64,000 nucleotides of DNA from the NCBI GenBank assembly GCA_020629155.1, contig JAHDDW010000009.1, positions 1 to 64,000 on the forward strand, written 5' to 3'. Positions 1-64,000 of the stretch are shown here, piece by piece. This DNA comes from Acidimicrobiales bacterium. GTDB lineage: Bacteria > Actinomycetota > Acidimicrobiia > Acidimicrobiales > SZUA-35. A model generated the notes under the pieces. The model ran no database searches, was not told the DNA's origin, and worked only from the letters and a program-made list of their open reading frames with translations. The translations under genes and the position numbers were made by a program. Position 1 is the stretch's first letter. Each line of letters begins with the position of its first letter.

Positions 1-60
1 ACCACAACAACAACCATACCACAAAAGTCAACAAACTAAACAATCACAACACTAGCCAGT

Positions 61-117
61 CATCCCGAGAAATCAGGGATCTTGCCCAGCAGAGATTCCC
101 ACTTTCGTGGGAATGAC
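61..117. repeat. Twin-hairpin dispersed repeat, copy 1
   Basis: Two short inverted repeats lie side by side: ATCCC/GGGAT around 62-80 and a 20-nt near-perfect palindrome ATTCCCACTTTCGTGGGAAT at 95-114. The whole unit recurs in opposite orientation at about 48450-48510. The arrangement resembles REP/BIME-type extragenic elements. It lies just downstream of the HAM1 gene, so it may also act as a transcript 3' end. The first 60 bases of the window are A/C-rich with no recognisable gene. Confidence 0.7.
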
Positions 118-129
118 GTGTAAGGAGAA

Positions 130-717
130 CTAGCTGGTTTTCTGTTTTTGCAAGCCAAGGTGCCATTTCGCTAGCTGATGCCATATTTCTGCTGATTTTC
201 TCGTCTCTGGAGCGTTAGAAAACTTTGTGATGGCTTGTGCGATACTTAAGCCATCGTCATGGTCCATAGCGATAACAGTGTGGCTGGGGTGGTCTGATTT
301 GCCAGCGGGTTTTTCTAGTAATTTGCCAGGCAACTTGGTCCGCCATATTTTGGTTTGATCAGCGTCTTGATAAACCAAATACTTGGTTTGTGTGACTTGT
401 TTGTTCTCGGCTATACGATGTAAAGCCGCGAAATTTTGAGGGGTGAACCAAACATTCATCGAATGCATATAGGCACCAGGGAATCCATTGAAACCATGGT
501 AATGCCAGCTGTCGTCGCTAATAATTACAGGCTGGTTCACTTGAGTAAAAGCAGCCATGGCTTTTTTGACAGCAACCTGTTCACTATCTTCAGATTGGAT
601 TTCGTCTATCGCAATGTTTTTGTGCTCAAGCGAAATGTTATAGACAGCGCAGACATGCTGTGCTTGTAAAAGCTTTTCGTGGTTGCCTGTCACAAATAGT
701 AGTGAATCGTTTGTCAT
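130..717 (-). CDS. HAM1/RdgB-family non-canonical purine NTP pyrophosphatase
   Basis: This 195-aa protein opens with the family signature LLFVTGNHEK, and has SDDSW (residues about 67-71) and GFPGAY shortly after, where canonical members have a similar acidic motif and GxPGxxS. Family members hydrolyse ITP, XTP or dITP to the monophosphate and PPi, keeping deaminated purines out of nucleic acids. The substitutions around SDDSW and GAY are unusual, so substrate preference may differ from RdgB. It stands alone on the minus strand, divergent from the cyclophilin gene, with a twin-hairpin repeat behind it. Confidence 0.82.
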   Translation of the reverse strand: MTNDSLLFVTGNHEKLLQAQHVCAVYNISLEHKNIAIDEIQSEDSEQVAVKKAMAAFTQVNQPVIISDDSWHYHGFNGFPGAYMHSMNVWFTPQNFAALHRIAENKQVTQTKYLVYQDADQTKIWRTKLPGKLLEKPAGKSDHPSHTVIAMDHDDGLSIAQAITKFSNAPETRKSAEIWHQLAKWHLGLQKQKTS

Positions 718-861
718 GGGACCTGCTTGTTTTGGATTGAACTGAGCTATTATCGTAGTGCCTTAGTCACTTCGTTCCGCAGGAAGTACGTTTAGGGGGT
801 AGATAGTTGGATGCAGACAAGAGGGCCGCTAGATTGGCTCCACTAGTGTACTGAGGTTCTT

Positions 862-1596
862 ATGAAAGTAAAATATTTGTTCGCCGCTTGTTCATGCATT
901 CTTTTTACAGCAGCTTGTTCAAGCGCTTCTGAAGCGGACGCTGCTGATTCTTCGACTGCTGAGGTTTCTAGTATCGCTGATTCAGTGCCTTCTCCAGATG
1001 AGTTTGAGGCACCGTATGAAGCTTTCCAGGCTTTGCCAGTTGCTTGTGGCGGGACGGCCCCTGAAAGCCCAACCGGGAAACAATACAGTGAGCCAGTCGA
1101 CCAAGAAATTGAGCCTGAACAATTAGTTACTGCCACGGTAACAACCTCGTGCGGAGATCTTGTGCTCACTTTAGATCCTGAGGCCGCTCCTGAAACAGTC
1201 AACAGTTTTGTATTTCTCGCTCGTGAGGGTTTCTATGAGGGGATTGTTTCACATCGAATTGTGCCAGGTTTTGTTTTGCAGCTAGGCGATCCGACTGCTC
1301 GCGGTGATGGTGGTCCTGGATATAGTTTCGATGATGAGCTGCCTGCCTCAACTGATGAATATGTTGAAGGGGCTGTTGTGATGGCTAACTCAGGACCTAA
1401 CACAAACGGGAGTCAGATTTTTATTAACTTCGCTAACAATAGCGATCGACTTGGGCTGCAATATTCTAAATTTGGACAGCTGACAGCTGGACAAGATGTG
1501 CTTGCAAAAATAGCGGCTATCCCAACTGCGGGTCCTCAAGGAGATACGCCTCAAGAAGCGCTCTATATCGAAAATATTGAGATTGAAGTAAGCTGA
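862..1596 (+). CDS. Cyclophilin-type peptidyl-prolyl isomerase lipoprotein
   Basis: The 244-aa product begins with a lipoprotein signal peptide ending in the lipobox FTAAC (Cys 19), followed by an Ser/Ala/Glu-rich linker of about 80 residues and a cyclophilin domain from about residue 95 to the end. Visible cyclophilin elements are APETVNSFVFLAREGFYEG, SHRIVPGF, the Gly-rich DGGPGYSFDDE, and GSQIFINF. The domain should isomerise prolyl bonds of exported proteins at the outer face of the membrane. A GAGG ribosome site precedes the ATG. The canonical active-site Arg is present in SHRIVPGF and the Gln in GSQIF, so catalysis is likely. Confidence 0.88.
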   Translation: MKVKYLFAACSCILFTAACSSASEADAADSSTAEVSSIADSVPSPDEFEAPYEAFQALPVACGGTAPESPTGKQYSEPVDQEIEPEQLVTATVTTSCGDLVLTLDPEAAPETVNSFVFLAREGFYEGIVSHRIVPGFVLQLGDPTARGDGGPGYSFDDELPASTDEYVEGAVVMANSGPNTNGSQIFINFANNSDRLGLQYSKFGQLTAGQDVLAKIAAIPTAGPQGDTPQEALYIENIEIEVS

Positions 1597-1644
1597 TCAT
1601 AACGTTGTCCTAATGCAATCTGTCTAATAGACTGAGGCAAACAA

Positions 1645-1718
1645 GCGTCTATAGCTCAATTGGATAGAGTATCTGGCTTCGAACCAGACGGTTGGGGGTT
1701 CAAGTCCCTCTGGGCGCA
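1645..1718 (+). tRNA. tRNA-Arg (anticodon TCG)
   Basis: A 74-nt cloverleaf can be folded by eye. The acceptor stem pairs GCGTCTA with TGGGCGC (several G-U pairs), the D arm contains AGCTCAATTGGATAGAGT, the anticodon stem TCTGG/CCAGA encloses the loop CTTCGAA, and the T arm has GGTTCAAGTCC. The anticodon TCG reads CGA/CGN arginine codons. The discriminator is A and CCA is not encoded. It lies in the intergenic space between the cyclophilin gene and the RRM gene. Confidence 0.93.
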
Positions 1719-1799
1719 CTAATTTTTTAAAATGCATTCTAGAACTGCTCCTTCAATGTGAGCGTAGAATTCGTTTAAACTGAGCAAAATACTGGACAT

Positions 1800-2051
1800 A
1801 TGAGACTACTCATTAGAAATTTAGCTCGATCAACTACCAAGGAAGCCTTGAAAGACTTGTTTGAGACCTATGGCAGCGTGCAATCATGCACAGTTGTGCT
1901 AGACGCTGAGACCCGACGGTCTAAAGGCTTCGGGTTTGTTGAAATGCCTAAGGCAGGCGAAGCAAAAGCTGCGGTGTTTAATCTCAATGGCTCAGATATC
2001 GATGGCAGTGTCGTACGCGTTAAAAAAGCGGCACCCAAAAAAGATAGTTAG
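1800..2051 (+). CDS. RRM-domain RNA-binding protein
   Basis: The 83-aa protein is essentially one RNA recognition motif. The RNP2 strand LLIRNL is at residues 3-8 and the RNP1 strand KGFGFVEM at about 41-48, with the expected aromatic residues for stacking on RNA bases. It ends in a short Lys-rich tail. Similar small RRM proteins occur in cyanobacteria and scattered other bacteria as presumed post-transcriptional regulators. It is a single-gene unit with no obvious partner; its RNA targets cannot be predicted from sequence. Confidence 0.9.
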   Translation: MRLLIRNLARSTTKEALKDLFETYGSVQSCTVVLDAETRRSKGFGFVEMPKAGEAKAAVFNLNGSDIDGSVVRVKKAAPKKDS

Positions 2052-2192
2052 CAACTATCTTTCACGGTTTTCACTACGTTTGAAACCCTGATAAGGCAGC
2101 GAGCATTCGGTTCTCTATGTAAACATACCATTCGATACTCTATTGGGTCTCGATCCAACCTGAGCGTTATCTGATGGTCTAAGCTTTCTGCG

Positions 2193-3278
2193 ATGCAGAT
2201 GCACCTCGCGGCTATAGTTGAACAGTTCTGGCATAGTGTCCCTGGGGGGACTGCGTTGGCGACTGCAAAAACGCTGCAATACATAGAAAAAACAGGTTTG
2301 TGCGAGATTACGCCACTAGCTGCCGCCCATAAAAAAGAAGCAGACCTAGCCGCTGAATTCTCTGGGAAAGTCAAACATAGTCGCTTGCCTAGGGCGTTAC
2401 TGTATGAAACATGGCTGCGCACAACAATGCTGAAAGCTGAATTGTTTATTCCGCAACTTGATGTCACTTGGGCTGCTGCGATGGTCGCACCGCCGACAAG
2501 TAAACCCCTTGTCACTACCGTGCACGATGTCGATTTTCTGAAAAATCAGGAGCTTCTTTCTTCCCGAGGTAAAAACTTCTTCCCTCGTGCGTGGGAGAAG
2601 GCGCTAGAACGTTCTGATGTGCTTGTTTGCCCATCGCAAAGCGTGGCCGACGACGCGGTTGCCTATGGTGCGTCGGCAGAAAAAACCGTTGTAATTCCTT
2701 GGGGCGTCGAAACGGTTGCGATCAGCGATAGCCAAAGCCTGCTCCAAAGGTTTGCTTTACCTTCAGACTATATTTTGTGGGTAGGCACACAAGAACCTCG
2801 TAAAAACTTGGCAAATATTGTTAAAGCGTTAGAGACAACTAACCATCATCTGGTGATTGTCGGCCCTCGTGGATGGAATATAGACAGCAAAGAGCTTTTT
2901 GCTTCGTTAGGCGATCGTGTGCATCTTGTCGGCTGGGTTGACGAAGTAACGCTACGAGCATTTTATGCTCAAGCCAAACTGTTTCTTTTCCCTTCGCTAG
3001 CTGAAGGTTTCGGGTTACCAATTCTTGAAGCGATGGCACAAGGGACGCCTGTTATAACTTCAAATGTTTCAGCGATGAAAGAAATAGCTGGTTCGGCGGC
3101 TTTGCTCGTAAACCCACAGAAACCAACTTCGATTGCGAATGCTATTACATACTGTTTTGAAGACAAAAAATTGTGCGAAGTGCTGGGGGAGCAGGGAAAG
3201 AAGCGAGCCGCCGAGTTTAGCTGGACAAGCACGGCACAGAAGTATATCGATGTGTTTAAAAAGGCGGCAGCTGCATGA
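2193..3278 (+). CDS. GT4-family glycosyltransferase
   Basis: A 361-aa protein with the GT-B fold signature of family 4. The C-terminal nucleotide-sugar binding half carries ILWVGTQEPRKN, then FLFPSLAEGFGLPILEAMAQGTPV with the two Glu residues of the E-x7-E motif. The N-terminal acceptor domain has PGGTALAT. The true start may be the ATG at 2193 or at 2199. Its stop overlaps the start of the next glycosyltransferase by 4 bases (ATGA), so the two are probably translated together. The sugar and acceptor are unknown; a surface or wall glycan is likely. Confidence 0.88.
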   Translation: MQMHLAAIVEQFWHSVPGGTALATAKTLQYIEKTGLCEITPLAAAHKKEADLAAEFSGKVKHSRLPRALLYETWLRTTMLKAELFIPQLDVTWAAAMVAPPTSKPLVTTVHDVDFLKNQELLSSRGKNFFPRAWEKALERSDVLVCPSQSVADDAVAYGASAEKTVVIPWGVETVAISDSQSLLQRFALPSDYILWVGTQEPRKNLANIVKALETTNHHLVIVGPRGWNIDSKELFASLGDRVHLVGWVDEVTLRAFYAQAKLFLFPSLAEGFGLPILEAMAQGTPVITSNVSAMKEIAGSAALLVNPQKPTSIANAITYCFEDKKLCEVLGEQGKKRAAEFSWTSTAQKYIDVFKKAAAA

Positions 3279-4438
3279 CCAATCAAGAAAAACCGACGGT
3301 AGGTGTTAACCTTTCGTGGCTTATCCCAGGCAAAGTAGGAGGCTCGGAAGAACACTTGTTGCGTTTGTTACGTGCACTTGACGACTATGGATCTACCGAT
3401 TTTTCTGTCCGTCTCTATGTGCAGCCAACCGTCGCTGCACATCACAGCGATTTGCCGCAACGTTTTGAACTGCGTGAAGTTCCTCACAAATATGTTGGGA
3501 AAGGGTCAAGGATTGCTCTAGAAAACTCTTGGCTAGCGTATGAAACTCGCAACGACAGTGTTGTCCATCATGGTGGTGGGGTAATCCCCCTGGCGTATTC
3601 ATCAGTGCCGATCATGACATTGCACGACTTGCAGCCGTTAGAAATGCCGCAGAACTTTTCGCGCCTAAAACAGCTTTGGCTTAAAAAGATGATCCCATAT
3701 TCTGTGAAAAAGTCTCGGTTTATTTTAGCTCCGTCGCGTTTCACTTGTGACCGTGCAGTGCAGCTTCTTGGCGCTGACCGATCGAAAATGCGTGTTGTGC
3801 AACACGGCTCAACACAAGAGGTGCCAGCGACTTCTAAAAGCAGCGACCTTTCACCCAAAGAGCGATTTGGACGATATTTGCTTTATCCAGCAGTTGCCTA
3901 TGCCCATAAAAATCATGGTGATATCATTGACGCTTTGTCGCACCTTGCCAAGCAACAGTCAACGGCGGCTACTTTACCAAGCGATGATATAGCTATCGTC
4001 TTTACAGGAACGCCCGGCCCTCTCACCGAATCACTCAAATCATACGCTCATCTAAAAGGCATGCAACGTCGTGTTCATCATCTTGGTCGTGTCTCAACGC
4101 AAGAGCTGACACAGCTCTATGAGCAGGCAGCTGCCCTGGTGTTTCCTTCAACCTATGAAGGGTTCGGAAATCCAATTATTGAAGCGATGGAAGCGGGCTG
4201 TCCTGTTATCTGCAGTAACGCTGGTGCACTGCCAGAAATAGCTGGCGATGCAGCGCAGATCTTTCCAGCAGGCAACAGCGAAGCGCTAGCGGCTGCGATT
4301 GAAAAAGTGCTTCGCCCTGGCTATAGCGAAAAACTTGTGAGGAAAGGTCGTAGTCGAGCAAAGTATTTCTCTCACAAACGGGCAGGCGAAACGCTCACGG
4401 CTGTTTACCGAGAAGCGTTAGATAGCAGAGGCTTGTGA
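3275..4438 (+). CDS. GT4-family glycosyltransferase
   Basis: A 387-aa GT-B glycosyltransferase, translationally coupled to the preceding one. It has the N-terminal Gly-rich loop PGKVGGSEEH and the C-terminal donor-site motif FPSTYEGFGNPIIEAMEAGCPV. Resemblance is to the mannosyltransferase/rhamnosyltransferase-like GT4 group, but the donor cannot be read from the sequence. Together with its neighbours it forms a three-gene glycan assembly cluster (2193-5732). Confidence 0.88.
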   Translation: MTNQEKPTVGVNLSWLIPGKVGGSEEHLLRLLRALDDYGSTDFSVRLYVQPTVAAHHSDLPQRFELREVPHKYVGKGSRIALENSWLAYETRNDSVVHHGGGVIPLAYSSVPIMTLHDLQPLEMPQNFSRLKQLWLKKMIPYSVKKSRFILAPSRFTCDRAVQLLGADRSKMRVVQHGSTQEVPATSKSSDLSPKERFGRYLLYPAVAYAHKNHGDIIDALSHLAKQQSTAATLPSDDIAIVFTGTPGPLTESLKSYAHLKGMQRRVHHLGRVSTQELTQLYEQAAALVFPSTYEGFGNPIIEAMEAGCPVICSNAGALPEIAGDAAQIFPAGNSEALAAAIEKVLRPGYSEKLVRKGRSRAKYFSHKRAGETLTAVYREALDSRGL

Positions 4439-4499
4439 TGGGTTTTTGTAGACCAGACACATTGCCACAGTTTTTAGCCTCAGGAGAAATCTTCAGATT

Positions 4500-5732
4500 A
4501 TGAGAATATTGTTTGTTTGCCCTCATTTCACGCCAGACCTTCATGCAGCGACTGGCGAGGTTATGACAAAACTTGTTGAATCGCTTGCAGCAAGAGGCCA
4601 TGAGCTAACGGTGGTAACGTCGCTGCCCTGGTATAAAGGTCACAGCGTTGATAAAGCGTGGCGTGGTAGGCCATGGCGCAAAGAAAAAACAGCGTGGGGC
4701 CGAATCATACGAGTGTGGCCTTTCCCAACAAGCAAGAACAGCATCGCAGCTCGAGCCGCAGGGTTTGTCGGGTTCACAGCATTAGCAAGCGCCGCTGCTT
4801 TAACCGCTGGCAAACATAATGTTGTGATGGGCATGTCGCCGCCGCTTTTTCTTGGTGACGCCGCATATTTGGCGGCTAAGCGAAGCAAGGCGCCATTTGT
4901 TTTCAACACGCAAGATATTTTTCCTGATGTAGCTGTTGAACTCGGTGCGTTAACAAATGCAAAGGTGATTTCACTCGCTAAAAAATATGAAGCTGCAATG
5001 TATCGCCGCAGTGATGCAATAACCGTTCTTTCTGATGACCAAGCGGCGAATGTGCGTGCAAAAATATCTTCGCAAAGCGCCAAAAAAGTTCATATTATTC
5101 ATAACTTTGTTGATCTGGAGAAAGTGCAACCGCGTCCGAAAGAAGGCTCATATCGTCGCCGTCATGGTTTGTCTGGCAAATTTGTTGTTATGTATTCGGG
5201 TAATGTGGGGCTGTCACAATCGTTTGACTTGGTACGATCTGCTGCTGAGCATTGGCAGCATAATCAAAACATTGTTTTTGTCATCAACGGCGAAGGTTCA
5301 GGACGGCCGCAAGTCGATCGTTGGGCACAAGCAATGCCAAACGTGAAGGTTGTTAATTTCGGCCCTCGTCGCGAAGTGAGTTCTATTCTTGGCGCAGCAG
5401 ATGTGCACCTTGTATTACTGAAAAAAGGCTTATCAAAAAGTTCGACACCCTCGAAACTGTACGGAATCTTAGCAGCTGGCCGCCCTGTGTTAGCCAGCGT
5501 CGATGAAGGCTGCGAAGTGGCTAATGTTATCGAGCGAGCTGGTGTCGGCCTGTCTGTTGGGCCAGAAAAAACAAACGATTTTCTGGTTGCTTTAGAAACA
5601 TTAATGAATGACCAAGAGCAGTTACAAGTGATGGGCAAACGAGCACGAATTTTTGCTGAAGAATGGCTGAGTGCAGAGAAACAGGCCGAAATGTATGAGC
5701 AACTTTTTGTGCAACTATGCGACAAGAGGTAG
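4500..5732 (+). CDS. WcaI/WbuB-like GT4 glycosyltransferase
   Basis: A 410-aa protein beginning MRILFVCPHFTPD. It has a hydrophobic Ala-rich stretch at about residues 80-105 followed by GMSPPLFLG and NTQDIFPDVAVELG, features typical of the WcaI/WbuB branch of GT4 enzymes that act on lipid-linked or membrane-associated acceptors. The donor half has MYSGNVGLSQ and the late TPSKLYGILAAGRPV. A GGAG ribosome site lies upstream of the ATG. It follows the two other glycosyltransferases after a 61-base gap and is probably part of the same transcription unit. Confidence 0.86.
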   Translation: MRILFVCPHFTPDLHAATGEVMTKLVESLAARGHELTVVTSLPWYKGHSVDKAWRGRPWRKEKTAWGRIIRVWPFPTSKNSIAARAAGFVGFTALASAAALTAGKHNVVMGMSPPLFLGDAAYLAAKRSKAPFVFNTQDIFPDVAVELGALTNAKVISLAKKYEAAMYRRSDAITVLSDDQAANVRAKISSQSAKKVHIIHNFVDLEKVQPRPKEGSYRRRHGLSGKFVVMYSGNVGLSQSFDLVRSAAEHWQHNQNIVFVINGEGSGRPQVDRWAQAMPNVKVVNFGPRREVSSILGAADVHLVLLKKGLSKSSTPSKLYGILAAGRPVLASVDEGCEVANVIERAGVGLSVGPEKTNDFLVALETLMNDQEQLQVMGKRARIFAEEWLSAEKQAEMYEQLFVQLCDKR

Positions 5733-5772
5733 CGCTGGATGCTAAATGCGCTTTCATAAGCGCCGATATGCA

Positions 5773-5938
5773 CTAGTGGTGTGTCGTCTAATTAATCGAT
5801 GTGTTCTGACGGCTCTTAGAAGTTCTGACGTTGTCCTAAAAATCGCCATTACTACCAGGTAGTGACGATTTCTCGTTCTAGTCAGAACTCCAAATATCTC
5901 GCCATAACAACGTCGCCATTTAGACGACACACCACTAG
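5773..5938. mobile_element. MITE-like element with 18-bp perfect terminal inverted repeats
   Basis: The sequence CTAGTGGTGTGTCGTCTA at 5773-5790 is repeated exactly as its reverse complement at 5921-5938. The 130-bp interior has no ORF and is itself largely palindromic: GTTCTGAC (about 5822) pairs with GTCAGAAC (about 5880), and AAATCGCCATTACTACC pairs imperfectly with GGTAGTGACGATTT around a central axis near 5858. Both ends are CTAG, which could be a 4-bp target duplication as made by some IS5-group elements. Partial relatives lie at 46911-46959 and 19437-19453. Confidence 0.75.
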
Positions 5939-5967
5939 AGTAGCGTCAGAACCAATGAGGAGTTGCT

Positions 5968-6444
5968 ATGAGTAAACCAAAAGGAATTATAATAAGCGGC
6001 TATTTCAGCCCGCTGCATGTAGGCCATCTTGATATGATCGATGCCGCAGCAGCTGCGGGTGACAAACTTATTGTTGTCGTTAATAATAACGCTCAACAGA
6101 TGTTAAAAAAAGGCAAAATTATTATCGACGAGAAAGATCGTGTTCGTGTTGTCGAGGCGCTAGCAAAAGTAGATGACGTTATTCTTTCGATTGATGAGAC
6201 GCGTGATATTAGCAAAACAATTCAAACAATAGCTGACAAATATAGTGACCATGAGCTTGTTTTTGCTAACGGCGGCGACCGCTCTTCTGGTGCTGTCGTT
6301 CCCGAGACAGGTGTTTGCGAAGCAAACGCTATTGAAATGGTTTTTGGTATGGGAGGCAATGAAAAAGCCGATTCTAGTACTCGCATTAATATGGAATTAG
6401 GCTACGAAACCGAAGCGTCAGCCTTACCAAGCGAAAACAGCTAA
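5968..6444 (+). CDS. Cytidylyltransferase-family nucleotidyltransferase
   Basis: A 158-aa protein with the nucleotidyltransferase-superfamily ATP/CTP binding motif HVGH at residues 17-20 in ISGYFSPLHVGHLDMI. The later family motif ISKTIQ replaces the usual ISSTxIR, and the C-terminal part has FANGGDR. Relatives activate phosphorylated polyols or sugars as CDP or ADP derivatives (glycerol-3-phosphate cytidylyltransferase, RfaE C-domain). With three glycosyltransferases just upstream, a role in supplying an activated building block for a surface glycan is plausible but inferred. A GAGGAG ribosome site precedes the ATG. Confidence 0.78.
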   Translation: MSKPKGIIISGYFSPLHVGHLDMIDAAAAAGDKLIVVVNNNAQQMLKKGKIIIDEKDRVRVVEALAKVDDVILSIDETRDISKTIQTIADKYSDHELVFANGGDRSSGAVVPETGVCEANAIEMVFGMGGNEKADSSTRINMELGYETEASALPSENS

Positions 6445-6472
6445 TTTCCTGCTACAGACGAGCAGATTCCCC

Positions 6473-6937
6473 TTAAAAATCGCTAATGTGTGAGCCAGGG
6501 CCAAGTAGATATGCTTTATCTTCTGGATTATAGAGATGGCAATTTTCCATAGAGAGACAGCCGCAGGCTATACAGCCATCAAGCTTCTTATGCAGCTGCT
6601 GTAAGTGCTCGATTCGCTCTTCGATGCGAGGGCGCCATTGCTGAGCGACAACAGTCCAGTCGGCTTTTGTCGGCGTTCGATTCTGGGGTAGTTGTAGCAT
6701 TGCTGCACGGATTTCATCTAGGGTGCGACCTAGATTCTGCCCTATTTGAATAAAGGCTACTCTACGAATAGTCTCACGCTTGAAACGTCGCTGGTTGCCA
6801 GAGGTACGCGATGACGCTAGCAACTTTTCTGCTTCGTAATAGCGAATCGCAGAAGTTGCAACGCCGCATCGCTCTGCTAGTTCACCAATTGTTAGAAGAT
6901 CATCAGAAGACTTGTGTAGGATCTTGACTTCAGCCAC
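6473..6937 (-). CDS. soxR: SoxR-type MerR-family redox regulator
   Basis: A 154-aa MerR-family protein. The winged helix-turn-helix occupies about residues 15-55 (TIGELAERCGVATSAIRYYE), followed by a coiled-coil dimerisation helix and a C-terminal cysteine cluster CIACGCLSMENC, spaced C-x2-C-x-C-x5-C as in SoxR. That cluster binds a [2Fe-2S] centre sensing redox-cycling compounds. Its targets are not evident; it is divergent from the DUF1996 gene, whose promoter it could share. Confidence 0.9.
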   Translation of the reverse strand: MAEVKILHKSSDDLLTIGELAERCGVATSAIRYYEAEKLLASSRTSGNQRRFKRETIRRVAFIQIGQNLGRTLDEIRAAMLQLPQNRTPTKADWTVVAQQWRPRIEERIEHLQQLHKKLDGCIACGCLSMENCHLYNPEDKAYLLGPGSHISDF

Positions 6938-7077
6938 ATAGCCACCTCTGGTTAGTAACGAAATGTACGTTTCCAGGGTAAAGGAAAAAATAGAGTTACT
7001 AGCGACCTTTTATGCAAGTTCTTCTATAGGGTAGGTGAGATAGCCTAAATGTCTATGCATGTATCAAAGGCGGTGTG

Positions 7078-8526
7078 ATGGAAAAAATAAAAAAGCAAAA
7101 AGTCGCAGTAGCTGGTGGGGCGCTGGTTGTTGCTGCGTTAGCGGCGATTACTTTTTTGATTCTTACAGGAGATGATGATGCTCTCACTTCCACAGGTCAA
7201 AGTTCTACGGTTGCGATTTCGCTAGAGCAAAAAGACAATACTGTTCAAAGCGATGCAACCTTGCAAGAAAAGAACGGTATCGATGACAATACTTCTCTGG
7301 ACCAAACAGCAACTTCACTCAAACCAGATGCAAACAAAGAAGAAGATACAAGTTCAACTGATGCTTCGCAATCCTTATCTGCTAAAGAAAACCTGGAAAT
7401 GATTCTTGCAAGCCCGACAAGAAATACGTCCTTTGACAATAACAAATATAAAGATGTGCCAATGGCAGATATCGATGTATCTGGCCTAACAGAAAATGCT
7501 GATCTTTACGATGAAGGTCTCCTTGATACTACGAACAGTGGGTTTTTTAGAGTGAAGTGTGAGGTTAGCCACTTTGCCTACGACGACCCGATTGTTTTTC
7601 CAGGCGAGCCAGGCAACGGACATCTTCACATGTTTTTTGGCAACACTAAGGCTAATGCGTATAGCACATTTGACTCGTTGATGAACACAGGCACAGGAAC
7701 ATGTAATGGGGAAGATTTGAATCGAACAGCGTATTGGATCCCTGCTGTGCTTGACGAGAATGGCTATGCGCTTCTCCCTGACCATATAATGGTGTATTAC
7801 AAAAACGATAACGCGTTTTTAAATGGGGCCAATGAACTTGTTGAACCATTCCCTGACGATTTACGTATTATCGCTGGTGAAGGGCGCGCAACGTCGCCTC
7901 AAACAGAACGTACTGGCGAGAACGATATACCACATGTGAGTTTTTCATGCGGCCCAGCGTACGGGGATAACCAAAAGCAACCGTTAATCCCGCAATGTTC
8001 AGCTCCCAATTTTATTGAAGCGCAGATAGCGTTTCCTTCCTGTTGGGATGGCAAAAATCTTTATGAGGAAGATCAAAGCCATATGGCGCAACCTCTATAT
8101 GGCTATTTTGGTTCTACATGTCCAGATACACATCCGAATGATATTTCTTCGATCATGTATCGTGTGTTTTTTAAACCGGCAGACTATGGCGGCACATTGA
8201 AGAATTTATACTTGAGCTCTGATGTTCGCAATGGAGAATTATTGCCTGGGGGCACAACGTTGCACGGTGATTGGTTCGGAGCCTGGCATCCTGAGGCTAT
8301 GCGACAGTGGGTCACAAATTGTAATAACAAACGCGCTGATTGTGAAATCGGCATATTAAACAGAAACCCTATGGTTTCTATGGTGCCACGAAAAACGGGT
8401 CACTACCCTCGGGGAACTAGAATAGCGCCAGAAGAGCTTGCAAAGTTGTGCCCTGGTGAGAGTTTTGATGCTTCAAACCCTGTAGTTTCTTTGTCTCATT
8501 GCGGACGTGGAAGCACAAACTCCTAA
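7078..8526 (+). CDS. Membrane-anchored DUF1996 protein
   Basis: About 482 aa. An N-terminal membrane segment (VAVAGGALVVAALAAITFLIL) is followed by a Ser/Thr/Asp-rich linker to about residue 125 and a DUF1996 domain to the end. Domain hallmarks seen are FRVKCEVSHFAYDDPIVFPG, GHLHMFFGN, ATYWIP-like AYWIPAVLD, FPSCWDGKN and the late LHGDWFGAWHPEAM. DUF1996 proteins are extracellular in actinobacteria and fungi, with no established activity. The His-rich motifs could bind a metal. An AAAGG site 7 bases before the ATG at 7078 favours that start over the adjacent GTG. Confidence 0.85.
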   Translation: MEKIKKQKVAVAGGALVVAALAAITFLILTGDDDALTSTGQSSTVAISLEQKDNTVQSDATLQEKNGIDDNTSLDQTATSLKPDANKEEDTSSTDASQSLSAKENLEMILASPTRNTSFDNNKYKDVPMADIDVSGLTENADLYDEGLLDTTNSGFFRVKCEVSHFAYDDPIVFPGEPGNGHLHMFFGNTKANAYSTFDSLMNTGTGTCNGEDLNRTAYWIPAVLDENGYALLPDHIMVYYKNDNAFLNGANELVEPFPDDLRIIAGEGRATSPQTERTGENDIPHVSFSCGPAYGDNQKQPLIPQCSAPNFIEAQIAFPSCWDGKNLYEEDQSHMAQPLYGYFGSTCPDTHPNDISSIMYRVFFKPADYGGTLKNLYLSSDVRNGELLPGGTTLHGDWFGAWHPEAMRQWVTNCNNKRADCEIGILNRNPMVSMVPRKTGHYPRGTRIAPEELAKLCPGESFDASNPVVSLSHCGRGSTNS

Positions 8527-8665
8527 ATAATCTGCGTGGAAACGCCCCAAACGCAAGCGGAGCGGAAACCATTGCCACCACAGCTCGGAGCGGCGAAGGG
8601 CATCTTACTAAACAGAGGTGCCATAGATTCTCTAAACTTTATAGAGTCTAGGCCGATTGAACTAT

Positions 8666-9571
8666 ATGTTCTCTAGAGCTTCCCTTACCGTTCCCGCTAA
8701 GCGACTTGTCGTGGCGCTTTTGCTTGCCCTTGCTCTGCTGCTTGCTCCTACACACAGTTCTTCTGCCAAGGCTGCTGAATTGTCGCGATCGTCGACGGTC
8801 GAACCAGGTGTGAGCGATTCGATAGTCCGCCTCTATAGTGCTGTTTTTGGTAGAGCTCCAGATAGCGAAGGATTTGACTATTGGGTTGATCTTTATGCAA
8901 CAGGTACGCCGCTTTCTGCGGTAGCTGATGAGTTTATTGTTTCGCAAGAATGGCGATTGCGGTATGGTCAACCTGCTGATAGCGATTATGTCGAATTGTT
9001 ATATCGCAATGTTCTAAACCGAAGTCCTGATCAAGAAGGTGGTGCATATTGGCTCCAGCAACTCTCTACTGGGCTTAGCAGAACTGAGCTCTTACTGTAT
9101 TTTTCTGAGTCTGACGAGTTTGTTGCTAAAACAGAAACTGCTGCACCTTTAGCCCCGAGTATTTTCCCAGCTATTCCTACAGGGTCTGGTTTCGGCAAAA
9201 GGGTTATTTATGATAATGATGGCCAGCGTGTCTGGCTAGTCGATGAGAATGAACAAGTCGTTGATTCTTATCTTGTCTCTGGCAGAGAACAAACTCCAAT
9301 GCCAGGAACATATTCAGTGTTTTCGAAGTCTCCGCTTGCTTGGGCTGGCCATGACGGGATAACTATGGAATATATGGTTCGCTTCACCTACGGTCGTAGC
9401 CTTCCAATAGGTTTTCACGCTATTCCACTTTATGCAAGCGGCAGGCCTATGCAAACGGAGGGCCAGCTGGGCACGTATCAATCAGCTGGTTGCATCAGAC
9501 AAAATCTGGGTAAAGCTAAAGCGCTTTATGAATGGGCAGACATCGGCACGACCGTTGTGGTGCTGCCGTAA
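8666..9571 (+). CDS. DUF4214 domain-L,D-transpeptidase fusion
   Basis: A secreted protein of about 301 aa with signal peptide (LVVALLLALALLLAPTHSSSAKA). Residues about 50-165 form a DUF4214 region made of two similar halves (RLYSAVFGRAPDSEGFDYW and LLYRNVLNRSPDQEGGAYW). The C-terminal half is an L,D-transpeptidase (YkuD) domain with the His in IGFHAIP and the catalytic Cys in SAGCIRQ. It should form 3-3 cross-links in, or attach proteins to, peptidoglycan. DUF4214 also heads the phosphodiester glycosidase at 26943, so the module may be a shared surface-targeting unit. The upstream TTG at 8657 is an alternative start. Confidence 0.87.
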   Translation: MFSRASLTVPAKRLVVALLLALALLLAPTHSSSAKAAELSRSSTVEPGVSDSIVRLYSAVFGRAPDSEGFDYWVDLYATGTPLSAVADEFIVSQEWRLRYGQPADSDYVELLYRNVLNRSPDQEGGAYWLQQLSTGLSRTELLLYFSESDEFVAKTETAAPLAPSIFPAIPTGSGFGKRVIYDNDGQRVWLVDENEQVVDSYLVSGREQTPMPGTYSVFSKSPLAWAGHDGITMEYMVRFTYGRSLPIGFHAIPLYASGRPMQTEGQLGTYQSAGCIRQNLGKAKALYEWADIGTTVVVLP

Positions 9572-9618
9572 TTCGTAAGGTCACAGCTAGGTTCTTTTGT
9601 TTTTGTCGTACACGTTCT

Positions 9619-9633
9619 GGGGTGCTGGTAACG
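9619..9633. repeat. 15-bp inverted repeat, left copy
   Basis: GGGGTGCTGGTAACG here is matched by its exact reverse complement at 12148-12162. The pair brackets the IS3 remnant, the two orphan genes and the resolvase pseudogene. It may be the terminal repeats of a decayed composite element. Confidence 0.5.
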
Positions 9634-9649
9634 CTCTTTTGTCAATGGG

Positions 9650-10296
9650 GTTAGGCTGCGGTTTGCTGTTTTAACCGCTTCTAATCTTTCCACATGCGCC
9701 GTATGACGCGTATCCCTAACTGTCGCATAAGTCTGGCGTACTGATCGCGACCGATATCGACACCATCTATTTTGTTAGCTGTATGCGCTAGTTTCGCAGC
9801 ACCAAACACGCTACGATTCTTCACCCAAAGATCATATAACACTGGTTTCAGTTCCTGATCTTTAACACTTCTAGCTGACGGTTCACGATTTTTCGCTGCG
9901 TAATATGTTTAGGGTGATACCTGCAAATCACGGCAGATATGCCCGACACCCCACCGATTCCTAAACTTATTAATAAAAGCCACTATCTCGGTTGTTGACC
10001 ATCGTGCTCGAAAGCTTAAAAAACCGAAGCAGCACGCAGTATCTCGTTAGCACGGCGAAGTTCTTTCAACTCTTGACAAAGCTTTCTATTTTCCTCAGAC
10101 TGACTCGTTGTGACGCCTTGACGTTCACCTTCATCAATTTCTGCTTGACGCACCCTAACTCGCTGCGTAACTGATTGACCATCCGGACAGCACGCTGCCT
10201 GTTCTCCGGCGAATACGTACGCTTGCCACGCTTATTCCCAGACACATTAACATCATCATTACTATTTTTTGATCCATAAATAATCGATCTTTTCAA
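9650..10296 (-). pseudogene. Degenerate IS3-family transposase (orfA-orfB remnant)
   Basis: Reading the minus strand, orfA begins near 10296 with GKRTYSPENRQRAVRMV. It loses part of its helix-turn-helix, then shifts frame near 10150 and continues as RQAEIDEGERQGVTTSQSEE and LRRANEILRAASVF before a stop. OrfB follows as broken fragments: QVSP, then after a stop TYYAAKNREPSARSVKD, LYDLWVKNRSVFGAAKLAHT and RDQYARLMRQLGIRVIRR. This is the N-terminal HTH part of IS3-type OrfB; the DDE integrase core is absent. The element is truncated near 9650 and cannot be active. Confidence 0.8.
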
Positions 10297-10424
10297 CCAA
10301 ATATTCTATAAACCGTGTCTTAAATCTCTACAACAAACCCAGGACGAATCAAAGTGTTCTATTCTTACGAACATAGCTAGTAAAACTGCTAAAGTCCTCG
10401 CATTTCAGATTCGATAACCGGCAT

Positions 10425-11162
10425 ATGTATAAACTCTTTCTATCTCCGATAGTCTTACTTTTCCTTGTCGGATGCGCATCAAACTCAACAACACAAGTAC
10501 AGACAACCGACCCGCAAGAAAGTTCTCAAAGCTCAAGCAATAACGAAACACAGGCTGAGAATCTAAACGCAGGCCAACCGTTTGTTCTTGAAATATCGGA
10601 ATCGGTCGATGGATTAGAGGCAACAGATAGCAGCAGTACGTTCTATTTGTATAAAGAGGAAGAAATCTTCTACGGCAGAAGACAAGTAGCGAGCACTGAA
10701 GAAGATACTTTATGTTTAGAGACATATAGCGATGAGAACGAAATTTGGGGAGAGAGCGAAAGCTTAGATATATCTGGCATGCGTCTAGGCGATATAGCCA
10801 ACAAACCTGAACTCTTAGAGTATTCATCGATAACCAGCTTGCTAGCTGAGACATCAAGGGATAAACCATCTCTCAAAGAGCTAGACACACTATTTTCCCA
10901 GTTGCCTATTAGAAGTATTCCACAACCTTCCGAGCCTGACGAGGCAACGCTCACTTTTACAGAAATGCCAAACGAAATCACAATTTCAGTGAGTGTCAAC
11001 GAATCAGAGAGCTACACATACAATTTTAGCTACGCATACCACGGGGCTGAAGAACTCGTAGATATTCCTGAAGATGACTGTACAACTTCAATGGAGCTGA
11101 ACACTGGAGACGAAGCAACGCCTAACTTTGAGGCAGTAACCCAATCGATAGCGACACCATAA
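10425..11162 (+). CDS. Hypothetical lipoprotein
   Basis: A 245-aa product with a type II signal peptide and lipobox FLVGC (Cys 17), then a Ser/Thr/Gln/Asn-rich linker to about residue 50 and an acidic globular part with several Cys and predicted beta-strand character. No family is recognised. It lies between an IS3 remnant and a resolvase pseudogene, inside the region bounded by the 15-bp inverted repeat, so it may be cargo of a former mobile element. There is no clear ribosome site before the ATG. Confidence 0.65.
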   Translation: MYKLFLSPIVLLFLVGCASNSTTQVQTTDPQESSQSSSNNETQAENLNAGQPFVLEISESVDGLEATDSSSTFYLYKEEEIFYGRRQVASTEEDTLCLETYSDENEIWGESESLDISGMRLGDIANKPELLEYSSITSLLAETSRDKPSLKELDTLFSQLPIRSIPQPSEPDEATLTFTEMPNEITISVSVNESESYTYNFSYAYHGAEELVDIPEDDCTTSMELNTGDEATPNFEAVTQSIATP

Positions 11163-11229
11163 ACCCAGAAACTTGCAACACTTTTAGTTGACTTCTTAAT
11201 GTTATCCCGATTAATGTCGAATACTATTC

Positions 11230-11661
11230 ATGAAGTTAGCGGCTCATTTATTTGTATGGCGAACCATGGCTGTCTATTGGCTATTCATAGGTCTTACCTC
11301 TATAGGGTTCCCAGTTTGGGTTCTCTACATCAACAGAGAAAACGGCATGAGTGAAGGCGACCGAGACGGTTTTCTGGCCTCTCTGGCTGTTGCAGCCTTT
11401 GGGCTTCTGCTGACAGTCGCCATCTGTAAACTCATCAAGATATCAGCACGTCGACCTTCCGATGCCGCGTTCTATGGGAAGCAGCTAGGCATAGGCTTAG
11501 CCATATTGTTTGGGCTTCCACCGCTCATCCTCGCAGTACTCGAACCCTGGCTCGGCCTTTTCGCCATACCATCAATTCTTGCACTCTCGCTACCTGGAAT
11601 CTTCTTCATCGGTTGTTCAGCTACCTTGGCAGAACAAACCGAACAACAGGACATACCTTAG
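11230..11661 (+). CDS. Small multi-pass membrane protein of unknown function
   Basis: A 143-aa protein with about four hydrophobic segments (near residues 13-33, 48-67, 85-105 and 108-128) and short polar ends. No family motif is recognised. It sits within the decayed mobile-element patch, immediately before the resolvase remnant, and may be transferred DNA or an undisturbed orphan. Confidence 0.55.
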   Translation: MKLAAHLFVWRTMAVYWLFIGLTSIGFPVWVLYINRENGMSEGDRDGFLASLAVAAFGLLLTVAICKLIKISARRPSDAAFYGKQLGIGLAILFGLPPLILAVLEPWLGLFAIPSILALSLPGIFFIGCSATLAEQTEQQDIP

Positions 11662-11703
11662 TTTCACGCTAGTAATGTCGACCCCTCATATGCCGCAAAG
11701 TAG

Positions 11704-12123
11704 GTTTTTGGGTGTGTCGTAAGAGGAACCCCCAACGACACACTCGCAGTCCCAAAACTAGACTGACTCGCACGTTCAGTACCAGACGCAAGGACAATAG
11801 CCGACGAACTAGCAGCTAAAAACGTTTCTCTATTTCTGGGTGGGCAGACGTATGACCCAAATGATCCGATGGGGAAAATGTTTTTCAACATCCTCACGTT
11901 CGCCGAGTTTGAGACAGACCTACTATCGGCACGCACTCGTGAGGGAATGGCAATAGCGAAAAAGAAAGGCCGATTAAAAGGCAAACAACCAGAACTGTCC
12001 ACTAATCAAGCCGAGACTTTACGAAAGCTTTACGACAAAAACGAGCACACTGTAAGTGAGATAGCCGAAATATTCGGAATCTCAAAACCCACCGGCTACA
12101 GAACACTCATACGAAACACCTAG
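11704..12123 (+). pseudogene. Serine resolvase/invertase pseudogene
   Basis: The frame encodes the C-terminal two thirds of a Tn3-type serine recombinase: DTLAVPKLD, then a TGA at 11764-11766 where the family has Arg (usually CGA) in KLDRLARS, then LARSVPDARTIADELAAKNV, DPMGKMFFNIL, FAEFETDLLSARTREGMAIA, KGRLKGKQPELS and a C-terminal HTH (VSEIAEIFGISKPTGYRTL). The N-terminal catalytic Ser region is missing. An 84-aa piece from the ATG at 11869 is open but would be only part of the catalytic domain plus HTH. Single-base mutation and truncation mark it as dead. Confidence 0.85.
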
Positions 12124-12147
12124 CTCGTTTCCCTCTGGTGACACATT

Positions 12148-12162
12148 CGTTACCAGCACCCC
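12148..12162. repeat. 15-bp inverted repeat, right copy
   Basis: CGTTACCAGCACCCC, the exact reverse complement of 9619-9633. It lies 25 bases after the end of the resolvase pseudogene and 20 bases before the next chromosomal gene, so it fits the right boundary of the mobile-element patch. Confidence 0.5.
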
Positions 12163-12182
12163 GTTTTGATTCAAGCAAATCC

Positions 12183-12701
12183 TCAGTTTGTTGTTTGGGA
12201 ACCACGTTTGTCGGGTGAAGAATCTTTAGCTGTCTGTGTAGGACCTACAACGACTTTGGCTGCTGATTGATCAAATTTCTGTGGTTTTTCATCGCCCACA
12301 GTATTTCGAGATGCTGGCACAGTCGGTGGATAACTTTTTCTTGCAGACGAAAGAGCTTTTAGCGTTTGCGCCTCAGCGATGGTTGCAAGTCTCTGAGCTA
12401 ACGTGTCTACATCTTGTTCTAGTGTTTGAGGGGCGTGAGGATGGTTGATAGAGGCTCGCGCGTGAAGGAGTAACGTTCCAGCTATAAACTGTTGAATCGT
12501 CCTATTCTTCTCGTCTTTTGCCGCTTTGATCAGCCTAAGCCATCCACTGCGTTGCTTAGCTGTGGGCACAAGAGGAAGCGATTTAAAGTCTATATCGTCT
12601 GGGGTATTTTGAATTTCTTCAGAAGAGGGTGTCGCTAAAATAGTGGCAACTTCACCAAAACGATTTGAAATCTCTGCAAGCGTAACCTCTGTATGTTCCA
12701 T
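12183..12701 (-). CDS. Hypothetical protein
   Basis: A 172-aa soluble, mostly helical protein with a Pro/Ser/Thr/Lys-rich, probably disordered C-terminus from about residue 120. No family is recognised. A good GGAGG site 8 bases before the ATG supports real translation. It is divergent from serB across a 264-base gap (12702-12965) in which I see no gene or strong structure, only possible promoter elements. Confidence 0.55.
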   Translation of the reverse strand: MEHTEVTLAEISNRFGEVATILATPSSEEIQNTPDDIDFKSLPLVPTAKQRSGWLRLIKAAKDEKNRTIQQFIAGTLLLHARASINHPHAPQTLEQDVDTLAQRLATIAEAQTLKALSSARKSYPPTVPASRNTVGDEKPQKFDQSAAKVVVGPTQTAKDSSPDKRGSQTTN

Positions 12702-12965
12702 AGCTTCAATCCTCCCAGGTTGTAACTATAAAGGTCGCAAAACTGCTCGATGCACTGCACTACCAGAAATTCCTAGTGTATTTCTATGTCAGGCAAAACT
12801 GACCGATGTCTAATAATTGTAGATGGCCACAGCATTACCGCTGCGCTCAGGACATTCCATGGATGTTTTTACGTGTGCTTGTGCAAGCAAGTAGCAAACA
12901 TAAGCTATTTTTAGAGATAGCGAGTAATACATACAATGCCGTGATTGGAGAGTTAGCATAAGCGT

Positions 12966-13793
12966 ATGCGCTGGCGATCTTTTTCTCATACTATTTTTGA
13001 CTGTGATTCTACGCTTTCATCTATCGAAGGTATCGATGAGCTCGCTGTCCTGCTTAACCAGAAAGAAGCTGTTGAGGCTTTAACAAATGCAGCGATGGAC
13101 GGTGAAGTCGACCTTAAAGACGTCTACGGGAAACGGCTTGAGCTTTTGCAGCCATCAAAACAGCAGGTCCGTTCGCTTAAAGAGGCATACAAGACGCACA
13201 CCGTGCCACATGCAAAAGAAGTTATTGCAGCATTGACTGATCAGAAAGTGACGGCAACGATCGTTAGCGGCGGTCTGCAAGAAGCTGTCGAAGAGTATGG
13301 CGTGTGGCTTGGCATTGATGCAGAAAATATTCATGCAGTCGGAGCTCGATATGATCCGCTTAGTCACCGTTGGTGGCTGGCAGAAAATGCGCAGCGACAA
13401 ACCTTTATCGACCATGAAGTCGGAGCGCTAACTGACACCGTCGGCAAAGGCGACGTTATCAAAACCAATGTGCCAGCTGGGCGTCGAATTATGATAGGCG
13501 ATGGTGCCAGCGATCTTGCTACGCAACCAGATGTTGACCTTTTTGTTGCCTATAGCGGTGTCGTCGATCGCCATATCGTTACCTCTCAAGCGGCTGTGGT
13601 GATAACATCGTTTGATATAGCCCCGTTATTGGCGCTTGTTTTAGGACCCGCAGCGGTTGTCGCTCTACTCGAATCGCCACATAATGCGGTGGCGAAAGCT
13701 GCACTCACTGCAATCGAAAACGGTGCGCTAGTTTTTAACGACAAAACGTTAGAAACAAAGTTTTTTGAGGCGTTTGGCCAAGCCCTGCTATAG
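12966..13793 (+). CDS. serB: Phosphoserine phosphatase-like HAD hydrolase
   Basis: A 275-aa HAD-superfamily enzyme. Motif I is FDCDSTLS at residues 11-18 (DxDST, where the first Asp is the phospho-acceptor), a middle SGG in TIVSGGLQ is motif II, and motif III-IV is MIGDGASDLATQPDVDLFVAYSG. This pattern is that of SerB-type phosphatases, which release serine from O-phosphoserine. The gene is directly upstream of serA (52-base gap), so the pair supplies the first and last steps of the phosphorylated serine pathway. The final 50 residues are an extension beyond the usual family length. Confidence 0.85.
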   Translation: MRWRSFSHTIFDCDSTLSSIEGIDELAVLLNQKEAVEALTNAAMDGEVDLKDVYGKRLELLQPSKQQVRSLKEAYKTHTVPHAKEVIAALTDQKVTATIVSGGLQEAVEEYGVWLGIDAENIHAVGARYDPLSHRWWLAENAQRQTFIDHEVGALTDTVGKGDVIKTNVPAGRRIMIGDGASDLATQPDVDLFVAYSGVVDRHIVTSQAAVVITSFDIAPLLALVLGPAAVVALLESPHNAVAKAALTAIENGALVFNDKTLETKFFEAFGQALL

Positions 13794-13845
13794 GCTGTCA
13801 GAGGCTTGCATACGTAAGCTGCCATAGGCTGAAGATGAGGATTGC

Positions 13846-15432
13846 ATGTTTAAAGTTTTTGTTTCTGACAAACTGGGTCAAGCAGGGCTAGAAATTCTAG
13901 AAGCTGCTGATGACGTTGAAGTAACCGTCAATACTTCGCTAGACGAAGCGGGTTTGGTCGAAGCAATTACTGACTATGACGGGCTTATTATCCGCTCTGG
14001 GACAACTGTAACTGAAAACATTTTAAAGGCGGCAAAAAATCTTAAAGTTGTCGGCCGTGCAGGTGTCGGCGTTGATAACGTCGACATTGAATCTGCTACT
14101 CGCCACGGCGTCATTGTCATGAACACGCCGTCGGCTAACACAATCGCAACAGCAGAACATGCACTGGCATTGATGCTTTCGGTAAGCCGCCATATTGTAC
14201 CTGCACACAATTCGCTAGCAGCAGGGGAGTGGAAGCGGTCAAACTTCGGCGGTAGCGAACTGCGAGGCAAGATGTTAGGCGTTATTGGCTATGGTCGTGT
14301 AGGTCGTGCCGTGGCTGCACGTGCGAAAGCGTTTGAAATGAATGTGTTAGTGTATGACCCATATGTGAGCGAAACTGTTGCGAAAGAAACAGGTGTTGAA
14401 CTCGCCAACCTTGACGAGGTTCTGGCAGCGTCTGACTATGTGACACTGCATTCTGTGCTTAATGAAGAAACACAGAACCTTATCAATACCGACCGCATTG
14501 CGTTGATGAAAGATAGCGCTGTGTTGATAAACGTGGCACGCGGTGGTTTGGTTGACGCTGATGCTGTAGCCACAGCGCTAGACGAAGGCAAACTAAGCGC
14601 TGCGGGGTTAGACGTGTTCGCGGTTGAACCTCCAAAAGAGTCTAATCGTCTAGTAAATCATCCAAAGGTTGTTCACACGCCGCATCTCGGGGCCTCAACA
14701 GCTGAAGCACAACGAGATGTAGCAATCGACGTTGCAACGCAAGTTGTTGAAGCGTTACGAGGCGACAAAATAACGAACTGTGTTAACCTTGGCTTCTCTA
14801 GTGGTGCGTCGTTTGATCGTCTTGCGCCGTTTATTGAGCTGGCCGAAAAAATCGGTGCAATTCAGGCAGCTATGGCCGAGAATCCTATCACCTCAATAGA
14901 AGTTGAAGTGTTAGACGCAGACGCAGAAGAACTTTTGAAACCGGTTGCTGCTGGCCTTATGAAAGGTCTCCTGGCTTCTGACTATCCTGGCCTTATCAAC
15001 TATGTAAACGCGCCTGTGCTAGGCCAAGAGCAAGGTTTAGCAGTTTCGCGTGCAGTCGGCATAGGTGGGTCCTATCATCGGAACCATATTGCTTGCAGGG
15101 TAAAGTTTGACGGTGGACAACGAACAATTTCAGGTGTTGTTTATGAAGGCGATAAGCAGCGAATCGTGCAAATTTCTAGCTATAGGTTTGAAGCCGACCC
15201 TCATGGTCCTGTGCTGTTGCTGCTCAATAACGATGTTCCTGGTGTGGTTGGCTCTGCTGGCACGGCGCTTGGTGAATGCGGTATTAATATCGCCGAATGG
15301 CGTTTAGGTCGTGATGAGGCCCGTGACGAGGCATTATCGTTTGTTAACTTAGACCGTTTGCCATCCGATGATGAACTTGCAAACATCAAAAAACTAGATC
15401 CTGTTGTTAAAGCCATTGTTCTAGATTTATAG
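13846..15432 (+). CDS. serA: D-3-phosphoglycerate dehydrogenase
   Basis: At 528 aa this is the long, ACT-bearing form of SerA. The substrate domain flanks a Rossmann domain with GVIGYGRVGRAVA at about residue 145. The catalytic Arg is in INVARGGLVD and the His in HTPHLGAST. An intervening domain follows at about 320-450 and an ACT domain (LLLLNNDVPGVVGSAGTALG) closes the protein, as in actinobacterial enzymes inhibited by serine. It oxidises 3-phosphoglycerate to 3-phosphohydroxypyruvate using NAD. The gene lies with serB, which strengthens both assignments. Confidence 0.97.
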   Translation: MFKVFVSDKLGQAGLEILEAADDVEVTVNTSLDEAGLVEAITDYDGLIIRSGTTVTENILKAAKNLKVVGRAGVGVDNVDIESATRHGVIVMNTPSANTIATAEHALALMLSVSRHIVPAHNSLAAGEWKRSNFGGSELRGKMLGVIGYGRVGRAVAARAKAFEMNVLVYDPYVSETVAKETGVELANLDEVLAASDYVTLHSVLNEETQNLINTDRIALMKDSAVLINVARGGLVDADAVATALDEGKLSAAGLDVFAVEPPKESNRLVNHPKVVHTPHLGASTAEAQRDVAIDVATQVVEALRGDKITNCVNLGFSSGASFDRLAPFIELAEKIGAIQAAMAENPITSIEVEVLDADAEELLKPVAAGLMKGLLASDYPGLINYVNAPVLGQEQGLAVSRAVGIGGSYHRNHIACRVKFDGGQRTISGVVYEGDKQRIVQISSYRFEADPHGPVLLLLNNDVPGVVGSAGTALGECGINIAEWRLGRDEARDEALSFVNLDRLPSDDELANIKKLDPVVKAIVLDL

Positions 15433-15476
15433 ACAATGTTTACCAGCTATGTGGCCAAAGTATGGAGGAGTTATAC

Positions 15477-15926
15477 ATGAGTAGAAAAATTCTTGTTCTA
15501 AACGGTCCAAACCTGAATTTGCTTGGGACTCGTGAGCCTGAGACCTACGGATCGCAGACACTTGACGAGCTTCTCGCTGAGATCACACGTCATGGAGAGA
15601 AACAGCAGGTTGAGATTACAGGTTTTCAATCTAATAGCGAAGGTGATTTAATCGATGCGTTGCATGAGGCTCGCACATGGGCTGCTGGTGTGGTATTTAA
15701 CGCTGGCGCGTACACACATACATCAGTAGCACTTGGCGATGCTATCACAGCTGCGCAACTGCCTGTAGTCGAAGTGCACATGTCGAACGTGGCGGCTCGT
15801 GAGACGTTTCGCCACACATCGTATATTGCTCCTGTGTGTCTCGGCACGATAACAGGGTTTGGCGCTACAGGGTATTTGTTGGCAGTTGATGCGTTAGTGC
15901 GAAACGTTATTGACGCAGCAAAATAG
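15477..15926 (+). CDS. aroQ: Type II 3-dehydroquinate dehydratase
   Basis: About 149 aa, the usual length. The N-terminal LNGPNLNLLGTREPETYG carries the active-site Tyr and Arg, FQSNSEGDLID and FNAGAYTHTSVAL supply substrate contacts, and VEVHMSNVAARETFRHTSY the catalytic His region. It converts 3-dehydroquinate to 3-dehydroshikimate. A GGAGG site sits directly before the ATG at 15477, so the ATG at 15462 is not used. Its stop codon overlaps the GTG start of the next gene by one base. Confidence 0.97.
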   Translation: MSRKILVLNGPNLNLLGTREPETYGSQTLDELLAEITRHGEKQQVEITGFQSNSEGDLIDALHEARTWAAGVVFNAGAYTHTSVALGDAITAAQLPVVEVHMSNVAARETFRHTSYIAPVCLGTITGFGATGYLLAVDALVRNVIDAAK

Positions 15927-16819
15927 TGTCAGATCTGATTGAAATAACGCTTGATGCGGTTATTGTTGCCGTTACTGACGGGGTGCCACGCCTTTTAACA
16001 GTAACTTCTGATGAGGGTTTACCTGCGTTGCCTAGCGGCGTTTTGAAACGCAGCGACCGGACGATAGAAGAAGCTTTGCGGCGTTGGGTGCGCGAGCAAA
16101 CAGCCTTAGAGCTTGGCTATGTCGAACAGCTTTATACCTTTGGCGATAAGGCTCGGACTGATGGCGCTGAGTCAAAGCGGATGCTATCGATTGCGTATCT
16201 GGCGTTAGTGCGTGAGGCGGCTCCGTCTGCTGGTGCTAAATGGGTTGATTGGTATGACTTTTTCCCTTGGGAAGACCACCGCGTTACTCAGCCAGAAATT
16301 TGGGACGAAAAAATTGTGCCTCAACTGGCAGCATTTGTTGCCGAAGCAAACGATAAGACAACACGTTTGGCACGACAAGACCGTTGTCGAACAACGTTTG
16401 CTACCAAAGAACTCTTTGATGGAATCCGTGCGCTTGAACGTTGCGAGCTTCTGTATGAAGCTGGTTTGCTTCAAGAGTCGAAGCATCCTGGCCAGCAACT
16501 ACATTTAGAAGATATACCAATGCATTTGGATCATCGACGGATTGCTGCCACTGCGCTCAGCCGTCTGCGAGGCAAGCTGACATATCGACCTGTTGTATTT
16601 GAGTTGCTAGCAAAACGTTTTACGTTGCTGCAACTGCAAACTGTTGTCGAAGCGTTGTCTGGCAAAACGCTCCACAAACAGAACTTTCGCCGCCTTGTCG
16701 AAGGCGGTGGTCTTGTAGCACGAACAGGTGAGATGACACCTACTCGTGGGCGTCCTGCTGAATTGTTTGAGTTTCGCCGCGAAGTTTTGCACGAACGCCC
16801 TAAACCAGGCCTTGGGTAG
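15926..16819 (+). CDS. NrtR-like Nudix-winged-helix transcriptional regulator
   Basis: A 297-aa protein with an N-terminal Nudix-fold domain (about 1-145) and a C-terminal winged-helix domain (about 190-290, FTLLQLQTVVEALSGKTLHKQNFRR, GRPAELFEF). The Nudix box has lost key catalytic residues: from Gly 38 the RExxEE core reads R52-R53-W-V-R56-E57, so hydrolysis is unlikely. This matches NrtR, a Nudix-derived repressor of NAD biosynthesis that senses ADP-ribose. nadA and nadB start 1.7 kb downstream behind a matching kind of palindrome, supporting the role. The GTG start overlaps the aroQ stop. Confidence 0.8.
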   Translation: MSDLIEITLDAVIVAVTDGVPRLLTVTSDEGLPALPSGVLKRSDRTIEEALRRWVREQTALELGYVEQLYTFGDKARTDGAESKRMLSIAYLALVREAAPSAGAKWVDWYDFFPWEDHRVTQPEIWDEKIVPQLAAFVAEANDKTTRLARQDRCRTTFATKELFDGIRALERCELLYEAGLLQESKHPGQQLHLEDIPMHLDHRRIAATALSRLRGKLTYRPVVFELLAKRFTLLQLQTVVEALSGKTLHKQNFRRLVEGGGLVARTGEMTPTRGRPAELFEFRREVLHERPKPGLG

Positions 16820-16824
16820 CGGTC

Positions 16825-18339
16825 TTATGGGCAGGTGAAGTAACTTCGGTTGGAGATGTCAGCCCAGGCAGCTGCTGATGATGGGCTTGAATCGAAGCGC
16901 CAGTTGTATTCAGGGAACGAATCAAAATGTATAAGATATTTGATTCGTGGTTCTGACTCGAAATAATCTGCTGCGTTTCGAAGCCATTGTGCTTTTCTGC
17001 CAGCTTGATTTGGGTCTTCGACTGAGCCCCACTCTGCAAGCATCCAAGGTTTATTGATGTTGTTAGCAGTAGCCCACGAAGTGAATCCGCTCATTAGCGT
17101 TTGCATTTCACGCCAGTTGCCGCCGTGGAAAAAGTTGTAAGGATCGAGTCCGACAATGTCGACGTAACTATCGCCAGGGTAGAGCAAGTTTGCAGCTCGC
17201 GCACCCGCGTTAGGCTCAAAGGGTGCTCGTGTCATAATCCAAGCCCAGTCAACATTGGTGACGCCTTCTTGCGCAAAAACCGTATGGACATGACGGTAGG
17301 CCGCAACAAAATCTGCTGCGCTGCCAGCATCAGTTTTGACGTGGCCTGATTCTGTTTGCCCTGGTTGGAACGGTCCGATTCGAGAGTCTGCTTCATGGCC
17401 AAAAACTAGAATTACTGGCGAGCCGATTGATTTAACCTGTTGTGCTTTTTCTCGAATTAACACGTCATGGTCGCCGCCAGCGATAGAAGCCCAGGCGATG
17501 TTAGTATTGTTTTTAAAGACAGGTTTCCAAGACAGAAACGGTTTGCGGCCCTGAGCAATTGACGGTTTAATATAGTTGTTAATATTATACGTTGTGACAA
17601 AATCATCCCAGCGATAGAACTGGTGGTCAATATCAAAGGTGCGCCCCATCTGACTTTCGACGTAACTAATGGCTTGAAGTTTATCGGTTGCGTTGTAGCC
17701 GCCAGTTCGTTGCGGAGAGTTGACGTATGCACCCCAGTATGCTCCACAGCTCGGTGACTGTGGCGGTGAAGTTGTTGCTGGTGTTGTGGTTGCCACTGTT
17801 GAAGAAGGCGACCCTTGATTTGAAGGAGAGCTGCCGTTTGTGTTGGTCTGTGGGTTGCTTGTTTGTGTTGGTTGCGCAGGCGATGATGTTTCAGAGCTAG
17901 ATAAAGAGCCTGGTGTATCAGAAGTAGATGTGCCGCTGGCAAAAGGAGAGCTTGCTGCGGTCGTTTGCTTTGCTGCAGTTGCAGTTTGTGTGGTGCCAGC
18001 AGTAGTTTTCTCAGATGATACGTTCGACGAGTTAGATTGTGTTTGCCCCTGTTTTTGAGTCGTGGAACCCTTCGCAGTGGAAGTCGGTTTTGCGAAAGCT
18101 AAATCATTAGCACCTGCTTGTTCTACATCGCCTTGTTGTGAATCTTTTTGCGGTGTGCTGCCGTTCTTGCTTTTGCTATCGCCGGCTGTTTTGCCAGTTG
18201 CTACTTGGTTGTCGGCACTGTTTCGTTGTGCATTATTTTGAGCAGATTCAGTTGTTTGAGTCTGTTGAGGTTGTGCAACGATAGCGCAAACGAATAAGAG
18301 AACAATAGCTACTAGAAAAGCTCTGTATTTAGTAGTCAT
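16825..18339 (-). CDS. Secreted GH26-like glycoside hydrolase
   Basis: A 504-aa exported protein. A signal peptide (about 1-22) precedes a long Ser/Thr/Gln/Asn-rich low-complexity linker to about residue 195, then a catalytic domain beginning CGAYWGAYVN. Likely acid/base Glu is in FGHEADSR and the nucleophile Glu in LAEWGSVE, matching the spacing of GH26 beta-mannanase-type enzymes. It may cleave a mannan or related glucan outside the cell. AGGAC precedes the ATG. Convergent with the NrtR-like gene with only a 5-base gap. Confidence 0.8.
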   Translation of the reverse strand: MTTKYRAFLVAIVLLFVCAIVAQPQQTQTTESAQNNAQRNSADNQVATGKTAGDSKSKNGSTPQKDSQQGDVEQAGANDLAFAKPTSTAKGSTTQKQGQTQSNSSNVSSEKTTAGTTQTATAAKQTTAASSPFASGTSTSDTPGSLSSSETSSPAQPTQTSNPQTNTNGSSPSNQGSPSSTVATTTPATTSPPQSPSCGAYWGAYVNSPQRTGGYNATDKLQAISYVESQMGRTFDIDHQFYRWDDFVTTYNINNYIKPSIAQGRKPFLSWKPVFKNNTNIAWASIAGGDHDVLIREKAQQVKSIGSPVILVFGHEADSRIGPFQPGQTESGHVKTDAGSAADFVAAYRHVHTVFAQEGVTNVDWAWIMTRAPFEPNAGARAANLLYPGDSYVDIVGLDPYNFFHGGNWREMQTLMSGFTSWATANNINKPWMLAEWGSVEDPNQAGRKAQWLRNAADYFESEPRIKYLIHFDSFPEYNWRFDSSPSSAAAWADISNRSYFTCP

Positions 18340-18442
18340 AGCGTCCTTTCGGAATCGTTGAATCAGCCTTTTTACGTATCGGCGTTTGTGTATAAGATCT
18401 GAAGAGACTACAAGAAGCGTTAGGGGGTATGACCTAGACAGG

Positions 18443-18470
18443 TTGCACTTATACTCAAAATGAGTATAAT
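18443..18470 (+). promoter_or_regulatory. nadA promoter with embedded palindromic operator, leaderless start
   Basis: TTGCAC (18443-18448) and TATAAT (18465-18470), spaced 16 bases, form a sigma-70-type promoter. Between and over the -10 lies TATACTCA-AAA-TGAGTATA (18450-18468), a perfect 8-bp inverted repeat. The nadA ATG at 18478 is 7 bases after the -10 box, so the transcript probably begins at or next to the start codon. A repressor on the palindrome would block polymerase directly; the NrtR-like protein encoded upstream is the obvious candidate (inference). Confidence 0.72.
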
Positions 18471-18477
18471 TTAAAGT

Positions 18478-19440
18478 ATGACCGTAGTTACCCCGTTATC
18501 ACTTCAACAATGCATTCCTGATGTGGAGCTTGCAGCACTAAGCGAAACGATAGAAAAAATTGAGCGCCTCAAAAAAGAGCGCAACGCTATTGTGCTGGCG
18601 CACAATTATATGACGCCTGATATCTATCACACTGTTGCCGACATCAAAGGTGATTCTCTGGCGCTTGCCCATGCAGCAGCCGAAACCGACGCCGACGTGA
18701 TTGTGTTTGCTGGCGTTCATTTCATGGCTGAAACTGCAAAAATAACTTGTCCTGAAAAAACCGTGCTTATCCCAGATCTTGATGCTGGCTGTTCTTTGGC
18801 CGAGTCTATAACCGCCGCTGATATTCGTCTTCTGCGTGAACGCTACCCTGGGGTTCCAGTTGTCGCTTATGTGAATACGTCTGCTGAGGTGAAAGCCGAA
18901 GTTGACATTTGCTGCACTTCAGGCAACGCAGTGCAAGTGGTCGAATCGCTAGATGTCGACCGGGTTATCTTCTTACCAGACCAGTACCTTGGTCGTTGGG
19001 TTGCCACACAAACCGATACCGAGATTATTTTGTGGGAAGGCAGCTGCATGGTACACGAGCTTTTCACAGGCGCCGAACTTCGTGAATATAGACAAAGCCA
19101 CGATGGCGTCGAAATCATCGCGCACCCTGAATGTCCGCCCGACGTGCTAGCCGAAGCAGACTTTGTTGGTTCTACAGCTGGCATGATCGGCTGGGTTAAA
19201 GACAACAAGCCGAAAAAAGTAGTCATGGTGACCGAGTGTTCTATGTCTGATAACGTTGCGCTTGAAACGCCTGATGTGGAGTTTGTGCGGCCATGCAACC
19301 TGTGTCCACATATGAAAAAGATTACACTCGAAAAAATTGCGACCTCGTTAGAGACAATGAATCATGAAGTTGTCATCGCACCAGAAATGGCCGAAAAAGC
19401 TCGTCGTTCTGTTGACGCAATGCTGAAAATCGCTGTCTAG
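18478..19440 (+). CDS. nadA: Quinolinate synthase A
   Basis: A 320-aa protein with the three-fold repeated NadA architecture: [81 protein letters not shown] and [12 protein letters not shown]. Cysteines in AGCS, HPEC and the C-terminal CNLCPHMK can ligate the [4Fe-4S] cluster. It condenses iminoaspartate with dihydroxyacetone phosphate to quinolinate. nadB follows, giving the first two steps of de novo NAD synthesis. Its TAG stop lies within a MITE-end-like sequence. Confidence 0.97.
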
Positions 19441-19453
19441 GGGTGTGTCGTCT
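19437..19453. mobile_element. MITE terminal-repeat relic at the nadA stop
   Basis: CTAGGGGTGTGTCGTCT differs by one base from the terminal repeat of the full element at 5773. It begins with CTAG, whose TAG is the stop codon of nadA. No second end is visible nearby, so this is a solo end, or a chance match of 16/17 bases. Confidence 0.4.
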
Positions 19454-19493
19454 TTAGCATGGCCAGAGGGCTAGACTTCTATGGAGAACACTC

Positions 19494-21038
19494 GTGTTTA
19501 TTAACTTGAACGAATTGGACGAAAGCAATACGATCGCTGTTCGCCAGTGCGAAACCATTGTTGTTGGCAGCGGAATAGCTGGCCTATCTGCTGCGCTCCA
19601 CCTGCAAGATTGCACCCTGCTCACTGCTGGTTCCCTCGGCGTAAACGGTTCAACACCGTGGGCGCAAGGAGGCATAGCAGCAGCTGTGTCGCCTGATGAC
19701 AGCAGTGAAGACCATGCGCAAGATACAATGGCTGTTTCTGCTGGTTTAAGCGAATCAACAATAGCTAAATCGATTACTTCTGCTGGCCCCGCAGCGATTG
19801 AACAATTAGTAGCATTGGGCGCAAAATTCGATCGAAGCGACGATGGGCAATTGCTTTTGGGGCATGAAGCTGGCCATAGGCGTAACCGCATTGTGCGTGC
19901 TAATGGCGATGCTATCGGCGCCGAAATTATCCGCACGTTAACAGCTGCGGTGCTCGCCGAGCCAGCAGTCGAAATTGTTGAAGAAACGTATGCTATTGAT
20001 TTGCTCATAAACGACCAGCAGCAAGTGAGTGGAGTACTGGCGAAGCAGGCAGGCGAAGTAGTTGCCTTTCTCGCCCCCGATGTTGTTTTGGCTACAGGTG
20101 GCTACGCCTATTGCTATCGTCGTTCAACGAACCCTCGTGGTTCTATCGGCTCTGGTATAGCGATGGCCGATAGAGCAGGTGCGCAGCTTGCAGATATGGA
20201 GTTTGTGCAGTTCCATCCAACAGCGTTGCTGGTTCAAGGCGATAGTCGCCTACCGCTTCTAACCGAAGCAATTCGAGGCGAAGGGGCTATTCTTATCAAT
20301 AAAAACGGTGAACGTTATATGCAAGCACTGCATAAAGATGGCGAGTTAGCGCCACGTGACGTGGTTGCGCGTGGTAATTATTGGCAGTTACAGAAAGGCA
20401 ACGAGCCGCAGCTTGATGCCAGCGAAGCTGTAGGCAGCCGCTTTCCAAGACGGTTTCCAACGGTGTATGCTTTAGCGCAAAAGCATGGGTTTGATCCGCA
20501 AACTCAGCCGCTGCCTGTAACACCTGCGGCGCACTATACCATGGGTGGAGTTGCAACTGATGCGACCGGGCGCAGCTCTATCAAAGGGCTGTGGGCAGTG
20601 GGAGAAACCTCTTCGTCGGGTTTGCATGGCGCTAATCGTTTGGCATCTAATTCATTGCTTGAAGGTTTTGTTATGGGCTCTGTTGTAGCTGATGCAATCG
20701 CAGGGCAGGCAACACGAAGACAATCACCAGTTTTTTCACAGCTGTTTATTACAAAAAGTTTTTTGCCGTTCCTCCGAATCAGTTTCGCGCAAGAGCCTGC
20801 GACTATTTTTTTGCGTGAAGCAGAAGAAGAGCTGCGTACTATTGTTTGGGATCATGTCGGTGTAACCCGATCATATGAAGGGCTCACCGAGGCTGCGGCT
20901 AAAGTGGCTGCGTTAGCAGAAAGAATAGAGTTGCAAGGCTGGTCTTTGCGCTTGCGAGACATGGTTAACATAGTCGAAAATATTGTGGCCGCTGCTTTGC
21001 GAAGACCAGAAAGTTGCGGCGCTCATTATATGCAATGA
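19494..21038 (+). CDS. nadB: L-aspartate oxidase
   Basis: A 514-aa flavoprotein of the succinate dehydrogenase/fumarate reductase flavoprotein superfamily. The FAD dinucleotide motif is VVGSGIAGLSAALH (about residues 24-37), then STPWAQGGIAAAV, GHEAGHRRNRIV, EFVQFHPTAL, REGEGAIL-like IRGEGAILIN and the C-terminal THYTMGG-like AHYTMGGVATD and GLHGANRLASNSLLEGFV. It oxidises aspartate to iminoaspartate for NadA. GTG start after a GGAG site. nadC is not downstream. Confidence 0.96.
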   Translation: MFINLNELDESNTIAVRQCETIVVGSGIAGLSAALHLQDCTLLTAGSLGVNGSTPWAQGGIAAAVSPDDSSEDHAQDTMAVSAGLSESTIAKSITSAGPAAIEQLVALGAKFDRSDDGQLLLGHEAGHRRNRIVRANGDAIGAEIIRTLTAAVLAEPAVEIVEETYAIDLLINDQQQVSGVLAKQAGEVVAFLAPDVVLATGGYAYCYRRSTNPRGSIGSGIAMADRAGAQLADMEFVQFHPTALLVQGDSRLPLLTEAIRGEGAILINKNGERYMQALHKDGELAPRDVVARGNYWQLQKGNEPQLDASEAVGSRFPRRFPTVYALAQKHGFDPQTQPLPVTPAAHYTMGGVATDATGRSSIKGLWAVGETSSSGLHGANRLASNSLLEGFVMGSVVADAIAGQATRRQSPVFSQLFITKSFLPFLRISFAQEPATIFLREAEEELRTIVWDHVGVTRSYEGLTEAAAKVAALAERIELQGWSLRLRDMVNIVENIVAAALRRPESCGAHYMQ

Positions 21039-21118
21039 AGTTATGACACTTTAATGCCAACGCCAGTAGGGACGTTTTTAGCGCTTATACTGACGTCGTA
21101 ACCTAGGAAAGAGTAGAA

Positions 21119-21607
21119 ATGAAAGTATCTAAAGTAGTTGTAGCCTTTGCAGTATCTTCTATGGTATTTGCCGCTTGTGGGTCTGGTTCACTAAGCGCAG
21201 AAGAAAAAAAGATCGCTGAAAACCTTGCGGCCGAATTTGAAACAGATGGAGATTTTGCTGAGTTCGCTGATGCAGAAGCTGCAGAATGTATCGCTAATGG
21301 CATGGTAAAGACAATCGGTGTTGACCGTTTTGAAGAACTTGGTGTGACAGCCGATGAAGTCGCAGAAGACCCTGATTTTACTGAAGATGAAGAAAAACAA
21401 CTTATTTCTGCTACCTTCGACTGTCTTGATGCGAAGGAACTTCTCTCGGAAACAGGTGGCGTACCTGAAGAAATAGCTTCTTGTGTTGTTGATGAGGTCG
21501 GCGAAAAAGATATTAAATCGATGATGGAAGCCGCAGCTTTAGGCGAAGAAGATGAATCGATGGAAGAAAAAATGGAAGAAGCTACTACTAAGTGTGTTGA
21601 GGAGTAA
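21119..21607 (+). CDS. Small acidic lipoprotein, unknown function
   Basis: A 162-aa product with lipobox FAACG (Cys 20). The mature part is strongly acidic and mostly helical, with two similar stretches each holding a Cys (AEAAECIANGMVKTIG and SATFDCLDAKELL) that look like an internal repeat; a third Cys pattern (IASCVVDEVGEKDI) follows. Family not recognised; similar repeated Cys-helix lipoproteins are common in actinobacteria. A strong terminator-like hairpin follows 12 bases after the stop. Confidence 0.75.
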   Translation: MKVSKVVVAFAVSSMVFAACGSGSLSAEEKKIAENLAAEFETDGDFAEFADAEAAECIANGMVKTIGVDRFEELGVTADEVAEDPDFTEDEEKQLISATFDCLDAKELLSETGGVPEEIASCVVDEVGEKDIKSMMEAAALGEEDESMEEKMEEATTKCVEE

Positions 21608-21619
21608 CGAGATATTGAC

Positions 21620-21656
21620 AAGTGTTCCTCATGGAAAGTGTCTATGAGGAACACTT
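21620..21656 (+). terminator. Strong hairpin downstream of the acidic lipoprotein
   Basis: AAGTGTTCCTCAT (21620-21632) pairs perfectly with ATGAGGAACACTT (21644-21656) across an 11-base loop, a 13-bp stem. It has no long T-run, so it is an intrinsic terminator with a weak tail or an mRNA-stabilising 3' hairpin. Confidence 0.65.
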
Positions 21657-21805
21657 GCTACTAGAAGGTAGCTGGGCATCTCTAAAATTGTAGATTCCCT
21701 CTGTATCTCCGCTCCACCCAGGGCGTTTTCACGTAGCTTTTAGTGCCTCTCTGGTAAAGCGATTCTATATAAAACCAATAAATCGAGATACCCGTAAATG
21801 AAAGT

Positions 21806-22483
21806 TTACTCTAGGTGAATGCCACACTCAGTTTTTTCTGAATCCTGCCAGCGGCCTGCTCTAGCGTCAGCGTCAGACGTTTTTTGTGTGCACGGCCAGC
21901 AACCGATAGAGCTGTAACCATTTGACAAAAGCGGGTTGATCAAGATATTTCGGCGTTCAACAAACGTTGCTGTTTGTTCGTCTGTCCAGTTTGCGATTGG
22001 ATTTACCTTTATAAGGCCACGTTTGTCTATCGAGGCAATAGGGGCCGCAGCTCGTGCAGACGAATCAGATCGTCGAAGCCCACTGAGCCATGCTGTAAAA
22101 CCTGATTCAACAAGAAAGTCGTTAAGCGGGTCGACTTTCCGAGCCTGGCAGCACCCATCTGTATCAGTTTCATAGAGGGTTGTAGCATTCTTTTTAGGTT
22201 TGATGACACGCAGATCCATATCGTAACGCTGTTGCGCTTTTCTAACTGTTTCAAGTGTCTCAGGAAAATGAAACCCTGTATCTAGAAAGACAACTGGAAT
22301 AGTGTTGTCAACTGCCATCACAATGTCGAGCAGTACAGTGTCGGCAAACGAAGTTGTGAGGCAGAACGTATTGCGGTGTTCTTTGACAGCCCACATAACA
22401 ATCTCAATTGCGGTGCAGCCTTCAAGATCGCGTTTCGCAAGTGTGAGAGAACGGGGTTGTAGAACTACTGCGGTATCAGTCAT
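21806..22483 (-). CDS. cysH: Assimilatory adenylyl-sulfate (APS) reductase
   Basis: A 225-aa PAPS/APS reductase-family protein. The PP-loop region reads LTTSFADTVLLDIV with VFLDTGFHFPETLE following. Two cysteine pairs, GCCQARKV and GCWPCT, fit the [4Fe-4S] ligands of APS-type enzymes, and the C-terminal ECGIH bears the catalytic Cys. It reduces APS to sulfite with thioredoxin. It is a lone gene here with no other sulfate-assimilation gene visible next to it. Confidence 0.93.
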   Translation of the reverse strand: MTDTAVVLQPRSLTLAKRDLEGCTAIEIVMWAVKEHRNTFCLTTSFADTVLLDIVMAVDNTIPVVFLDTGFHFPETLETVRKAQQRYDMDLRVIKPKKNATTLYETDTDGCCQARKVDPLNDFLVESGFTAWLSGLRRSDSSARAAAPIASIDKRGLIKVNPIANWTDEQTATFVERRNILINPLLSNGYSSIGCWPCTQKTSDADARAGRWQDSEKTECGIHLE

Positions 22484-22589
22484 TGTCGTTAATTCCGATC
22501 AACTTAGTCGGGTTTAAATTGACGTTAGAGGATGTAAGCAAGAAATGCAACTCAAGGCAGCAGAAACGTTGCCGTCTTGAAAAGCAGAA

Positions 22590-22618
22590 AAGGGGCGGAA
22601 CGTAACGTTCCGCCCCTT
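22590..22618 (-). terminator. Bidirectional intrinsic terminator of the pilin gene
   Basis: AAGGGGCGGAACG (22590-22602) and CGTTCCGCCCCTT (22606-22618) form a perfect 13-bp GC-rich stem with a 3-base loop. On the minus strand it is followed by TTTTCTGCTTTTC, and it starts 15 bases after the pilin stop codon. The other side also has a short pyrimidine tract. Confidence 0.9.
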
Positions 22619-22633
22619 CTTTCTGACTTTGGT

Positions 22634-22822
22634 TTATGGAACCGCAATGCTGCTGGTTACTGCGTCGAAGTTTTTCTTAGCTTCGCCACCGAGCAGTGTT
22701 ACAGCGCCGATACACACTACTGCGATTAATGCTACCAATAGAGCATATTCAACAAGACTTGCTCCTCGTTCAGAGTCTGTGTGTGCTTGTAGCCATACTT
22801 TTAGAAATTCGATCTGTGACAT
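22634..22822 (-). CDS. Flp/Fap-type IVb pilin
   Basis: A 62-aa prepilin. After a hydrophilic leader of about 19 residues comes the class III cleavage context ERGASLVEYALLVALIAVV, with Glu and Tyr in the hydrophobic helix as in Flp pilins, and a short C-terminal tail. It would be processed by a TadV-type prepilin peptidase and assembled by a tad machinery, none of which is in this window. A GGAG site precedes the ATG and a strong terminator follows, so it is a monocistronic, probably highly transcribed gene. Confidence 0.9.
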   Translation of the reverse strand: MSQIEFLKVWLQAHTDSERGASLVEYALLVALIAVVCIGAVTLLGGEAKKNFDAVTSSIAVP

Positions 22823-22935
22823 TGTATTCTCCGTTTGTTTGTTGTTCGGTCCCGTTTGGGCTTATAGAAATGATCGTCGGAGAGCGTTAGTATCTACATA
22901 GGTCTAGCTAACTATTCACTATAGGCAAGCTACAG

Positions 22936-23050
22936 TGTCACACCTTGGTGGTACTGTGACAACTACCTCTTGCGAGGCTCGCAGCTTCGGCCGCCGTTTA
23001 CTCCAAAACAGCTAGATACGTAGGTTTTAAACCTTCTAAACGTATCTAGC
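22936..23050. repeat. Inverted repeats in the divergent intergenic region
   Basis: Two structures lie in the 252-base gap between the pilin and the next gene. TGTCACA (22936-22942) pairs with TGTGACA (22955-22961). GCTAGATACGT (23011-23021) pairs with ACGTATCTAGC (23040-23050), enclosing a second palindrome AGGTTTTAAACCT (23022-23034). They could be operators or RNA hairpins in the leader of the gene at 23075. Confidence 0.55.
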
Positions 23051-23074
23051 AGATAAACGAGACTCAGGTAAAAT

Positions 23075-23479
23075 ATGGATATCATTCAAACGCCACGGTG
23101 TGTTACAAGTTTTGAATCAGCGCTCGGAACAGCTTTCGGGCTTGCTGAAGACTACAGCCATGCACATTTCGCATTCCTGCTTGATGGCAGCCTACAACTA
23201 TGCGATCTGGCAATATATGATCGTAGCGGCGATGCATGCATAGATGCTTTACACTATGCTGTCACAAAAGCAAAAGTTAGTGCCGATATTTCTTATGCTC
23301 TTGTTGTTTCTCTAATCGATACAGATCCAGATGCGCTGTATCAAAGCGATATTGAGTTGTTTCTTTGGGGCGAAACAGCTCTTCGCAGCTCAGATGTACA
23401 CTTGCTCGACTGGATTAACGTGCATAATGACCTGTATCGGTCGTTTGCTCGCACTGTGGCACCTAACCGTGCTTGGTGA
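23075..23479 (+). CDS. Hypothetical protein, weakly RadC/JAB-like
   Basis: A 134-aa protein without signal peptide or membrane segment. The C-terminal SSDVHLLDWINV is reminiscent of the RadC/JAB-domain stretch and of actinobacterial relatives that lack the metal-binding His residues, but this is only a motif-level impression. If so, it is a catalytically dead version. It runs into putA (opposite strand) with a 5-base gap. Confidence 0.55.
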   Translation: MDIIQTPRCVTSFESALGTAFGLAEDYSHAHFAFLLDGSLQLCDLAIYDRSGDACIDALHYAVTKAKVSADISYALVVSLIDTDPDALYQSDIELFLWGETALRSSDVHLLDWINVHNDLYRSFARTVAPNRAW

Positions 23480-23484
23480 ACTTG

Positions 23485-26400
23485 TTAGCTGGTGGTGTAC
23501 GGTGCCACGATGTTTCCGAAGCGGTGCTGCGTTATGCTAAGTGATTGTTCGCGTACGTAGTGCTGTAATTCTATATAGCCGTCTGCGGTGACTTGCTGGT
23601 CAGCTAGATACATAGCATGGTCGGCTGCAATTTTGTGTTGATTCGCATCAGCTGGTTGCATGAGCCTGATCACCTCTATGTTGTGTGCTTCGCAACGTTT
23701 CACAAAATCTGCAAACGATTCACCTGGCGTGTTTTCTAACAACGAGCTGCCACATAGTTGCGCTGCGTCTCTTGCTCTTTCGGCAAGATCAGATTGCTGC
23801 TCTGTCCATAAGCCGACGTGTTTGTGGGCTTTGTAGCGAAAGATGTTTGCTTCGCAAAATAGCGCTGTAGGGTCGTGCTCTAAGGAAAATTCTTTACTCC
23901 ATGCGTAGGTATCGCTTTGTTTCGCAGTCGCTATAAACTGGTCGCTGGTAAGGCCGCTTGTTGATTGCCATGTCCCGAACTGTTGGACATAGTTTGGTCC
24001 GCCCGCTTTCGCTCCTGGCCCGAAAGACGATTTTTTCCAGCCGCCGAATGGTTGACGATTAACAATAGCGCCTGTTATCGGGCGGTTAATATAGCCGTTG
24101 CCGACTTCTACTTTGTCTGTCCAATAGGCTATTTCGGTAGCGTCTAAACTATGGATACCTCCAGTTAAACCAAACGAGCTGCCGTTTTGTATCGCGACAG
24201 CTTCTTCAAGCGATTCAGCTGTGATAATGCCAACAACGGGCCCGAAGCATTCCGTGTCGGCAAACCAAGCATCTGGTTTGACGCCGAGTCTGATTCCTGG
24301 GCTCCATAGGTCATGTCGAGCATCTAGCTGTTTAGGTTCGACAAGCCAGCGTTCCCCGGCGTCAAGTTGTGTTAAAGCGCGTTGTAGCGGCGCTTCAGGT
24401 TTTGTCATCAAAGGTGTCACATCGCATGAAAGGTCACTTGCAAAACCGATGCGAAGGCTTTGTGTTGCGTCTTTTAGCTGACGCAAAAACCTTTCAGAGG
24501 TTGCCACTTTGCCAACGCCTATGACAAGCGAGGCGGCAGAACATTTTTGTCCGCTGTGTCCAAACGCTGAAGCAACAATATCAGCTACGGCTTGGTCGAC
24601 GTCGGCGTTTTCGGTAATAATCATTGCGTTCTTTCCAGACGTTTCCGCAAAAAGGCGCATTGACGGTTTCCAGCTTTTAAATAGCTTCGCTGTTTCGGCC
24701 GATCCCGTAAGCACAACGGCATCAGCTGAAGTGATGAGCGTTTTGCCTGCTTCGTCGTCTTGTGTCGGCACAAAACGTAGCAGCTGGGTGTCGATGCCAG
24801 CTTGCCAGCAGCACTGGGTTGCAAGAAGAGCACAGCGGGTAGTTTGAGGTGCTGGTTTGATAAGTGCTGCGTTCCCAGCAGCTAGAGCTGCTAGTGCTCC
24901 GCCAAGTGGGATCGCAACAGGAAAATTCCATGGACCAGCTATTGCAACAGCCCCGAAAGGTTGAAATGTGACATGGTCGCGATTCGCTATCGATTCGACA
25001 TGGTCGCCATAGTATCGAGCGAAGTCAATAGCCTCGCTCACCTCGGCGTCGGCTTGTGAGAAAGTTTTTTTGCCTTCGCTGATGAGGATAGCTATCAAAG
25101 CTCCTCTGTTTTGGGCTAGTTTGTCGGCTGCTTTGTGCAGAAGATCACGGCGCTGCGATAAAGGTTTTTGTTGCCAACGAATTGCCGCCTTTCTTCCTGT
25201 TGCTAGCTCCGATTCTATTTGTGTAGGCGAAGTGATCAGCGCTGGCTTTTGCGCAGGCTTCTGTGTAAGAACATTTTGCGCCCATTGCCTCGTAGCAGCA
25301 AGTGCTGGGTCAGAGTTTGGTTCATTAACGAACCTATCTTGTGGCTGCGTGGCAGCGTGTGCTTGCAGAGCAGGGCGTTGCTGTTGCCTTTGAGGGGCGG
25401 CAGCGATTCGCCAGCGTTGCTGCAGCGCGGATGCGAATCGCTGTGACTCTTGGCCGAAACTCACCGATGTAGGAGTGAGCGAAAGCAACGAGCGGAGAAA
25501 GTTTCCTGCCGAAGAATTTTCTTCTAGACGTCTAAATAAGTATGCTATAGCAACGTCAAAATCTTTTTTGGCAACAATCGGGGTATACAAAAGTAAGTCG
25601 TTGGGTGTTTGTGCATTAACTGCGCGTGCTTGTGCTGGCGCCATTCCTTGCAACATCTCGCATTCGACACGGTCGCTAACGCCACGAAATTGTGCCAACT
25701 GTAGCGCCCAAGCAATCGTGAAAAGGTTGTGACTGGCAAGGCCGAGACGAACCGCATCGGTTCTATCTTCGGTGAGAAGCCAGTCGAGGCAGCGCAAATA
25801 ATTAGCATCAGTTTCTGCTTTGGTAGCATAGGGTGCTTGCTGCCAGCCTTCGATGGCGGCCTGTACTTTTTCCATCGCTAGATTAGCACCTTTGACTAGA
25901 CGCACTTTTATTGACGCCCCGCCATTGCCACAGCGTTGTTGAGCCCAAGCTGTCAAGTCTTGCAAAGCAGCAAAACTGTCAGGCAAGTAGGCTTGCATCA
26001 CAATGCCTGCTTCAACGTTTTTAAACTTCTCTAGCGAAAGTACGGCCTTGAATGCGTCTATCGTAAACTGCAAGTCATGGTATTCTTCCATGTCAAGGTT
26101 AATGAACGTTTCTGGTGTGCTTTGCTGTGCGTGGTCAAAAACGTTTTCTAGTTTTTGCGTAATTAGACGAAGTGAACGGTCGTAATCCCAATAGCTTAAA
26201 CCAGGCAATAACGACGAAAGTTTAATAGAAACATAGGTTATTTCTGATGTTGCAATCAAGGCAAGGTTTTTCTCAAGTTTGCGTTGAGACTGGCCTTCGC
26301 CAAGAACCATTTCACCCAACAAGTTAGTGTTTTGCCTAAAATTATGTTTTTTTTGGCTAGCGCTGTGCTTCGCAAGCTGTGATGCGTCAGCGTCGATGAC

Positions 26401-26766
26401 GAGCTTGCCCACTATCTGACGCATGCGAGCGATTGCTGCTGGGACAACAAAGAAAGGAGCGATACGAGCTGTCATCCCACCGAGTTTCATTAAAAATATA
26501 TCAAAGGAAGATAAAAAGGTGAGTTTCGGTAAAGTTTTTGTTAAAGCTCGAAAATTTTTGGCGGCAACCCGACTGTTCGATGGTCGAGCCACTCGGTCGA
26601 TAAATGCCATAGCGAAAGCAGTGCCGTTTGGGTCTTCGATCAGGTTTCGTAGCTGTTCGTTTTGTTTTTTCTCTGCCTTTGTGGTGGCCTTTTGCGCAGA
26701 ATCTAGCCAGGTCGTAACAAGGGTACTTGTTTCTTCCAACAACAATGATTCGTTATAGGCGTCCAT
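23485..26766 (-). CDS. putA: Bifunctional proline dehydrogenase / delta-1-pyrroline-5-carboxylate dehydrogenase
   Basis: A 1093-aa fusion. The proline dehydrogenase barrel covers about residues 110-430 (INLDMEEYHDLQFT, IKVRLVKGANLAMEK, LGLASHNLFTIAW, EMLQGMAPAQ). The aldehyde dehydrogenase half begins at about 480 (IAGPWNFPVAIP, VVLTGSAETAKLF) with the general-base Glu in FAETSGKNAMI and the catalytic Cys in GQKCSAASL. Proline is oxidised to glutamate, FAD and NAD being the cofactors. There is no N-terminal DNA-binding domain; a C-terminal region of about 120 aa (SLEHDPTALFCEANIFRY) extends past the ALDH core. Confidence 0.95.
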   Translation of the reverse strand: MDAYNESLLLEETSTLVTTWLDSAQKATTKAEKKQNEQLRNLIEDPNGTAFAMAFIDRVARPSNSRVAAKNFRALTKTLPKLTFLSSFDIFLMKLGGMTARIAPFFVVPAAIARMRQIVGKLVIDADASQLAKHSASQKKHNFRQNTNLLGEMVLGEGQSQRKLEKNLALIATSEITYVSIKLSSLLPGLSYWDYDRSLRLITQKLENVFDHAQQSTPETFINLDMEEYHDLQFTIDAFKAVLSLEKFKNVEAGIVMQAYLPDSFAALQDLTAWAQQRCGNGGASIKVRLVKGANLAMEKVQAAIEGWQQAPYATKAETDANYLRCLDWLLTEDRTDAVRLGLASHNLFTIAWALQLAQFRGVSDRVECEMLQGMAPAQARAVNAQTPNDLLLYTPIVAKKDFDVAIAYLFRRLEENSSAGNFLRSLLSLTPTSVSFGQESQRFASALQQRWRIAAAPQRQQQRPALQAHAATQPQDRFVNEPNSDPALAATRQWAQNVLTQKPAQKPALITSPTQIESELATGRKAAIRWQQKPLSQRRDLLHKAADKLAQNRGALIAILISEGKKTFSQADAEVSEAIDFARYYGDHVESIANRDHVTFQPFGAVAIAGPWNFPVAIPLGGALAALAAGNAALIKPAPQTTRCALLATQCCWQAGIDTQLLRFVPTQDDEAGKTLITSADAVVLTGSAETAKLFKSWKPSMRLFAETSGKNAMIITENADVDQAVADIVASAFGHSGQKCSAASLVIGVGKVATSERFLRQLKDATQSLRIGFASDLSCDVTPLMTKPEAPLQRALTQLDAGERWLVEPKQLDARHDLWSPGIRLGVKPDAWFADTECFGPVVGIITAESLEEAVAIQNGSSFGLTGGIHSLDATEIAYWTDKVEVGNGYINRPITGAIVNRQPFGGWKKSSFGPGAKAGGPNYVQQFGTWQSTSGLTSDQFIATAKQSDTYAWSKEFSLEHDPTALFCEANIFRYKAHKHVGLWTEQQSDLAERARDAAQLCGSSLLENTPGESFADFVKRCEAHNIEVIRLMQPADANQHKIAADHAMYLADQQVTADGYIELQHYVREQSLSITQHRFGNIVAPYTTS

Positions 26767-26942
26767 GTTTCTAATTTACCATTCCAAAGGCATTCTGACA
26801 GCTATAGGGAAGCCTTACCACAACAATGTTTTTGGCTGTAAGTCGAAAGAACTAGAAGGGTCGCTGGTTTTGCTTCTGGCAGCTTGTTGTTTGTTGATTG
26901 TAAAATTGGGGGAGGCACTCCTTTAGTCTCGGCGGAGCAGAT

Positions 26943-28064
26943 ATGAAAAAAACTTTTGCCATTTTGGCGATTATTGCTAGCATTTCGCTCATTTGGGTGG
27001 GACCTGTTTCTGCTGGTGTGAACGAAGTAAAAACATGTGAAGGAAAGCCTTATAATCTTCGTCTCTTTCATATATTGATTGGACGTGAACCAACAGAAAG
27101 TGATGCAACTATTTGGCTCTATAAAAAAGGTTCATTGTACGATGTTGCTGAAGAGCTTGCTAAAACTGAGATCTATAAAAAACGACAGAGAAAAGTAGAT
27201 GATCGCACTTTTGTGACAGAGGTTTACAAGAACTTTTTGGGGCGAGACATAGCTACTAGCAGGGCTGCTATTGACTATTGGACAGCGTTGTTGCCACAAA
27301 TAGGTCGCGATGGTTTCGCTGTGCGTGTCGCAAAACGTCCACAAGCTGCGCAGGAGTCTTACATAGCCGCAGATTTTTGTGTCTGGGCAGGTCGTCATGC
27401 TATGACGCAGGTGAGGCCAGGTATTATGGCTAAAAAAGAGGGGCGCACGTCGACCGTTTTGCTTGACAATACAAACGTAGCTATAAATGCGTTAACGTCT
27501 GATGGCAGACAGTCAGCTACTAGCGTCCGCAGCAGCGGCGGCTACGATGTTGTCTTTAACGCCAACTGGTTTGCCCGCAATGGGTCAACAGTCGCGCCAT
27601 TGGTCTCCAATGGGATTCGAATCGGTTCTGCTGATGATAAGACAAAGGGTTTTCTTGGGCATAGAAACTCTGGTGATAAAATTAGCATTTGGCATGGCGA
27701 AGTGAAAGAGCCTCCTAGTGACGTTGTGTTTGGTGTGTCAGGCATCCATCTGGTTCACAAGGGCAAACGTGCAGATGAATATTTTAAAGGCATGTTCCAA
27801 GGCTATACCTTTGATATTGATGAGCACTCAGCCCTTGGCTATACTAAACGTGGACGGTGGATCATTATGTCATCATATGATCTTAATGCTTCGCAGTTAG
27901 CAGACAAAATGATTGCTTTCGGAGCAGTTGAAGCTGTTATGCTCGACGGGTCTGACTCTACACAGCTCGACACCCATGGCGCAGCTTTCGACGTCGTAAG
28001 CGAATCGCGCCGACCAGTTGCTTCTCACGTCATCGTGAAGTCAGAAGGTAAAATTCTTTCGTAA
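26943..28064 (+). CDS. DUF4214 domain-phosphodiester glycosidase (NAGPA-like) fusion
   Basis: A 373-aa exported protein with signal peptide (about 1-24). Residues about 35-145 resemble DUF4214 (LRLFHILIGREPTESDATIW, VTEVYKNFLGRDIATSRA). The rest is a phosphodiester glycosidase domain of the N-acetylglucosamine-1-phosphodiester alpha-N-acetylglucosaminidase type: VFNANWFARNG, HLVHKGKR-like, and EAVMLDGSDSTQL. Such enzymes remove sugars from phosphodiester-linked glycans. The following gene is a WecG/TagA glycosyltransferase, suggesting both act on the same wall-linked polymer (inference). Confidence 0.82.
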   Translation: MKKTFAILAIIASISLIWVGPVSAGVNEVKTCEGKPYNLRLFHILIGREPTESDATIWLYKKGSLYDVAEELAKTEIYKKRQRKVDDRTFVTEVYKNFLGRDIATSRAAIDYWTALLPQIGRDGFAVRVAKRPQAAQESYIAADFCVWAGRHAMTQVRPGIMAKKEGRTSTVLLDNTNVAINALTSDGRQSATSVRSSGGYDVVFNANWFARNGSTVAPLVSNGIRIGSADDKTKGFLGHRNSGDKISIWHGEVKEPPSDVVFGVSGIHLVHKGKRADEYFKGMFQGYTFDIDEHSALGYTKRGRWIIMSSYDLNASQLADKMIAFGAVEAVMLDGSDSTQLDTHGAAFDVVSESRRPVASHVIVKSEGKILS

Positions 28065-28120
28065 AAATAACAATATTTTGTGTACCTGTTTGCATATAAA
28101 TAGCTTTTTAACTCCTTACA

Positions 28121-28927
28121 ATGCATGCAGTGGCTAAAGAATTGTTGGCAGATGGATTAGAACGCACAGAAGTATTTGATTTGCCGTTTATAAATGAAGA
28201 CAGTATCGATGCTGTCGCCGATGTTATCTTGAAACATCATGAAGTCGCCTCGGCTCACTACCATAATGCTGTGGTCACGCCAAACGTGGATATTATGGTT
28301 CACTACAAAAAAAATCCTGATGCGATCGAGACAAAATTTGTACGAAAAGCGCACTATGTCTTGCCTGACGGCATGCCTATTGTTGCAGCATCTCGGTTTC
28401 TTGGTAAACCGCTGCAGGCTCGATTAGCTGGTAGCGATTTGTTTGCTGCCTTATGGCCTAGGTTGCTTGCTGATAACAGACAAGTAGTTGTTGTTTGTGC
28501 CAATAATCTAATTGCTGAAAAGCTTGAGTCGCAAACGTCGGTTTCTTGTCTCGTGCCGCCGTTGTTATCGATTGATGATGGCGAACAGATTACTCAGTTC
28601 ACAAAAAAACTTGTGACCTTAGCTTCTGGACACAAAGCCGATTACATATTTTTTGGTTTAGGCAACCCGAAAGATTCGTTCCTTTCAGCTAAGCTGCTTG
28701 AGGCATGGGATACCACCGTTTCGCCTCCGCCTCTTTGCTTAGGCTTGGGCGCATCATATGCTATGTATCTAAACCTTGAGAAACGTGCCCCGAAATGGAT
28801 GCAGCGGTACAGCTTAGAGTGGATGTATCGTCTTTCGCGAGATCCACGTCGCATGACCAAGCGATATCTAGTGACTGATACAGCTTTTCTAGGTATTTTC
28901 TGGTCGGCTTGGAAGAAACGCCACTAA
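28121..28927 (+). CDS. WecG/TagA/CpsF-family glycosyltransferase
   Basis: A 268-aa GT26 protein. Family landmarks are YVLPDGMPIVAASRFLG (the DG..V motif), FFGLGNPKDSF and the C-terminal CLGLGASYAMYLNLEKRAPKWMQRYSLEWMYRL with RDPRRMTKRYL. GT26 enzymes transfer ManNAc-type sugars to lipid-linked carriers in wall teichoic acid and enterobacterial common antigen synthesis. It follows the phosphodiester glycosidase by 56 bases. No ribosome site is clear before the ATG at 28121. Confidence 0.85.
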   Translation: MHAVAKELLADGLERTEVFDLPFINEDSIDAVADVILKHHEVASAHYHNAVVTPNVDIMVHYKKNPDAIETKFVRKAHYVLPDGMPIVAASRFLGKPLQARLAGSDLFAALWPRLLADNRQVVVVCANNLIAEKLESQTSVSCLVPPLLSIDDGEQITQFTKKLVTLASGHKADYIFFGLGNPKDSFLSAKLLEAWDTTVSPPPLCLGLGASYAMYLNLEKRAPKWMQRYSLEWMYRLSRDPRRMTKRYLVTDTAFLGIFWSAWKKRH

Positions 28928-28954
28928 GGGTTCGTCTTGCTTTAGTATTCAGGC

Positions 28955-29650
28955 ATGCGAATATTTTTTGTTGCTTTTTTCTTTGTTTTTGTCCTAGGTT
29001 GCAGCTCTAGCACATCGGTATCACCTTCAACAACAGTTGACCCTCGTCTTGTTGAAAGCGAGCCTATTGTCGACTATGGCGTATCTACTGCAGAGATACG
29101 CATTGGGAGCAGCATTTTTCTTGGGGAAGAAAGCGAAAGCACTGTTTTGCAAGATGGCTTCAAAGCATATCTAGACGCTATAAATAGTCAAGGAGGTATG
29201 GCAGGAAGAAGCTATGAAGTTCGTTGGCTTGATACAACTGGTGATGCGCTCACGCATCTACAAAACATTCGTGAGCTAGGCGCCGAAGACGATGCTGGCG
29301 TGGCAATGGTCGTATTGCTCGAAGATCACTCGTTCTCTTTGATTGCAGAACCTGCATTGATTCGTTCACAAATGTCTGGGGTAACAATGGCGACTGAAGA
29401 ACAGTGGAGCGATCCTCAAAGCAATATTCAGAACGTTACAGCAACTTGTGCCACAGAGAAAGAATTTGTTGAAGCGTTTAATGCATCAAACATAAGCAGC
29501 GAAGATAAAAACAAGTTTTTGCTGGGTTGGACACAAGCAAAATTCGTTGATGCTGTCTTCCTGGCAGCGGCAAAAAAAGGGGACCTAACCCGTCCTGCTT
29601 TGGCTGCTATGGCCGCTGCTTACGATCAGTCGGCGCTGTGCAAAAGCTAA
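28955..29650 (+). CDS. Shortened LivK-like periplasmic-binding lipoprotein
   Basis: A 231-aa lipoprotein with lipobox FVLGC (Cys 16). The N-terminal half matches the ABC branched-chain amino acid binding-protein pattern (IRIGSS, GFKAYLDAINSQGGMAGRSYEVRWLD) and the C-terminal 45 residues match the end of the same family (LLGWTQAKFVDAVFLAAAKKG). The family is about 400 aa, so the middle is missing, presumably by in-frame deletion. No permease or ATPase is nearby. It may be a non-functional relic or a repurposed sensor. Confidence 0.65.
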   Translation: MRIFFVAFFFVFVLGCSSSTSVSPSTTVDPRLVESEPIVDYGVSTAEIRIGSSIFLGEESESTVLQDGFKAYLDAINSQGGMAGRSYEVRWLDTTGDALTHLQNIRELGAEDDAGVAMVVLLEDHSFSLIAEPALIRSQMSGVTMATEEQWSDPQSNIQNVTATCATEKEFVEAFNASNISSEDKNKFLLGWTQAKFVDAVFLAAAKKGDLTRPALAAMAAAYDQSALCKS

Positions 29651-29652
29651 CC

Positions 29653-30456
29653 TCATTGGTGCACAACAAGCTGCGGATAAGGGATTTCGATACCTTCTCG
29701 ATTAAAAGCGTTATGTATAGCGATCGCGACGCTGCTAATAACTTGGTTAGCCTCAAGCTGTTCAGACGGGTGCCAGAATCTATAGGTTATGTCTATGCCA
29801 TTATCACCAAAGTTGACAACATGCGCTTCAGCAAGCATAGGGTTAACAACCCCTTCGCATTCACGAATTGCTGCTTGCACGGTTCGTAGCGCCCGTTCTA
29901 AGTCGGTGTTGTAAGAGACAGAAATGTTCATCGACGTTCGTCGGCTAGGCTCGCGTGTTCTATTGATAAAGGGGTCGTCCATCACTTTGCTGTTGGGGAT
30001 ATGCAAGTGTGTGCCTTCAAATGTCAAAAGAACAACGGTGCGAGTATTAACATCTATAACCGTTCCTTTGTTGCCTAATATTTCAACTTGGTCGCCTTGA
30101 CGGAAAGGTTTTCGTGCGTGTATGAGTACTGAACCAAGCAAATTTATAACAAGGTTCTGTAACGCGAAGGCAAGCGCAACACCACCTATACCAAGTGTTC
30201 CGAGCAGAGGACCAACGCGCACGCCTAGGTTCGTAAGCACATAGAACGCACCGATGCCAAGAAAAACTATGGCAAGCAAACGAGAAAAAATATTAACAAC
30301 TTGTTTTTCTAACGCCAGTTTTTTTGTAGCGAGCGTCAACGTCTTTTTTGATAGCAATGCCAAGACAACAGAGATAACAAAAGCTGCACCTGCCACAAGG
30401 TAATTGTCAACATCTACGGTTTGGTCTTCAGCGACCGCTTGAGCTAAAACGTACAC
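29653..30456 (-). CDS. MscS-family mechanosensitive channel
   Basis: A 267-aa inner-membrane protein with three hydrophobic segments (about 18-35, 57-80, 85-110). The pore helix and beta domain follow: GVALAFALQNLVINLLGSVLIHARKPFRQGDQVEI, then the conserved VIDVNTRTVVLLTFEGTHLHIPNS. It should open under membrane tension and release solutes in hypo-osmotic shock. Convergent with the LivK-like gene with a 2-base gap. Confidence 0.92.
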   Translation of the reverse strand: MYVLAQAVAEDQTVDVDNYLVAGAAFVISVVLALLSKKTLTLATKKLALEKQVVNIFSRLLAIVFLGIGAFYVLTNLGVRVGPLLGTLGIGGVALAFALQNLVINLLGSVLIHARKPFRQGDQVEILGNKGTVIDVNTRTVVLLTFEGTHLHIPNSKVMDDPFINRTREPSRRTSMNISVSYNTDLERALRTVQAAIRECEGVVNPMLAEAHVVNFGDNGIDITYRFWHPSEQLEANQVISSVAIAIHNAFNREGIEIPYPQLVVHQ

Positions 30457-30526
30457 ATACTATAACTTAGCTAGAGAACCTTCTCTTAAGTTCGACCGAA
30501 CAGTATTTTTTATGGAATGTCTTTTA

Positions 30527-30871
30527 TCATCTAAGGTCTACAGGACGTATTGGGGAACCAGTCGGCACAATAGATGTGCCAGCTGGTTTCTGCCAAAGAG
30601 GTATTTCTGCAAGTTCATAAAAATTATCAAAGCGTATCTGAAAATTTTTTCGTGATTTTTTGAAGAAATCGATAATATCGTTTGCTCTCCCGTCGTCATG
30701 GGCGAACCGAATATGAATAGTCATCTCATCATCGGTTGTTGTAAGCCTAAGTATGTTTTTGCAAAAATTATGTAGTATTTCGTCAGAAACTTCAGTTCCA
30801 GCAGTAAATGTAATTTCTTTCTTTGCGAAAGATCCTTGAAATAGCTCAATCGATCTGCTGTCGATTACCAA
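30527..30871 (-). CDS. Hypothetical protein
   Basis: A 114-aa protein with alternating strands and helices and no recognisable family. The assigned start is a TTG without a clear ribosome site, so the true N-terminus may be further in. It is the first gene of the accessory islet and is divergent from the next gene. Confidence 0.45.
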   Translation of the reverse strand: MVIDSRSIELFQGSFAKKEITFTAGTEVSDEILHNFCKNILRLTTTDDEMTIHIRFAHDDGRANDIIDFFKKSRKNFQIRFDNFYELAEIPLWQKPAGTSIVPTGSPIRPVDLR

Positions 30872-30970
30872 ATTGGAGCAAACAAAGACCTACACGCCGC
30901 TCAACTCATCCTCTTTTACGCCATAAATCTACGCTCGATATCTGATAAATTCTAATGATAACCTTGGGGT

Positions 30971-32320
30971 GTGGTTGGCCTTATTGATGGATGGATAGAC
31001 CGATACCCAAAGTGGATACGCGGTTTCTTGGAGCAGAATAATGTAAAGGCAGTCGACCCTCAGTTGTTGGAGATCGACTTAGGTCATTGTCATGTGAGAA
31101 TTCTTCGCAGAAGTAACCGTTCGCTCGGAGTGGCCCATGAACGTACGCTGGTCCTGTCTGCTGGGGGTGGCCAATATTTCGATGCTGGGGAGTGGCTTTC
31201 CTTGCTCGACGGTTCCTGTCAAGAGGAAGTTGAGGGGAAGAAACAGCTTGAAATATTAGAACGATTGGAAGAACTTAACGCCTTAAGAAGTGATTTAGAT
31301 GCTTTAACAGAGCTGAGGAAAGTACGAGAAGCCTGGGTTTCGTCTAGGGGGCCTGTATCCAGCGAGCAGGAAATGCCAGTTCTCCCGAAGAAATTGAATT
31401 CGTCTAGATGGCTGAAAGAACTAGACGATCTATTAATCGGTGCGGACTTTACTTCTGGTTGGTTGGTGGAGGGTGACAGTTCACGTGATGTTATTGGTGT
31501 TGTCCGTCAAAAGGGTCCGCTGCGTATCCAATCCACAATTTGGGATAGCGTTCCATTGGTCCAGGTTGCAGTGTGGCCGCTCAGTTCGTGGGTCCCTATC
31601 GATCTTTGGAGTGATCTGTTTAGGCAGCCTCGGATAGATATACATTCAGACGCATCCTCGATTCTGAAGCTTGCTGAACGTTGCAGCGATTACGTCTTTA
31701 GCACACAGCATTTCCCAAATACACGAAGAAAATGGCGTATCGACTACTTCAACGAACTCTCCGAAACGTCGTTAGGGTTGGGTCCGTCTGGTGAACGTAT
31801 CCACTACCAGCTCAGAGGTCCAGGGTCATCTCATTGGATCGACATGGAGCAGTTCGAAGATATTTATAACGAACGTATGATCAAGGAAGACGTGGTTGGC
31901 GGCCCCGACTATACCTGCGATGCGAGTAAGGGGCTCAATGTGGACGATATCCCAGCTACGTTTCTGTTAAGCAACAGGCACTACTGCGCTGACACTACTG
32001 GGAAAAAAATCATTGAACAGTTCGCTCCTGACGCTTCGTGGTTCGAGTTTAACGTCGAAGGACGACCATTCTTTGAATGTCGGCTTCAACGAAGCTCAAT
32101 CGTTAACGTTACCGACCCGAAAAGATCGAAAGTCGATTCACGCGGTAAGACCCTTTCACGCCAGTTAGCTGTGGATCCACGACAGATGGGTCGCCCAGGA
32201 CATGTTGTTCAGCCGTCGACGCTATGGGTCTGTGACGAACGATTCAAAGATGAATACCAAAACCATGCAAACGATCTTCAATTCGAAGCAACATGGAACA
32301 AAGAGTTCAGAGATAATTAG
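30971..32320 (+). CDS. Hypothetical protein, possibly related to DUF1629/Imm11-type immunity proteins
   Basis: A 449-aa soluble protein starting with GTG. The N-terminal part has an acidic helical stretch (KKQLEILERLEELNALRSDLDAL) that may be coiled coil. The C-terminal region, from about residue 275, has two features like polymorphic-toxin immunity domains of the DUF1629 kind: SNRHYCADTTGKKIIEQFAPD and CDERFKDEYQNHANDLQFEA, where family members have a Ser-x-x-hydrophobic-Lys pattern near the end. The resemblance is weak and no toxin partner is seen. Gene neighbours are small and broken, as in an immunity or defence cargo region. Confidence 0.5.
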   Translation: MVGLIDGWIDRYPKWIRGFLEQNNVKAVDPQLLEIDLGHCHVRILRRSNRSLGVAHERTLVLSAGGGQYFDAGEWLSLLDGSCQEEVEGKKQLEILERLEELNALRSDLDALTELRKVREAWVSSRGPVSSEQEMPVLPKKLNSSRWLKELDDLLIGADFTSGWLVEGDSSRDVIGVVRQKGPLRIQSTIWDSVPLVQVAVWPLSSWVPIDLWSDLFRQPRIDIHSDASSILKLAERCSDYVFSTQHFPNTRRKWRIDYFNELSETSLGLGPSGERIHYQLRGPGSSHWIDMEQFEDIYNERMIKEDVVGGPDYTCDASKGLNVDDIPATFLLSNRHYCADTTGKKIIEQFAPDASWFEFNVEGRPFFECRLQRSSIVNVTDPKRSKVDSRGKTLSRQLAVDPRQMGRPGHVVQPSTLWVCDERFKDEYQNHANDLQFEATWNKEFRDN

Positions 32321-32321
32321 C

Positions 32322-32453
32322 TTATTCAAAGAAGCTAATTTGAGAATGGTAGAATCTTTAGGCGAGAGTTGGGTGTCTGCTTTTCTGACACTTGACAAAC
32401 AAGGCAATGTAAACGTCGAGTTTGAATACGGCGAATACTGGTCCTGTTGCTGA
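32322..32453 (+). pseudogene. Fragment, possibly of a YezG-like immunity gene
   Basis: The frame open to 32453 overlaps the previous gene out of frame; only the part after 32320 looks coding: LFKEANLRMVESLGESW, then VSAFLTLDKQGNVNVEFEYGE. A Trp followed by strand, LD..G.V.V.FEY resembles the C-terminal half of the YezG/DUF600 immunity family, but this is a guess. The N-terminus would be fused or lost. A possible short product from the ATG at 32256 or 32346 cannot be excluded. Confidence 0.35.
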
Positions 32454-32465
32454 GAAGAAGACACG

Positions 32466-32491
32466 TCCGCTCTAGTTCGAGCTAGAGCGGA
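32466..32491. terminator. Perfect 10-bp hairpin, probable bidirectional terminator
   Basis: TCCGCTCTAG (32466-32475) pairs with CTAGAGCGGA (32482-32491) with a 6-base loop. About 17 bases later on the plus strand there is a run of six T, and on the minus strand the sequence after the stem is pyrimidine-rich (TCTTCTTCTC). It lies between the immunity-like fragment and a minus-strand remnant. Confidence 0.6.
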
Positions 32492-32515
32492 TGGCTCCTA
32501 GTCTCTGATTTTTTG

Positions 32516-32659
32516 TTACGCGAGTGTGGGTGTGAATAGGTGTTGTCTTAGGTCGTTGGGTTTGAGTTGGAGTTGTTGGGCGAGGTGGCGTATGGTGATG
32601 TTTTCTTTGCGTAGTTCTGTTAGAGCGTTATGACACGAACATTGAGATGGTTCGCAGCC
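32516..32659 (-). pseudogene. Small minus-strand HTH-like fragment
   Basis: The minus strand reads HNALTELRKENITIRHLAQQ followed by LQLKPNDLRQHLFT, an amphipathic pair of helices like the DNA-binding end of a regulator or transposase. It starts immediately after the TAG at 32660-32662 and ends in TAA. No start codon or full domain is present, so it is either a decayed gene or translational noise with an unusually protein-like composition. Confidence 0.3.
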
Positions 32660-33309
32660 CTAAAAAATCAACTTGTAGTCAAAACCGAACATCTCCAACA
32701 ACGCTTCGTTAGCAGCTTCAAGGCCAGAAACGATGGGACAAGACTTGTAGACTGCAAATCAGAATTAGGTAACGCTTCAGCTGTTCCATAGACTTCTTTG
32801 AGTAAACCGCTGTCGTTATAGATTAAAGTAATCTTATCAGGACCTTGTTCTCGAATAATCTTTCGAGTTGTTCCTGATGTGTCTAGTTCAAGTCTTTCAT
32901 GAATTTCGATGTTGTCCAGCGTGTACCAACGCTCGAAACTTGCATCTTGCGTCATTAAATTTGCACATACCGCAGTTGATCCATCTTGGAAATAAATAGA
33001 TTGTACCCCGTCGCCTTTAAGCCGGACTTTAACCTTGTCGGTGTTAGGGACGCCTTGACGCATACCTTCAGAAGTAACAAGATCAGGGTCTGGAGTCACC
33101 TCGATCCCTAAGAAATTAAGTAGCTTAATTTCACTGATCTTTTTCTCGCGGTCATACTGCGTAATTACACCTTCAGGGTTCAAAATATACCCTGAGTAAA
33201 AAGGGCTTACTGGTTGATCGAACAGCATCGATCGTGTAAGGGCGAGCACCGAGAAATAAGGCGACCCTAACGAGATACGTTGAAATTGTGTAGAATCGAG
33301 TTCCGCCAT
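32660..33309 (-). pseudogene. Hypothetical gene with a frameshift near its 3' end
   Basis: The open frame runs from 33309 to 32668 (213 aa), starting MAELDSTQFQRISLGSPYFS, without a recognised family. Its last 25 residues look random and Cys/Lys-rich. In another frame the same DNA reads CPIVSGLEAANEALLEMFGF then DYKLIF and stops at 32660, which is far more protein-like. A one-base indel near 32725-32755 (or an error in the assembly) is the simplest explanation. The ORF as it stands could still be translated with an altered tail. Confidence 0.55.
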
Positions 33310-33446
33310 ATAATAAGCCGATCTAAAGTGTAGCTACCAGATAAGTATACTTTAAAAAGATTATTGAAAGTATTGGACATAATCCTAGCCACTGATCTAG
33401 CTCTTCTCCCACTAGACTGTGCTTCGTTCTACCGAGGAGGCAAATT

Positions 33447-34199
33447 GTGTCTGGACATTCTAAATGGGCAACGATTAAACATAAAAAAGGTGCGACTGAC
33501 GCGAAACGCGGCAAATTGTTTGCCAAACTTATCAAGCAGGTTGAAGTAGCTGCACGTCAGGGCGGCGGCGATGTTGAATCTAACCCAACGCTGCGCACGA
33601 TGTTTCAGAAAGCTCGTGATAACTCTGTGCCCCTTGACACTATCGAACGAGCTGTCAAACGCGGCACTGGTGAGCTTGAAGGTGTCACCTATGAACCTAT
33701 TACCTATGAAGGGTATGCCCCTGGGGGAGTGGCGTTGCTTATAGAAACGCTGACTGATAACCGCAATCGTTCAAGTTCTGAGATGCGTTCATTATTAAGT
33801 AAAAATGGCGGTTCGCTGGCTGAACCTGGCGCTGTTGCATGGCAATTTGAGCGTAAAGGTGCTATCAAGGTTGATCGCAGCGCAACAGAAGACGAGATTA
33901 TGATGGTTGCTCTTGAACATGGTGGTGAAGATGTTGCAGATTTAGAAGAACTATGGCAAGTAACATGTGAGCCAGGCGACTTGTTGTCTTTACGCGCAGC
34001 GTTAGAAGCGTCTGACATTAAGGTGCTTGAGGCCGATTCGTCTATGGTTGCTAAAAACATGGTCCCCGTTGAAGACGCCTCGGTCGTAAAGTCAGTGCTT
34101 GCACTCGTTGAGCTGCTTGACGATAATGATGATGTGCAAGATGTTCATTCTAACATTGATATTTCTGACGATGTTATGGCGGCATTAGGCGATATCTAG
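33447..34199 (+). CDS. yebC: YebC/PmpR-family translation-associated or regulatory protein
   Basis: A 250-aa protein with the family opening MSGHSKWATIKHKKGATDAKRG, then AKLIKQVEVAARQGGGD and the central YEGYAPGGVALLIETLTDNRN. Family members act as transcription regulators and, by recent work, help ribosomes pass proline stretches. GTG start with an AGGAGG site. ruvC follows directly, the order usual in actinobacteria. Confidence 0.96.
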   Translation: MSGHSKWATIKHKKGATDAKRGKLFAKLIKQVEVAARQGGGDVESNPTLRTMFQKARDNSVPLDTIERAVKRGTGELEGVTYEPITYEGYAPGGVALLIETLTDNRNRSSSEMRSLLSKNGGSLAEPGAVAWQFERKGAIKVDRSATEDEIMMVALEHGGEDVADLEELWQVTCEPGDLLSLRAALEASDIKVLEADSSMVAKNMVPVEDASVVKSVLALVELLDDNDDVQDVHSNIDISDDVMAALGDI

Positions 34200-34255
34200 C
34201 GGTGTCTACTAATACGGCTAGCGAAATAAAAATGACATGGCAGATAGGTGAACGA

Positions 34256-34765
34256 ATGTATATTCTCGGTATAGATCCAGGTTTGTCACGCTGCGGTTAT
34301 GCAGTTATTGAAGCTGCTCCGCGAGGTAAAGGTAAAGCTGTTGCTATGGGAGTTGTAACAACGCCGCCTGCTATGGAAACGCCGAAACGCCTTGCCTTGC
34401 TGCGAACTGACCTGCAAGAGCTACTTGCAGAGTATAGACCAGCTGCTGTTGCTGTTGAACGAATTTTCTTCTATAAAAACCGTAGCACTGCTGTTGGTGT
34501 CGCTCAGGCTTCTGGTGTGATTCTGGCTGAGGCGATTGCTTCTGGAGCAACCGCTATCGAATATTCTCCGAGTGAAATCAAAGCGGTTATTGCAGGCGAC
34601 GGCACTGCCGACAAAAAGCAGATGCAATATATGGTTCAGACGCTATTGAACTTGAAAGAAACACCAAAACCTGCTGACGCCGCTGATGCCGCAGCAGTAG
34701 CTCTGTGTTATTTGGCTTATAATCCAGCTCGAAAAAATGTTTCTACACCACTAGGTCTCAAATAG
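34256..34765 (+). CDS. ruvC: Crossover junction endodeoxyribonuclease RuvC
   Basis: About 169 aa from the ATG at 34256, chosen because ILGIDPGLSRCGYAV sits directly after it and AGGTGA precedes it; an upstream ATG/GTG frame from 34202 adds 18 unlikely residues. The four acidic residues are in GIDPG, VAVERIFF, and the C-terminal PADAADAAAVAL. It resolves Holliday junctions with RuvAB. ruvA and ruvB, normally adjacent, are not downstream; a 278-base non-coding gap leads instead to sufB. That gap holds a TATACT box (34971) but no gene. Confidence 0.95.
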   Translation: MYILGIDPGLSRCGYAVIEAAPRGKGKAVAMGVVTTPPAMETPKRLALLRTDLQELLAEYRPAAVAVERIFFYKNRSTAVGVAQASGVILAEAIASGATAIEYSPSEIKAVIAGDGTADKKQMQYMVQTLLNLKETPKPADAADAAAVALCYLAYNPARKNVSTPLGLK

Positions 34766-35043
34766 CGTTTGCAGTCTAAGTAGCCAAGGGGACTCTAATT
34801 CCATCCAAACGCAGGTTACTTCTTGACAAAGAAAGAATCCAAGAGGTTTTTAAATTCTTCTTTGAGAGATTCTAGGTGTTTAAGATGTCGTGTCGTAACA
34901 GAACAACTTCTAGTACTTAACCTAAGCCTCAGGCTGCTACCTTAAACATATTGGAAATATTGAGGTGATGTATACTAGTAAAGGCATCGCCCGTTAGACT
35001 TATCACTGCACGGTGTCGCCGTGACTCATCGGAGAAGTTAGAC

Positions 35044-36447
35044 ATGACTGTTACCCCTGAAAAGCTTAATCTTGACCGTTACACACTTGGGTGGAGCGAC
35101 CAGGAAGACTACGTTTTTAAGCCTAAAAAAGGTTTAAATGAAGAGATTCTTAAAGAGATGTCTTGGATGAAGGGCGAGCCTGATTGGATGCTTGAAAAGC
35201 GTCTCAAATCCTACAACCATTTTAAGAAGCGTCCGATGCCTACTTGGGGCGGCGACATGTCTGAAATTTATTTCGACGACATTTTTTATTACATCAAACC
35301 AACCGATGGTCAGGTCGATAATTGGGATGACTTGCCAGATGCTATTAAAGACACCTATGAAAAACTGGGTATCCCAGAGGCCGAACGCAAATATCTGGCT
35401 GGTGTAACAGCGCAATATGAAAGCGAAGTTGTTTTTCACCGCAACCGTGAAGATCTTGAACGTCAGGGCGTTATTTTCTGCGATATGGATACAGCGCTGC
35501 GTGAATATCCCGAGCTAGTGAAACCGTACTTTGGCAAAGTCATTCCTATGAATGACAACAAGTTTTCTGCGCTGAACACCTCAGTGTGGTCAGGTGGCTC
35601 ATTTATTTATGTTCCGCCTGGTGTCGAGGTTGAAATGCCCTTGCAAGCCTACTTCAGAATTAATGCCGAAAATATGGGCCAGTTTGAACGCACGCTGATT
35701 ATCGCCGACGAAGGCTCAAAAGTACACTACATCGAAGGTTGTTCTGCACCTGTCTATACTTCTGACTCTCTGCATTCAGCGGTAGTCGAAATTGTGGTGA
35801 AACCTAGCGCCCATGTCACGTACACCACTATTCAGAACTGGTCATCGAACGTGTTTAACTTGGTTACCAAACGCGCAGTTGTTGAAGCTGAAGGTCATAT
35901 GGAATGGATCGACGGAAACATCGGTAGCCGTCTCACAATGAAATATCCAGCAGTGTGGCTTGTTGGCCCTAAAGCTACTGGCGAGGTTCTTTCTGTAGCG
36001 TATGCTGGTGCTGGTCAGCATCAAGATACTGGCGCAAAAATGGTGCATGCTGCGCCTGAGACATCATCAAAAATTGTTTCTAAGTCTATTTCTTCTGGTG
36101 GCGGTCGTTCAAGCTATCGTGGTTTGGTTCGTGTCGAAGATGATGCGCAGGGCTGTAAAAGTCATGTGCAGTGTGATGCGCTTATTCTTGACGACGATTC
36201 GATCAGTGATACTTATCCTTACATGGAGATCGGTGCACAAGATGCACAGATTGGCCATGAAGCGACGGTTTCTCGAGTCGCCGACGAGCAGCTTTTCTAT
36301 CTAATGAGCCGTGGCCTATCAGAAGAGCAAGCAATGGGCATGATTGTCAACGGCTTTATCGAGCCTGTGACTCGTACACTTCCAATGGAATACGCTGTCG
36401 AGTGGAGCCGCCTGATTGAGCTGCAAATGGAAGGTTCGGTAGGCTAA
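35044..36447 (+). CDS. sufB: Fe-S cluster assembly protein SufB
   Basis: A 467-aa SufB with the family's characteristic runs: [10 protein letters not shown]-like [62 protein letters not shown], and the late [25 protein letters not shown]. The Cys in EGCSAP corresponds to the scaffold Cys. It forms a SufBCD complex with SufC and SufD, but neither these nor sufS/U are next to it. It stands alone between ruvC and efp, which is an unusual arrangement. Confidence 0.96.
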
Positions 36448-36557
36448 TAGATCTCCGTCTCGATAAATATTGGTAGAAGTAAAATAATAGTAAAAATAAA
36501 ATTCATCAGTTGATCGAATATCGGTCTAGATGTTCTTTAAAGGCGCTATCATTCAAA

Positions 36558-36658
36558 GGTACTTTTAGAAGTAGCTCTCTGATAGATCAGCTGCTAGGTG
36601 AATGCTCCGCGTTCGTATTCAGCCAACGATCATCAAGAGAAGCTACTTTCTAAGTGCC
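36558..36658 (+). promoter_or_regulatory. Imperfect long inverted repeat in the efp leader
   Basis: GGTACTTTTAGAAGTAGCTCTCT (36558-36580) pairs imperfectly with the complement of 36636-36658, so that the 56 bases between could be looped out. It sits in the 243-base sufB-efp gap, just before efp. It may be a leader RNA structure or a decayed transposable sequence; no regulator is known to me for it. Confidence 0.35.
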
Positions 36659-36690
36659 AACTGCAACAGGTGAGAGGTCTCCACTAATTT

Positions 36691-37254
36691 ATGGGTACGG
36701 TAAGCACAAACGATTTAAAAACTGGTATGGCTCTAGATCTTGATGGTCAGCTTGTTCAAGTATTAGAGTTTCAACATGTTAAGCCTGGCAAAGGTGGTGC
36801 ATTTGTTCGCACCAAGCTAAAAAATGTGCGCACAGGTGCTGTGGTCGACCGCACCTTTCGAGCGGCTGAAAAAGTCGGGCATGCTTTTATTGAGAAACGT
36901 GAACAGCAATTTCTGTATAAAGACGGTTCTGGCTACACTTTCATGGATAATAAATCCTATGAACAAGTGACTGTTCCTACCGAAGATATGGGCGATGCTG
37001 TTAACTATTTAACTGATGGCATGACTATTTCAGTAATGACCTATAACGATGAAATCGTGGGCACAGATTTGCCTGCGATTGTAGAGCTTGAAGTTACTGA
37101 AACCGAGCCAGGCTTAAAAGGTGATAGAGTCGCTGGCGCTCGCAAACCTGCAACGTTAGAGACGGGTCTAGAGTTACAGGTTCCGCTTTTTGTGAACCAG
37201 GGCGAGCGTATTAAAGTCGATACTCGCACAGGCGAATACCAGACCCGAGCATGA
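36691..37254 (+). CDS. efp: Translation elongation factor P
   Basis: At 187 aa, the standard length, with three domains. The modification loop is HVKPGKGGAFVRTKLKN, with a Lys at the position modified in many bacteria. The C-terminal domain has the conserved DRVAGARKPATLETG and the end VNQGERIKVDTRTGEY. It rescues ribosomes stalled at polyproline. It is translationally coupled to nusB, the two overlapping by 4 bases (ATGA). Confidence 0.97.
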   Translation: MGTVSTNDLKTGMALDLDGQLVQVLEFQHVKPGKGGAFVRTKLKNVRTGAVVDRTFRAAEKVGHAFIEKREQQFLYKDGSGYTFMDNKSYEQVTVPTEDMGDAVNYLTDGMTISVMTYNDEIVGTDLPAIVELEVTETEPGLKGDRVAGARKPATLETGLELQVPLFVNQGERIKVDTRTGEYQTRA

Positions 37255-37673
37255 GCGACCTGCAAAGAAGTTTAGGTGGCAGACGTGAATCTCGCGAACG
37301 AGCCATCGAGTTAGGGTATGAAGCGCAGCAACGCGGCTCATCTGTTGAAGAGATTATCGCACCGCTACCTACCGAGCCTGATGATTTTGTTTTGAAATTG
37401 CTTGCTGCTTTGGAAAACAAACATAGTGAGTCGACAGCGCTTATCGAGGGAAAAGCAACAGGGTGGAAGCTTACCAGAATGCCTGTGCTAGATCTTTTAA
37501 TTATGCGGATGGCTGTCGCCGAGATGCTGGTTTTGGACACACCGACTGGTGTTATTCTTTCTGAATCTGTTGAGTTAGCTTCGATGTATTCAACCCCTGA
37601 TTCAGGCAAATTCGTGAACGGCATTTTGTCTGCAATCGCGAATGACGTGCGTGCCGATGGTGACGCACGCTAG
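37251..37673 (+). CDS. nusB: Transcription antitermination factor NusB
   Basis: A 140-aa NusB with RRESRERAIELGYE at the N-terminus, the helix MPVLDLLIMRMAVAEML and the conserved VILSESVELASMYSTPDSGKFVNGIL near the end. It works with NusE (S10) at boxA in rRNA transcription. It is the second gene of efp-nusB. Confidence 0.93.
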   Translation: MSDLQRSLGGRRESRERAIELGYEAQQRGSSVEEIIAPLPTEPDDFVLKLLAALENKHSESTALIEGKATGWKLTRMPVLDLLIMRMAVAEMLVLDTPTGVILSESVELASMYSTPDSGKFVNGILSAIANDVRADGDAR

Positions 37674-37677
37674 AGCA

Positions 37678-38922
37678 ATGAGTCCTGAGGCGAGCGATCC
37701 GCATGCTTCCTTGCGGCGGATGAAAATTATTGCCACTGCGTTGTTTGTCATCGCTGCGATTATTTTTATTGTCTCAAAAAAATATGAAGAATCCAGCACA
37801 GCATGGGGCTATGTTCGTGCTGGCAGCGAAGCGGCGATGATTGGTGCATTAGCTGATTGGTTTGCTGTGGTTGCGTTGTTTCGCCATCCGCTGGGGTTGC
37901 CGATTCCTCACACTGCGATTATCCAGAAGCGTAAAGATCAGATTGGCTCGTCGCTCGGTGGGTTTGTCCGAGATAATTTTTTGACGAAAGAAGTTATTGT
38001 CGATCGTCTCAGCGATGCCTATCTTGCACGGAGGATAGGCGGTTGGCTTGCGCAAGGCGAGAATGCAAAGCGGCTATCTGCTCAGAGTGCGACGGCGCTT
38101 GCTGGCATGGGTGAAGTGTTGCACGATGATGTTGTGGCGAAAGCTATCGAAGATCTTGTCGTGGCAAAAGCGAACGATATTGATGTGACGCCGCTTGTTG
38201 GCAAAGGTCTCGAAGTAGCGGTTGACGGTGGGCATCACAATGTTTTGTTCGACGGAGCGTTGACGGGTCTCGGTGGTTTTCTACAAGAGCAAAAACAGGT
38301 TTTTGCGGATCGGTTTGCGGAAGAGTCGCCATGGTGGTTGCCAGCAACGGTCGATGATCGTATCTTTGCGAAAGTGTATGCAGCAGTCACTGTTTTTATT
38401 GACGAAGTGATTGCAGATAAAGATCATGAGCTGCGTCACGAGTTCTCCCGCCGTTTTGCTGCGTTGGCCCAAACGTTGCAGACCAGCCCTGAGGCTGCCG
38501 CAAAAGGTGCTGAGCTTAAAGCTGAGGTGCTGAGCCATGACGAGGTTCGTGCGTGGATTTATTCGCTGTGGGAACAAATAAAATCTGGCCTGATGACTGC
38601 AAGCCGTGACCCGAATTCGCAGCTGCGGTTGCGTCTAGAAGAAGCAATATCATCGATCGGAGAAAGGCTGCAAGAAGACGAACAACTGCAAACAAAGGTT
38701 GACGACTGGATTACACAAGCGCTTAGTTATGTAGCGCAAGAGTTTCGTGGCGAAGTCTCAGGGCTAATCTCTTCGACGGTCGAGGGTTGGGATAGCAAAG
38801 AAACAGCAGAACGGCTAGAGCTGCAAGTTGGCAAAGACCTTCAGTTTATTCGCATCAATGGCACAATTGTCGGCGGCCTTGCTGGCGTTCTCATTCATCT
38901 GTTGTCACAAACTTTGCTATAG
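37678..38922 (+). CDS. DUF445-family membrane-anchored protein
   Basis: About 414 aa starting at the ATG at 37678, 4 bases past the nusB stop; a frame open from 37642 is unlikely as a start. The N-terminal segment IIATALFVIAAIIFIV is a membrane anchor, and the block EAAMIGALADWFAVVALFRHPLGLPIPHTAII is diagnostic for DUF445. The middle is mostly helical, with a second hydrophobic stretch at the C-terminus. Function is unknown for the family. It is probably cotranscribed with nusB. Confidence 0.88.
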   Translation: MSPEASDPHASLRRMKIIATALFVIAAIIFIVSKKYEESSTAWGYVRAGSEAAMIGALADWFAVVALFRHPLGLPIPHTAIIQKRKDQIGSSLGGFVRDNFLTKEVIVDRLSDAYLARRIGGWLAQGENAKRLSAQSATALAGMGEVLHDDVVAKAIEDLVVAKANDIDVTPLVGKGLEVAVDGGHHNVLFDGALTGLGGFLQEQKQVFADRFAEESPWWLPATVDDRIFAKVYAAVTVFIDEVIADKDHELRHEFSRRFAALAQTLQTSPEAAAKGAELKAEVLSHDEVRAWIYSLWEQIKSGLMTASRDPNSQLRLRLEEAISSIGERLQEDEQLQTKVDDWITQALSYVAQEFRGEVSGLISSTVEGWDSKETAERLELQVGKDLQFIRINGTIVGGLAGVLIHLLSQTLL

Positions 38923-38948
38923 AAACTGTTAGTTGTTATGGAAGAACT

Positions 38949-39272
38949 TTAGTCGTCATCTATAGAGCCTCCGCCGATTTGTAGGGCTGCTTGAGAAATC
39001 AGATCAGCTAGCAAAAAATCTAGCTCGGTAATTTTGTTGCCAGCATCGTGTGTGCAGAAAGAGAACTCGACGATATTCCACGAGTTGGTCCACGTTGGAT
39101 GATGGTTATGTTTTTCTGCTTCTAGCGCAACGATTGTGATAAAAGCCATCGCATTTTTGAAGTCTTTGAACTCAAATTTTGCTCCTATTTTACCATCTTT
39201 TAGAACCCAATCAGATCGCTTAGCTATAGCTTCAGCAAGTTCCTCAGGCGTTAAGATTTGGGGTGCACTCAT
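38949..39272 (-). CDS. Pterin-4a-carbinolamine dehydratase
   Basis: A 107-aa protein with the family signature EKHNHHPTWTNSWNIVEFSFCTHDAGNKIT, in which the His residues bind and dehydrate 4a-hydroxytetrahydropterin. The enzyme serves phenylalanine hydroxylase, or acts in pterin recycling more generally; no aromatic hydroxylase is nearby. It is convergent with the DUF445 gene. Confidence 0.94.
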   Translation of the reverse strand: MSAPQILTPEELAEAIAKRSDWVLKDGKIGAKFEFKDFKNAMAFITIVALEAEKHNHHPTWTNSWNIVEFSFCTHDAGNKITELDFLLADLISQAALQIGGGSIDDD

Positions 39273-39331
39273 GCTGCAAGGATAACTTACTAACGCATAG
39301 AAGTACTATAGAAAAACTAGAATAGAAGGTT

Positions 39332-39841
39332 TTACTCACAGCCAATGCCATCGTCATCTCTGTCAAGATGGTTGCCGTAGCCAGGATCACCTGCTCTGAT
39401 AGGTGCCTTACCCGCAGCTCGGACCGCGTCACAGTTGGGGTAAGAAATTTGCGCAGGTGGTGCTGTGGCCGCTACAGGTGTTTGAGTAGGCGCAACTGTC
39501 GATGGTTGCGTCGTTACTGTAGTTGGTTCTTGTGTAGTAGGTGGTTCTGTTGTTGTTTGTTCTGCGGTTGTGCTTATCTCTTCTATAGATTTTATTGTCG
39601 TTTCTGCAGAAGTAATAGTTTTTTGATCAGAATCAACGAAAGCTAGATTGTCAGCTGGCAAAGGTTCTTCAACTGGGTCATCTGTTAGCGCAGTGATAAA
39701 TAAAAGTAGTCCGAATGCTGAGCCACCGACCTGCCACCGCTTTTTCTGATACCACTTACGTTTAGAAGTTACGCTATTCAAAGAACTTGTTGATAAGGGG
39801 CTATTTGATGGCGGCGGAGGGAAAAGTGGATACTTGCTCAT
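39332..39841 (-). CDS. Membrane-anchored Excalibur-domain protein
   Basis: A 169-aa protein with a short cytoplasmic N-terminus, one membrane segment (about 37-52), a long Thr/Pro/Ala-rich extracellular linker and a C-terminal Excalibur motif: YPNCDAVRAAGKAPIRAGDPGY followed by LDRDDDGIGCE. The two Cys and the D-x-D-x-D-G-x-x-C ending are the calcium-binding consensus. Such domains are found on actinobacterial and Firmicute surface proteins, often nucleases. Confidence 0.88.
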   Translation of the reverse strand: MSKYPLFPPPPSNSPLSTSSLNSVTSKRKWYQKKRWQVGGSAFGLLLFITALTDDPVEEPLPADNLAFVDSDQKTITSAETTIKSIEEISTTAEQTTTEPPTTQEPTTVTTQPSTVAPTQTPVAATAPPAQISYPNCDAVRAAGKAPIRAGDPGYGNHLDRDDDGIGCE

Positions 39842-39927
39842 ACGTCTAGATCGGCAGCTCTGCTAATAAGAGTAGTGCCTCTTTGCAGACTTGATTTTGT
39901 TCTAGCTTTCTTAGGTATCCTGGTTGT

Positions 39928-40785
39928 GTGGTGGTGTTCTCTAAGAAAAACCTAACTGAACAAAAAGAGCGAGTGGCTAGTTGGAAATGGCCTGCAACAG
40001 CAGGTATTGGAACGTTTCTGGTTTCTCTTACAGCTTTTTCGTCTACGGCGGCTGCAATTACACTAGCATTCGGTGTGTCTGTAGGCGCGGGTGCGATTAA
40101 ATTATTGGTTCCTGCAAAGCAGTCGATAGAAAAAGAAGCTGTTGAGAAGACCTTTAAGGCTCCTCCAAGAACAAAAAGGCGAGTTTTTACAGGCGCATCA
40201 GAGCCACAGTCTGCAAGTACCTCTAACGCAGGTGATGATCAAAAGCCAAAAAAACAAGAGGAAGAGTCAGTAGTTTTTCAATTCGGTCCTCCACAAACAA
40301 CAGTTGAGGCTACTTTGGATGAGGTCAGAGCAAAAGCTTATGTTCTGTTAGACAGGCTTGAACGTATTTCACCCTTGCCTAATAGCCCAAGCGAGGGCAA
40401 TGCATTGGCGAAAGCTAGTGAATTACTTGATAAGCAGGGTTCTCATTCCGAAGTGCTTAACGTTCTTGAGAATTTGCGTAGAGACTGGTCAAATAACTAT
40501 GTTACTGCAAATAAAAAAATAGGAGATCAACCGTTACTAGCACCTTCAACTTTTTACGGAGACGAATTTGTACGAACAACATTCTCTACAGAGGCTAGGG
40601 AAATTCTATGCGATACATTGTATAACAGTAAGCAATCTCCTGTTGATAGACCAGCTGTCCTCGTGAGGCACTTTGATAGAGACCAGGTTCCACATGGCAT
40701 TCTGCCTGAAAGTCATTTAGGGCAACGAGATCCTGTGCCTTTGCGCATTCCACGGACCGGGCATCAGGGTTCTAAGCATCTATAG
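39928..40785 (+). CDS. Hypothetical membrane-associated protein
   Basis: A 285-aa protein beginning with one of several adjacent GTG codons. Two hydrophobic stretches near residues 25-60 (AGIGTFLVSLTAF, AAITLAFGVSVGAGAIKLLV) suggest a membrane hairpin, followed by a charged, Lys/Pro-rich linker and a soluble C-terminal part. The family is not recognised. The gene ends one base before the lhr start, so the two are likely cotranscribed. Confidence 0.65.
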   Translation: MVVFSKKNLTEQKERVASWKWPATAGIGTFLVSLTAFSSTAAAITLAFGVSVGAGAIKLLVPAKQSIEKEAVEKTFKAPPRTKRRVFTGASEPQSASTSNAGDDQKPKKQEEESVVFQFGPPQTTVEATLDEVRAKAYVLLDRLERISPLPNSPSEGNALAKASELLDKQGSHSEVLNVLENLRRDWSNNYVTANKKIGDQPLLAPSTFYGDEFVRTTFSTEAREILCDTLYNSKQSPVDRPAVLVRHFDRDQVPHGILPESHLGQRDPVPLRIPRTGHQGSKHL

Positions 40786-40786
40786 A

Positions 40787-43700
40787 ATGATGCAACAATC
40801 TCTTGTCGGGGCTACTCTGGAAGATGTGTCGAAGAAGGATCCGTTGCAATCGTTTAGTCCAGCTGCTGCTGCGTGGTTTTCGACGACGTTTGACTCGCCG
40901 ACGCCGCCGCAAGCTGCTGGTTGGCCAAAAATTGCAGCGGGTGACCATACCCTGATTTTGGCGCCTACTGGTTCTGGTAAAACACTGTCTGCGTTCTTCT
41001 GGGGGCTTGATCAGCTAACAACAAGGCCAGCGCCAAAAGACAAAAACCATCGCACTCGGATTCTCTATATTTCGCCGCTTCGTGCGTTGGCCGTTGACGT
41101 TGAGAAGAACTTGCGAGCGCCGTTGCAAGGCACTCGCTTGGCTGCTGAACGCCTCGGCGAACCGTACCACGAGCCGAACGTTGCGATCCGCACAGGCGAC
41201 ACTACACAAAAAGAACGCCGAGCGTTAGCCAAACACCCGCCAGATCTGCTTATCACAACACCCGAATCGCTGTATCTAATGCTCACCTCGAAAGTGTCTG
41301 AAACGCTTGCTGGAGTCGAAACCGTTATTATCGATGAGATTCATGCGCTTGCGGCAACCAAACGTGGTGCACATATGGCGCTTAGTCTTGAAAAGCTCGA
41401 ACATATTGCAGATAAACCGCCGCAACGTATCGGCCTTTCGGCAACGCAGCGTCCGTTGGAAGAAATCGCTCGATTCCTCGGCGGCTACAAAAACGGTGCG
41501 CCTCGACCTGTGTCGATTGTGGATGCTGGCGTTTCAAAAGAGCTTGAACTAGAAGTTATTGTGCCAGTCGAAGATATGTCTTCACTCGGCGAACCAAAGA
41601 ACATAGAAGAGCAACAAAACTCACAAGCCGACATGCAGAAAGAACCTGGGTCGATGCGTCGCAGTATCTGGCCATCGATGCACCCACAGCTGCTAAATCT
41701 TATTCAAACCCATCGTTCGACAATTGTTTTTGTTAACTCAAGACGCCTGGCGGAACGACTTGCCACACGTCTCAACGAGCTAAGCCTTGATGGTGTTAAT
41801 CGATCCGCCGAAGCTGAAGGAACATCACCAGAAGAGGGCCAAGAACTAGTGATGGCACATCATGGGTCGCTTAGCCGAACGCAGCGCCTTGCTATTGAAG
41901 ATCGCTTAAAACGTGGCGAGTTGCGCGGCTTGGTAGCAACATCCTCGCTTGAACTTGGTATTGATATGGGCGCAGTCGACTTGGTTATTCAAGTGGCGTC
42001 GCCTGGAGCGGTAAGTCGAGGGTTGCAGCGTGTTGGCCGCGCAGGACACCAAGTGGGTGCACCAAGTCGAGGGAAGCTGTTTCCGAAACATCGAGCCGAT
42101 TTATTAGAAGCTGCTGTTATTACGCAGCGGATGGAACAAGGGCTGATAGAAAAAACTCGCTACCCGCGCAATCCATTAGACGTGTTAGCGCAACATATTG
42201 TCGCGGCGTGCGCCGTCGATGATTGGGATCTTGACCATCTAAAAACGCTGTGCCGAGGTGCTGCTAACTTTTCTGACATTTCCGACCAAGCTTTCGAAAC
42301 CACGCTTGACTTGCTCGCTGGACGTTATCCATCTGATGAGTTTGCTGAGTTGCGTCCCCGTATCATTTGGGATCGTATCACAGGCAAGCTGCAAGGTCGT
42401 CCAGGAGCGCAACGCCTTGCTGTTACCAGTGGCGGCACTATTCCTGATCGTGGGCTCTATGGCGTGTTCCTGCCCGATGGGGTTCGTGTCGGTGAGCTTG
42501 ACGAGGAGATGGTTTATGAATCACGTGTCGGTGAAACATTCTTGCTTGGAGCAAGCACGTGGCGGATCGAAGATATCACCCATGAACGAGTTGTCGTAAC
42601 ACCAGCGCCAGGTCAGCCAGGCAAAATGCCGTTTTGGCATGGTGATGGTCCAGGTCGACCGCTCGAACTTGGCAAAGCCATCGGCGCGTTTATGCGCAAC
42701 GTTTCGTCGATGAGTTCAGCCAAGGCACAAAAGCTGCTTACTGGTGAGCATAACCTTGATGAGCTAGCAGCCACAAACCTAGTTAGTTACATAGCCGACC
42801 AACAAGAAGCGTGCACGCATTTGCCGACAGACCGCACCATAGTCGTCGAACGATTCAAAGACGAAATAGGCGATTGGCGGGTCTGTATCCTCACACCATT
42901 TGGCACCCAAGTGCACGCGCCGTGGGGGATGGCACTGCAACATCGCTTGGCGCAGCAGTGGGGTCTCGACGTCGAAATGCAGTGGGCTGATGATGGTATT
43001 GTAATCCGCCTACCTGAAGCAGTTGACCAGCTGCCGCTAGACGAGCTGTCAATCGATCCTGATGATATTGAATCGTTGTTGTATGCGCAGCTGCCGAGCT
43101 CTGCTTTATTTGCTGCACGTTTTCGAGAGTGCTCAGCTCGTGCCTTGTTGTTGCCTCGCCTTCGTCCCGATAAACGCACGCCGCTGTGGCAGCAACGCCA
43201 GAAAGCTGCCGATTTGTTAAGCGTCGCCGCGAAATATCCAAGCTTTCCGATGCTGTTAGAAACTAGTCGTGAATGTTTGCATGATGTTTTTGATGTGCCT
43301 GCCTTGAAAGAGCTGCTTCGAGATATCCGCAGCCGTAAAATAAAAATCATTCCTGTTGATAGCGCTGTCGCCTCGCCGTTCGCTCAGTCTCTGCTGTTTG
43401 GTTGGATCGCCCAGTTTATGTATGGCGGTGATGCGCCACTTGCCGAACGTCGAGCAGCAGCGCTAGCGTTAGACCAAGAGTTGCTGAAAGATTTGCTCGG
43501 CGCCGAAGAGCTTCGTGAGCTGCTCGACCCTGAGGTGCTTGTTGCTGTCGAAGCGCAGCTACAACGTACTGATGAGGCTTGGCGCGCAAAAACGGTTGAC
43601 CAAGTTGAAGACCTGCTTCGCTGGCTTGGGCCGCTCTCGGTTGAGCAGATCAAGAAACGTGTGAGCGGAGTTGAAAGTCAGTTTGACCTTGATTCAGCGC

Positions 43701-45385
43701 TTACAAAACTTGTAGAACAGCGCCGCATCATAGCGGTAACCGTTGCGAACAAGAAATGTTTCGCTGCCGCCGATGATGCGTCACGTTTGCGTGATGCGCT
43801 TGGCGTTGCGTTGCCGCAAGGTTTGCCAGCAGCATTCACCGAATCGGTCGCCGACCCATTGGCTGATATTGTTTCTCGCTATGCTCGCACGCACGGTCCG
43901 TTTGTCACAAGTGAACTGGCTGAAGCTGTTGGCATAGACAGCGGCCGTGCTGATGTGGCATTAGAGAATTTGGAGCGCCAAGGCAGAGTGTGTCGTGGCG
44001 AATTTCGCCCAGAAGGCACGTCGCGTGAATGGTGTCACAACGATGTTTTAAAAACGCTGCGTCAGCGTTCGCTAGCGGCGTTACGACGTCAAGTTGAACC
44101 AGTTGATCCGCCTGTGCTGTCGACTTTCTTGGCCAACTGGCAACATGTTGGGTCGAAGCGTTTTGGCGTCGATGGGCTTTCTGACATTATCACCACGATG
44201 GCTGGCGCTGCGTTACCAGCGTCGATGTTAGAAGCTGCCATCTTGCCTGATCGCATGAAAAACTATGAATCTGGCTTTCTCGACACGTTGTTGACCGCTG
44301 GTCAGGTTATCTGGGTAGGGCATTCGCCACTAGGGTCTAACGACGGGAGAATCCAATTACTTTGGCGAGACCAGCTGTCGTTGTTGACGACCACCGCTGA
44401 TAGCGACATCCCAGCTGAACCTATCCACCAGGCGTTGCTGAAACATCTTGAAGCTAGGGGAGCATCGTTCTGGTCCGATCTTGTTGCCGCGGCGCAACAA
44501 AGTGGCTGCGATTATGATGACACGACGGTAGTGACTGCGCTGTGGGATCTGGTGTGGACAGGCTTGGTAACGAATGATTCGCTAACACCGCTGCGCGCGT
44601 TGTTGACTGCTGGCAAAGGCACAAAACCGAAGCGCCGTGCCCGAGGGCAGCGTCGTCCAGCGCTACGATCATTATCGAGACTTGGACCGCCAGCATCTAC
44701 AGGACGTTGGTCGCTTGTATCCGACATTCTCGCAACAGCGCCTGTTGCATCGGCGACCGAAGTTGCATCGCTCAAAGCAAATCAGCTGCTTGAACGCTAC
44801 GGCGTTTTAACAAGAGAAATGGCGCTGGCTGAAGGGATCACTGGTGGTTTTGCTGGTGTGTATCCTGTTCTAAAAGCAATGGAAGAGCGAGGCCATGTGC
44901 GGCGAGGTTATTTTGTCGCTGGCCTTGGCGCAGCACAGTTTGCGCTTCCTGGTGCAGTTGATCGCCTGCGAGATCAACGAGAAACAAAATCTACTTTGAC
45001 AGTTTCGGACGCTCCAGATGATTCTGTTGATTGGCTAACGCTAGCGGCTGTCGATCCAGCACAACCCTATGGCGCGGCGCTTGCGTGGCCTACTACTGAT
45101 TGCCGGCCTTCTCGAACGGTTGGGGCATACGTTATTTTGTGTGATGGCGAGCCATGTATATTTGTCGAGCGCGGCGGTCGTAGTCTGATCATTTTCAATG
45201 AAGAAATAGCCAAAGAGCAAACACAGTGGATCGTCCAGCTTAAAAAGCTTGTGCGTGAACGAAAAGTAACGCAGCTGGAGATCCGCACGATCAACGCAAA
45301 ACCAACAGCCGAGTCGCCTGATATGCGTGATCTACTCTTAACAAACGGTTTCCAACCAGGCTATCGTGGCCCAACACTGAGATAA
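40787..45385 (+). CDS. lhr: Lhr-type large superfamily 2 helicase
   Basis: A 1532-aa protein. N-terminal helicase core: Walker A in LAPTGSGKTLSAFF, DEIH Walker B at about residue 185, SATQRP (motif III), then ATSSLELGIDMGAVDLVIQ and SRGLQRVGRAGHQ (motifs V-VI). A winged-helix and Lhr beta-barrel region follow, then a C-terminal part of about 600 aa with three WH-like units (e.g. HGPFVTSELAEAVG). Long Lhr proteins are 3'-5' DNA/RNA helicases of DNA repair. The C-terminal NGFQPGYRGPTLR is duplicated downstream at 46086, where a second, broken copy of its 3' coding region lies. Confidence 0.94.
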   Translation: MMQQSLVGATLEDVSKKDPLQSFSPAAAAWFSTTFDSPTPPQAAGWPKIAAGDHTLILAPTGSGKTLSAFFWGLDQLTTRPAPKDKNHRTRILYISPLRALAVDVEKNLRAPLQGTRLAAERLGEPYHEPNVAIRTGDTTQKERRALAKHPPDLLITTPESLYLMLTSKVSETLAGVETVIIDEIHALAATKRGAHMALSLEKLEHIADKPPQRIGLSATQRPLEEIARFLGGYKNGAPRPVSIVDAGVSKELELEVIVPVEDMSSLGEPKNIEEQQNSQADMQKEPGSMRRSIWPSMHPQLLNLIQTHRSTIVFVNSRRLAERLATRLNELSLDGVNRSAEAEGTSPEEGQELVMAHHGSLSRTQRLAIEDRLKRGELRGLVATSSLELGIDMGAVDLVIQVASPGAVSRGLQRVGRAGHQVGAPSRGKLFPKHRADLLEAAVITQRMEQGLIEKTRYPRNPLDVLAQHIVAACAVDDWDLDHLKTLCRGAANFSDISDQAFETTLDLLAGRYPSDEFAELRPRIIWDRITGKLQGRPGAQRLAVTSGGTIPDRGLYGVFLPDGVRVGELDEEMVYESRVGETFLLGASTWRIEDITHERVVVTPAPGQPGKMPFWHGDGPGRPLELGKAIGAFMRNVSSMSSAKAQKLLTGEHNLDELAATNLVSYIADQQEACTHLPTDRTIVVERFKDEIGDWRVCILTPFGTQVHAPWGMALQHRLAQQWGLDVEMQWADDGIVIRLPEAVDQLPLDELSIDPDDIESLLYAQLPSSALFAARFRECSARALLLPRLRPDKRTPLWQQRQKAADLLSVAAKYPSFPMLLETSRECLHDVFDVPALKELLRDIRSRKIKIIPVDSAVASPFAQSLLFGWIAQFMYGGDAPLAERRAAALALDQELLKDLLGAEELRELLDPEVLVAVEAQLQRTDEAWRAKTVDQVEDLLRWLGPLSVEQIKKRVSGVESQFDLDSALTKLVEQRRIIAVTVANKKCFAAADDASRLRDALGVALPQGLPAAFTESVADPLADIVSRYARTHGPFVTSELAEAVGIDSGRADVALENLERQGRVCRGEFRPEGTSREWCHNDVLKTLRQRSLAALRRQVEPVDPPVLSTFLANWQHVGSKRFGVDGLSDIITTMAGAALPASMLEAAILPDRMKNYESGFLDTLLTAGQVIWVGHSPLGSNDGRIQLLWRDQLSLLTTTADSDIPAEPIHQALLKHLEARGASFWSDLVAAAQQSGCDYDDTTVVTALWDLVWTGLVTNDSLTPLRALLTAGKGTKPKRRARGQRRPALRSLSRLGPPASTGRWSLVSDILATAPVASATEVASLKANQLLERYGVLTREMALAEGITGGFAGVYPVLKAMEERGHVRRGYFVAGLGAAQFALPGAVDRLRDQRETKSTLTVSDAPDDSVDWLTLAAVDPAQPYGAALAWPTTDCRPSRTVGAYVILCDGEPCIFVERGGRSLIIFNEEIAKEQTQWIVQLKKLVRERKVTQLEIRTINAKPTAESPDMRDLLLTNGFQPGYRGPTLR

Positions 45386-45427
45386 AAAGTATATATTGAC
45401 TACCATTAGTAGTCAATATATACTTTT
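45385..45427 (+). promoter_or_regulatory. vapB promoter overlapped by a perfect 19-bp palindrome
   Basis: AAAAGTATATATTGACTAC (45385-45403) is matched perfectly by its complement at 45409-45427 around the 5-base centre CATTA. Within it are TTGACT (45396-45401) and TATACT (45419-45424), 17 bases apart, an ideal sigma-70 promoter. The antitoxin ATG at 45431 begins 6 bases after the -10, so the message is probably leaderless. The palindrome is a natural operator for VapBC autorepression and, as RNA ending in TTTT, could also terminate lhr. Confidence 0.8.
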
Positions 45428-45430
45428 GGC

Positions 45431-45664
45431 ATGGAGACTATTCATGTTGGTGTCAGCGAATTCAAAACAAAAGCTCTTGAACTATTTACTGCTGTTTCAG
45501 AAGGTGGCGAATATGTTGTTACAAAACATGGCGAGCCGATCGCTAACGTCGTGCCAATCACAAAAAATATTGAAAGCTCCCAGGGGAGCCTAGCGCACAT
45601 GCTTGAAACGTCTGAAGATATCGTTGAATTTGATTCGTCAACTATGTGGGATGTGTTGAAGTGA
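45431..45664 (+). CDS. vapB: Phd/YefM-family antitoxin of a type II toxin-antitoxin pair
   Basis: A 77-aa protein with the family N-terminus VGVSEFKTKALELFTAV and KHGEPIANVVP, which forms the dimeric DNA-binding part, and a flexible acidic C-terminus (EDIVEFDSSTMWDVLK) that would wrap the toxin. It is expected to neutralise the PIN-domain toxin and repress the shared promoter together with it. The stop overlaps the toxin's GTG start, as usual in these pairs. Confidence 0.9.
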   Translation: METIHVGVSEFKTKALELFTAVSEGGEYVVTKHGEPIANVVPITKNIESSQGSLAHMLETSEDIVEFDSSTMWDVLK

Positions 45665-46056
45665 AGGTGATCGTAGACACACATATTTTGTTGTGGTGGT
45701 ACGAAAACAATAGTCGACTTCCAGAGAAATATGTTGTCCAATTGCAAACGTTGGAACAAAGAAATAACTCTGTTGGTTTGTGCGATATTTCTTTATGGGA
45801 AATAGCAAAGTTGCATGAACTAAAAAAGCTACAGCTTCAGATTTCTGTTGATTCGTTGCTTGACAAAATATATTCAGAATCATGGCTAAAGATCCTTGCT
45901 ATTTCACCAGAGATAGCCCTTGAAAGCACCCGACTTAAAAACTTTCACAAAGATCCAGCGGACCAACTTATAGCTGCTGCGGCACGGGTTTCACAATGCC
46001 CTTTACTGACCGTTGATAAAAAGATCATAGATTCACAAGCAGTTGCAATTGCCTGA
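45661..46056 (+). CDS. vapC: PIN-domain (VapC) toxin
   Basis: About 131 aa from the GTG at 45661, which overlaps the antitoxin stop; the frame is open from 45646 but that start is inside vapB. The PIN domain's acidic residues are visible: VIVDTHILLWWY (first Asp), SLWEIAKL (Glu), and KDPADQLIAAAARVS (Asp, Asp), then LLTVDKKI. VapC toxins cleave specific RNAs, often tRNA or rRNA. Base composition is more AT-rich than the flanking lhr. Confidence 0.92.
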   Translation: MKVIVDTHILLWWYENNSRLPEKYVVQLQTLEQRNNSVGLCDISLWEIAKLHELKKLQLQISVDSLLDKIYSESWLKILAISPEIALESTRLKNFHKDPADQLIAAAARVSQCPLLTVDKKIIDSQAVAIA

Positions 46057-46085
46057 TAATCATCACCCAATGAAAAGGATCAGCC

Positions 46086-46168
46086 ACCAACAACAGTGTC
46101 GCCTATTCTGCGTGATCTGCTTTTAGCAAACGGATTCCACCAGGCTATCGTGGCCCAACGCTGCGAGC
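46086..46168 (+). pseudogene. Duplicate, broken copy of the lhr 3' end
   Basis: This stretch aligns with 45301-45384 (end of lhr): both contain TGCGTGATCT, CAAACGG, and ACCAGGCTATCGTGGCCCAAC, with about 80% identity overall and a one-base deletion that would shift frame. It lies just after vapC and just before the rhomboid gene's end. So the vapBC pair is flanked by direct repeats of the lhr terminus. Confidence 0.85.
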
Positions 46169-46173
46169 ATAGT

Positions 46174-46905
46174 TTACTCTAACCAGGGTTCGTCAGCTTC
46201 CCAGGCCTGAGGCTCTGTGCGTTGTCTTGCTTTAGAAGTTTCGCGTTCATCTTTATAGATTGCTGCGATGATGACGCCTACAGCCACTCCGCTAAGATGG
46301 CCTTCCCAAGAGATCCCTGGCCGTGGAACAAGCCCGAGCAACATTGTGCCGTAAAGAAAACCTGTTACAGCAGCTATCGCCATGCTGCGCACGCTACGAG
46401 TGAAAAAGGCATAGCCTAAAAGGTAGCCAAAATAGCTGAAGACAATACCGCTTAAGCCTATATGGTTTCCTCCAGCGGCGAAAAGCCAAGTGAGAAGACC
46501 ACCGCCAAGCATCGCTGTGAATGTTACAACAAACCATCGGTTTTTATCTCGTAAAGAAACAAGAAACCCCATGGCTACAAATGGCGCGGTGTTAGAAAAA
46601 ACGTGACCGAAATTTGAGTACAAAAAAGGCGACCATACTATGCCAGTTAAACCAGAAGTATCACGCGGTCTAATGCCGTTTGCTTGTAAGCGATCGTCTA
46701 AAACAAATGAGTCGACAATTTCGATAAACCATATTGCTAAAACCCACAAAAAAATATAGGCCATCGGAGCATGAAGAAACCGATTTCGAAACCACTTTGA
46801 CTGCGGAGAAGGCTGCTCTTGCATGTAGTCCACGCTAACAGCCAGCGAGGCAGACCAGGTGTGAACAGTGCCTTTTACTTGGACAGCACCTTGAGCATCA
46901 ATCAA
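46174..46905 (-). CDS. Rhomboid-family intramembrane serine protease
   Basis: The frame encodes 243 aa with about six membrane segments. The oligosaccharide-loop region SPFLYSNFGHVFSNTAPFVAMG has the His/Asn of the first helix pair, IGLSGIVFSYFGYLLGY holds the catalytic Ser, and the WEGHLSG motif the catalytic His. The likely start is the internal Met at residue 28 (position 46824), since the first 27 residues overlap DNA near the MITE-like sequence and look non-conserved. It cleaves transmembrane substrates; targets are unknown. Confidence 0.9.
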   Translation of the reverse strand: MIDAQGAVQVKGTVHTWSASLAVSVDYMQEQPSPQSKWFRNRFLHAPMAYIFLWVLAIWFIEIVDSFVLDDRLQANGIRPRDTSGLTGIVWSPFLYSNFGHVFSNTAPFVAMGFLVSLRDKNRWFVVTFTAMLGGGLLTWLFAAGGNHIGLSGIVFSYFGYLLGYAFFTRSVRSMAIAAVTGFLYGTMLLGLVPRPGISWEGHLSGVAVGVIIAAIYKDERETSKARQRTEPQAWEADEPWLE

Positions 46906-46910
46906 CGCTG

Positions 46911-46959
46911 CAAATATCTCGCCATAATAACGTCGCCATTTAGACGACGCACCACTAGA
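46911..46959. mobile_element. Half copy of the MITE-like element
   Basis: 49 bases match 5891-5939 of the full element with two mismatches, including the right terminal repeat and CTAG end. The left half is absent. It sits between the rhomboid and phosphatase genes, in the promoter region of both, and may contribute promoter or stop sequences. Confidence 0.75.
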
Positions 46960-46979
46960 TTCTGTGCAAGTGTAAGCGA

Positions 46980-48089
46980 TTGGCTACAAATGATGTAGTC
47001 TATGAATCTATGGAACGTTTACTTCCAGCTTTTGCTGCCGTTATTTGTGCAGTTGCTGCATTTATTTGGATACGGGCGGCGGTCAAACAAGAAAAAGTCG
47101 TTGAACGATTATCAGCCAAAAATATTGATATTGATCTGTGGCGTTTAGCAAGCAACGACTACAAGCGCGATGTGCACACAGCAATTGCTACATCAATTTC
47201 AGCGGTTGCGTTGCTTGTTATAGCAATTGTTGGTATAGATTTTTGGCCTGCATTTACGACATCACTTCTTGCTATTCCGTCGACAGTAACGCTTGCTCGC
47301 CGTGAAGCTCAAAACGAGATTGCCCGTATAGCTGCAGATCGCGTTGAGGTTGAACGCCGAGCTCGTGAAGTGCTTTCGCAAAAAGAGTTAGCCCCGCTGC
47401 AATGGGCTGCTCGTTTAGCGCCGTCTTCGCTGCCAGATTTAGACGGCATCGAAGTGGGGCAAGCCTATCAAGCAGGCAGCGGCGCCATGGCGGGCGATTT
47501 TTATGACGTGTTCCAGGCGGGGGAGAACAGAGTTGCAGCTGTCATAGGCGATGTCACTGGCCATGGTATCGAGCCTTCTATAACAGCGCTACAGGCGAAA
47601 TATTTACTCCGGGCGTTTTTGATGCAGTTCCGTGACCCTGGCCAGGCGCTAGAGCAACTAAATGCGCAAATGTCGGTGCTTGAACGTGGTGAAGAATTTA
47701 TTTCGCTTGCTGTTGTTGTCTTTGACTCAGACGTCTCCACGATTCGTTACGCTTCGGCTGGTCACCCTGCTGCCTTTGTTTGGCATAAGCGTGAAGTTCG
47801 ACCACTCGGAGCCACAGGGCCGTTGTTGATGTTAGATCCGAAAGGCACGTATCATTCACGCGAAATAGGTTGGGACCTTGACGATATTTGTGTGCTCTAT
47901 ACCGATGGTCTAGTTGAAGCACGCAATGGCGATGCAATGTTTGGCGAAGATGGTATTGCGAGCATGATCCGCCGTGACCCAACAGCTGCGCCAGATAAGA
48001 TGACCAAATTGTTGGTGGAAGCGGCACGAGACTTTGCTGGTGGACCTATCGCAGACGATGTTGCTGTGCTAGTAATCAGAAGAACATAG
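46980..48089 (+). CDS. SpoIIE/RsbU-type serine phosphatase with N-terminal membrane anchor
   Basis: A 369-aa protein from a TTG start. Two hydrophobic segments (about 13-31 and 70-100) place it in the membrane, followed by a coiled linker (REAQNEIARIAADRVEVERRAREVL) and a PP2C/SpoIIE phosphatase domain: GAMAGDFYDVF, IGDVTGHGIEPSITA, ASAGHPAAFVW, YTDGLVEA and IADDVAVLVI. The Asp residues of these motifs bind the two metals. Family members control anti-sigma factor antagonists in stress or envelope responses. No sensor domain is fused. Confidence 0.88.
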   Translation: MATNDVVYESMERLLPAFAAVICAVAAFIWIRAAVKQEKVVERLSAKNIDIDLWRLASNDYKRDVHTAIATSISAVALLVIAIVGIDFWPAFTTSLLAIPSTVTLARREAQNEIARIAADRVEVERRAREVLSQKELAPLQWAARLAPSSLPDLDGIEVGQAYQAGSGAMAGDFYDVFQAGENRVAAVIGDVTGHGIEPSITALQAKYLLRAFLMQFRDPGQALEQLNAQMSVLERGEEFISLAVVVFDSDVSTIRYASAGHPAAFVWHKREVRPLGATGPLLMLDPKGTYHSREIGWDLDDICVLYTDGLVEARNGDAMFGEDGIASMIRRDPTAAPDKMTKLLVEAARDFAGGPIADDVAVLVIRRT

Positions 48090-48098
48090 GAGCGAACA

Positions 48099-48296
48099 GT
48101 GGCGTGGTGCGATGGCTGTGATGTTTTTGTGGAAGCAAAAGGCGAACGTGGTGAGCAATGCCCGACTTGTGGCACAAAATTAGACATAGCTGATGCAGCA
48201 TTTGAAGATGATACGAAGCCGCCGTGGCATTTCTGGTTAATTTTTGTTGCCCTCTGCGGCTATCTGTTTTGGCGCGTTATCGAGTTTTTTCTATAG
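48099..48296 (+). CDS. Small zinc-ribbon membrane protein
   Basis: A 65-aa protein from a GTG start. It has a C-x2-C...C-x2-C zinc ribbon (WCDGCDVF and QCPTCGTK) and one C-terminal membrane helix (HFWLIFVALCGYLFWRVIEFFL). It follows the phosphatase by 9 bases and is probably cotranscribed. Function is unknown. Confidence 0.8.
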   Translation: MAWCDGCDVFVEAKGERGEQCPTCGTKLDIADAAFEDDTKPPWHFWLIFVALCGYLFWRVIEFFL

Positions 48297-48328
48297 TCAG
48301 CTGCCGAGATCTTTAACAGGAACACAGC

Positions 48329-48367
48329 AAGTATGCAGAGAAGCCGATCAGACAACTCTACATACTT
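48329..48367. terminator. Terminator-like hairpin
   Basis: AAGTATGCAGAG (48329-48340) pairs with CTCTACATACTT (48356-48367), 12 bp with one mismatch and a 15-base loop. It lies about 30 bases after the zinc-ribbon gene and could end that transcript. No strong T-run follows. Confidence 0.4.
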
Positions 48368-48449
48368 GAAGCTATTTACTAGTTAAAGCTATTTCTAAAA
48401 ATAACTTTGTTTGAATGGCCCCAGATGGTTGATTCCAAGCTTATTCAGG

Positions 48450-48512
48450 TCGTCATTCCCACGAAAGTGGGAATCTCTCTTGGACAAGATCCCCGATTTC
48501 TCGGGGATAACC
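48450..48512. repeat. Twin-hairpin dispersed repeat, copy 2
   Basis: This 62-base unit is the reverse complement of 61-117 with a few mismatches. It contains ATTCCCACGAAAGTGGGAAT (48455-48474) and ATCCCCGATTTCTCGGGGAT (48489-48508), both perfect or near-perfect hairpins. It is in the 337-base non-coding gap between the zinc-ribbon and metalloprotease genes. Confidence 0.75.
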
Positions 48513-48633
48513 ACCCTGGAATCGAAATAGAGCAAAACCGATAACGCTACTTGTGTGTAAAATACTTTAAAATTCGATATACCCTTGAAATCAACCATCT
48601 AGCAGTGGGCATCTACAACTTTTAGCGATGCCC

Positions 48634-51354
48634 TTAATGCTTATGTCCATGCGTATTTTTAGAAGATTTTTGTGACTGCTTGCAATGGCTGCCGTACCAG
48701 CAGTTTGTGGTCCAAGCTCTTCCGGTGCTCAAAGCAAAGACTGAACGAGCGGACGTGTCTTCAGTGCCGATAAACCCTTCAAATACATTGAATGCATCGG
48801 TGCTGAAAGCAAGATCAACGTCATCATTAGAGCCATAAATCGAGTCCTCGCCGACACCAAAGACAGAGTTAAACTCTCCTCCTGCATCCATTAACGATTT
48901 TTTCTCGTTGAATGTTTCTGTATGCCAGTTTCCAAAATAGTGTCCTGCTTCGTGAGCGGTTATATTGCCAAGAGCTTCACTAACTAAATCAACTTTGGTC
49001 GAACCTTCAGCTATCTCATAGGAGTTGAGCGAAATTGGATCATCTGCTACATCGCTGCTAAGCAGATCAAGTAGGATTACTCCTGTTTCTGTTGTATCAG
49101 TATTGCCTGGATCGATAGATTCAGCTATCCCAATTGTTTGGATTCCAAGCTCCTCAATTGTACCGCCGATAATTAGGCGACTCACGTTTGGCTGCCCCCA
49201 AGGGTCTTGATGATCTCGACTGTTAAGAATTTCGACATCAAACCGTGTTGGCAAACCAGTTTCGTCACGGTTTCCGTTTCGACCGTCTTTGATACGTAAA
49301 TCCTCATCAAGATTTTCATGAAGAATATCAAGGACGCCGTCTATAATCGCATCTTCATCAGAAGCGTCAAGACCCCATTTCTCGATGAAATCAGCTAACG
49401 GGGAAAGTGCTACTTCTTCAGCAGGGCTGCTCGCAAATGGATCATATATTGAAGGGTCAACCGAAGCACCATCGAAATCTACAAAGATCACCTGCTGTGC
49501 GTCTGAGTACTCATCTGCCAAGCCAGATCGAGTAACTCGCAGTTCGCCTTCGTAAGGGCCGTTGCCGTCTGTCACATAAACATAGTAGAGGCCTCTTTCA
49601 GAAGCGACGTGGTCCATACCGACACGCCTGTTGTGGCGCAACGGTGACTCTGGAGGGTAAATAAAGCTTGGATTAAAAGGAGAACTCATAAGAAGAGTTT
49701 CATCAGGGCCAACAATTCCAACTTCGCGTGCGGAATCAAACCCGCCAGAGATAGCATCGCCTTTGCGCAGATACACCTTGTAGAAGTCAACATCAAGTTC
49801 TGGGATTTCTTCAAGATCGTCTGCTATTTCTTCTTTTCTTTCTTCTTGGCGATCTTCACGAGAAATGCTTGTGGCTTTCCATTCAGGTGCTTCAGGAATG
49901 TTTTCTTCTTCGATATCGCCAGGTTCTTCGTCAATGCTGTTTGTTATTTCTTCCAAAAGTTCTGGAGTCAGATCAACGAAATATGCACTGTATGGGCTTA
50001 CTATCTCGGTGTCTGCACCGCTTTCGCTGTCGAAAGGGTCGGCAGGCAGCGCCCCGCTCAAAGCGACGTAATAGCTGCCAGTTGCTGGGATTTTTACAGA
50101 AAAATAGTCGGTATTGTTTACAGCTGGACTGTCGTTGCCACTTGCAAGTAGCGTGCCTTGATTGTCGTAGACACCAATTGTAAGGTCGCCGCTTTGTTCT
50201 TCTTCACCTGTGACAATGCCTAGGTCGACTAAGAGCACTCTGCCAGCTTCAATTTCTGCTGTTTGGAAAAAGTCGACATCACCGCTGCTGTCCGCAAATG
50301 GCCCGTTGCCAACTTCGCCGCTACATAGCACAAAACGAATGGCACCATCTTCGACGTTGCTTGCATCGTTAGCTTCAGTAATGTTTCCGTCGTCTTCAAC
50401 TGAAAGGCAAGGAGGTGCTGCGACTGAAGCGAAAAATTCGTACGTCCCCGTTTTAGTTGTGTCTGTTCCGCTTTCTGGGTCAAAAGGATCTGTCGGCAGT
50501 CCACCAGCAATAGCGCCGTAATAGGTGTCATCCTCTTCAGCGCTGTATTCGAGGAACTTGTTTTCAAGCGGAGAACCATCATCTTGCATTGAAGCTACAA
50601 GCTCGCCTGAAGATGAGTAAATCCCCACTGTAGCTGCAACTGGATCGAGTGGGTCAGACAGTTGGACAACGTCAAGCACTATCACGCTTCCTTTTTCGAT
50701 TTGTCCAAACGAATAGAAGTCGACATCGCCGCTTGTTTCAGCAGCAGGCCCGTCGCCTATTTCACCTCCGCAAAGAGCAAAATCACCGAGAATTTCGTTA
50801 GCCTCTGGTATCGACCCGTCTTCTTCAACCGATGGGCAGTCGAAATCAATAGGGTTGCGATCGACACCTCCGCTTAGATTACCTGACAGTTCTGCGACGC
50901 GGGCACCTTTACGCCACGTCCCAAACTTGCGTATCTTCTCTGCTTGTGCGGGTGTATCGTTGATACCCAACTCACCTTGCAATTCGCGCTCTTCGACGGT
51001 GACTGTTTTGTTTTTCCCAGTTCTCAACTGTTGCAAATAGCTTTGCTTCGTTGAAGAAGTGTTTGCAGAAAGTTCGTTTGCAGGTAGTTGTTTAGCTATT
51101 TCAAGCCACGCTTCAGCTGTATCTTCGTTTTGCTCGCTGAAAGATAGCCATGGTACGGGGCCTATGGCGTCGACTCCTTCGATGGAACTCACCGCCTGCG
51201 ACGTCGTTGCTTCTTCAAGCTCTTCGAGTATTTGTCTAGCCGCTTCAGACTGCTCTTCAGCAATGAGAGGCTCGGTTTCTGCTAGAGCTGATGTAGGTGT
51301 CATTACTAATGACATGACCATCAGCGAAGCAAAAAGTGAACAAAGTTTCTTCAT
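48634..51354 (-). CDS. Large secreted metzincin-type zinc metalloprotease with tandem PPC-like domains
   Basis: About 906 aa, starting at the internal ATG at 51354, which directly precedes a signal peptide (KKLCSLFASLMVMSLVMTPTSALA) and follows a GGGGA site. Two similar PPC-type domains run from about 180 to 330 and 330 to 475, each opening CPSVEEDG or CLSVEDDG and containing CGGEIGDGP/CSGEVGNGP and SGDVDFY/F. A helical acidic segment follows, then a catalytic domain with HEAGHYFGNWH, matching HExxHxxGxxH, and a Met-turn SLMDAGG. The end is Lys/His-rich with CWYGSHC. It is probably a secreted or wall-associated protease. Confidence 0.82.
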   Translation of the reverse strand: MKKLCSLFASLMVMSLVMTPTSALAETEPLIAEEQSEAARQILEELEEATTSQAVSSIEGVDAIGPVPWLSFSEQNEDTAEAWLEIAKQLPANELSANTSSTKQSYLQQLRTGKNKTVTVEERELQGELGINDTPAQAEKIRKFGTWRKGARVAELSGNLSGGVDRNPIDFDCPSVEEDGSIPEANEILGDFALCGGEIGDGPAAETSGDVDFYSFGQIEKGSVIVLDVVQLSDPLDPVAATVGIYSSSGELVASMQDDGSPLENKFLEYSAEEDDTYYGAIAGGLPTDPFDPESGTDTTKTGTYEFFASVAAPPCLSVEDDGNITEANDASNVEDGAIRFVLCSGEVGNGPFADSSGDVDFFQTAEIEAGRVLLVDLGIVTGEEEQSGDLTIGVYDNQGTLLASGNDSPAVNNTDYFSVKIPATGSYYVALSGALPADPFDSESGADTEIVSPYSAYFVDLTPELLEEITNSIDEEPGDIEEENIPEAPEWKATSISREDRQEERKEEIADDLEEIPELDVDFYKVYLRKGDAISGGFDSAREVGIVGPDETLLMSSPFNPSFIYPPESPLRHNRRVGMDHVASERGLYYVYVTDGNGPYEGELRVTRSGLADEYSDAQQVIFVDFDGASVDPSIYDPFASSPAEEVALSPLADFIEKWGLDASDEDAIIDGVLDILHENLDEDLRIKDGRNGNRDETGLPTRFDVEILNSRDHQDPWGQPNVSRLIIGGTIEELGIQTIGIAESIDPGNTDTTETGVILLDLLSSDVADDPISLNSYEIAEGSTKVDLVSEALGNITAHEAGHYFGNWHTETFNEKKSLMDAGGEFNSVFGVGEDSIYGSNDDVDLAFSTDAFNVFEGFIGTEDTSARSVFALSTGRAWTTNCWYGSHCKQSQKSSKNTHGHKH

Positions 51355-51465
51355 AGTTTTCCCCGCATGTATTGCAGCTCCGACATGAAACCACAAGGTA
51401 ATGCAGGCAGACTAGCCTTGATGGATTTACTTTTCAAATAGTTTCAACTATTTTCTGGGCAATAG

Positions 51466-51882
51466 TTACCAAAGAGGACATTTCCCGCTTGGATATGGGC
51501 GGGGTTGGTTCGGGCAGATCAACGTTGAAGTCACCCTAGGTGTTCTATCTTTGAGATCTGGAATTTGTGTAGTTGTGCTTACTGACGGCTTCTCTGGCGG
51601 CGCAGACGGTGAGTCTGCTGTTGATGTAGCGCCTGCAGATGTCTGGTCAATTGTGGTACTGGAGCCAAGTTTTTCTTCTTGTACGTTTTGCTTTGAAGAA
51701 GTTGTGACACCTACTGACGTTGAAGGTTTCACTGACGTTGCTTCTTGCACCGTTGATTCTATTGTTTCTTTCGATTGAGGTGGGGCTTGCGTATCCTCAG
51801 GTTTACTATCACTAGTGCATCCAGCAAAAACAAGTAGCACTAGAATGAGAACCGAGACTGGTCTACGTTTTTTTATCGTCAT
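51466..51882 (-). CDS. Hypothetical lipoprotein
   Basis: About 138 aa from the Met at 51882, which is preceded by GGAG; a longer frame from 51936 adds 18 residues without that support. The lipobox is VFAGC and the mature protein is a Ser/Thr/Pro/Gln-rich, probably disordered chain ending ICPNQPRPYPSGKCPLW. Function is unknown. Confidence 0.65.
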   Translation of the reverse strand: MTIKKRRPVSVLILVLLVFAGCTSDSKPEDTQAPPQSKETIESTVQEATSVKPSTSVGVTTSSKQNVQEEKLGSSTTIDQTSAGATSTADSPSAPPEKPSVSTTTQIPDLKDRTPRVTSTLICPNQPRPYPSGKCPLW

Positions 51883-51961
51883 ACAATTTACTCCTTGGCT
51901 ATCAAACGTAGTCGATTCTGAAGGTTTGTGCCACATCGAATGCCAAGGTTGTTTTTGTATG

Positions 51962-52330
51962 TCAAAATAAATTTTGCCGCTCTACAGGTTTACTACAATA
52001 AATACAGATCGAATCAGAGGCGTTCACCTTCGCTCCACAGCTGCACGTAGTTGGTCGCGGACGGTATCTGCCATCTTTGTGTCCGTCGGCTGAATCGATA
52101 GCGTCCATCTTTGCTTCAAGTTCTGCATCGGTTACAGCAAGTTTTTCTTTCATCAGCTCCCACATTGCTGCAGAAGCAAGACGTAAAGCGTCAAGCTGAT
52201 CTTCGATTTTTTCTTTCTCATTTCGTGCTTGTTTGCGTTGCATGTCAGCATTTCGCTGCTGATGTTCTATAGCCCGAAACGATCTGCCCTCAGCTCGTCT
52301 AACAGCACCATATGTTAAGAAGTGTCTCAT
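51962..52330 (-). CDS. Coiled-coil protein with C-terminal zinc ribbon
   Basis: A 122-aa protein. A long, charged helix (about 25-80, Glu/Lys/Arg/Gln rich) predicts a coiled coil, and the C-terminus has TCSCGAKVNASDSICIYC, four Cys spaced as a zinc ribbon. Family not recognised. The next gene (dacB) is divergent. Confidence 0.6.
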   Translation of the reverse strand: MRHFLTYGAVRRAEGRSFRAIEHQQRNADMQRKQARNEKEKIEDQLDALRLASAAMWELMKEKLAVTDAELEAKMDAIDSADGHKDGRYRPRPTTCSCGAKVNASDSICIYCSKPVERQNLF

Positions 52331-52420
52331 AAAGAAGGTAACGACATTTCTGTTACAACTCTTAAGATGGGTCGGTCTGATTGTTAGAGCAACAAAGTGT
52401 GGTGGTTGCTGCGACGAAAG

Positions 52421-52448
52421 TTACGGATAGTCACGAGAAAGGTATACT
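52421..52448 (+). promoter_or_regulatory. Candidate dacB promoter
   Basis: TTACGG (52421-52426) and TATACT (52443-52448) are 16 bases apart. The dacB start at 52479 is about 30 bases downstream. The -35 is a poor match to TTGACA but the -10 is good. Confidence 0.4.
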
Positions 52449-52478
52449 AAATCATATCGCCTTAGATAGAGCCTTTAG

Positions 52479-53975
52479 ATGCAGAGCTTTTTGGTCGATA
52501 TAACAGCAGAAGCGGTTTCTATGGATAATTCTCAGTCGAAAATTCCTGATAGTGTTCACCGCTGGTTCATGCCATTGGGCATTTTGCTTTTGGCTTTTGT
52601 AGCTTGGCAAGTTGGCAATAGTTCTGATGTCGCTTCTTCTGATTCAGAGCCGATTGTCTACACGCAGTCTGTGCAAACACCAGTGCTTTCTGCACGGCGT
52701 ATCCCTCAGACATTGCAGAACCCTTTTGCCGAGTCAACGCTTGAAACACAACTTAGTGCGGTTGTAGAAAAATCAGCTGCTAACTCTTGCATCGGTGTGC
52801 AGCGAGGCGACCGTTTGATCGGCGCCAACAAAAATTTAACAACTGCATTAGTTCCAGCGTCAAATCAAAAAATCGTCACTACCTATGCGGCTTTTAAAAT
52901 TTTGAAACCCAACTTTCGTTTCACGACAAAGGTTGTTACCGCAAACCAGCCTGTTGGGGGAGTAGTCACTGACCTTTATCTTGTAGGCGGTGGTGACCCG
53001 TATTTATCAACAGATAACTGGTGGACACAATACAAGTCGAGCGAAGGCCGTTACCATACCCGGCTGGAAGACCTAGCTGATCAAATTAAAGCGTCTGGGG
53101 TGACAGAAATTAGCGGTACTCTCATCGGTGATGATTCAGCATATGACGATGTTCGTGTGGGACCATGGGCGCAGCGTCTCGTTGACCAAGAGCAGTCAGG
53201 CCCACTTTCTGCCCTCGTGGTGAACGAAGGATATACTGATTGGCCAGAAAATTTTATTAACTTTGGGTCTCGCTCTCGGTCAGATAACGCAGCCCTGTCA
53301 AGCGTTTCTATTCTCAGTCAACTGCTTGAAGAGCGTGGCGTCACAGTTAACGATATTTCCACTGGCGTAGCGCCAGATTCAGCCGTTTTGTTAACGTCGA
53401 TACAGTCTCCAACGCTGGAAGAAATCGCAACACATATAAATAGCTATAGTTCAAATATAGGTGCTGAACTTCTTTTAAAAGAAATCGGCCTTGCTCGTAG
53501 TGGGGTTGGCTCAACAGAAGCAGGCGTGAAAGCGGCGCGAGAAGCGTTAGAAGAAAACAATATTGATGCTTCAGGCGTACGTTTCAGCGATGGATCAGGG
53601 TTAGCAGAAACAAACGTTTTGACATGCAAGTTCTTGCTAGATATTTTAGTAGCCGAAGGTGCGAACTCGGCGTTTGCGCAAACAATGTCGATTGGCGGGC
53701 AGCGAGGTTCGTTAAGAAACGGCTACGCAAACACCGCAGCTGACGGCAAAGTTTTCGCTAAAACAGGCACACTTAATGCAGTTACTGCTTTGTCTGGCTA
53801 CGTGCAGTCTGCCTCGCAAGAAAATGTGGCTACTGCTTTTGCCTATATTGTAAATGAATCACCTGTTTCCCTGTCATCTCAAGCGCTGCGAAAAGATATT
53901 GTGCTCAGTCTCGCTGCGTACCCACAGGGCCCTGAGATTACAGAACTTTCTCCACAACCTGCAATCGCCAACTGA
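52479..53975 (+). CDS. dacB: D-alanyl-D-alanine carboxypeptidase/endopeptidase (PBP4, S13 family)
   Basis: A 498-aa protein with a membrane anchor or uncleaved signal near residues 28-45 and all three S13 motifs: SNQK (catalytic Ser, Lys) in PASNQKIV at about 127, SSN in INSYSSNIGAELLLKE, and KTGTLN near residue 430. It trims or cleaves peptidoglycan cross-links. An ATG 15 codons in (52524) is an alternative start. It has no partner gene for wall metabolism in the operon. Confidence 0.93.
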   Translation: MQSFLVDITAEAVSMDNSQSKIPDSVHRWFMPLGILLLAFVAWQVGNSSDVASSDSEPIVYTQSVQTPVLSARRIPQTLQNPFAESTLETQLSAVVEKSAANSCIGVQRGDRLIGANKNLTTALVPASNQKIVTTYAAFKILKPNFRFTTKVVTANQPVGGVVTDLYLVGGGDPYLSTDNWWTQYKSSEGRYHTRLEDLADQIKASGVTEISGTLIGDDSAYDDVRVGPWAQRLVDQEQSGPLSALVVNEGYTDWPENFINFGSRSRSDNAALSSVSILSQLLEERGVTVNDISTGVAPDSAVLLTSIQSPTLEEIATHINSYSSNIGAELLLKEIGLARSGVGSTEAGVKAAREALEENNIDASGVRFSDGSGLAETNVLTCKFLLDILVAEGANSAFAQTMSIGGQRGSLRNGYANTAADGKVFAKTGTLNAVTALSGYVQSASQENVATAFAYIVNESPVSLSSQALRKDIVLSLAAYPQGPEITELSPQPAIAN

Positions 53976-54117
53976 GAAGCGTCACAATTTTTAAGTCCTT
54001 CTAGAGGTTCCATGCAAACAGGTGTTAGAGTGAAATCGCGTTGGCGACATTGCCATAGCGAACCCATTTTATCAACGCTATGCTAGCCGCCAGTTTGACA
54101 GCAAAGAGGTTACAACA

Positions 54118-54432
54118 GTGAGTGAATCAAGCCCGTTTGAAGGGGCGCAGGAAATGCAAAAAATGCTGGTTGGTTATGCCAAACAGGAAACAATAGAGCC
54201 ACTAAAAAGTTTGGGTAAATATTTAGCTTTAGGGCTTGTTGGTTCGGTAATGATCGCTATTGGCGTTGTTCTCACAGGTTTAGGCGTACTTCGATTTGTT
54301 CAAACTCTTAGTTTTTTTGAGGGCAACTCATGGGCTTCGGTTCTGCCATATTTAATAACTGTTGGTTTTCTTATTGCTGTTATTGTCTTAATCGGAACCG
54401 CAATGAGTCGAGCAAAAAGGAAAGTTAGATGA
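54118..54432 (+). CDS. Small membrane protein, holin-X/phage-holin-like
   Basis: A 104-aa protein with an N-terminal cytoplasmic segment and two hydrophobic segments (about 39-60 and 75-93). The pattern resembles the putative actinobacterial holin superfamily III, but no lysis context exists here. Starts with GTG. Its stop overlaps the start of the next gene by 4 bases. Confidence 0.65.
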   Translation: MSESSPFEGAQEMQKMLVGYAKQETIEPLKSLGKYLALGLVGSVMIAIGVVLTGLGVLRFVQTLSFFEGNSWASVLPYLITVGFLIAVIVLIGTAMSRAKRKVR

Positions 54433-54638
54433 GTGAAGAAACAAAAATAACGCCACAAGATATTGAATCTAAATTTAGAGACATTCAAGATCAGGTCGAA
54501 ACAGTTAAGGACGACAGCAAAAAGAAGCTTGCTGTGGGTGGCACGATGCTTACTGTCTTAATTCTTCTAGTCATCTATACTATGGGTAGAAAAGCAGGCA
54601 AGAAAAAAAGTTCTGTTCTCGAAATTCGTCGGTTATAG
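54429..54638 (+). CDS. Small single-pass membrane protein
   Basis: A 69-aa protein with a charged, likely helical N-terminus (about 1-32), one membrane segment (LAVGGTMLTVLILLVIYTMG) and a Lys-rich tail. Unknown function. It is coupled to the preceding gene and is part of a small operon leading to trmI. Confidence 0.65.
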   Translation: MSEETKITPQDIESKFRDIQDQVETVKDDSKKKLAVGGTMLTVLILLVIYTMGRKAGKKKSSVLEIRRL

Positions 54639-54653
54639 CTCGCAAAGGCATCA

Positions 54654-54914
54654 GTGAAAAAAGTATTCCTTTTTCTATTTAAATATCTTCTCCGTGGTCG
54701 CAAGACATGGTTTCTTAGCTCAGGTTTTTTTCTTTTTCTCAAAGTTGTAAAATCTTTCACAGGTCGCCGAGGCGTTGTCGATGCTTCATCCACAAAACCT
54801 GGAGAAAAGCTTGTTATTGAGCACCTTACTACAACACATGGCGCTCAAATGAAAGAAGAAAAGAAAGCTAAAAAGGCTTCTCGTAAGGCTCGCAAAGCAG
54901 CAAAGAAAGGCTAG
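54654..54914 (+). CDS. Small basic membrane-associated protein
   Basis: An 86-aa protein from a GTG start. A short hydrophobic N-terminal region (KKVFLFLFKYLL, FLSSGFFLFLKVV) is followed by a very Lys/Ala-rich C-terminus (KAKKASRKARKAAKKG) that could bind nucleic acid or phospholipid. Family not recognised. Third gene of the operon before trmI. Confidence 0.6.
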   Translation: MKKVFLFLFKYLLRGRKTWFLSSGFFLFLKVVKSFTGRRGVVDASSTKPGEKLVIEHLTTTHGAQMKEEKKAKKASRKARKAAKKG

Positions 54915-54939
54915 AAAATGCTTCTTTATTTGGGTTTCA

Positions 54940-55725
54940 ATGACTGAATCTGATACAGCCATTTTAGAGTATGGCGATCTTCTCGTACTTATCGATAATA
55001 AGCGTCGCAGCTATCTCGTAACACTCAAAGAAGGTGAAGAGTTTCACACCCACGGTGGTGTACTTCCTCATAGCTCTATTGTGGGCAATCTGGACGGCTC
55101 GATGCTTGAAACTTCAGGTGGACATCTTTTCCGAATTCTGCGCCCCTCTTTAAGCGATTTCATTATCAATATGCCTCGTGGTGCGCAAGTTATTTATCCG
55201 AAGGATATAGGTGCCATATTGATGCTGGCTGATATTGGCCCTGGTATGCGCGTTTTTGAATCTGGGCTTGGTTCGGGTGCGCTTTCAACAGCTCTGCTGC
55301 GTGCAGGTGCCGACATCCTTGGCTATGAAATCCGTGAAGACTTTGCTTCTCGGGCTAAGAAAAATGTCACAAAGTTTTTAGGCGACGAGGCGCTTCAGCG
55401 TTACGACGTTCATATTCAAGACAGCTATGAGACCATTGAAGCAGAAGGTCTTGATCGTGTGGTGTTAGATCTACCAGAACCATGGAATGTCGTTCCTCAT
55501 GCAGCAAAAGCTATGCGTCCAGGGGCAACTTTTGTTTCATACAGCCCTTCCATAGTGCAGTCAGCGAAGGTAACCGAAGCATTACGTGCCCACCGTTTCA
55601 CAGAAACTAACACAATGGAAGTGCTGCACCGGTCTTGGCATATCAAAGGCGACGCCGTGCGTCCTGACCACCGAATGGTAGCTCATACCGCGTTTTTAAC
55701 TAAAGGGCGCCTGCTCGCAAGTTAA
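54940..55725 (+). CDS. trmI: tRNA (adenine-58-N1)-methyltransferase
   Basis: A 261-aa protein. N-terminal substrate domain with KEGEEFHTHGGVLPHSSIVG, then a Rossmann-fold methyltransferase core: YPKDIGAILMLADIGPGMRV, the SAM loop ESGLGSGALSTALLRAG, DRVVLDLPEPWNV with the catalytic DLPEP motif, and a C-terminal HRSWHIKGDAVRPDHRMVAHT. It makes m1A58 in the T loop, which stabilises tRNA. In actinobacteria the gene often precedes the proteasome ATPase, which is not in this window. Confidence 0.94.
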   Translation: MTESDTAILEYGDLLVLIDNKRRSYLVTLKEGEEFHTHGGVLPHSSIVGNLDGSMLETSGGHLFRILRPSLSDFIINMPRGAQVIYPKDIGAILMLADIGPGMRVFESGLGSGALSTALLRAGADILGYEIREDFASRAKKNVTKFLGDEALQRYDVHIQDSYETIEAEGLDRVVLDLPEPWNVVPHAAKAMRPGATFVSYSPSIVQSAKVTEALRAHRFTETNTMEVLHRSWHIKGDAVRPDHRMVAHTAFLTKGRLLAS

Positions 55726-55794
55726 GAACGCCAGAGAGTCGCAATCGAAAGATTTTGTTCTACCATAGAGTTGTCTAGAACAAGAAAGTCACAC

Positions 55795-56319
55795 ATGTCA
55801 GATCGGATTGAACGCAAAGATATTGTCAATGGAGCCATGCTCGCCGGAGCTTTAGTAGGAATGGCTCTGATTGCTTTTATAGGCATTTTCGTGTTACTTA
55901 GAACTGACAAAGTTGATGATGTAAAAGCGGCACCTACTACAATTGATGCTGATGATGGACGTAATGTTCCATCGCTAGTTGCAGTTGTTAACGGAACAGA
56001 AGGTCGCCAAGAAGGTATAGCTGGCGAGGGGAGAGAGTTACTAACCCAGCGAGGGTTTCGCACCACGACAGGTAATGCCAAAAAACTTTATGCTAATTCA
56101 GTCGTAGTCTATGATCCTGATAGTAGTGATGACGTTCAGAACGTTGCCGCTTCTGCTGCCGCAGAGCTTCAAATTTCGACAGAGCAGGTCTTAACGTTTG
56201 AGCGTCAAGCTGCGATTGAAGCCGAAGAAGATGACCCAGATGAAGAGACAGTGGCACAGTTACGTGAGGCTTTAAACGGTCCGCAAGTTATTGTTATCCT
56301 GGGCAGAGATTTTGAGTAG
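55795..56319 (+). CDS. LytR C-terminal-domain membrane protein
   Basis: About 174 aa from the ATG at 55795; an in-frame TTG at 55771 is less likely. One membrane segment (about 12-38) anchors an extracellular LytR_C-type domain, with [22 protein letters not shown] and [16 protein letters not shown] as the family's signature. It lacks the LCP catalytic domain. Such proteins probably bind or guide wall-polymer attachment. The stop overlaps the coaA GTG by one base. Confidence 0.82.
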
Positions 56320-57266
56320 TGAGTCAGCAATCATCTGATCCGTTGGATCTTCATGTAACTCTTGATGCTAAACAGTGGGGTGCGCTACGAGCAAATACGC
56401 CGCTAACGCTGACAGAATCTGACTTAGCGCAACTGCGAGGCATTAACGAAAATATTGGCCTTGACGAAGTTGCAGAAATCTATCTGCCACTTTCACGCTT
56501 GCTGAGTCTTTATGTTGAAGCCTCGCAGAATCTTCATCGTGCTGGAGGTACTTTTCTTGGAAACCTACCTGCTAAAGTTCCTTTTGTTATAGGTATCGCT
56601 GGATCGGTTGCCGTTGGCAAATCGACAACAGCGCGTATCCTCCAAAAAATATTGTCTCGCTGGCCTAGTCACCCCAGGGTTGACTTAGTCACCACTGATG
56701 GGTTTCTCTATCCGAACCGAGTTTTGCAAGAGCGGTCGCTAATGGACCGCAAGGGTTTTCCTGAAAGCTATAACCGTCTTGCTTTGCTACGGTTTTTAGC
56801 CAATATCAAATCTGGAATACCGAAAGTAGAAGCACCTGTATATTCGCATTTAACGTATGATGTTCTTGACTGCCAGTCTATTAGCATTGATCAGCCCGAT
56901 ATTTTATTAGTTGAAGGCCTTACTATGCTTCAAACAGGGCCTGTTGACCCTGCAACGCCTGTGTTTATTTCTGACTATTTCGATTTCTCAATTTACGTTG
57001 ATGCCCATCGTAGCGATATTCAAGAGTGGTATGTGCAGCGGTTTTTGATGCTTCGTGAGACTGCGTTTAAAGACCCCCGTTCATATTTTAAGCGTTACGC
57101 TTCGCTCGATGATGCGCAAGCTGTGCAGGTGGCTACAGAAATTTGGGAAACAATTAATAAGAAAAACTTACTTGAAAATATTCTTCCCACTCGTGAACGG
57201 GCCGACTTGATCCTCAAAAAAGCCGCTAACCATCGGATCACAGAAGTAAAACTGCGCCGCTTATAA
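56319..57266 (+). CDS. coaA: Type I pantothenate kinase
   Basis: A 315-aa kinase from a GTG start. The P-loop is [17 protein letters not shown], followed by [43 protein letters not shown] and LLVEGLTML, all diagnostic of type I PanK. It catalyses the first committed step of coenzyme A synthesis and is normally inhibited by CoA. The gene is translated from the last base of the preceding stop codon. Confidence 0.96.
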
Positions 57267-57387
57267 GTCTTTTCGAGTTCGCCGACTTCTAGAGGCGATA
57301 ACTTTGATGCGAATGGACTATTCCCGTGCGACTTTTGCCATGGTTTACTTATAAAGCGGGTAAGCAGATCCGATCTTTTGTCTCTTC

Positions 57388-57467
57388 TGGCGGGTTGTAG
57401 ACACTACTGATGGTCGATCTGGCGAAGGGTTAGGAACCTTACTTTGTTCCTAACCCTCATCCCGCCA
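57388..57467. other. Structured non-coding region after coaA
   Basis: The 426-base gap between coaA and the response regulator has no ORF but contains nested inverted repeats: TGGCGGG (57388-57394) can pair with CCCGCCA (57461-57467), enclosing AGGGTTAGGAAC (57426-57437) paired perfectly with GTTCCTAACCCT (57446-57457) over an 8-base loop. It could terminate coaA or be a small structured RNA. The rest of the gap shows nothing I can name. Confidence 0.45.
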
Positions 57468-57692
57468 AGTCTTGGGCACACTTTGCAAATATAGTTCCTT
57501 CTTCGTGCAACCATATTGAGCGTCTTTATAGCCATCACAAAAACGGTTATTGAATTAGCTATCGACAGCACCCATCAAGTAGAGATCTACGAGTGGGCCT
57601 AAAGCTTCATCGCCTCTGTATTGCTTTGCACAATATCTACACAACTATTCGGACGTTGCTGCACAACATTGATTTATCATGGAAGTATGCAA

Positions 57693-58379
57693 ATGATCTT
57701 GATTGTTGAAGACGACAAAGCTATTTCTAAGTCTGTCGAGAAGCGGTTACATAGTGAAGGGTTTCAAACAGCAACCGCTTTTGATGGCCCAACAGCTGTC
57801 GAATTGCACACAAAAATCCTTCCAGATCTCGTGATTCTTGATATAAACCTGCCTGGCTTTGACGGCATAGAGGTTTGTAAGCAGATCCACCGCCATCATC
57901 GAACGCCAGTGATTATGCTTACCGCGAAAGATGAAGAAATCGATATGCTTCTTGGCCTGGAATTAGGCGCCGACGATTACATAACAAAACCGTTCTCGGC
58001 TAGAGAACTTGTCGTGCGAGTCAAATCTGTGTTGCGAAGAGCAACTGGGTTAGCACCTGCGGCAGATATACAACAAGTAGCTAGCGGCCTCACTATTAAC
58101 GCGGCGACCAGACGGGTCTATGACAAAGATAGCGAAGTTACGTTGACTGCAACCGAATTTGACTTGCTGAAAGCGTTAGCCGACGCGAAAGGTTCAGTTC
58201 TCTCAAGAACACAGCTGCTTGCATCTGTCTGGGGATATCGTGACGGTGGAGGACAGCGAACCGTCGATAGCCATATACGCTCATTGCGTGCGAAACTGAC
58301 AACAGACGCTATCCGAACAGTACACGGTGTAGGTTACGCTATCAGTGCGCCTCAAACATCGTTTAGAGCCAAGCCATGA
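57693..58379 (+). CDS. OmpR/PhoB-family response regulator
   Basis: About 228 aa. The start is probably the ATG at 57693, placed 7 bases after GGAAG; ATG 57687 is close by, and the frame open from 57621 is upstream noise. Receiver domain with EDD (acidic pocket), phospho-acceptor Asp in LVILDINLPGFDG, Thr in MLTAKDE and Lys in YITKPF. The C-terminal winged helix has LTATEFDLLKALADAKG and the recognition element RTVDSHIRSLRAKL. Its stop overlaps the kinase start by 4 bases. Confidence 0.94.
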   Translation: MILIVEDDKAISKSVEKRLHSEGFQTATAFDGPTAVELHTKILPDLVILDINLPGFDGIEVCKQIHRHHRTPVIMLTAKDEEIDMLLGLELGADDYITKPFSARELVVRVKSVLRRATGLAPAADIQQVASGLTINAATRRVYDKDSEVTLTATEFDLLKALADAKGSVLSRTQLLASVWGYRDGGGQRTVDSHIRSLRAKLTTDAIRTVHGVGYAISAPQTSFRAKP

Positions 58380-59398
58380 CACTATGGAAACCGCTTGAAC
58401 AGCTCTCTTCTATCAAAACAAAAATATCGATAGTCATCGTTACTGCTATTGCTGCGACAGTTGTCGTAAGCGAAATCGGATCGCGTCTTGGCATAGAAAC
58501 ATTAGCAAAGTATGCTATCGCGGTGGTGTTCGCGCTTGCGATGACATTTTATCTTTCTCGTGGTTTGACAAGGCCTTTGCGTAAAATGGTTGCAGTGTCA
58601 AAGGCGCTAGCTGCAGGTGACTATTCTCAGCGCGTCAACACTAGCCGCAACGATGAAGTTGGGCAGCTAGCACATGCCTTCGATGCAATGGCAGACACGT
58701 TAGAAGCTACTGATCGACTACAAAAAGATTTCGTTGCTAACGCTGCCCATGAGCTACGCACACCCGTCACATCATTGCGATTAGCTATAGAAAATCTTGC
58801 TGACGGTGTTGAAAAAGCTGATCCAGAAACCCTTGCTGCTTTAGTACATCAAGCTGAACGGCTTTCAAGTCTAGCTTCCCAACTGCTCGATCTTTCACAT
58901 CTTGAGGCTTCCGCGAACCAAAAGCTGACATATGAGCGGTTCGAGTTCCTTCCTCTTTGCCAGGACTTGTTTTTTGAGCTTAGCCACAGCACAGCTGACA
59001 TACATTTCATTGCGAGCATAGAGAAAGATCTTTTTCTCGAAGCTAACCAGATGCAGCTAGAACAAGCAATTCGTAACCTTCTCACTAACGCTGTTCGATT
59101 TTCACCGACCGATGGGACAATTAAAGTTGCGGCAAGACAAGCAGGAAATCTACTACATATAGAAATACTCGATCAGGGTTCAGGAATCGCAGCAGAGCAT
59201 AAAGCGCAGATCTTTGAACGATTCTGGCGAGCCGATAATACTAGCCAAATCACAGATGAAGGTGCTGGCCTCGGTTTAGCAATCACGAAACAGATTGTGC
59301 ATAACCATGGTGGACAGATAACTGTTGAAGATAACAAGCCAAACGGTTGCTGCTTTAAAATTGTTTTGCCCAGCAGCCAGTCATTCTCAGACCCTTAG
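58376..59398 (+). CDS. HAMP-containing sensor histidine kinase
   Basis: A 340-aa kinase with two membrane segments (about 15-35 and 43-62) and almost no extracellular loop between them, then a HAMP linker (LTRPLRKMVAVSKALAAGDYSQRV), the H-box AAHELRTPVTSL, the N-box NLLTNAVRFSP and G-boxes LDQGSGI, GAGLGLAI. The missing sensor domain suggests that the signal is sensed in the membrane or by a partner. It pairs with the response regulator just upstream. Confidence 0.93.
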   Translation: MTLWKPLEQLSSIKTKISIVIVTAIAATVVVSEIGSRLGIETLAKYAIAVVFALAMTFYLSRGLTRPLRKMVAVSKALAAGDYSQRVNTSRNDEVGQLAHAFDAMADTLEATDRLQKDFVANAAHELRTPVTSLRLAIENLADGVEKADPETLAALVHQAERLSSLASQLLDLSHLEASANQKLTYERFEFLPLCQDLFFELSHSTADIHFIASIEKDLFLEANQMQLEQAIRNLLTNAVRFSPTDGTIKVAARQAGNLLHIEILDQGSGIAAEHKAQIFERFWRADNTSQITDEGAGLGLAITKQIVHNHGGQITVEDNKPNGCCFKIVLPSSQSFSDP

Positions 59399-59526
59399 CA
59401 GTTGCCGCCCAACAACCCATCGTTCTAACCAGCCCTGCACGACAAATTTGCAGATTGCAATCAAGGGCTTATTTTGGCAACCCACAAATGACTAGCAACT
59501 ACTCGAATCTAGGAGAAATACTAACT

Positions 59527-61089
59527 ATGTATGCAGAAGAAACAATAAAAAGTGAAGCCGGATCAGATCAAAACCATGAGAATTTTGCTGTGCTAAATCG
59601 ACTGGTGCCGCCGTCGCCTTCACCGCTAACGTTAGCAGCCTGTTTAGGGAGCGCGTTTTTGCTCAACATAGCGTTACGCGTCGGCCACCCTTCGCTTGCG
59701 TTGTTCCTTGGCGTCACAATTTTTCTTGCTGCCTTAGCACAACTTCTTTTTCACGCCCCGAACAGGTTACCAGACACAGAAAGTGCTAGTTCTCGAACTC
59801 GTTTGGAAACACTACTTATCCTCGGTGTTTGCGTCGCAACAGCGAGTAATTTATTTTTGCGGTCGTCACCACTTGTGATCTTTCTTGTCTTTCTAAGTTT
59901 GTCAGGTGTGCTCGGCGCTGTTGTCTACCGACTGTTCGAACATAGTCTCTATCGATGGCCGATGCTAGGTATCAAAGCGGTAGGCGATGTTTTCTTAGCT
60001 AACGTTTGGCTGGCGAGGATGCTGCCAACCTTCACGTTTCGTCGACCTCAAAATGGGTTAGCTAACATTCGAGGTCTTGTGGTAGGTGCTGGCGTCGTCT
60101 TGCCTGTTCTTATCCTGTTGGCCAGCGGTGACGCTGTTTTTGCTTCTTTGTTTAATCCGTTATCTTTCGGGTCGATTTCTATCGGCGGTTCCCTTCTCAA
60201 ACATGTGGTGCTTACTGGGTTCCTTAGCTGGCTGTTGCTAGGTATTTCTCTCAGCGCTTCTCGCACACGTTCGGCTGTTCCTGTCTTTAAGACAATCTCT
60301 CGTTCGACAACGACTAACGATTATCAAATCGTTGTTGGACTTCTTGCTGGTGTTTTAGGAGTCTGGTGCTTAACACAGCTCACTGTTGCCTTCGGGGGAG
60401 CCGACAGCTTTCTCGAAGCTAATGACATATCAAAAGCGGACTATGCTCGACAAGGTTTCTTCCAGCTTGTGGCTGTTGCCTCCATTGTGCTTGTCACAAT
60501 CGCAAAGGTTGGGTCTCTAATTCGCCACAGAGCGCAGCAAGCAGGTCTGCTAACAAAAAGTCTGGTTCTGCTTCTTTCGGCAGAAACCTTAGCGCTAGTC
60601 GCTGTTGCTTACTCACGATTATTTCTTTATATCGAAGCGTTTGCCTTAACAATAACCCGCCTTTTTGTTGCCTGGTTCCTCGCTTGGCTAGCGGTTATGC
60701 TGCTTGCTGCGGTGCTACGATTTTTTAGCACACAAATGGTTGGCGAACGTACTGCCGTACCGTTTAGCGTTGCTTCAGCACTTGTGTTCGTGTGTTGTTT
60801 CGGCTGGTTTAACCCTGAAGCATTCATAGCTGAAACAAACGTTACGAAAGAGCTTTCAGCAAGCCGTCAAACAGACGGCGCCTATCTTGTTGGTCTTTCC
60901 GACGATGCTGCGGTGGTCGTTGCTCAACATTTCGAGACACTTGAAACCTACGAACAAGAACGGTTCTGTCAGCAAAACTTTGATGAACCTACTAGCTTTG
61001 GTTTCCTAGGATGGAATCAGTCGCGCAGTGACGCATTAAACGCTAAAAATAGCGTATGTGAAGCTTCCTCATCAAGCTTAGGCCTATGA
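59527..61089 (+). CDS. DUF4173/DUF4153-family membrane protein
   Basis: About 520 aa from the ATG at 59527, with ten or more hydrophobic segments. FLEANDISKADYARQGFFQLVAVA is the conserved DUF4173 stretch. Frames upstream to 59455 offer alternative starts, but GGAG lies before 59527. The C-terminal 80 residues are soluble and probably periplasmic or cytoplasmic (EAFIAETNVTKELSASR). The gene follows the two-component system and may be its target. Confidence 0.85.
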   Translation: MYAEETIKSEAGSDQNHENFAVLNRLVPPSPSPLTLAACLGSAFLLNIALRVGHPSLALFLGVTIFLAALAQLLFHAPNRLPDTESASSRTRLETLLILGVCVATASNLFLRSSPLVIFLVFLSLSGVLGAVVYRLFEHSLYRWPMLGIKAVGDVFLANVWLARMLPTFTFRRPQNGLANIRGLVVGAGVVLPVLILLASGDAVFASLFNPLSFGSISIGGSLLKHVVLTGFLSWLLLGISLSASRTRSAVPVFKTISRSTTTNDYQIVVGLLAGVLGVWCLTQLTVAFGGADSFLEANDISKADYARQGFFQLVAVASIVLVTIAKVGSLIRHRAQQAGLLTKSLVLLLSAETLALVAVAYSRLFLYIEAFALTITRLFVAWFLAWLAVMLLAAVLRFFSTQMVGERTAVPFSVASALVFVCCFGWFNPEAFIAETNVTKELSASRQTDGAYLVGLSDDAAVVVAQHFETLETYEQERFCQQNFDEPTSFGFLGWNQSRSDALNAKNSVCEASSSSLGL

Positions 61090-61099
61090 TTTATCTGTG

Positions 61100-62695
61100 T
61101 TAGTCATTAGGTTCGCTGAGCAGGTTCTTGCTTTTGAAACTACTAATTGATTTGATTGTAGAAGAGAATTCTATGCCCACGAGATATATAGCTTGAACAT
61201 CAGAGGTTCTGTATTTATCTGCGTAGCCTTTTAATTCTATCTGTTCCAAAGCGCTGTTCTCGCTGTCTGCTGTCTTTGTTCCTTTGGCCATTTTGAACTC
61301 AAGCACATACACAACTTTCTGCCCTTCTTGATTTTTCAGGCGGAGTGTAAGGTCGATCCTGCCCCTACTTGTGGTGTCTTCTGCATGTGTTTCTATTCCT
61401 AGCGAATTAAAGTATGCATAGATAACTGCTGCATAGAAACCTTCATAGTCTGCGATTTTATTATTGCGATAATTATCGTTTGCGATACCTGCAAATAACG
61501 CTTCGAGAGAAACTTGCAGATCGTCAAGTTTGCCGTCTCGTAAAGCACGAAGAGTCGAAGTAACATCAAGATCGCGCTCTCTTGGATTATCCAAAAGATA
61601 GTTTTTAAGCAGAATTTCGTTAAAAGCCGTGCGGACTTCTTGGTTCGGAAAACCTAAGTGATACATCGGTTTCCCGAAAGAAACATCTTTAGATTTAATT
61701 GTCAGATAGCCAGCTTGAAAAAGGAGCGATTCAATATCGATATGGTCAACATCAAAGTTGTCGAGCGAGGTGTTTGTGGCTTCGACGTTTTCTAAATCGG
61801 GGATGTGGTAGCTCCGTGATTTAAACAAGTTCACAAGAAAACTTGGGGTGCTTGTCGAAGACCAGTACGGTCGATATTCATGGTTTTTTTCTAGAAAAAG
61901 AAGAATGTTGAACGGGTTATATACTTTCTCAGCGTCCCAGCTGTAACCGTTATACCAAGCTTTAACCTGAGCGAGATCAACGTCGCCTAGGTGGGCTGCA
62001 AAATAATGTTCTAGTTCTGCCTGGGTATAGCCGCAGATTGTGCCGTAACGAGAATCTAACGTTATATCGTCTAAATTATTTAGTTCGCTAAAAACTGAAA
62101 CCCTAGAAAATTTTGAGATTCCTGTCAAAAAAACGAAGCGTAAATGTTTGTCGTGTGCTTTCAACACAGAATAAAAATTTTGCAACCCATGACGTATCTC
62201 TTTCACTTCTGGAGTGAGTAATGCGTCGAGCAGCGGCTTATCATATTCGTCGACAAGTACCACCACTCTTTTGTTGTGGGCTTCAAAAGTTTTACGAATC
62301 AGCTGCCCGAAAGCAATCGCTACATTTGCTGTCGGTGTTAACGCAAGGTCGACGGCAAGCCGTTCTGCGTTTATAGAAAGAATCTCTCGAAGATGTAAGT
62401 CAAGTTCTTCTTTGGATGAAATTTTGCCTTGGGCTAGGTTTATCGAAATAACAGGGTTTGTTTGGGACCAATCCCAAAGCGGCTCTAACGCTAATCCTTC
62501 AAAAAGTTCTCTATTGCCAGAAAAAGCTTCATGCAACGTGTCAACAAAAAGTGATTTCCCGAATCGGCGTGGCCGTGACAAGAAATAGTAACTGCCTTGG
62601 CTGAGGTTAAAGACATGCGATGTTTTATCGACGTACACATAGTTTCCTTCTCGTATTTTCTTGAACGTGCTAATGCCGATAGGAAGCTGCTGCAT
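61100..62695 (-). CDS. AAA-ATPase-like protein with C-terminal PD-(D/E)XK nuclease domain
   Basis: A 531-aa protein. The N-terminal part has GISTFKKIREGNYVYVDKTS and SRPRRFGKSLFVDTL, with VVLVDEYDKPLLDAL as Walker B. The C-terminal part, from about residue 415, contains GRIDLTLR and YVLEFKMAKG, matching the D...E-x-K of a PD-(D/E)XK nuclease. This AAA-ATPase/PDDEXK_9 pair is patchily distributed and spreads by horizontal transfer; a role in mobile-element or defence biology is suspected but unproven. It stands alone, on the opposite strand to its neighbours. Confidence 0.88.
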   Translation of the reverse strand: MQQLPIGISTFKKIREGNYVYVDKTSHVFNLSQGSYYFLSRPRRFGKSLFVDTLHEAFSGNRELFEGLALEPLWDWSQTNPVISINLAQGKISSKEELDLHLREILSINAERLAVDLALTPTANVAIAFGQLIRKTFEAHNKRVVVLVDEYDKPLLDALLTPEVKEIRHGLQNFYSVLKAHDKHLRFVFLTGISKFSRVSVFSELNNLDDITLDSRYGTICGYTQAELEHYFAAHLGDVDLAQVKAWYNGYSWDAEKVYNPFNILLFLEKNHEYRPYWSSTSTPSFLVNLFKSRSYHIPDLENVEATNTSLDNFDVDHIDIESLLFQAGYLTIKSKDVSFGKPMYHLGFPNQEVRTAFNEILLKNYLLDNPRERDLDVTSTLRALRDGKLDDLQVSLEALFAGIANDNYRNNKIADYEGFYAAVIYAYFNSLGIETHAEDTTSRGRIDLTLRLKNQEGQKVVYVLEFKMAKGTKTADSENSALEQIELKGYADKYRTSDVQAIYLVGIEFSSTIKSISSFKSKNLLSEPND

Positions 62696-62756
62696 AGTGA
62701 AAGCTTATCGTAAATCCCACTGGTGGAGAAACTGAGCTAATCGTCACAATGCTTCG

Positions 62757-62786
62757 ATGCCCCTTGCTCAAAAGTATTTGGGGCAT
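62757..62786. terminator. Short hairpin between the AAA protein and the CYTH-like gene
   Basis: ATGCCCC (62757-62763) pairs with GGGGCAT (62780-62786) over a 16-base loop. It is weak and has no T-run, so a role is uncertain. Confidence 0.25.
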
Positions 62787-62873
62787 TGCTATGGTTACTG
62801 AATCGACTGGCTTGAAGCTACCGCACAACCACAAAGCCAGGATTGGCTTATTTGGCTAGTCTAAGATTTCCTT

Positions 62874-63310
62874 ATGACATACCTAGAGAAAAAATATCGA
62901 GTGTCCGATTTTCACCAAATTATTGCTCTACTTGAAGCAGCAAATGCCTCTAAAAAACCAACGGTACACACAACTCATTACTACGCAGACACCGCAACGA
63001 ATAATGTAGTTAAAATGGTGGTTGATAAAAAGACAGTGCATATTCATTATCTCGTAGAGCAAAACGGGTTGTTTAAACTTACAAGAAAAATTTCTGTGGC
63101 AACGAAAGGAAAGGGATTTTCTCTTCTTCGGGAGGAAGGTTTCCAACAGTTTCAAACAGTCACTATCACTATCAAGAAGGAACAGTCGGCTTATATCTGC
63201 TCAATGAACGTCTAGCTTCCGTAATCTTATATTTTCCAGCTCAGCAGCATGAAGAAATCGAAAAACGCCTTGATTTAGATAAAGCAGAACAGATAACTGT
63301 CCCCCTATAA
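62874..63310 (+). pseudogene. CYTH-like protein with a frameshift
   Basis: The open frame from 62874 gives 113 aa starting MTYLEKKYRVSDFHQIIALL, an EKKYRV opening like CYTH/triphosphate tunnel proteins. The frame then ends at 63215 as AYICSMNV. A second frame continues from about 63180 as GTVGLYLLNERLASVILYF, then PAQQHEEIEKRLDLDKAEQI, and stops at 63310. One base, probably a G in the AAGAAGGAACAG stretch, has been lost. As written this is a pseudogene or a sequencing error; a complete protein would be about 145 aa. Confidence 0.55.
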
Positions 63311-63393
63311 CAAGTATGTATCGATTCACAAAGAATAGAACGAGTACGCTCGCTGCGCTAATTTTCTGGCACCGATGCTTTACACTTAACCTG

Positions 63394-64000
63394 ATGGAGT
63401 TATCTAGTTTTGGGCAGCGTTTTCAACAAGAATCTGGGATAGATCGGCTGATGGTCGACCTTGGCGCTGCGATGGCAATGCCTGGCGAAAAATATATGTT
63501 GGGCGGCGGCAACCCTGGACAAGTTCCAGAGGTTGAAGCATACCTGCAACAGCAGCTTGCGTTTATCGCAAACGATACGAAAAAGTTTCGGCAGATGGTC
63601 GGCAACTATGCTGCACCAGCTGGTGAAACACATTTTCGTCGTGCTCTTGCTGCCTTGCTAAGTGAAACCTATGGTTGGCCGCTTACAGAAGAGAATGTGG
63701 CGCTTGTTTCAGGGAGCCAGTCAGGCTTTTTTATGTTGTTTAACGCATTCGCTGGTGAATGCGAAGACAGTTCTAAGCGACACGTGCTACTTCCGCTAAC
63801 ACCAGAATATATTGGCTATGCAGACCAGGGGATAACCGACGATCTTTTTACATCGCAGAGGCCTACTATCGAGCTGCTCGACAACAACCAGTTTAAATAT
63901 GGAATCGACTTTTCGGCGCTTGAAGTAACTGATGAGACTGCTGCGATTTGTGTTTCTCGTCCGACAAACCCAACAGGTAATGTGCTCACTGATGATGAGG
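63394..64000 (+). CDS. avtA: Valine--pyruvate aminotransferase (partial, cut by the window edge)
   Basis: The first 202 codons of an open frame that runs off the window. It reads MELSSFGQRFQQESGIDRLM, then KYMLGGGNPGQVPEVEAYL, FRQMVGNYAAPAGE, LVSGSQSGFFMLFN, TPEYIGYADQG and the late SRPTNPTGNVL, matching the N-terminal half of AvtA-type class I PLP aminotransferases. The PLP Lys would lie beyond the edge. ATG at 63394; the upstream TTTACACTT looks like a possible -10. Confidence 0.9.
   Translation, partial: MELSSFGQRFQQESGIDRLMVDLGAAMAMPGEKYMLGGGNPGQVPEVEAYLQQQLAFIANDTKKFRQMVGNYAAPAGETHFRRALAALLSETYGWPLTEENVALVSGSQSGFFMLFNAFAGECEDSSKRHVLLPLTPEYIGYADQGITDDLFTSQRPTIELLDNNQFKYGIDFSALEVTDETAAICVSRPTNPTGNVLTDDE

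Follow-up and report, generated by a model that had tools for sequence, protein, structure and literature searches.

The window, that is, the whole 64,000-nucleotide stretch that was analysed, carries a 166-bp non-coding palindromic element, hereafter E1, with an exact span of 5773-5938. Its neighbours are a glycosyltransferase gene (4500-5732) on one side and a cytidylyltransferase-like gene (5968-6444) on the other. An earlier note, made from the sequence alone, had described an element of this length with a palindromic interior between glycan genes, and this description was confirmed. It had also given perfect inverted ends of 18 bp; the perfect pair is there, with a length of 19 bp when CTAG is included (CTAGTGGTGTGTCGTCTAA / TTAGACGACACACCACTAG), inside the range of ~4-30 bp known for prokaryotic MITEs. 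E1 contains no ORF of at least 100 aa and, like these elements, is shorter than 500 bp and encodes no transposase. It is an imperfect palindrome throughout, with a predicted fold of -68.9 kcal/mol on the + strand and -76.8 kcal/mol on the - strand (z of -9.1 and -10.0, respectively), and no shuffled sequence equalled it on either strand. The features considered below are as follows.

5773-5938, + strand: probable full-length MITE copy E1, including the flanking C and G of the CTAG target (19-bp perfect ends; family; empty sites in congeners)
5774-5775, no strand: left copy of the putative TA target duplication (TA invariant at recognisable ends, outside base variable; analogy with IS630)
5776-5791, + strand: left terminal inverted repeat, GTGGTGTGTCGTCTAA, homologous to the ends of the IS630 clade L152, L156-L160
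5840-5872, + strand: central hairpin, region of the conserved core ATCGCCATTACTACCAGGTAGTGACGATTT (copy alignment; fold)
5920-5935, - strand: right terminal inverted repeat, whose reverse complement and next bases match the left end of L159 at 20 of 24 positions
5936-5937, no strand: right copy of the putative TA target duplication (same basis as the left copy)
46908-46958, + strand: truncated copy E4, right half only
19437-19455, + strand: possible solo end overlapping the stop codon of nadA (assigned by Pfam), not established as a copy (3 mismatches in 19)

As for the neighbouring genes, many Acidimicrobiales (loci L042-L056) share a conserved cluster made up of three glycosyltransferase genes and the cytidylyltransferase-like gene; at L052-L055, the cytidylyltransferase gene stands apart from the cluster and in the opposite orientation.

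E1 belongs to a repeat family of the host genome, a draft assembly of 3.17 Mb in 59 contigs. Named relatives of one flanking gene indicate an Acidimicrobiales affinity for this genome. A DNA search of this genome identified 13 distinct loci at E <= 1e-3. A further copy, at C3:209519, shares the internal deletion of the one at C3:62417, bringing the family to ~14 secure loci, and a profile search agreed with this picture. The genome-wide search for the terminal repeat that the earlier note had called for, run with the 19-bp form, gave 19 occurrences against none for a control pattern; within the window, there were five occurrences at up to 3 mismatches against 0.02 expected. The copies are all intergenic, adjoin unrelated genes and occur in all orientations, as befits a prokaryotic MITE family with its multiple, dispersed and mostly intergenic copies. 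Most of them are truncated or internally deleted. The long copies besides E1 are E2 (C1:128606-128773, 168 bp, 77% identical to E1) and E3 (C18:129141-129271), which has an internal deletion. Partial or deleted copies were found on C20, C28, C30, C33 (at 46908 and 127658), C39, C56 (two) and C58. Short derivatives that kept both ends are E12 (C56:629-683, 55 bp) and the pair E11 (C3:62417) and E16 (C3:209519), each of ~62 bp; the deletion common to this pair points to copying of the short form itself. Two recurrences within the window had been put forward previously. The one at 46911-46959 is a real copy, E4 (46908-46958, 94% identity over 51 bases, E 5e-16). The one at 19437-19453 could not be established as a solo end, as it matches at 16 of 17 bases with an E of 2.97 genome-wide. 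It may be due to chance, given this weak E value and an equally good three-mismatch match at 14798, inside a gene. The latter site lies in frame within a gene read as serA and was itself put down to chance.

Several copies sit at gene ends. Indeed, for E7, E8 and E15, and likewise at the doubtful sites E14 and 19437 (nadA), the adjacent ORF has the TAG at the element end as its stop codon, and the response-regulator ORF adjacent to E3 extends into the element, where it ends. TAG, a stop codon, is part of CTAG, and insertion at a gene stop leaves the gene intact. The tetranucleotide is common in this genome, with 205 occurrences in the window against 235 expected.

A second palindromic repeat family, with GTCATCCCC...GGGGATGAC / GATTCCCA...TGGGAATC motifs, was noticed inside or directly against three MITE copies: L013 1369-1500 (C33 near 127.5 kb), L006 1390-1445 (C28 near 26.6 kb) and L078 1560-1690 (C39 near 67.7 kb). 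Copy E13 is interrupted by this family close to the loop of its palindrome. Nested palindromes have been reported for other bacterial repeats. In the window, short TCATTCCC / TGGGAATC motifs at 94-116 and 48453-48475 resemble the second family, and six TCATTCCC motifs with a 21-base spacing form a tandem array near a contig end (L013 2657-2770, C33 near 128.8 kb).

The two genes flanking E1 are adjacent in many relatives. In two congeners, the gap between them is 105 bp and ~60 bp, and the element is absent, which shows that E1 is an insertion. At the base level, the window has TGCA, CTAG-element-CTAG and AGTAGC, and these congeners have TTACTGGAGTAGC and GTATTAGAGTGATG at the corresponding place, that is, one CTAG-like tetranucleotide at the empty site against CTAG at both ends of E1, in an alignment made by eye over a palindromic target and between distant genomes (flanking proteins 58-72% identical). 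The E2 locus was considered as a second empty site and was uninformative, its upstream gene not being kept in relatives. Together with the dispersed intergenic copies, the inverted ends and the deletion derivatives, these same-genus genomes without the element between the same genes bear out the MITE-like family proposed in the earlier note, which had suggested comparing empty sites. The family was not detected in any of 60 relatives, nor in 396 genomes of the order Acidimicrobiales other than the host; a weak profile match in one genome (G002, E 0.03) lay in coding sequence, as judged by eye, and was discarded. Searches by blastn of phage and plasmid collections gave no copy or one trivial 32-base match, and exact 19-mer scans of genome-contig and viral-contig collections gave no match, some of these collections possibly omitting near relatives of the host.

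The two long copies E1 and E2 offered a view of how the palindrome has evolved. Despite 36 differences between the aligned sequences, the predicted fold of each is -68.9 kcal/mol, while the same substitutions placed randomly on E1 gave -34.8 ± 5.1 kcal/mol and never below -53.3 in 500 trials. Of the 55 base pairs of E1, 6 are broken in E2 against 15.7 expected, and another 6 are changed on both sides and still paired against 1.0 expected. When the ends and the central hairpin were excluded, the figures were 5 broken pairs against 11.0 (P 0.0024) and 5 double changes against 1.1 (P 0.0014); the reverse test, from E2 to E1 with the same exclusions, was weaker (P 0.06 and 0.025). Some of the paired changes follow subfamilies: by eye, the pair at positions 25/145 is C-G in E1 and E12 but T-A in E2 and E3. 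An equal fold reached through paired changes, despite 36 differences, shows that palindromy was maintained. Tentatively, the full palindrome, interior included, may have been kept while two subfamilies diverged by ~22%, either by selection on the hairpin or by repeated template-switch correction of one arm from the other. Template-switch correction of quasi-palindromes is a known process (e.g., PMC8604942). Both this process and hairpin selection, whether in transposition or as RNA, fit the data, and with only two full copies they cannot be told apart. Among the shorter copies, E12 clearly folds better than chance, but most of the others do so barely or not at all, which makes a function at every site less likely.

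We then considered which transposase might have moved the family. IS630 elements of the same order were collected, five of them checked with NCBIfam, and their ends were sought as TA-bounded inverted ends, the MITE not being used in the search. At both ends, most of these elements have C|TA|GTG. In one clade (L152 and L156-L160, with transposases 55-77% identical to one another), the ends are CTAGTG[GC]TnnGTCG, similar to CTAGTGGTnnGTCG. The nearest member, L159, matches the MITE at 14 of 14 outer bases with its right end and at 20 of 24 with its left end. Chimeric control loci mostly scored 10-14 of 18 and four reached 15-16, so that a lone score of 15-16 is not significant and the recurrence of CTAGTG is the telling point. 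Likewise, when ~1,250 CTAG-anchored sites outside the copies were compared with the MITE end, nearly all of the top-ranking matches were IS630 ends; two matches in this list, in L098, are the host genome's own E2. The MITE interior showed no clear similarity to the IS630 elements compared. Common ends and an unrelated interior make this a type II MITE in the sense of PMC10969869, its ends being homologous to those of autonomous elements in other genomes of the order.

In the host genome itself, neither of two models detected an IS630 transposase, no full element with the MITE ends was found, and no transposase was present among the examined neighbours of the copies. A full insertion sequence with the same ends, which the earlier note had advised looking for, was accordingly found only as homologous IS630 elements in other genomes of the order. 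A locus flagged in genome G001 by the IS630 domain model proved to be an IS3 element, and an end-like stretch near it was discarded as chance. Separately, a stretch of ~100 bp at L020 1422-1521 (C3 near 5.4 kb) has ends GTGGTGTGTCGCC / GGCGACACACCAC around an unrelated interior; it may be another MITE whose ends are of this kind and resemble the right end of L159 more closely.

The previous reading was of an IS5-group transposase duplicating a 4-bp CTAG target. A MITE moved by an IS5- or IS701-type enzyme with such a CTAG (YTAR) target would account for CTAG at nearly every copy end, and the earlier remark that every end has CTAG was nearly right. At every recognisable end, TA and the adjoining element base are the same, and only the outermost base departs from CTAG, in three copies: E3 reads TTAG on the left, and E8 and E11 read CTAA on the right. 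The base just outside TA is T (left) and G (right) in E3 and C (left) and A (right) in E11, so that these two copies differ between their own ends, against a 4-bp duplication; in E8, the right-hand base is A. A variable outer base around a fixed TA fits a TA duplicated within CTAG better than a duplicated CTAG, although mutation could also explain so few variants (3 of ~25 ends). The target duplication is then probably TA within a preferred CTAG target. ISY100 of the IS630 family targets TA almost exclusively, with duplication of the dinucleotide (PMC2170065), and IS630 has a TA target within CTAG according to the title of Tenzen and Ohtsubo 1991, cited in PMC2170065. Moreover, the sole DDE_Tnp_1 element of the host genome is an IS1182 with unrelated ends, no DDE_5 was found, and no IS5 or IS701 element with the MITE ends is present in this genome. 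Since the MITE ends are homologous to IS630 ends, we consider an IS5- or IS701-type helper improbable and the IS5 attribution not supported. The IS1182-family element mentioned above lies at L084 697-2380 (contig C55) and has inverted ends CACCCAGACCGTGTGAAAAC.

It had also been suggested that E1 might form an RNA hairpin that regulates or terminates its neighbours. The very stable fold on both strands and the palindrome preserved between E1 and E2 despite their substitutions would agree with a terminator, or with a functional RNA or regulatory hairpin conserved in the glycan operon, that recurs elsewhere by chance. However, the element is absent between the same genes in relatives, copies stand beside unrelated genes in all orientations and most of them have no fold beyond chance. 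Neither a terminator-like nor a sigma-70-like site was found within E1, and an Rfam search of the window returned only tRNA, with no curated RNA family matching E1. This explanation is, in our opinion, very improbable. Even less credit can be given to a REP/REPIN-like palindrome moved by a RAYT (HUH) transposase: the family is palindromic, intergenic and partly at gene 3' ends, as REPs are (PMC3733652), but its perfect terminal inverted repeats, conserved TA junction and ends matching a DDE insertion sequence all stand against it.

We therefore favour, with a probability of about 0.85, the view that E1 is a full-length non-autonomous type II MITE of IS630/Tc1-mariner type whose helper was lost or is missing from the assembly. 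Very probably, the family was spread by an IS630-type (mariner-like) transposase now missing from the host genome, even though the nearest IS630 with matching ends sits in another family of the order. A transposase of this kind, once present in the lineage, would have recognised ends of the type GTGGTGTGTCGTC... and moved the element. Insertion at the TA inside CTAG, with duplication of TA, would leave copies reading CTAG...CTAG. Copies would then have been internally deleted and truncated, one short derivative being itself copied, and the transposase would later have been lost, or be absent from the draft assembly. The family is probably dead or its helper hidden by the assembly. Indeed, a repeat collapsed or dropped in a draft assembly may account for the missing helper. 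No helper having been found, and the copies being diverged and for the most part broken, an old family whose helper has been lost is the simplest interpretation.

Several known systems resemble this one. The MITE shares its ends with the IS630 family (IS630, ISY100; Tc1/mariner superfamily), through the clade L152, L156-L160 of the same order; it differs from these insertion sequences in encoding no transposase, in having only the ends in common with them and in the lack of a detected helper in its genome. RUP of Streptococcus pneumoniae, a 107-bp MITE with IS630-Spn1 as helper, is likewise small, with IS630-like ends and TA targets (PMC2229807), but it has a resident helper and ~108 copies, against ~14 worn loci and no helper found here. 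Correia/NEMIS and ERIC are likewise of 100-200 bp, with inverted ends containing TA and transcripts predicted as one long stem-loop (PMC2229807); their sequence differs from that of the present family, and RNA processing has been proposed for NEMIS. QMITE2 of Coxiella burnetii is also of similar size (150-190 bp), mostly intergenic or at 3' ends, with few full-length copies and, like the present MITE, a hotspot where another element inserts (PMC5896051, PMC10969869). Unlike the present family, it has direct repeats of 7-11 bp and carries a GTAG REP.

Collectively, this is an ordinary mobile-element family, a new one of a well-known kind, and it adds an IS630-type MITE family in Acidimicrobiales, an order for which a text search of a literature collection returned no earlier report of such a family. 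It also corrects an IS5 reading based on CTAG ends alone: because the IS630 elements of the order sit in CTAG, target and TA duplication can together be mistaken for a 4-bp duplication. Finally, the maintained interior palindrome offers a small case on which selection of MITE hairpins can be tested against self-correction and, if the template-switch reading were true, such elements would be natural records of arm-to-arm homogenisation.
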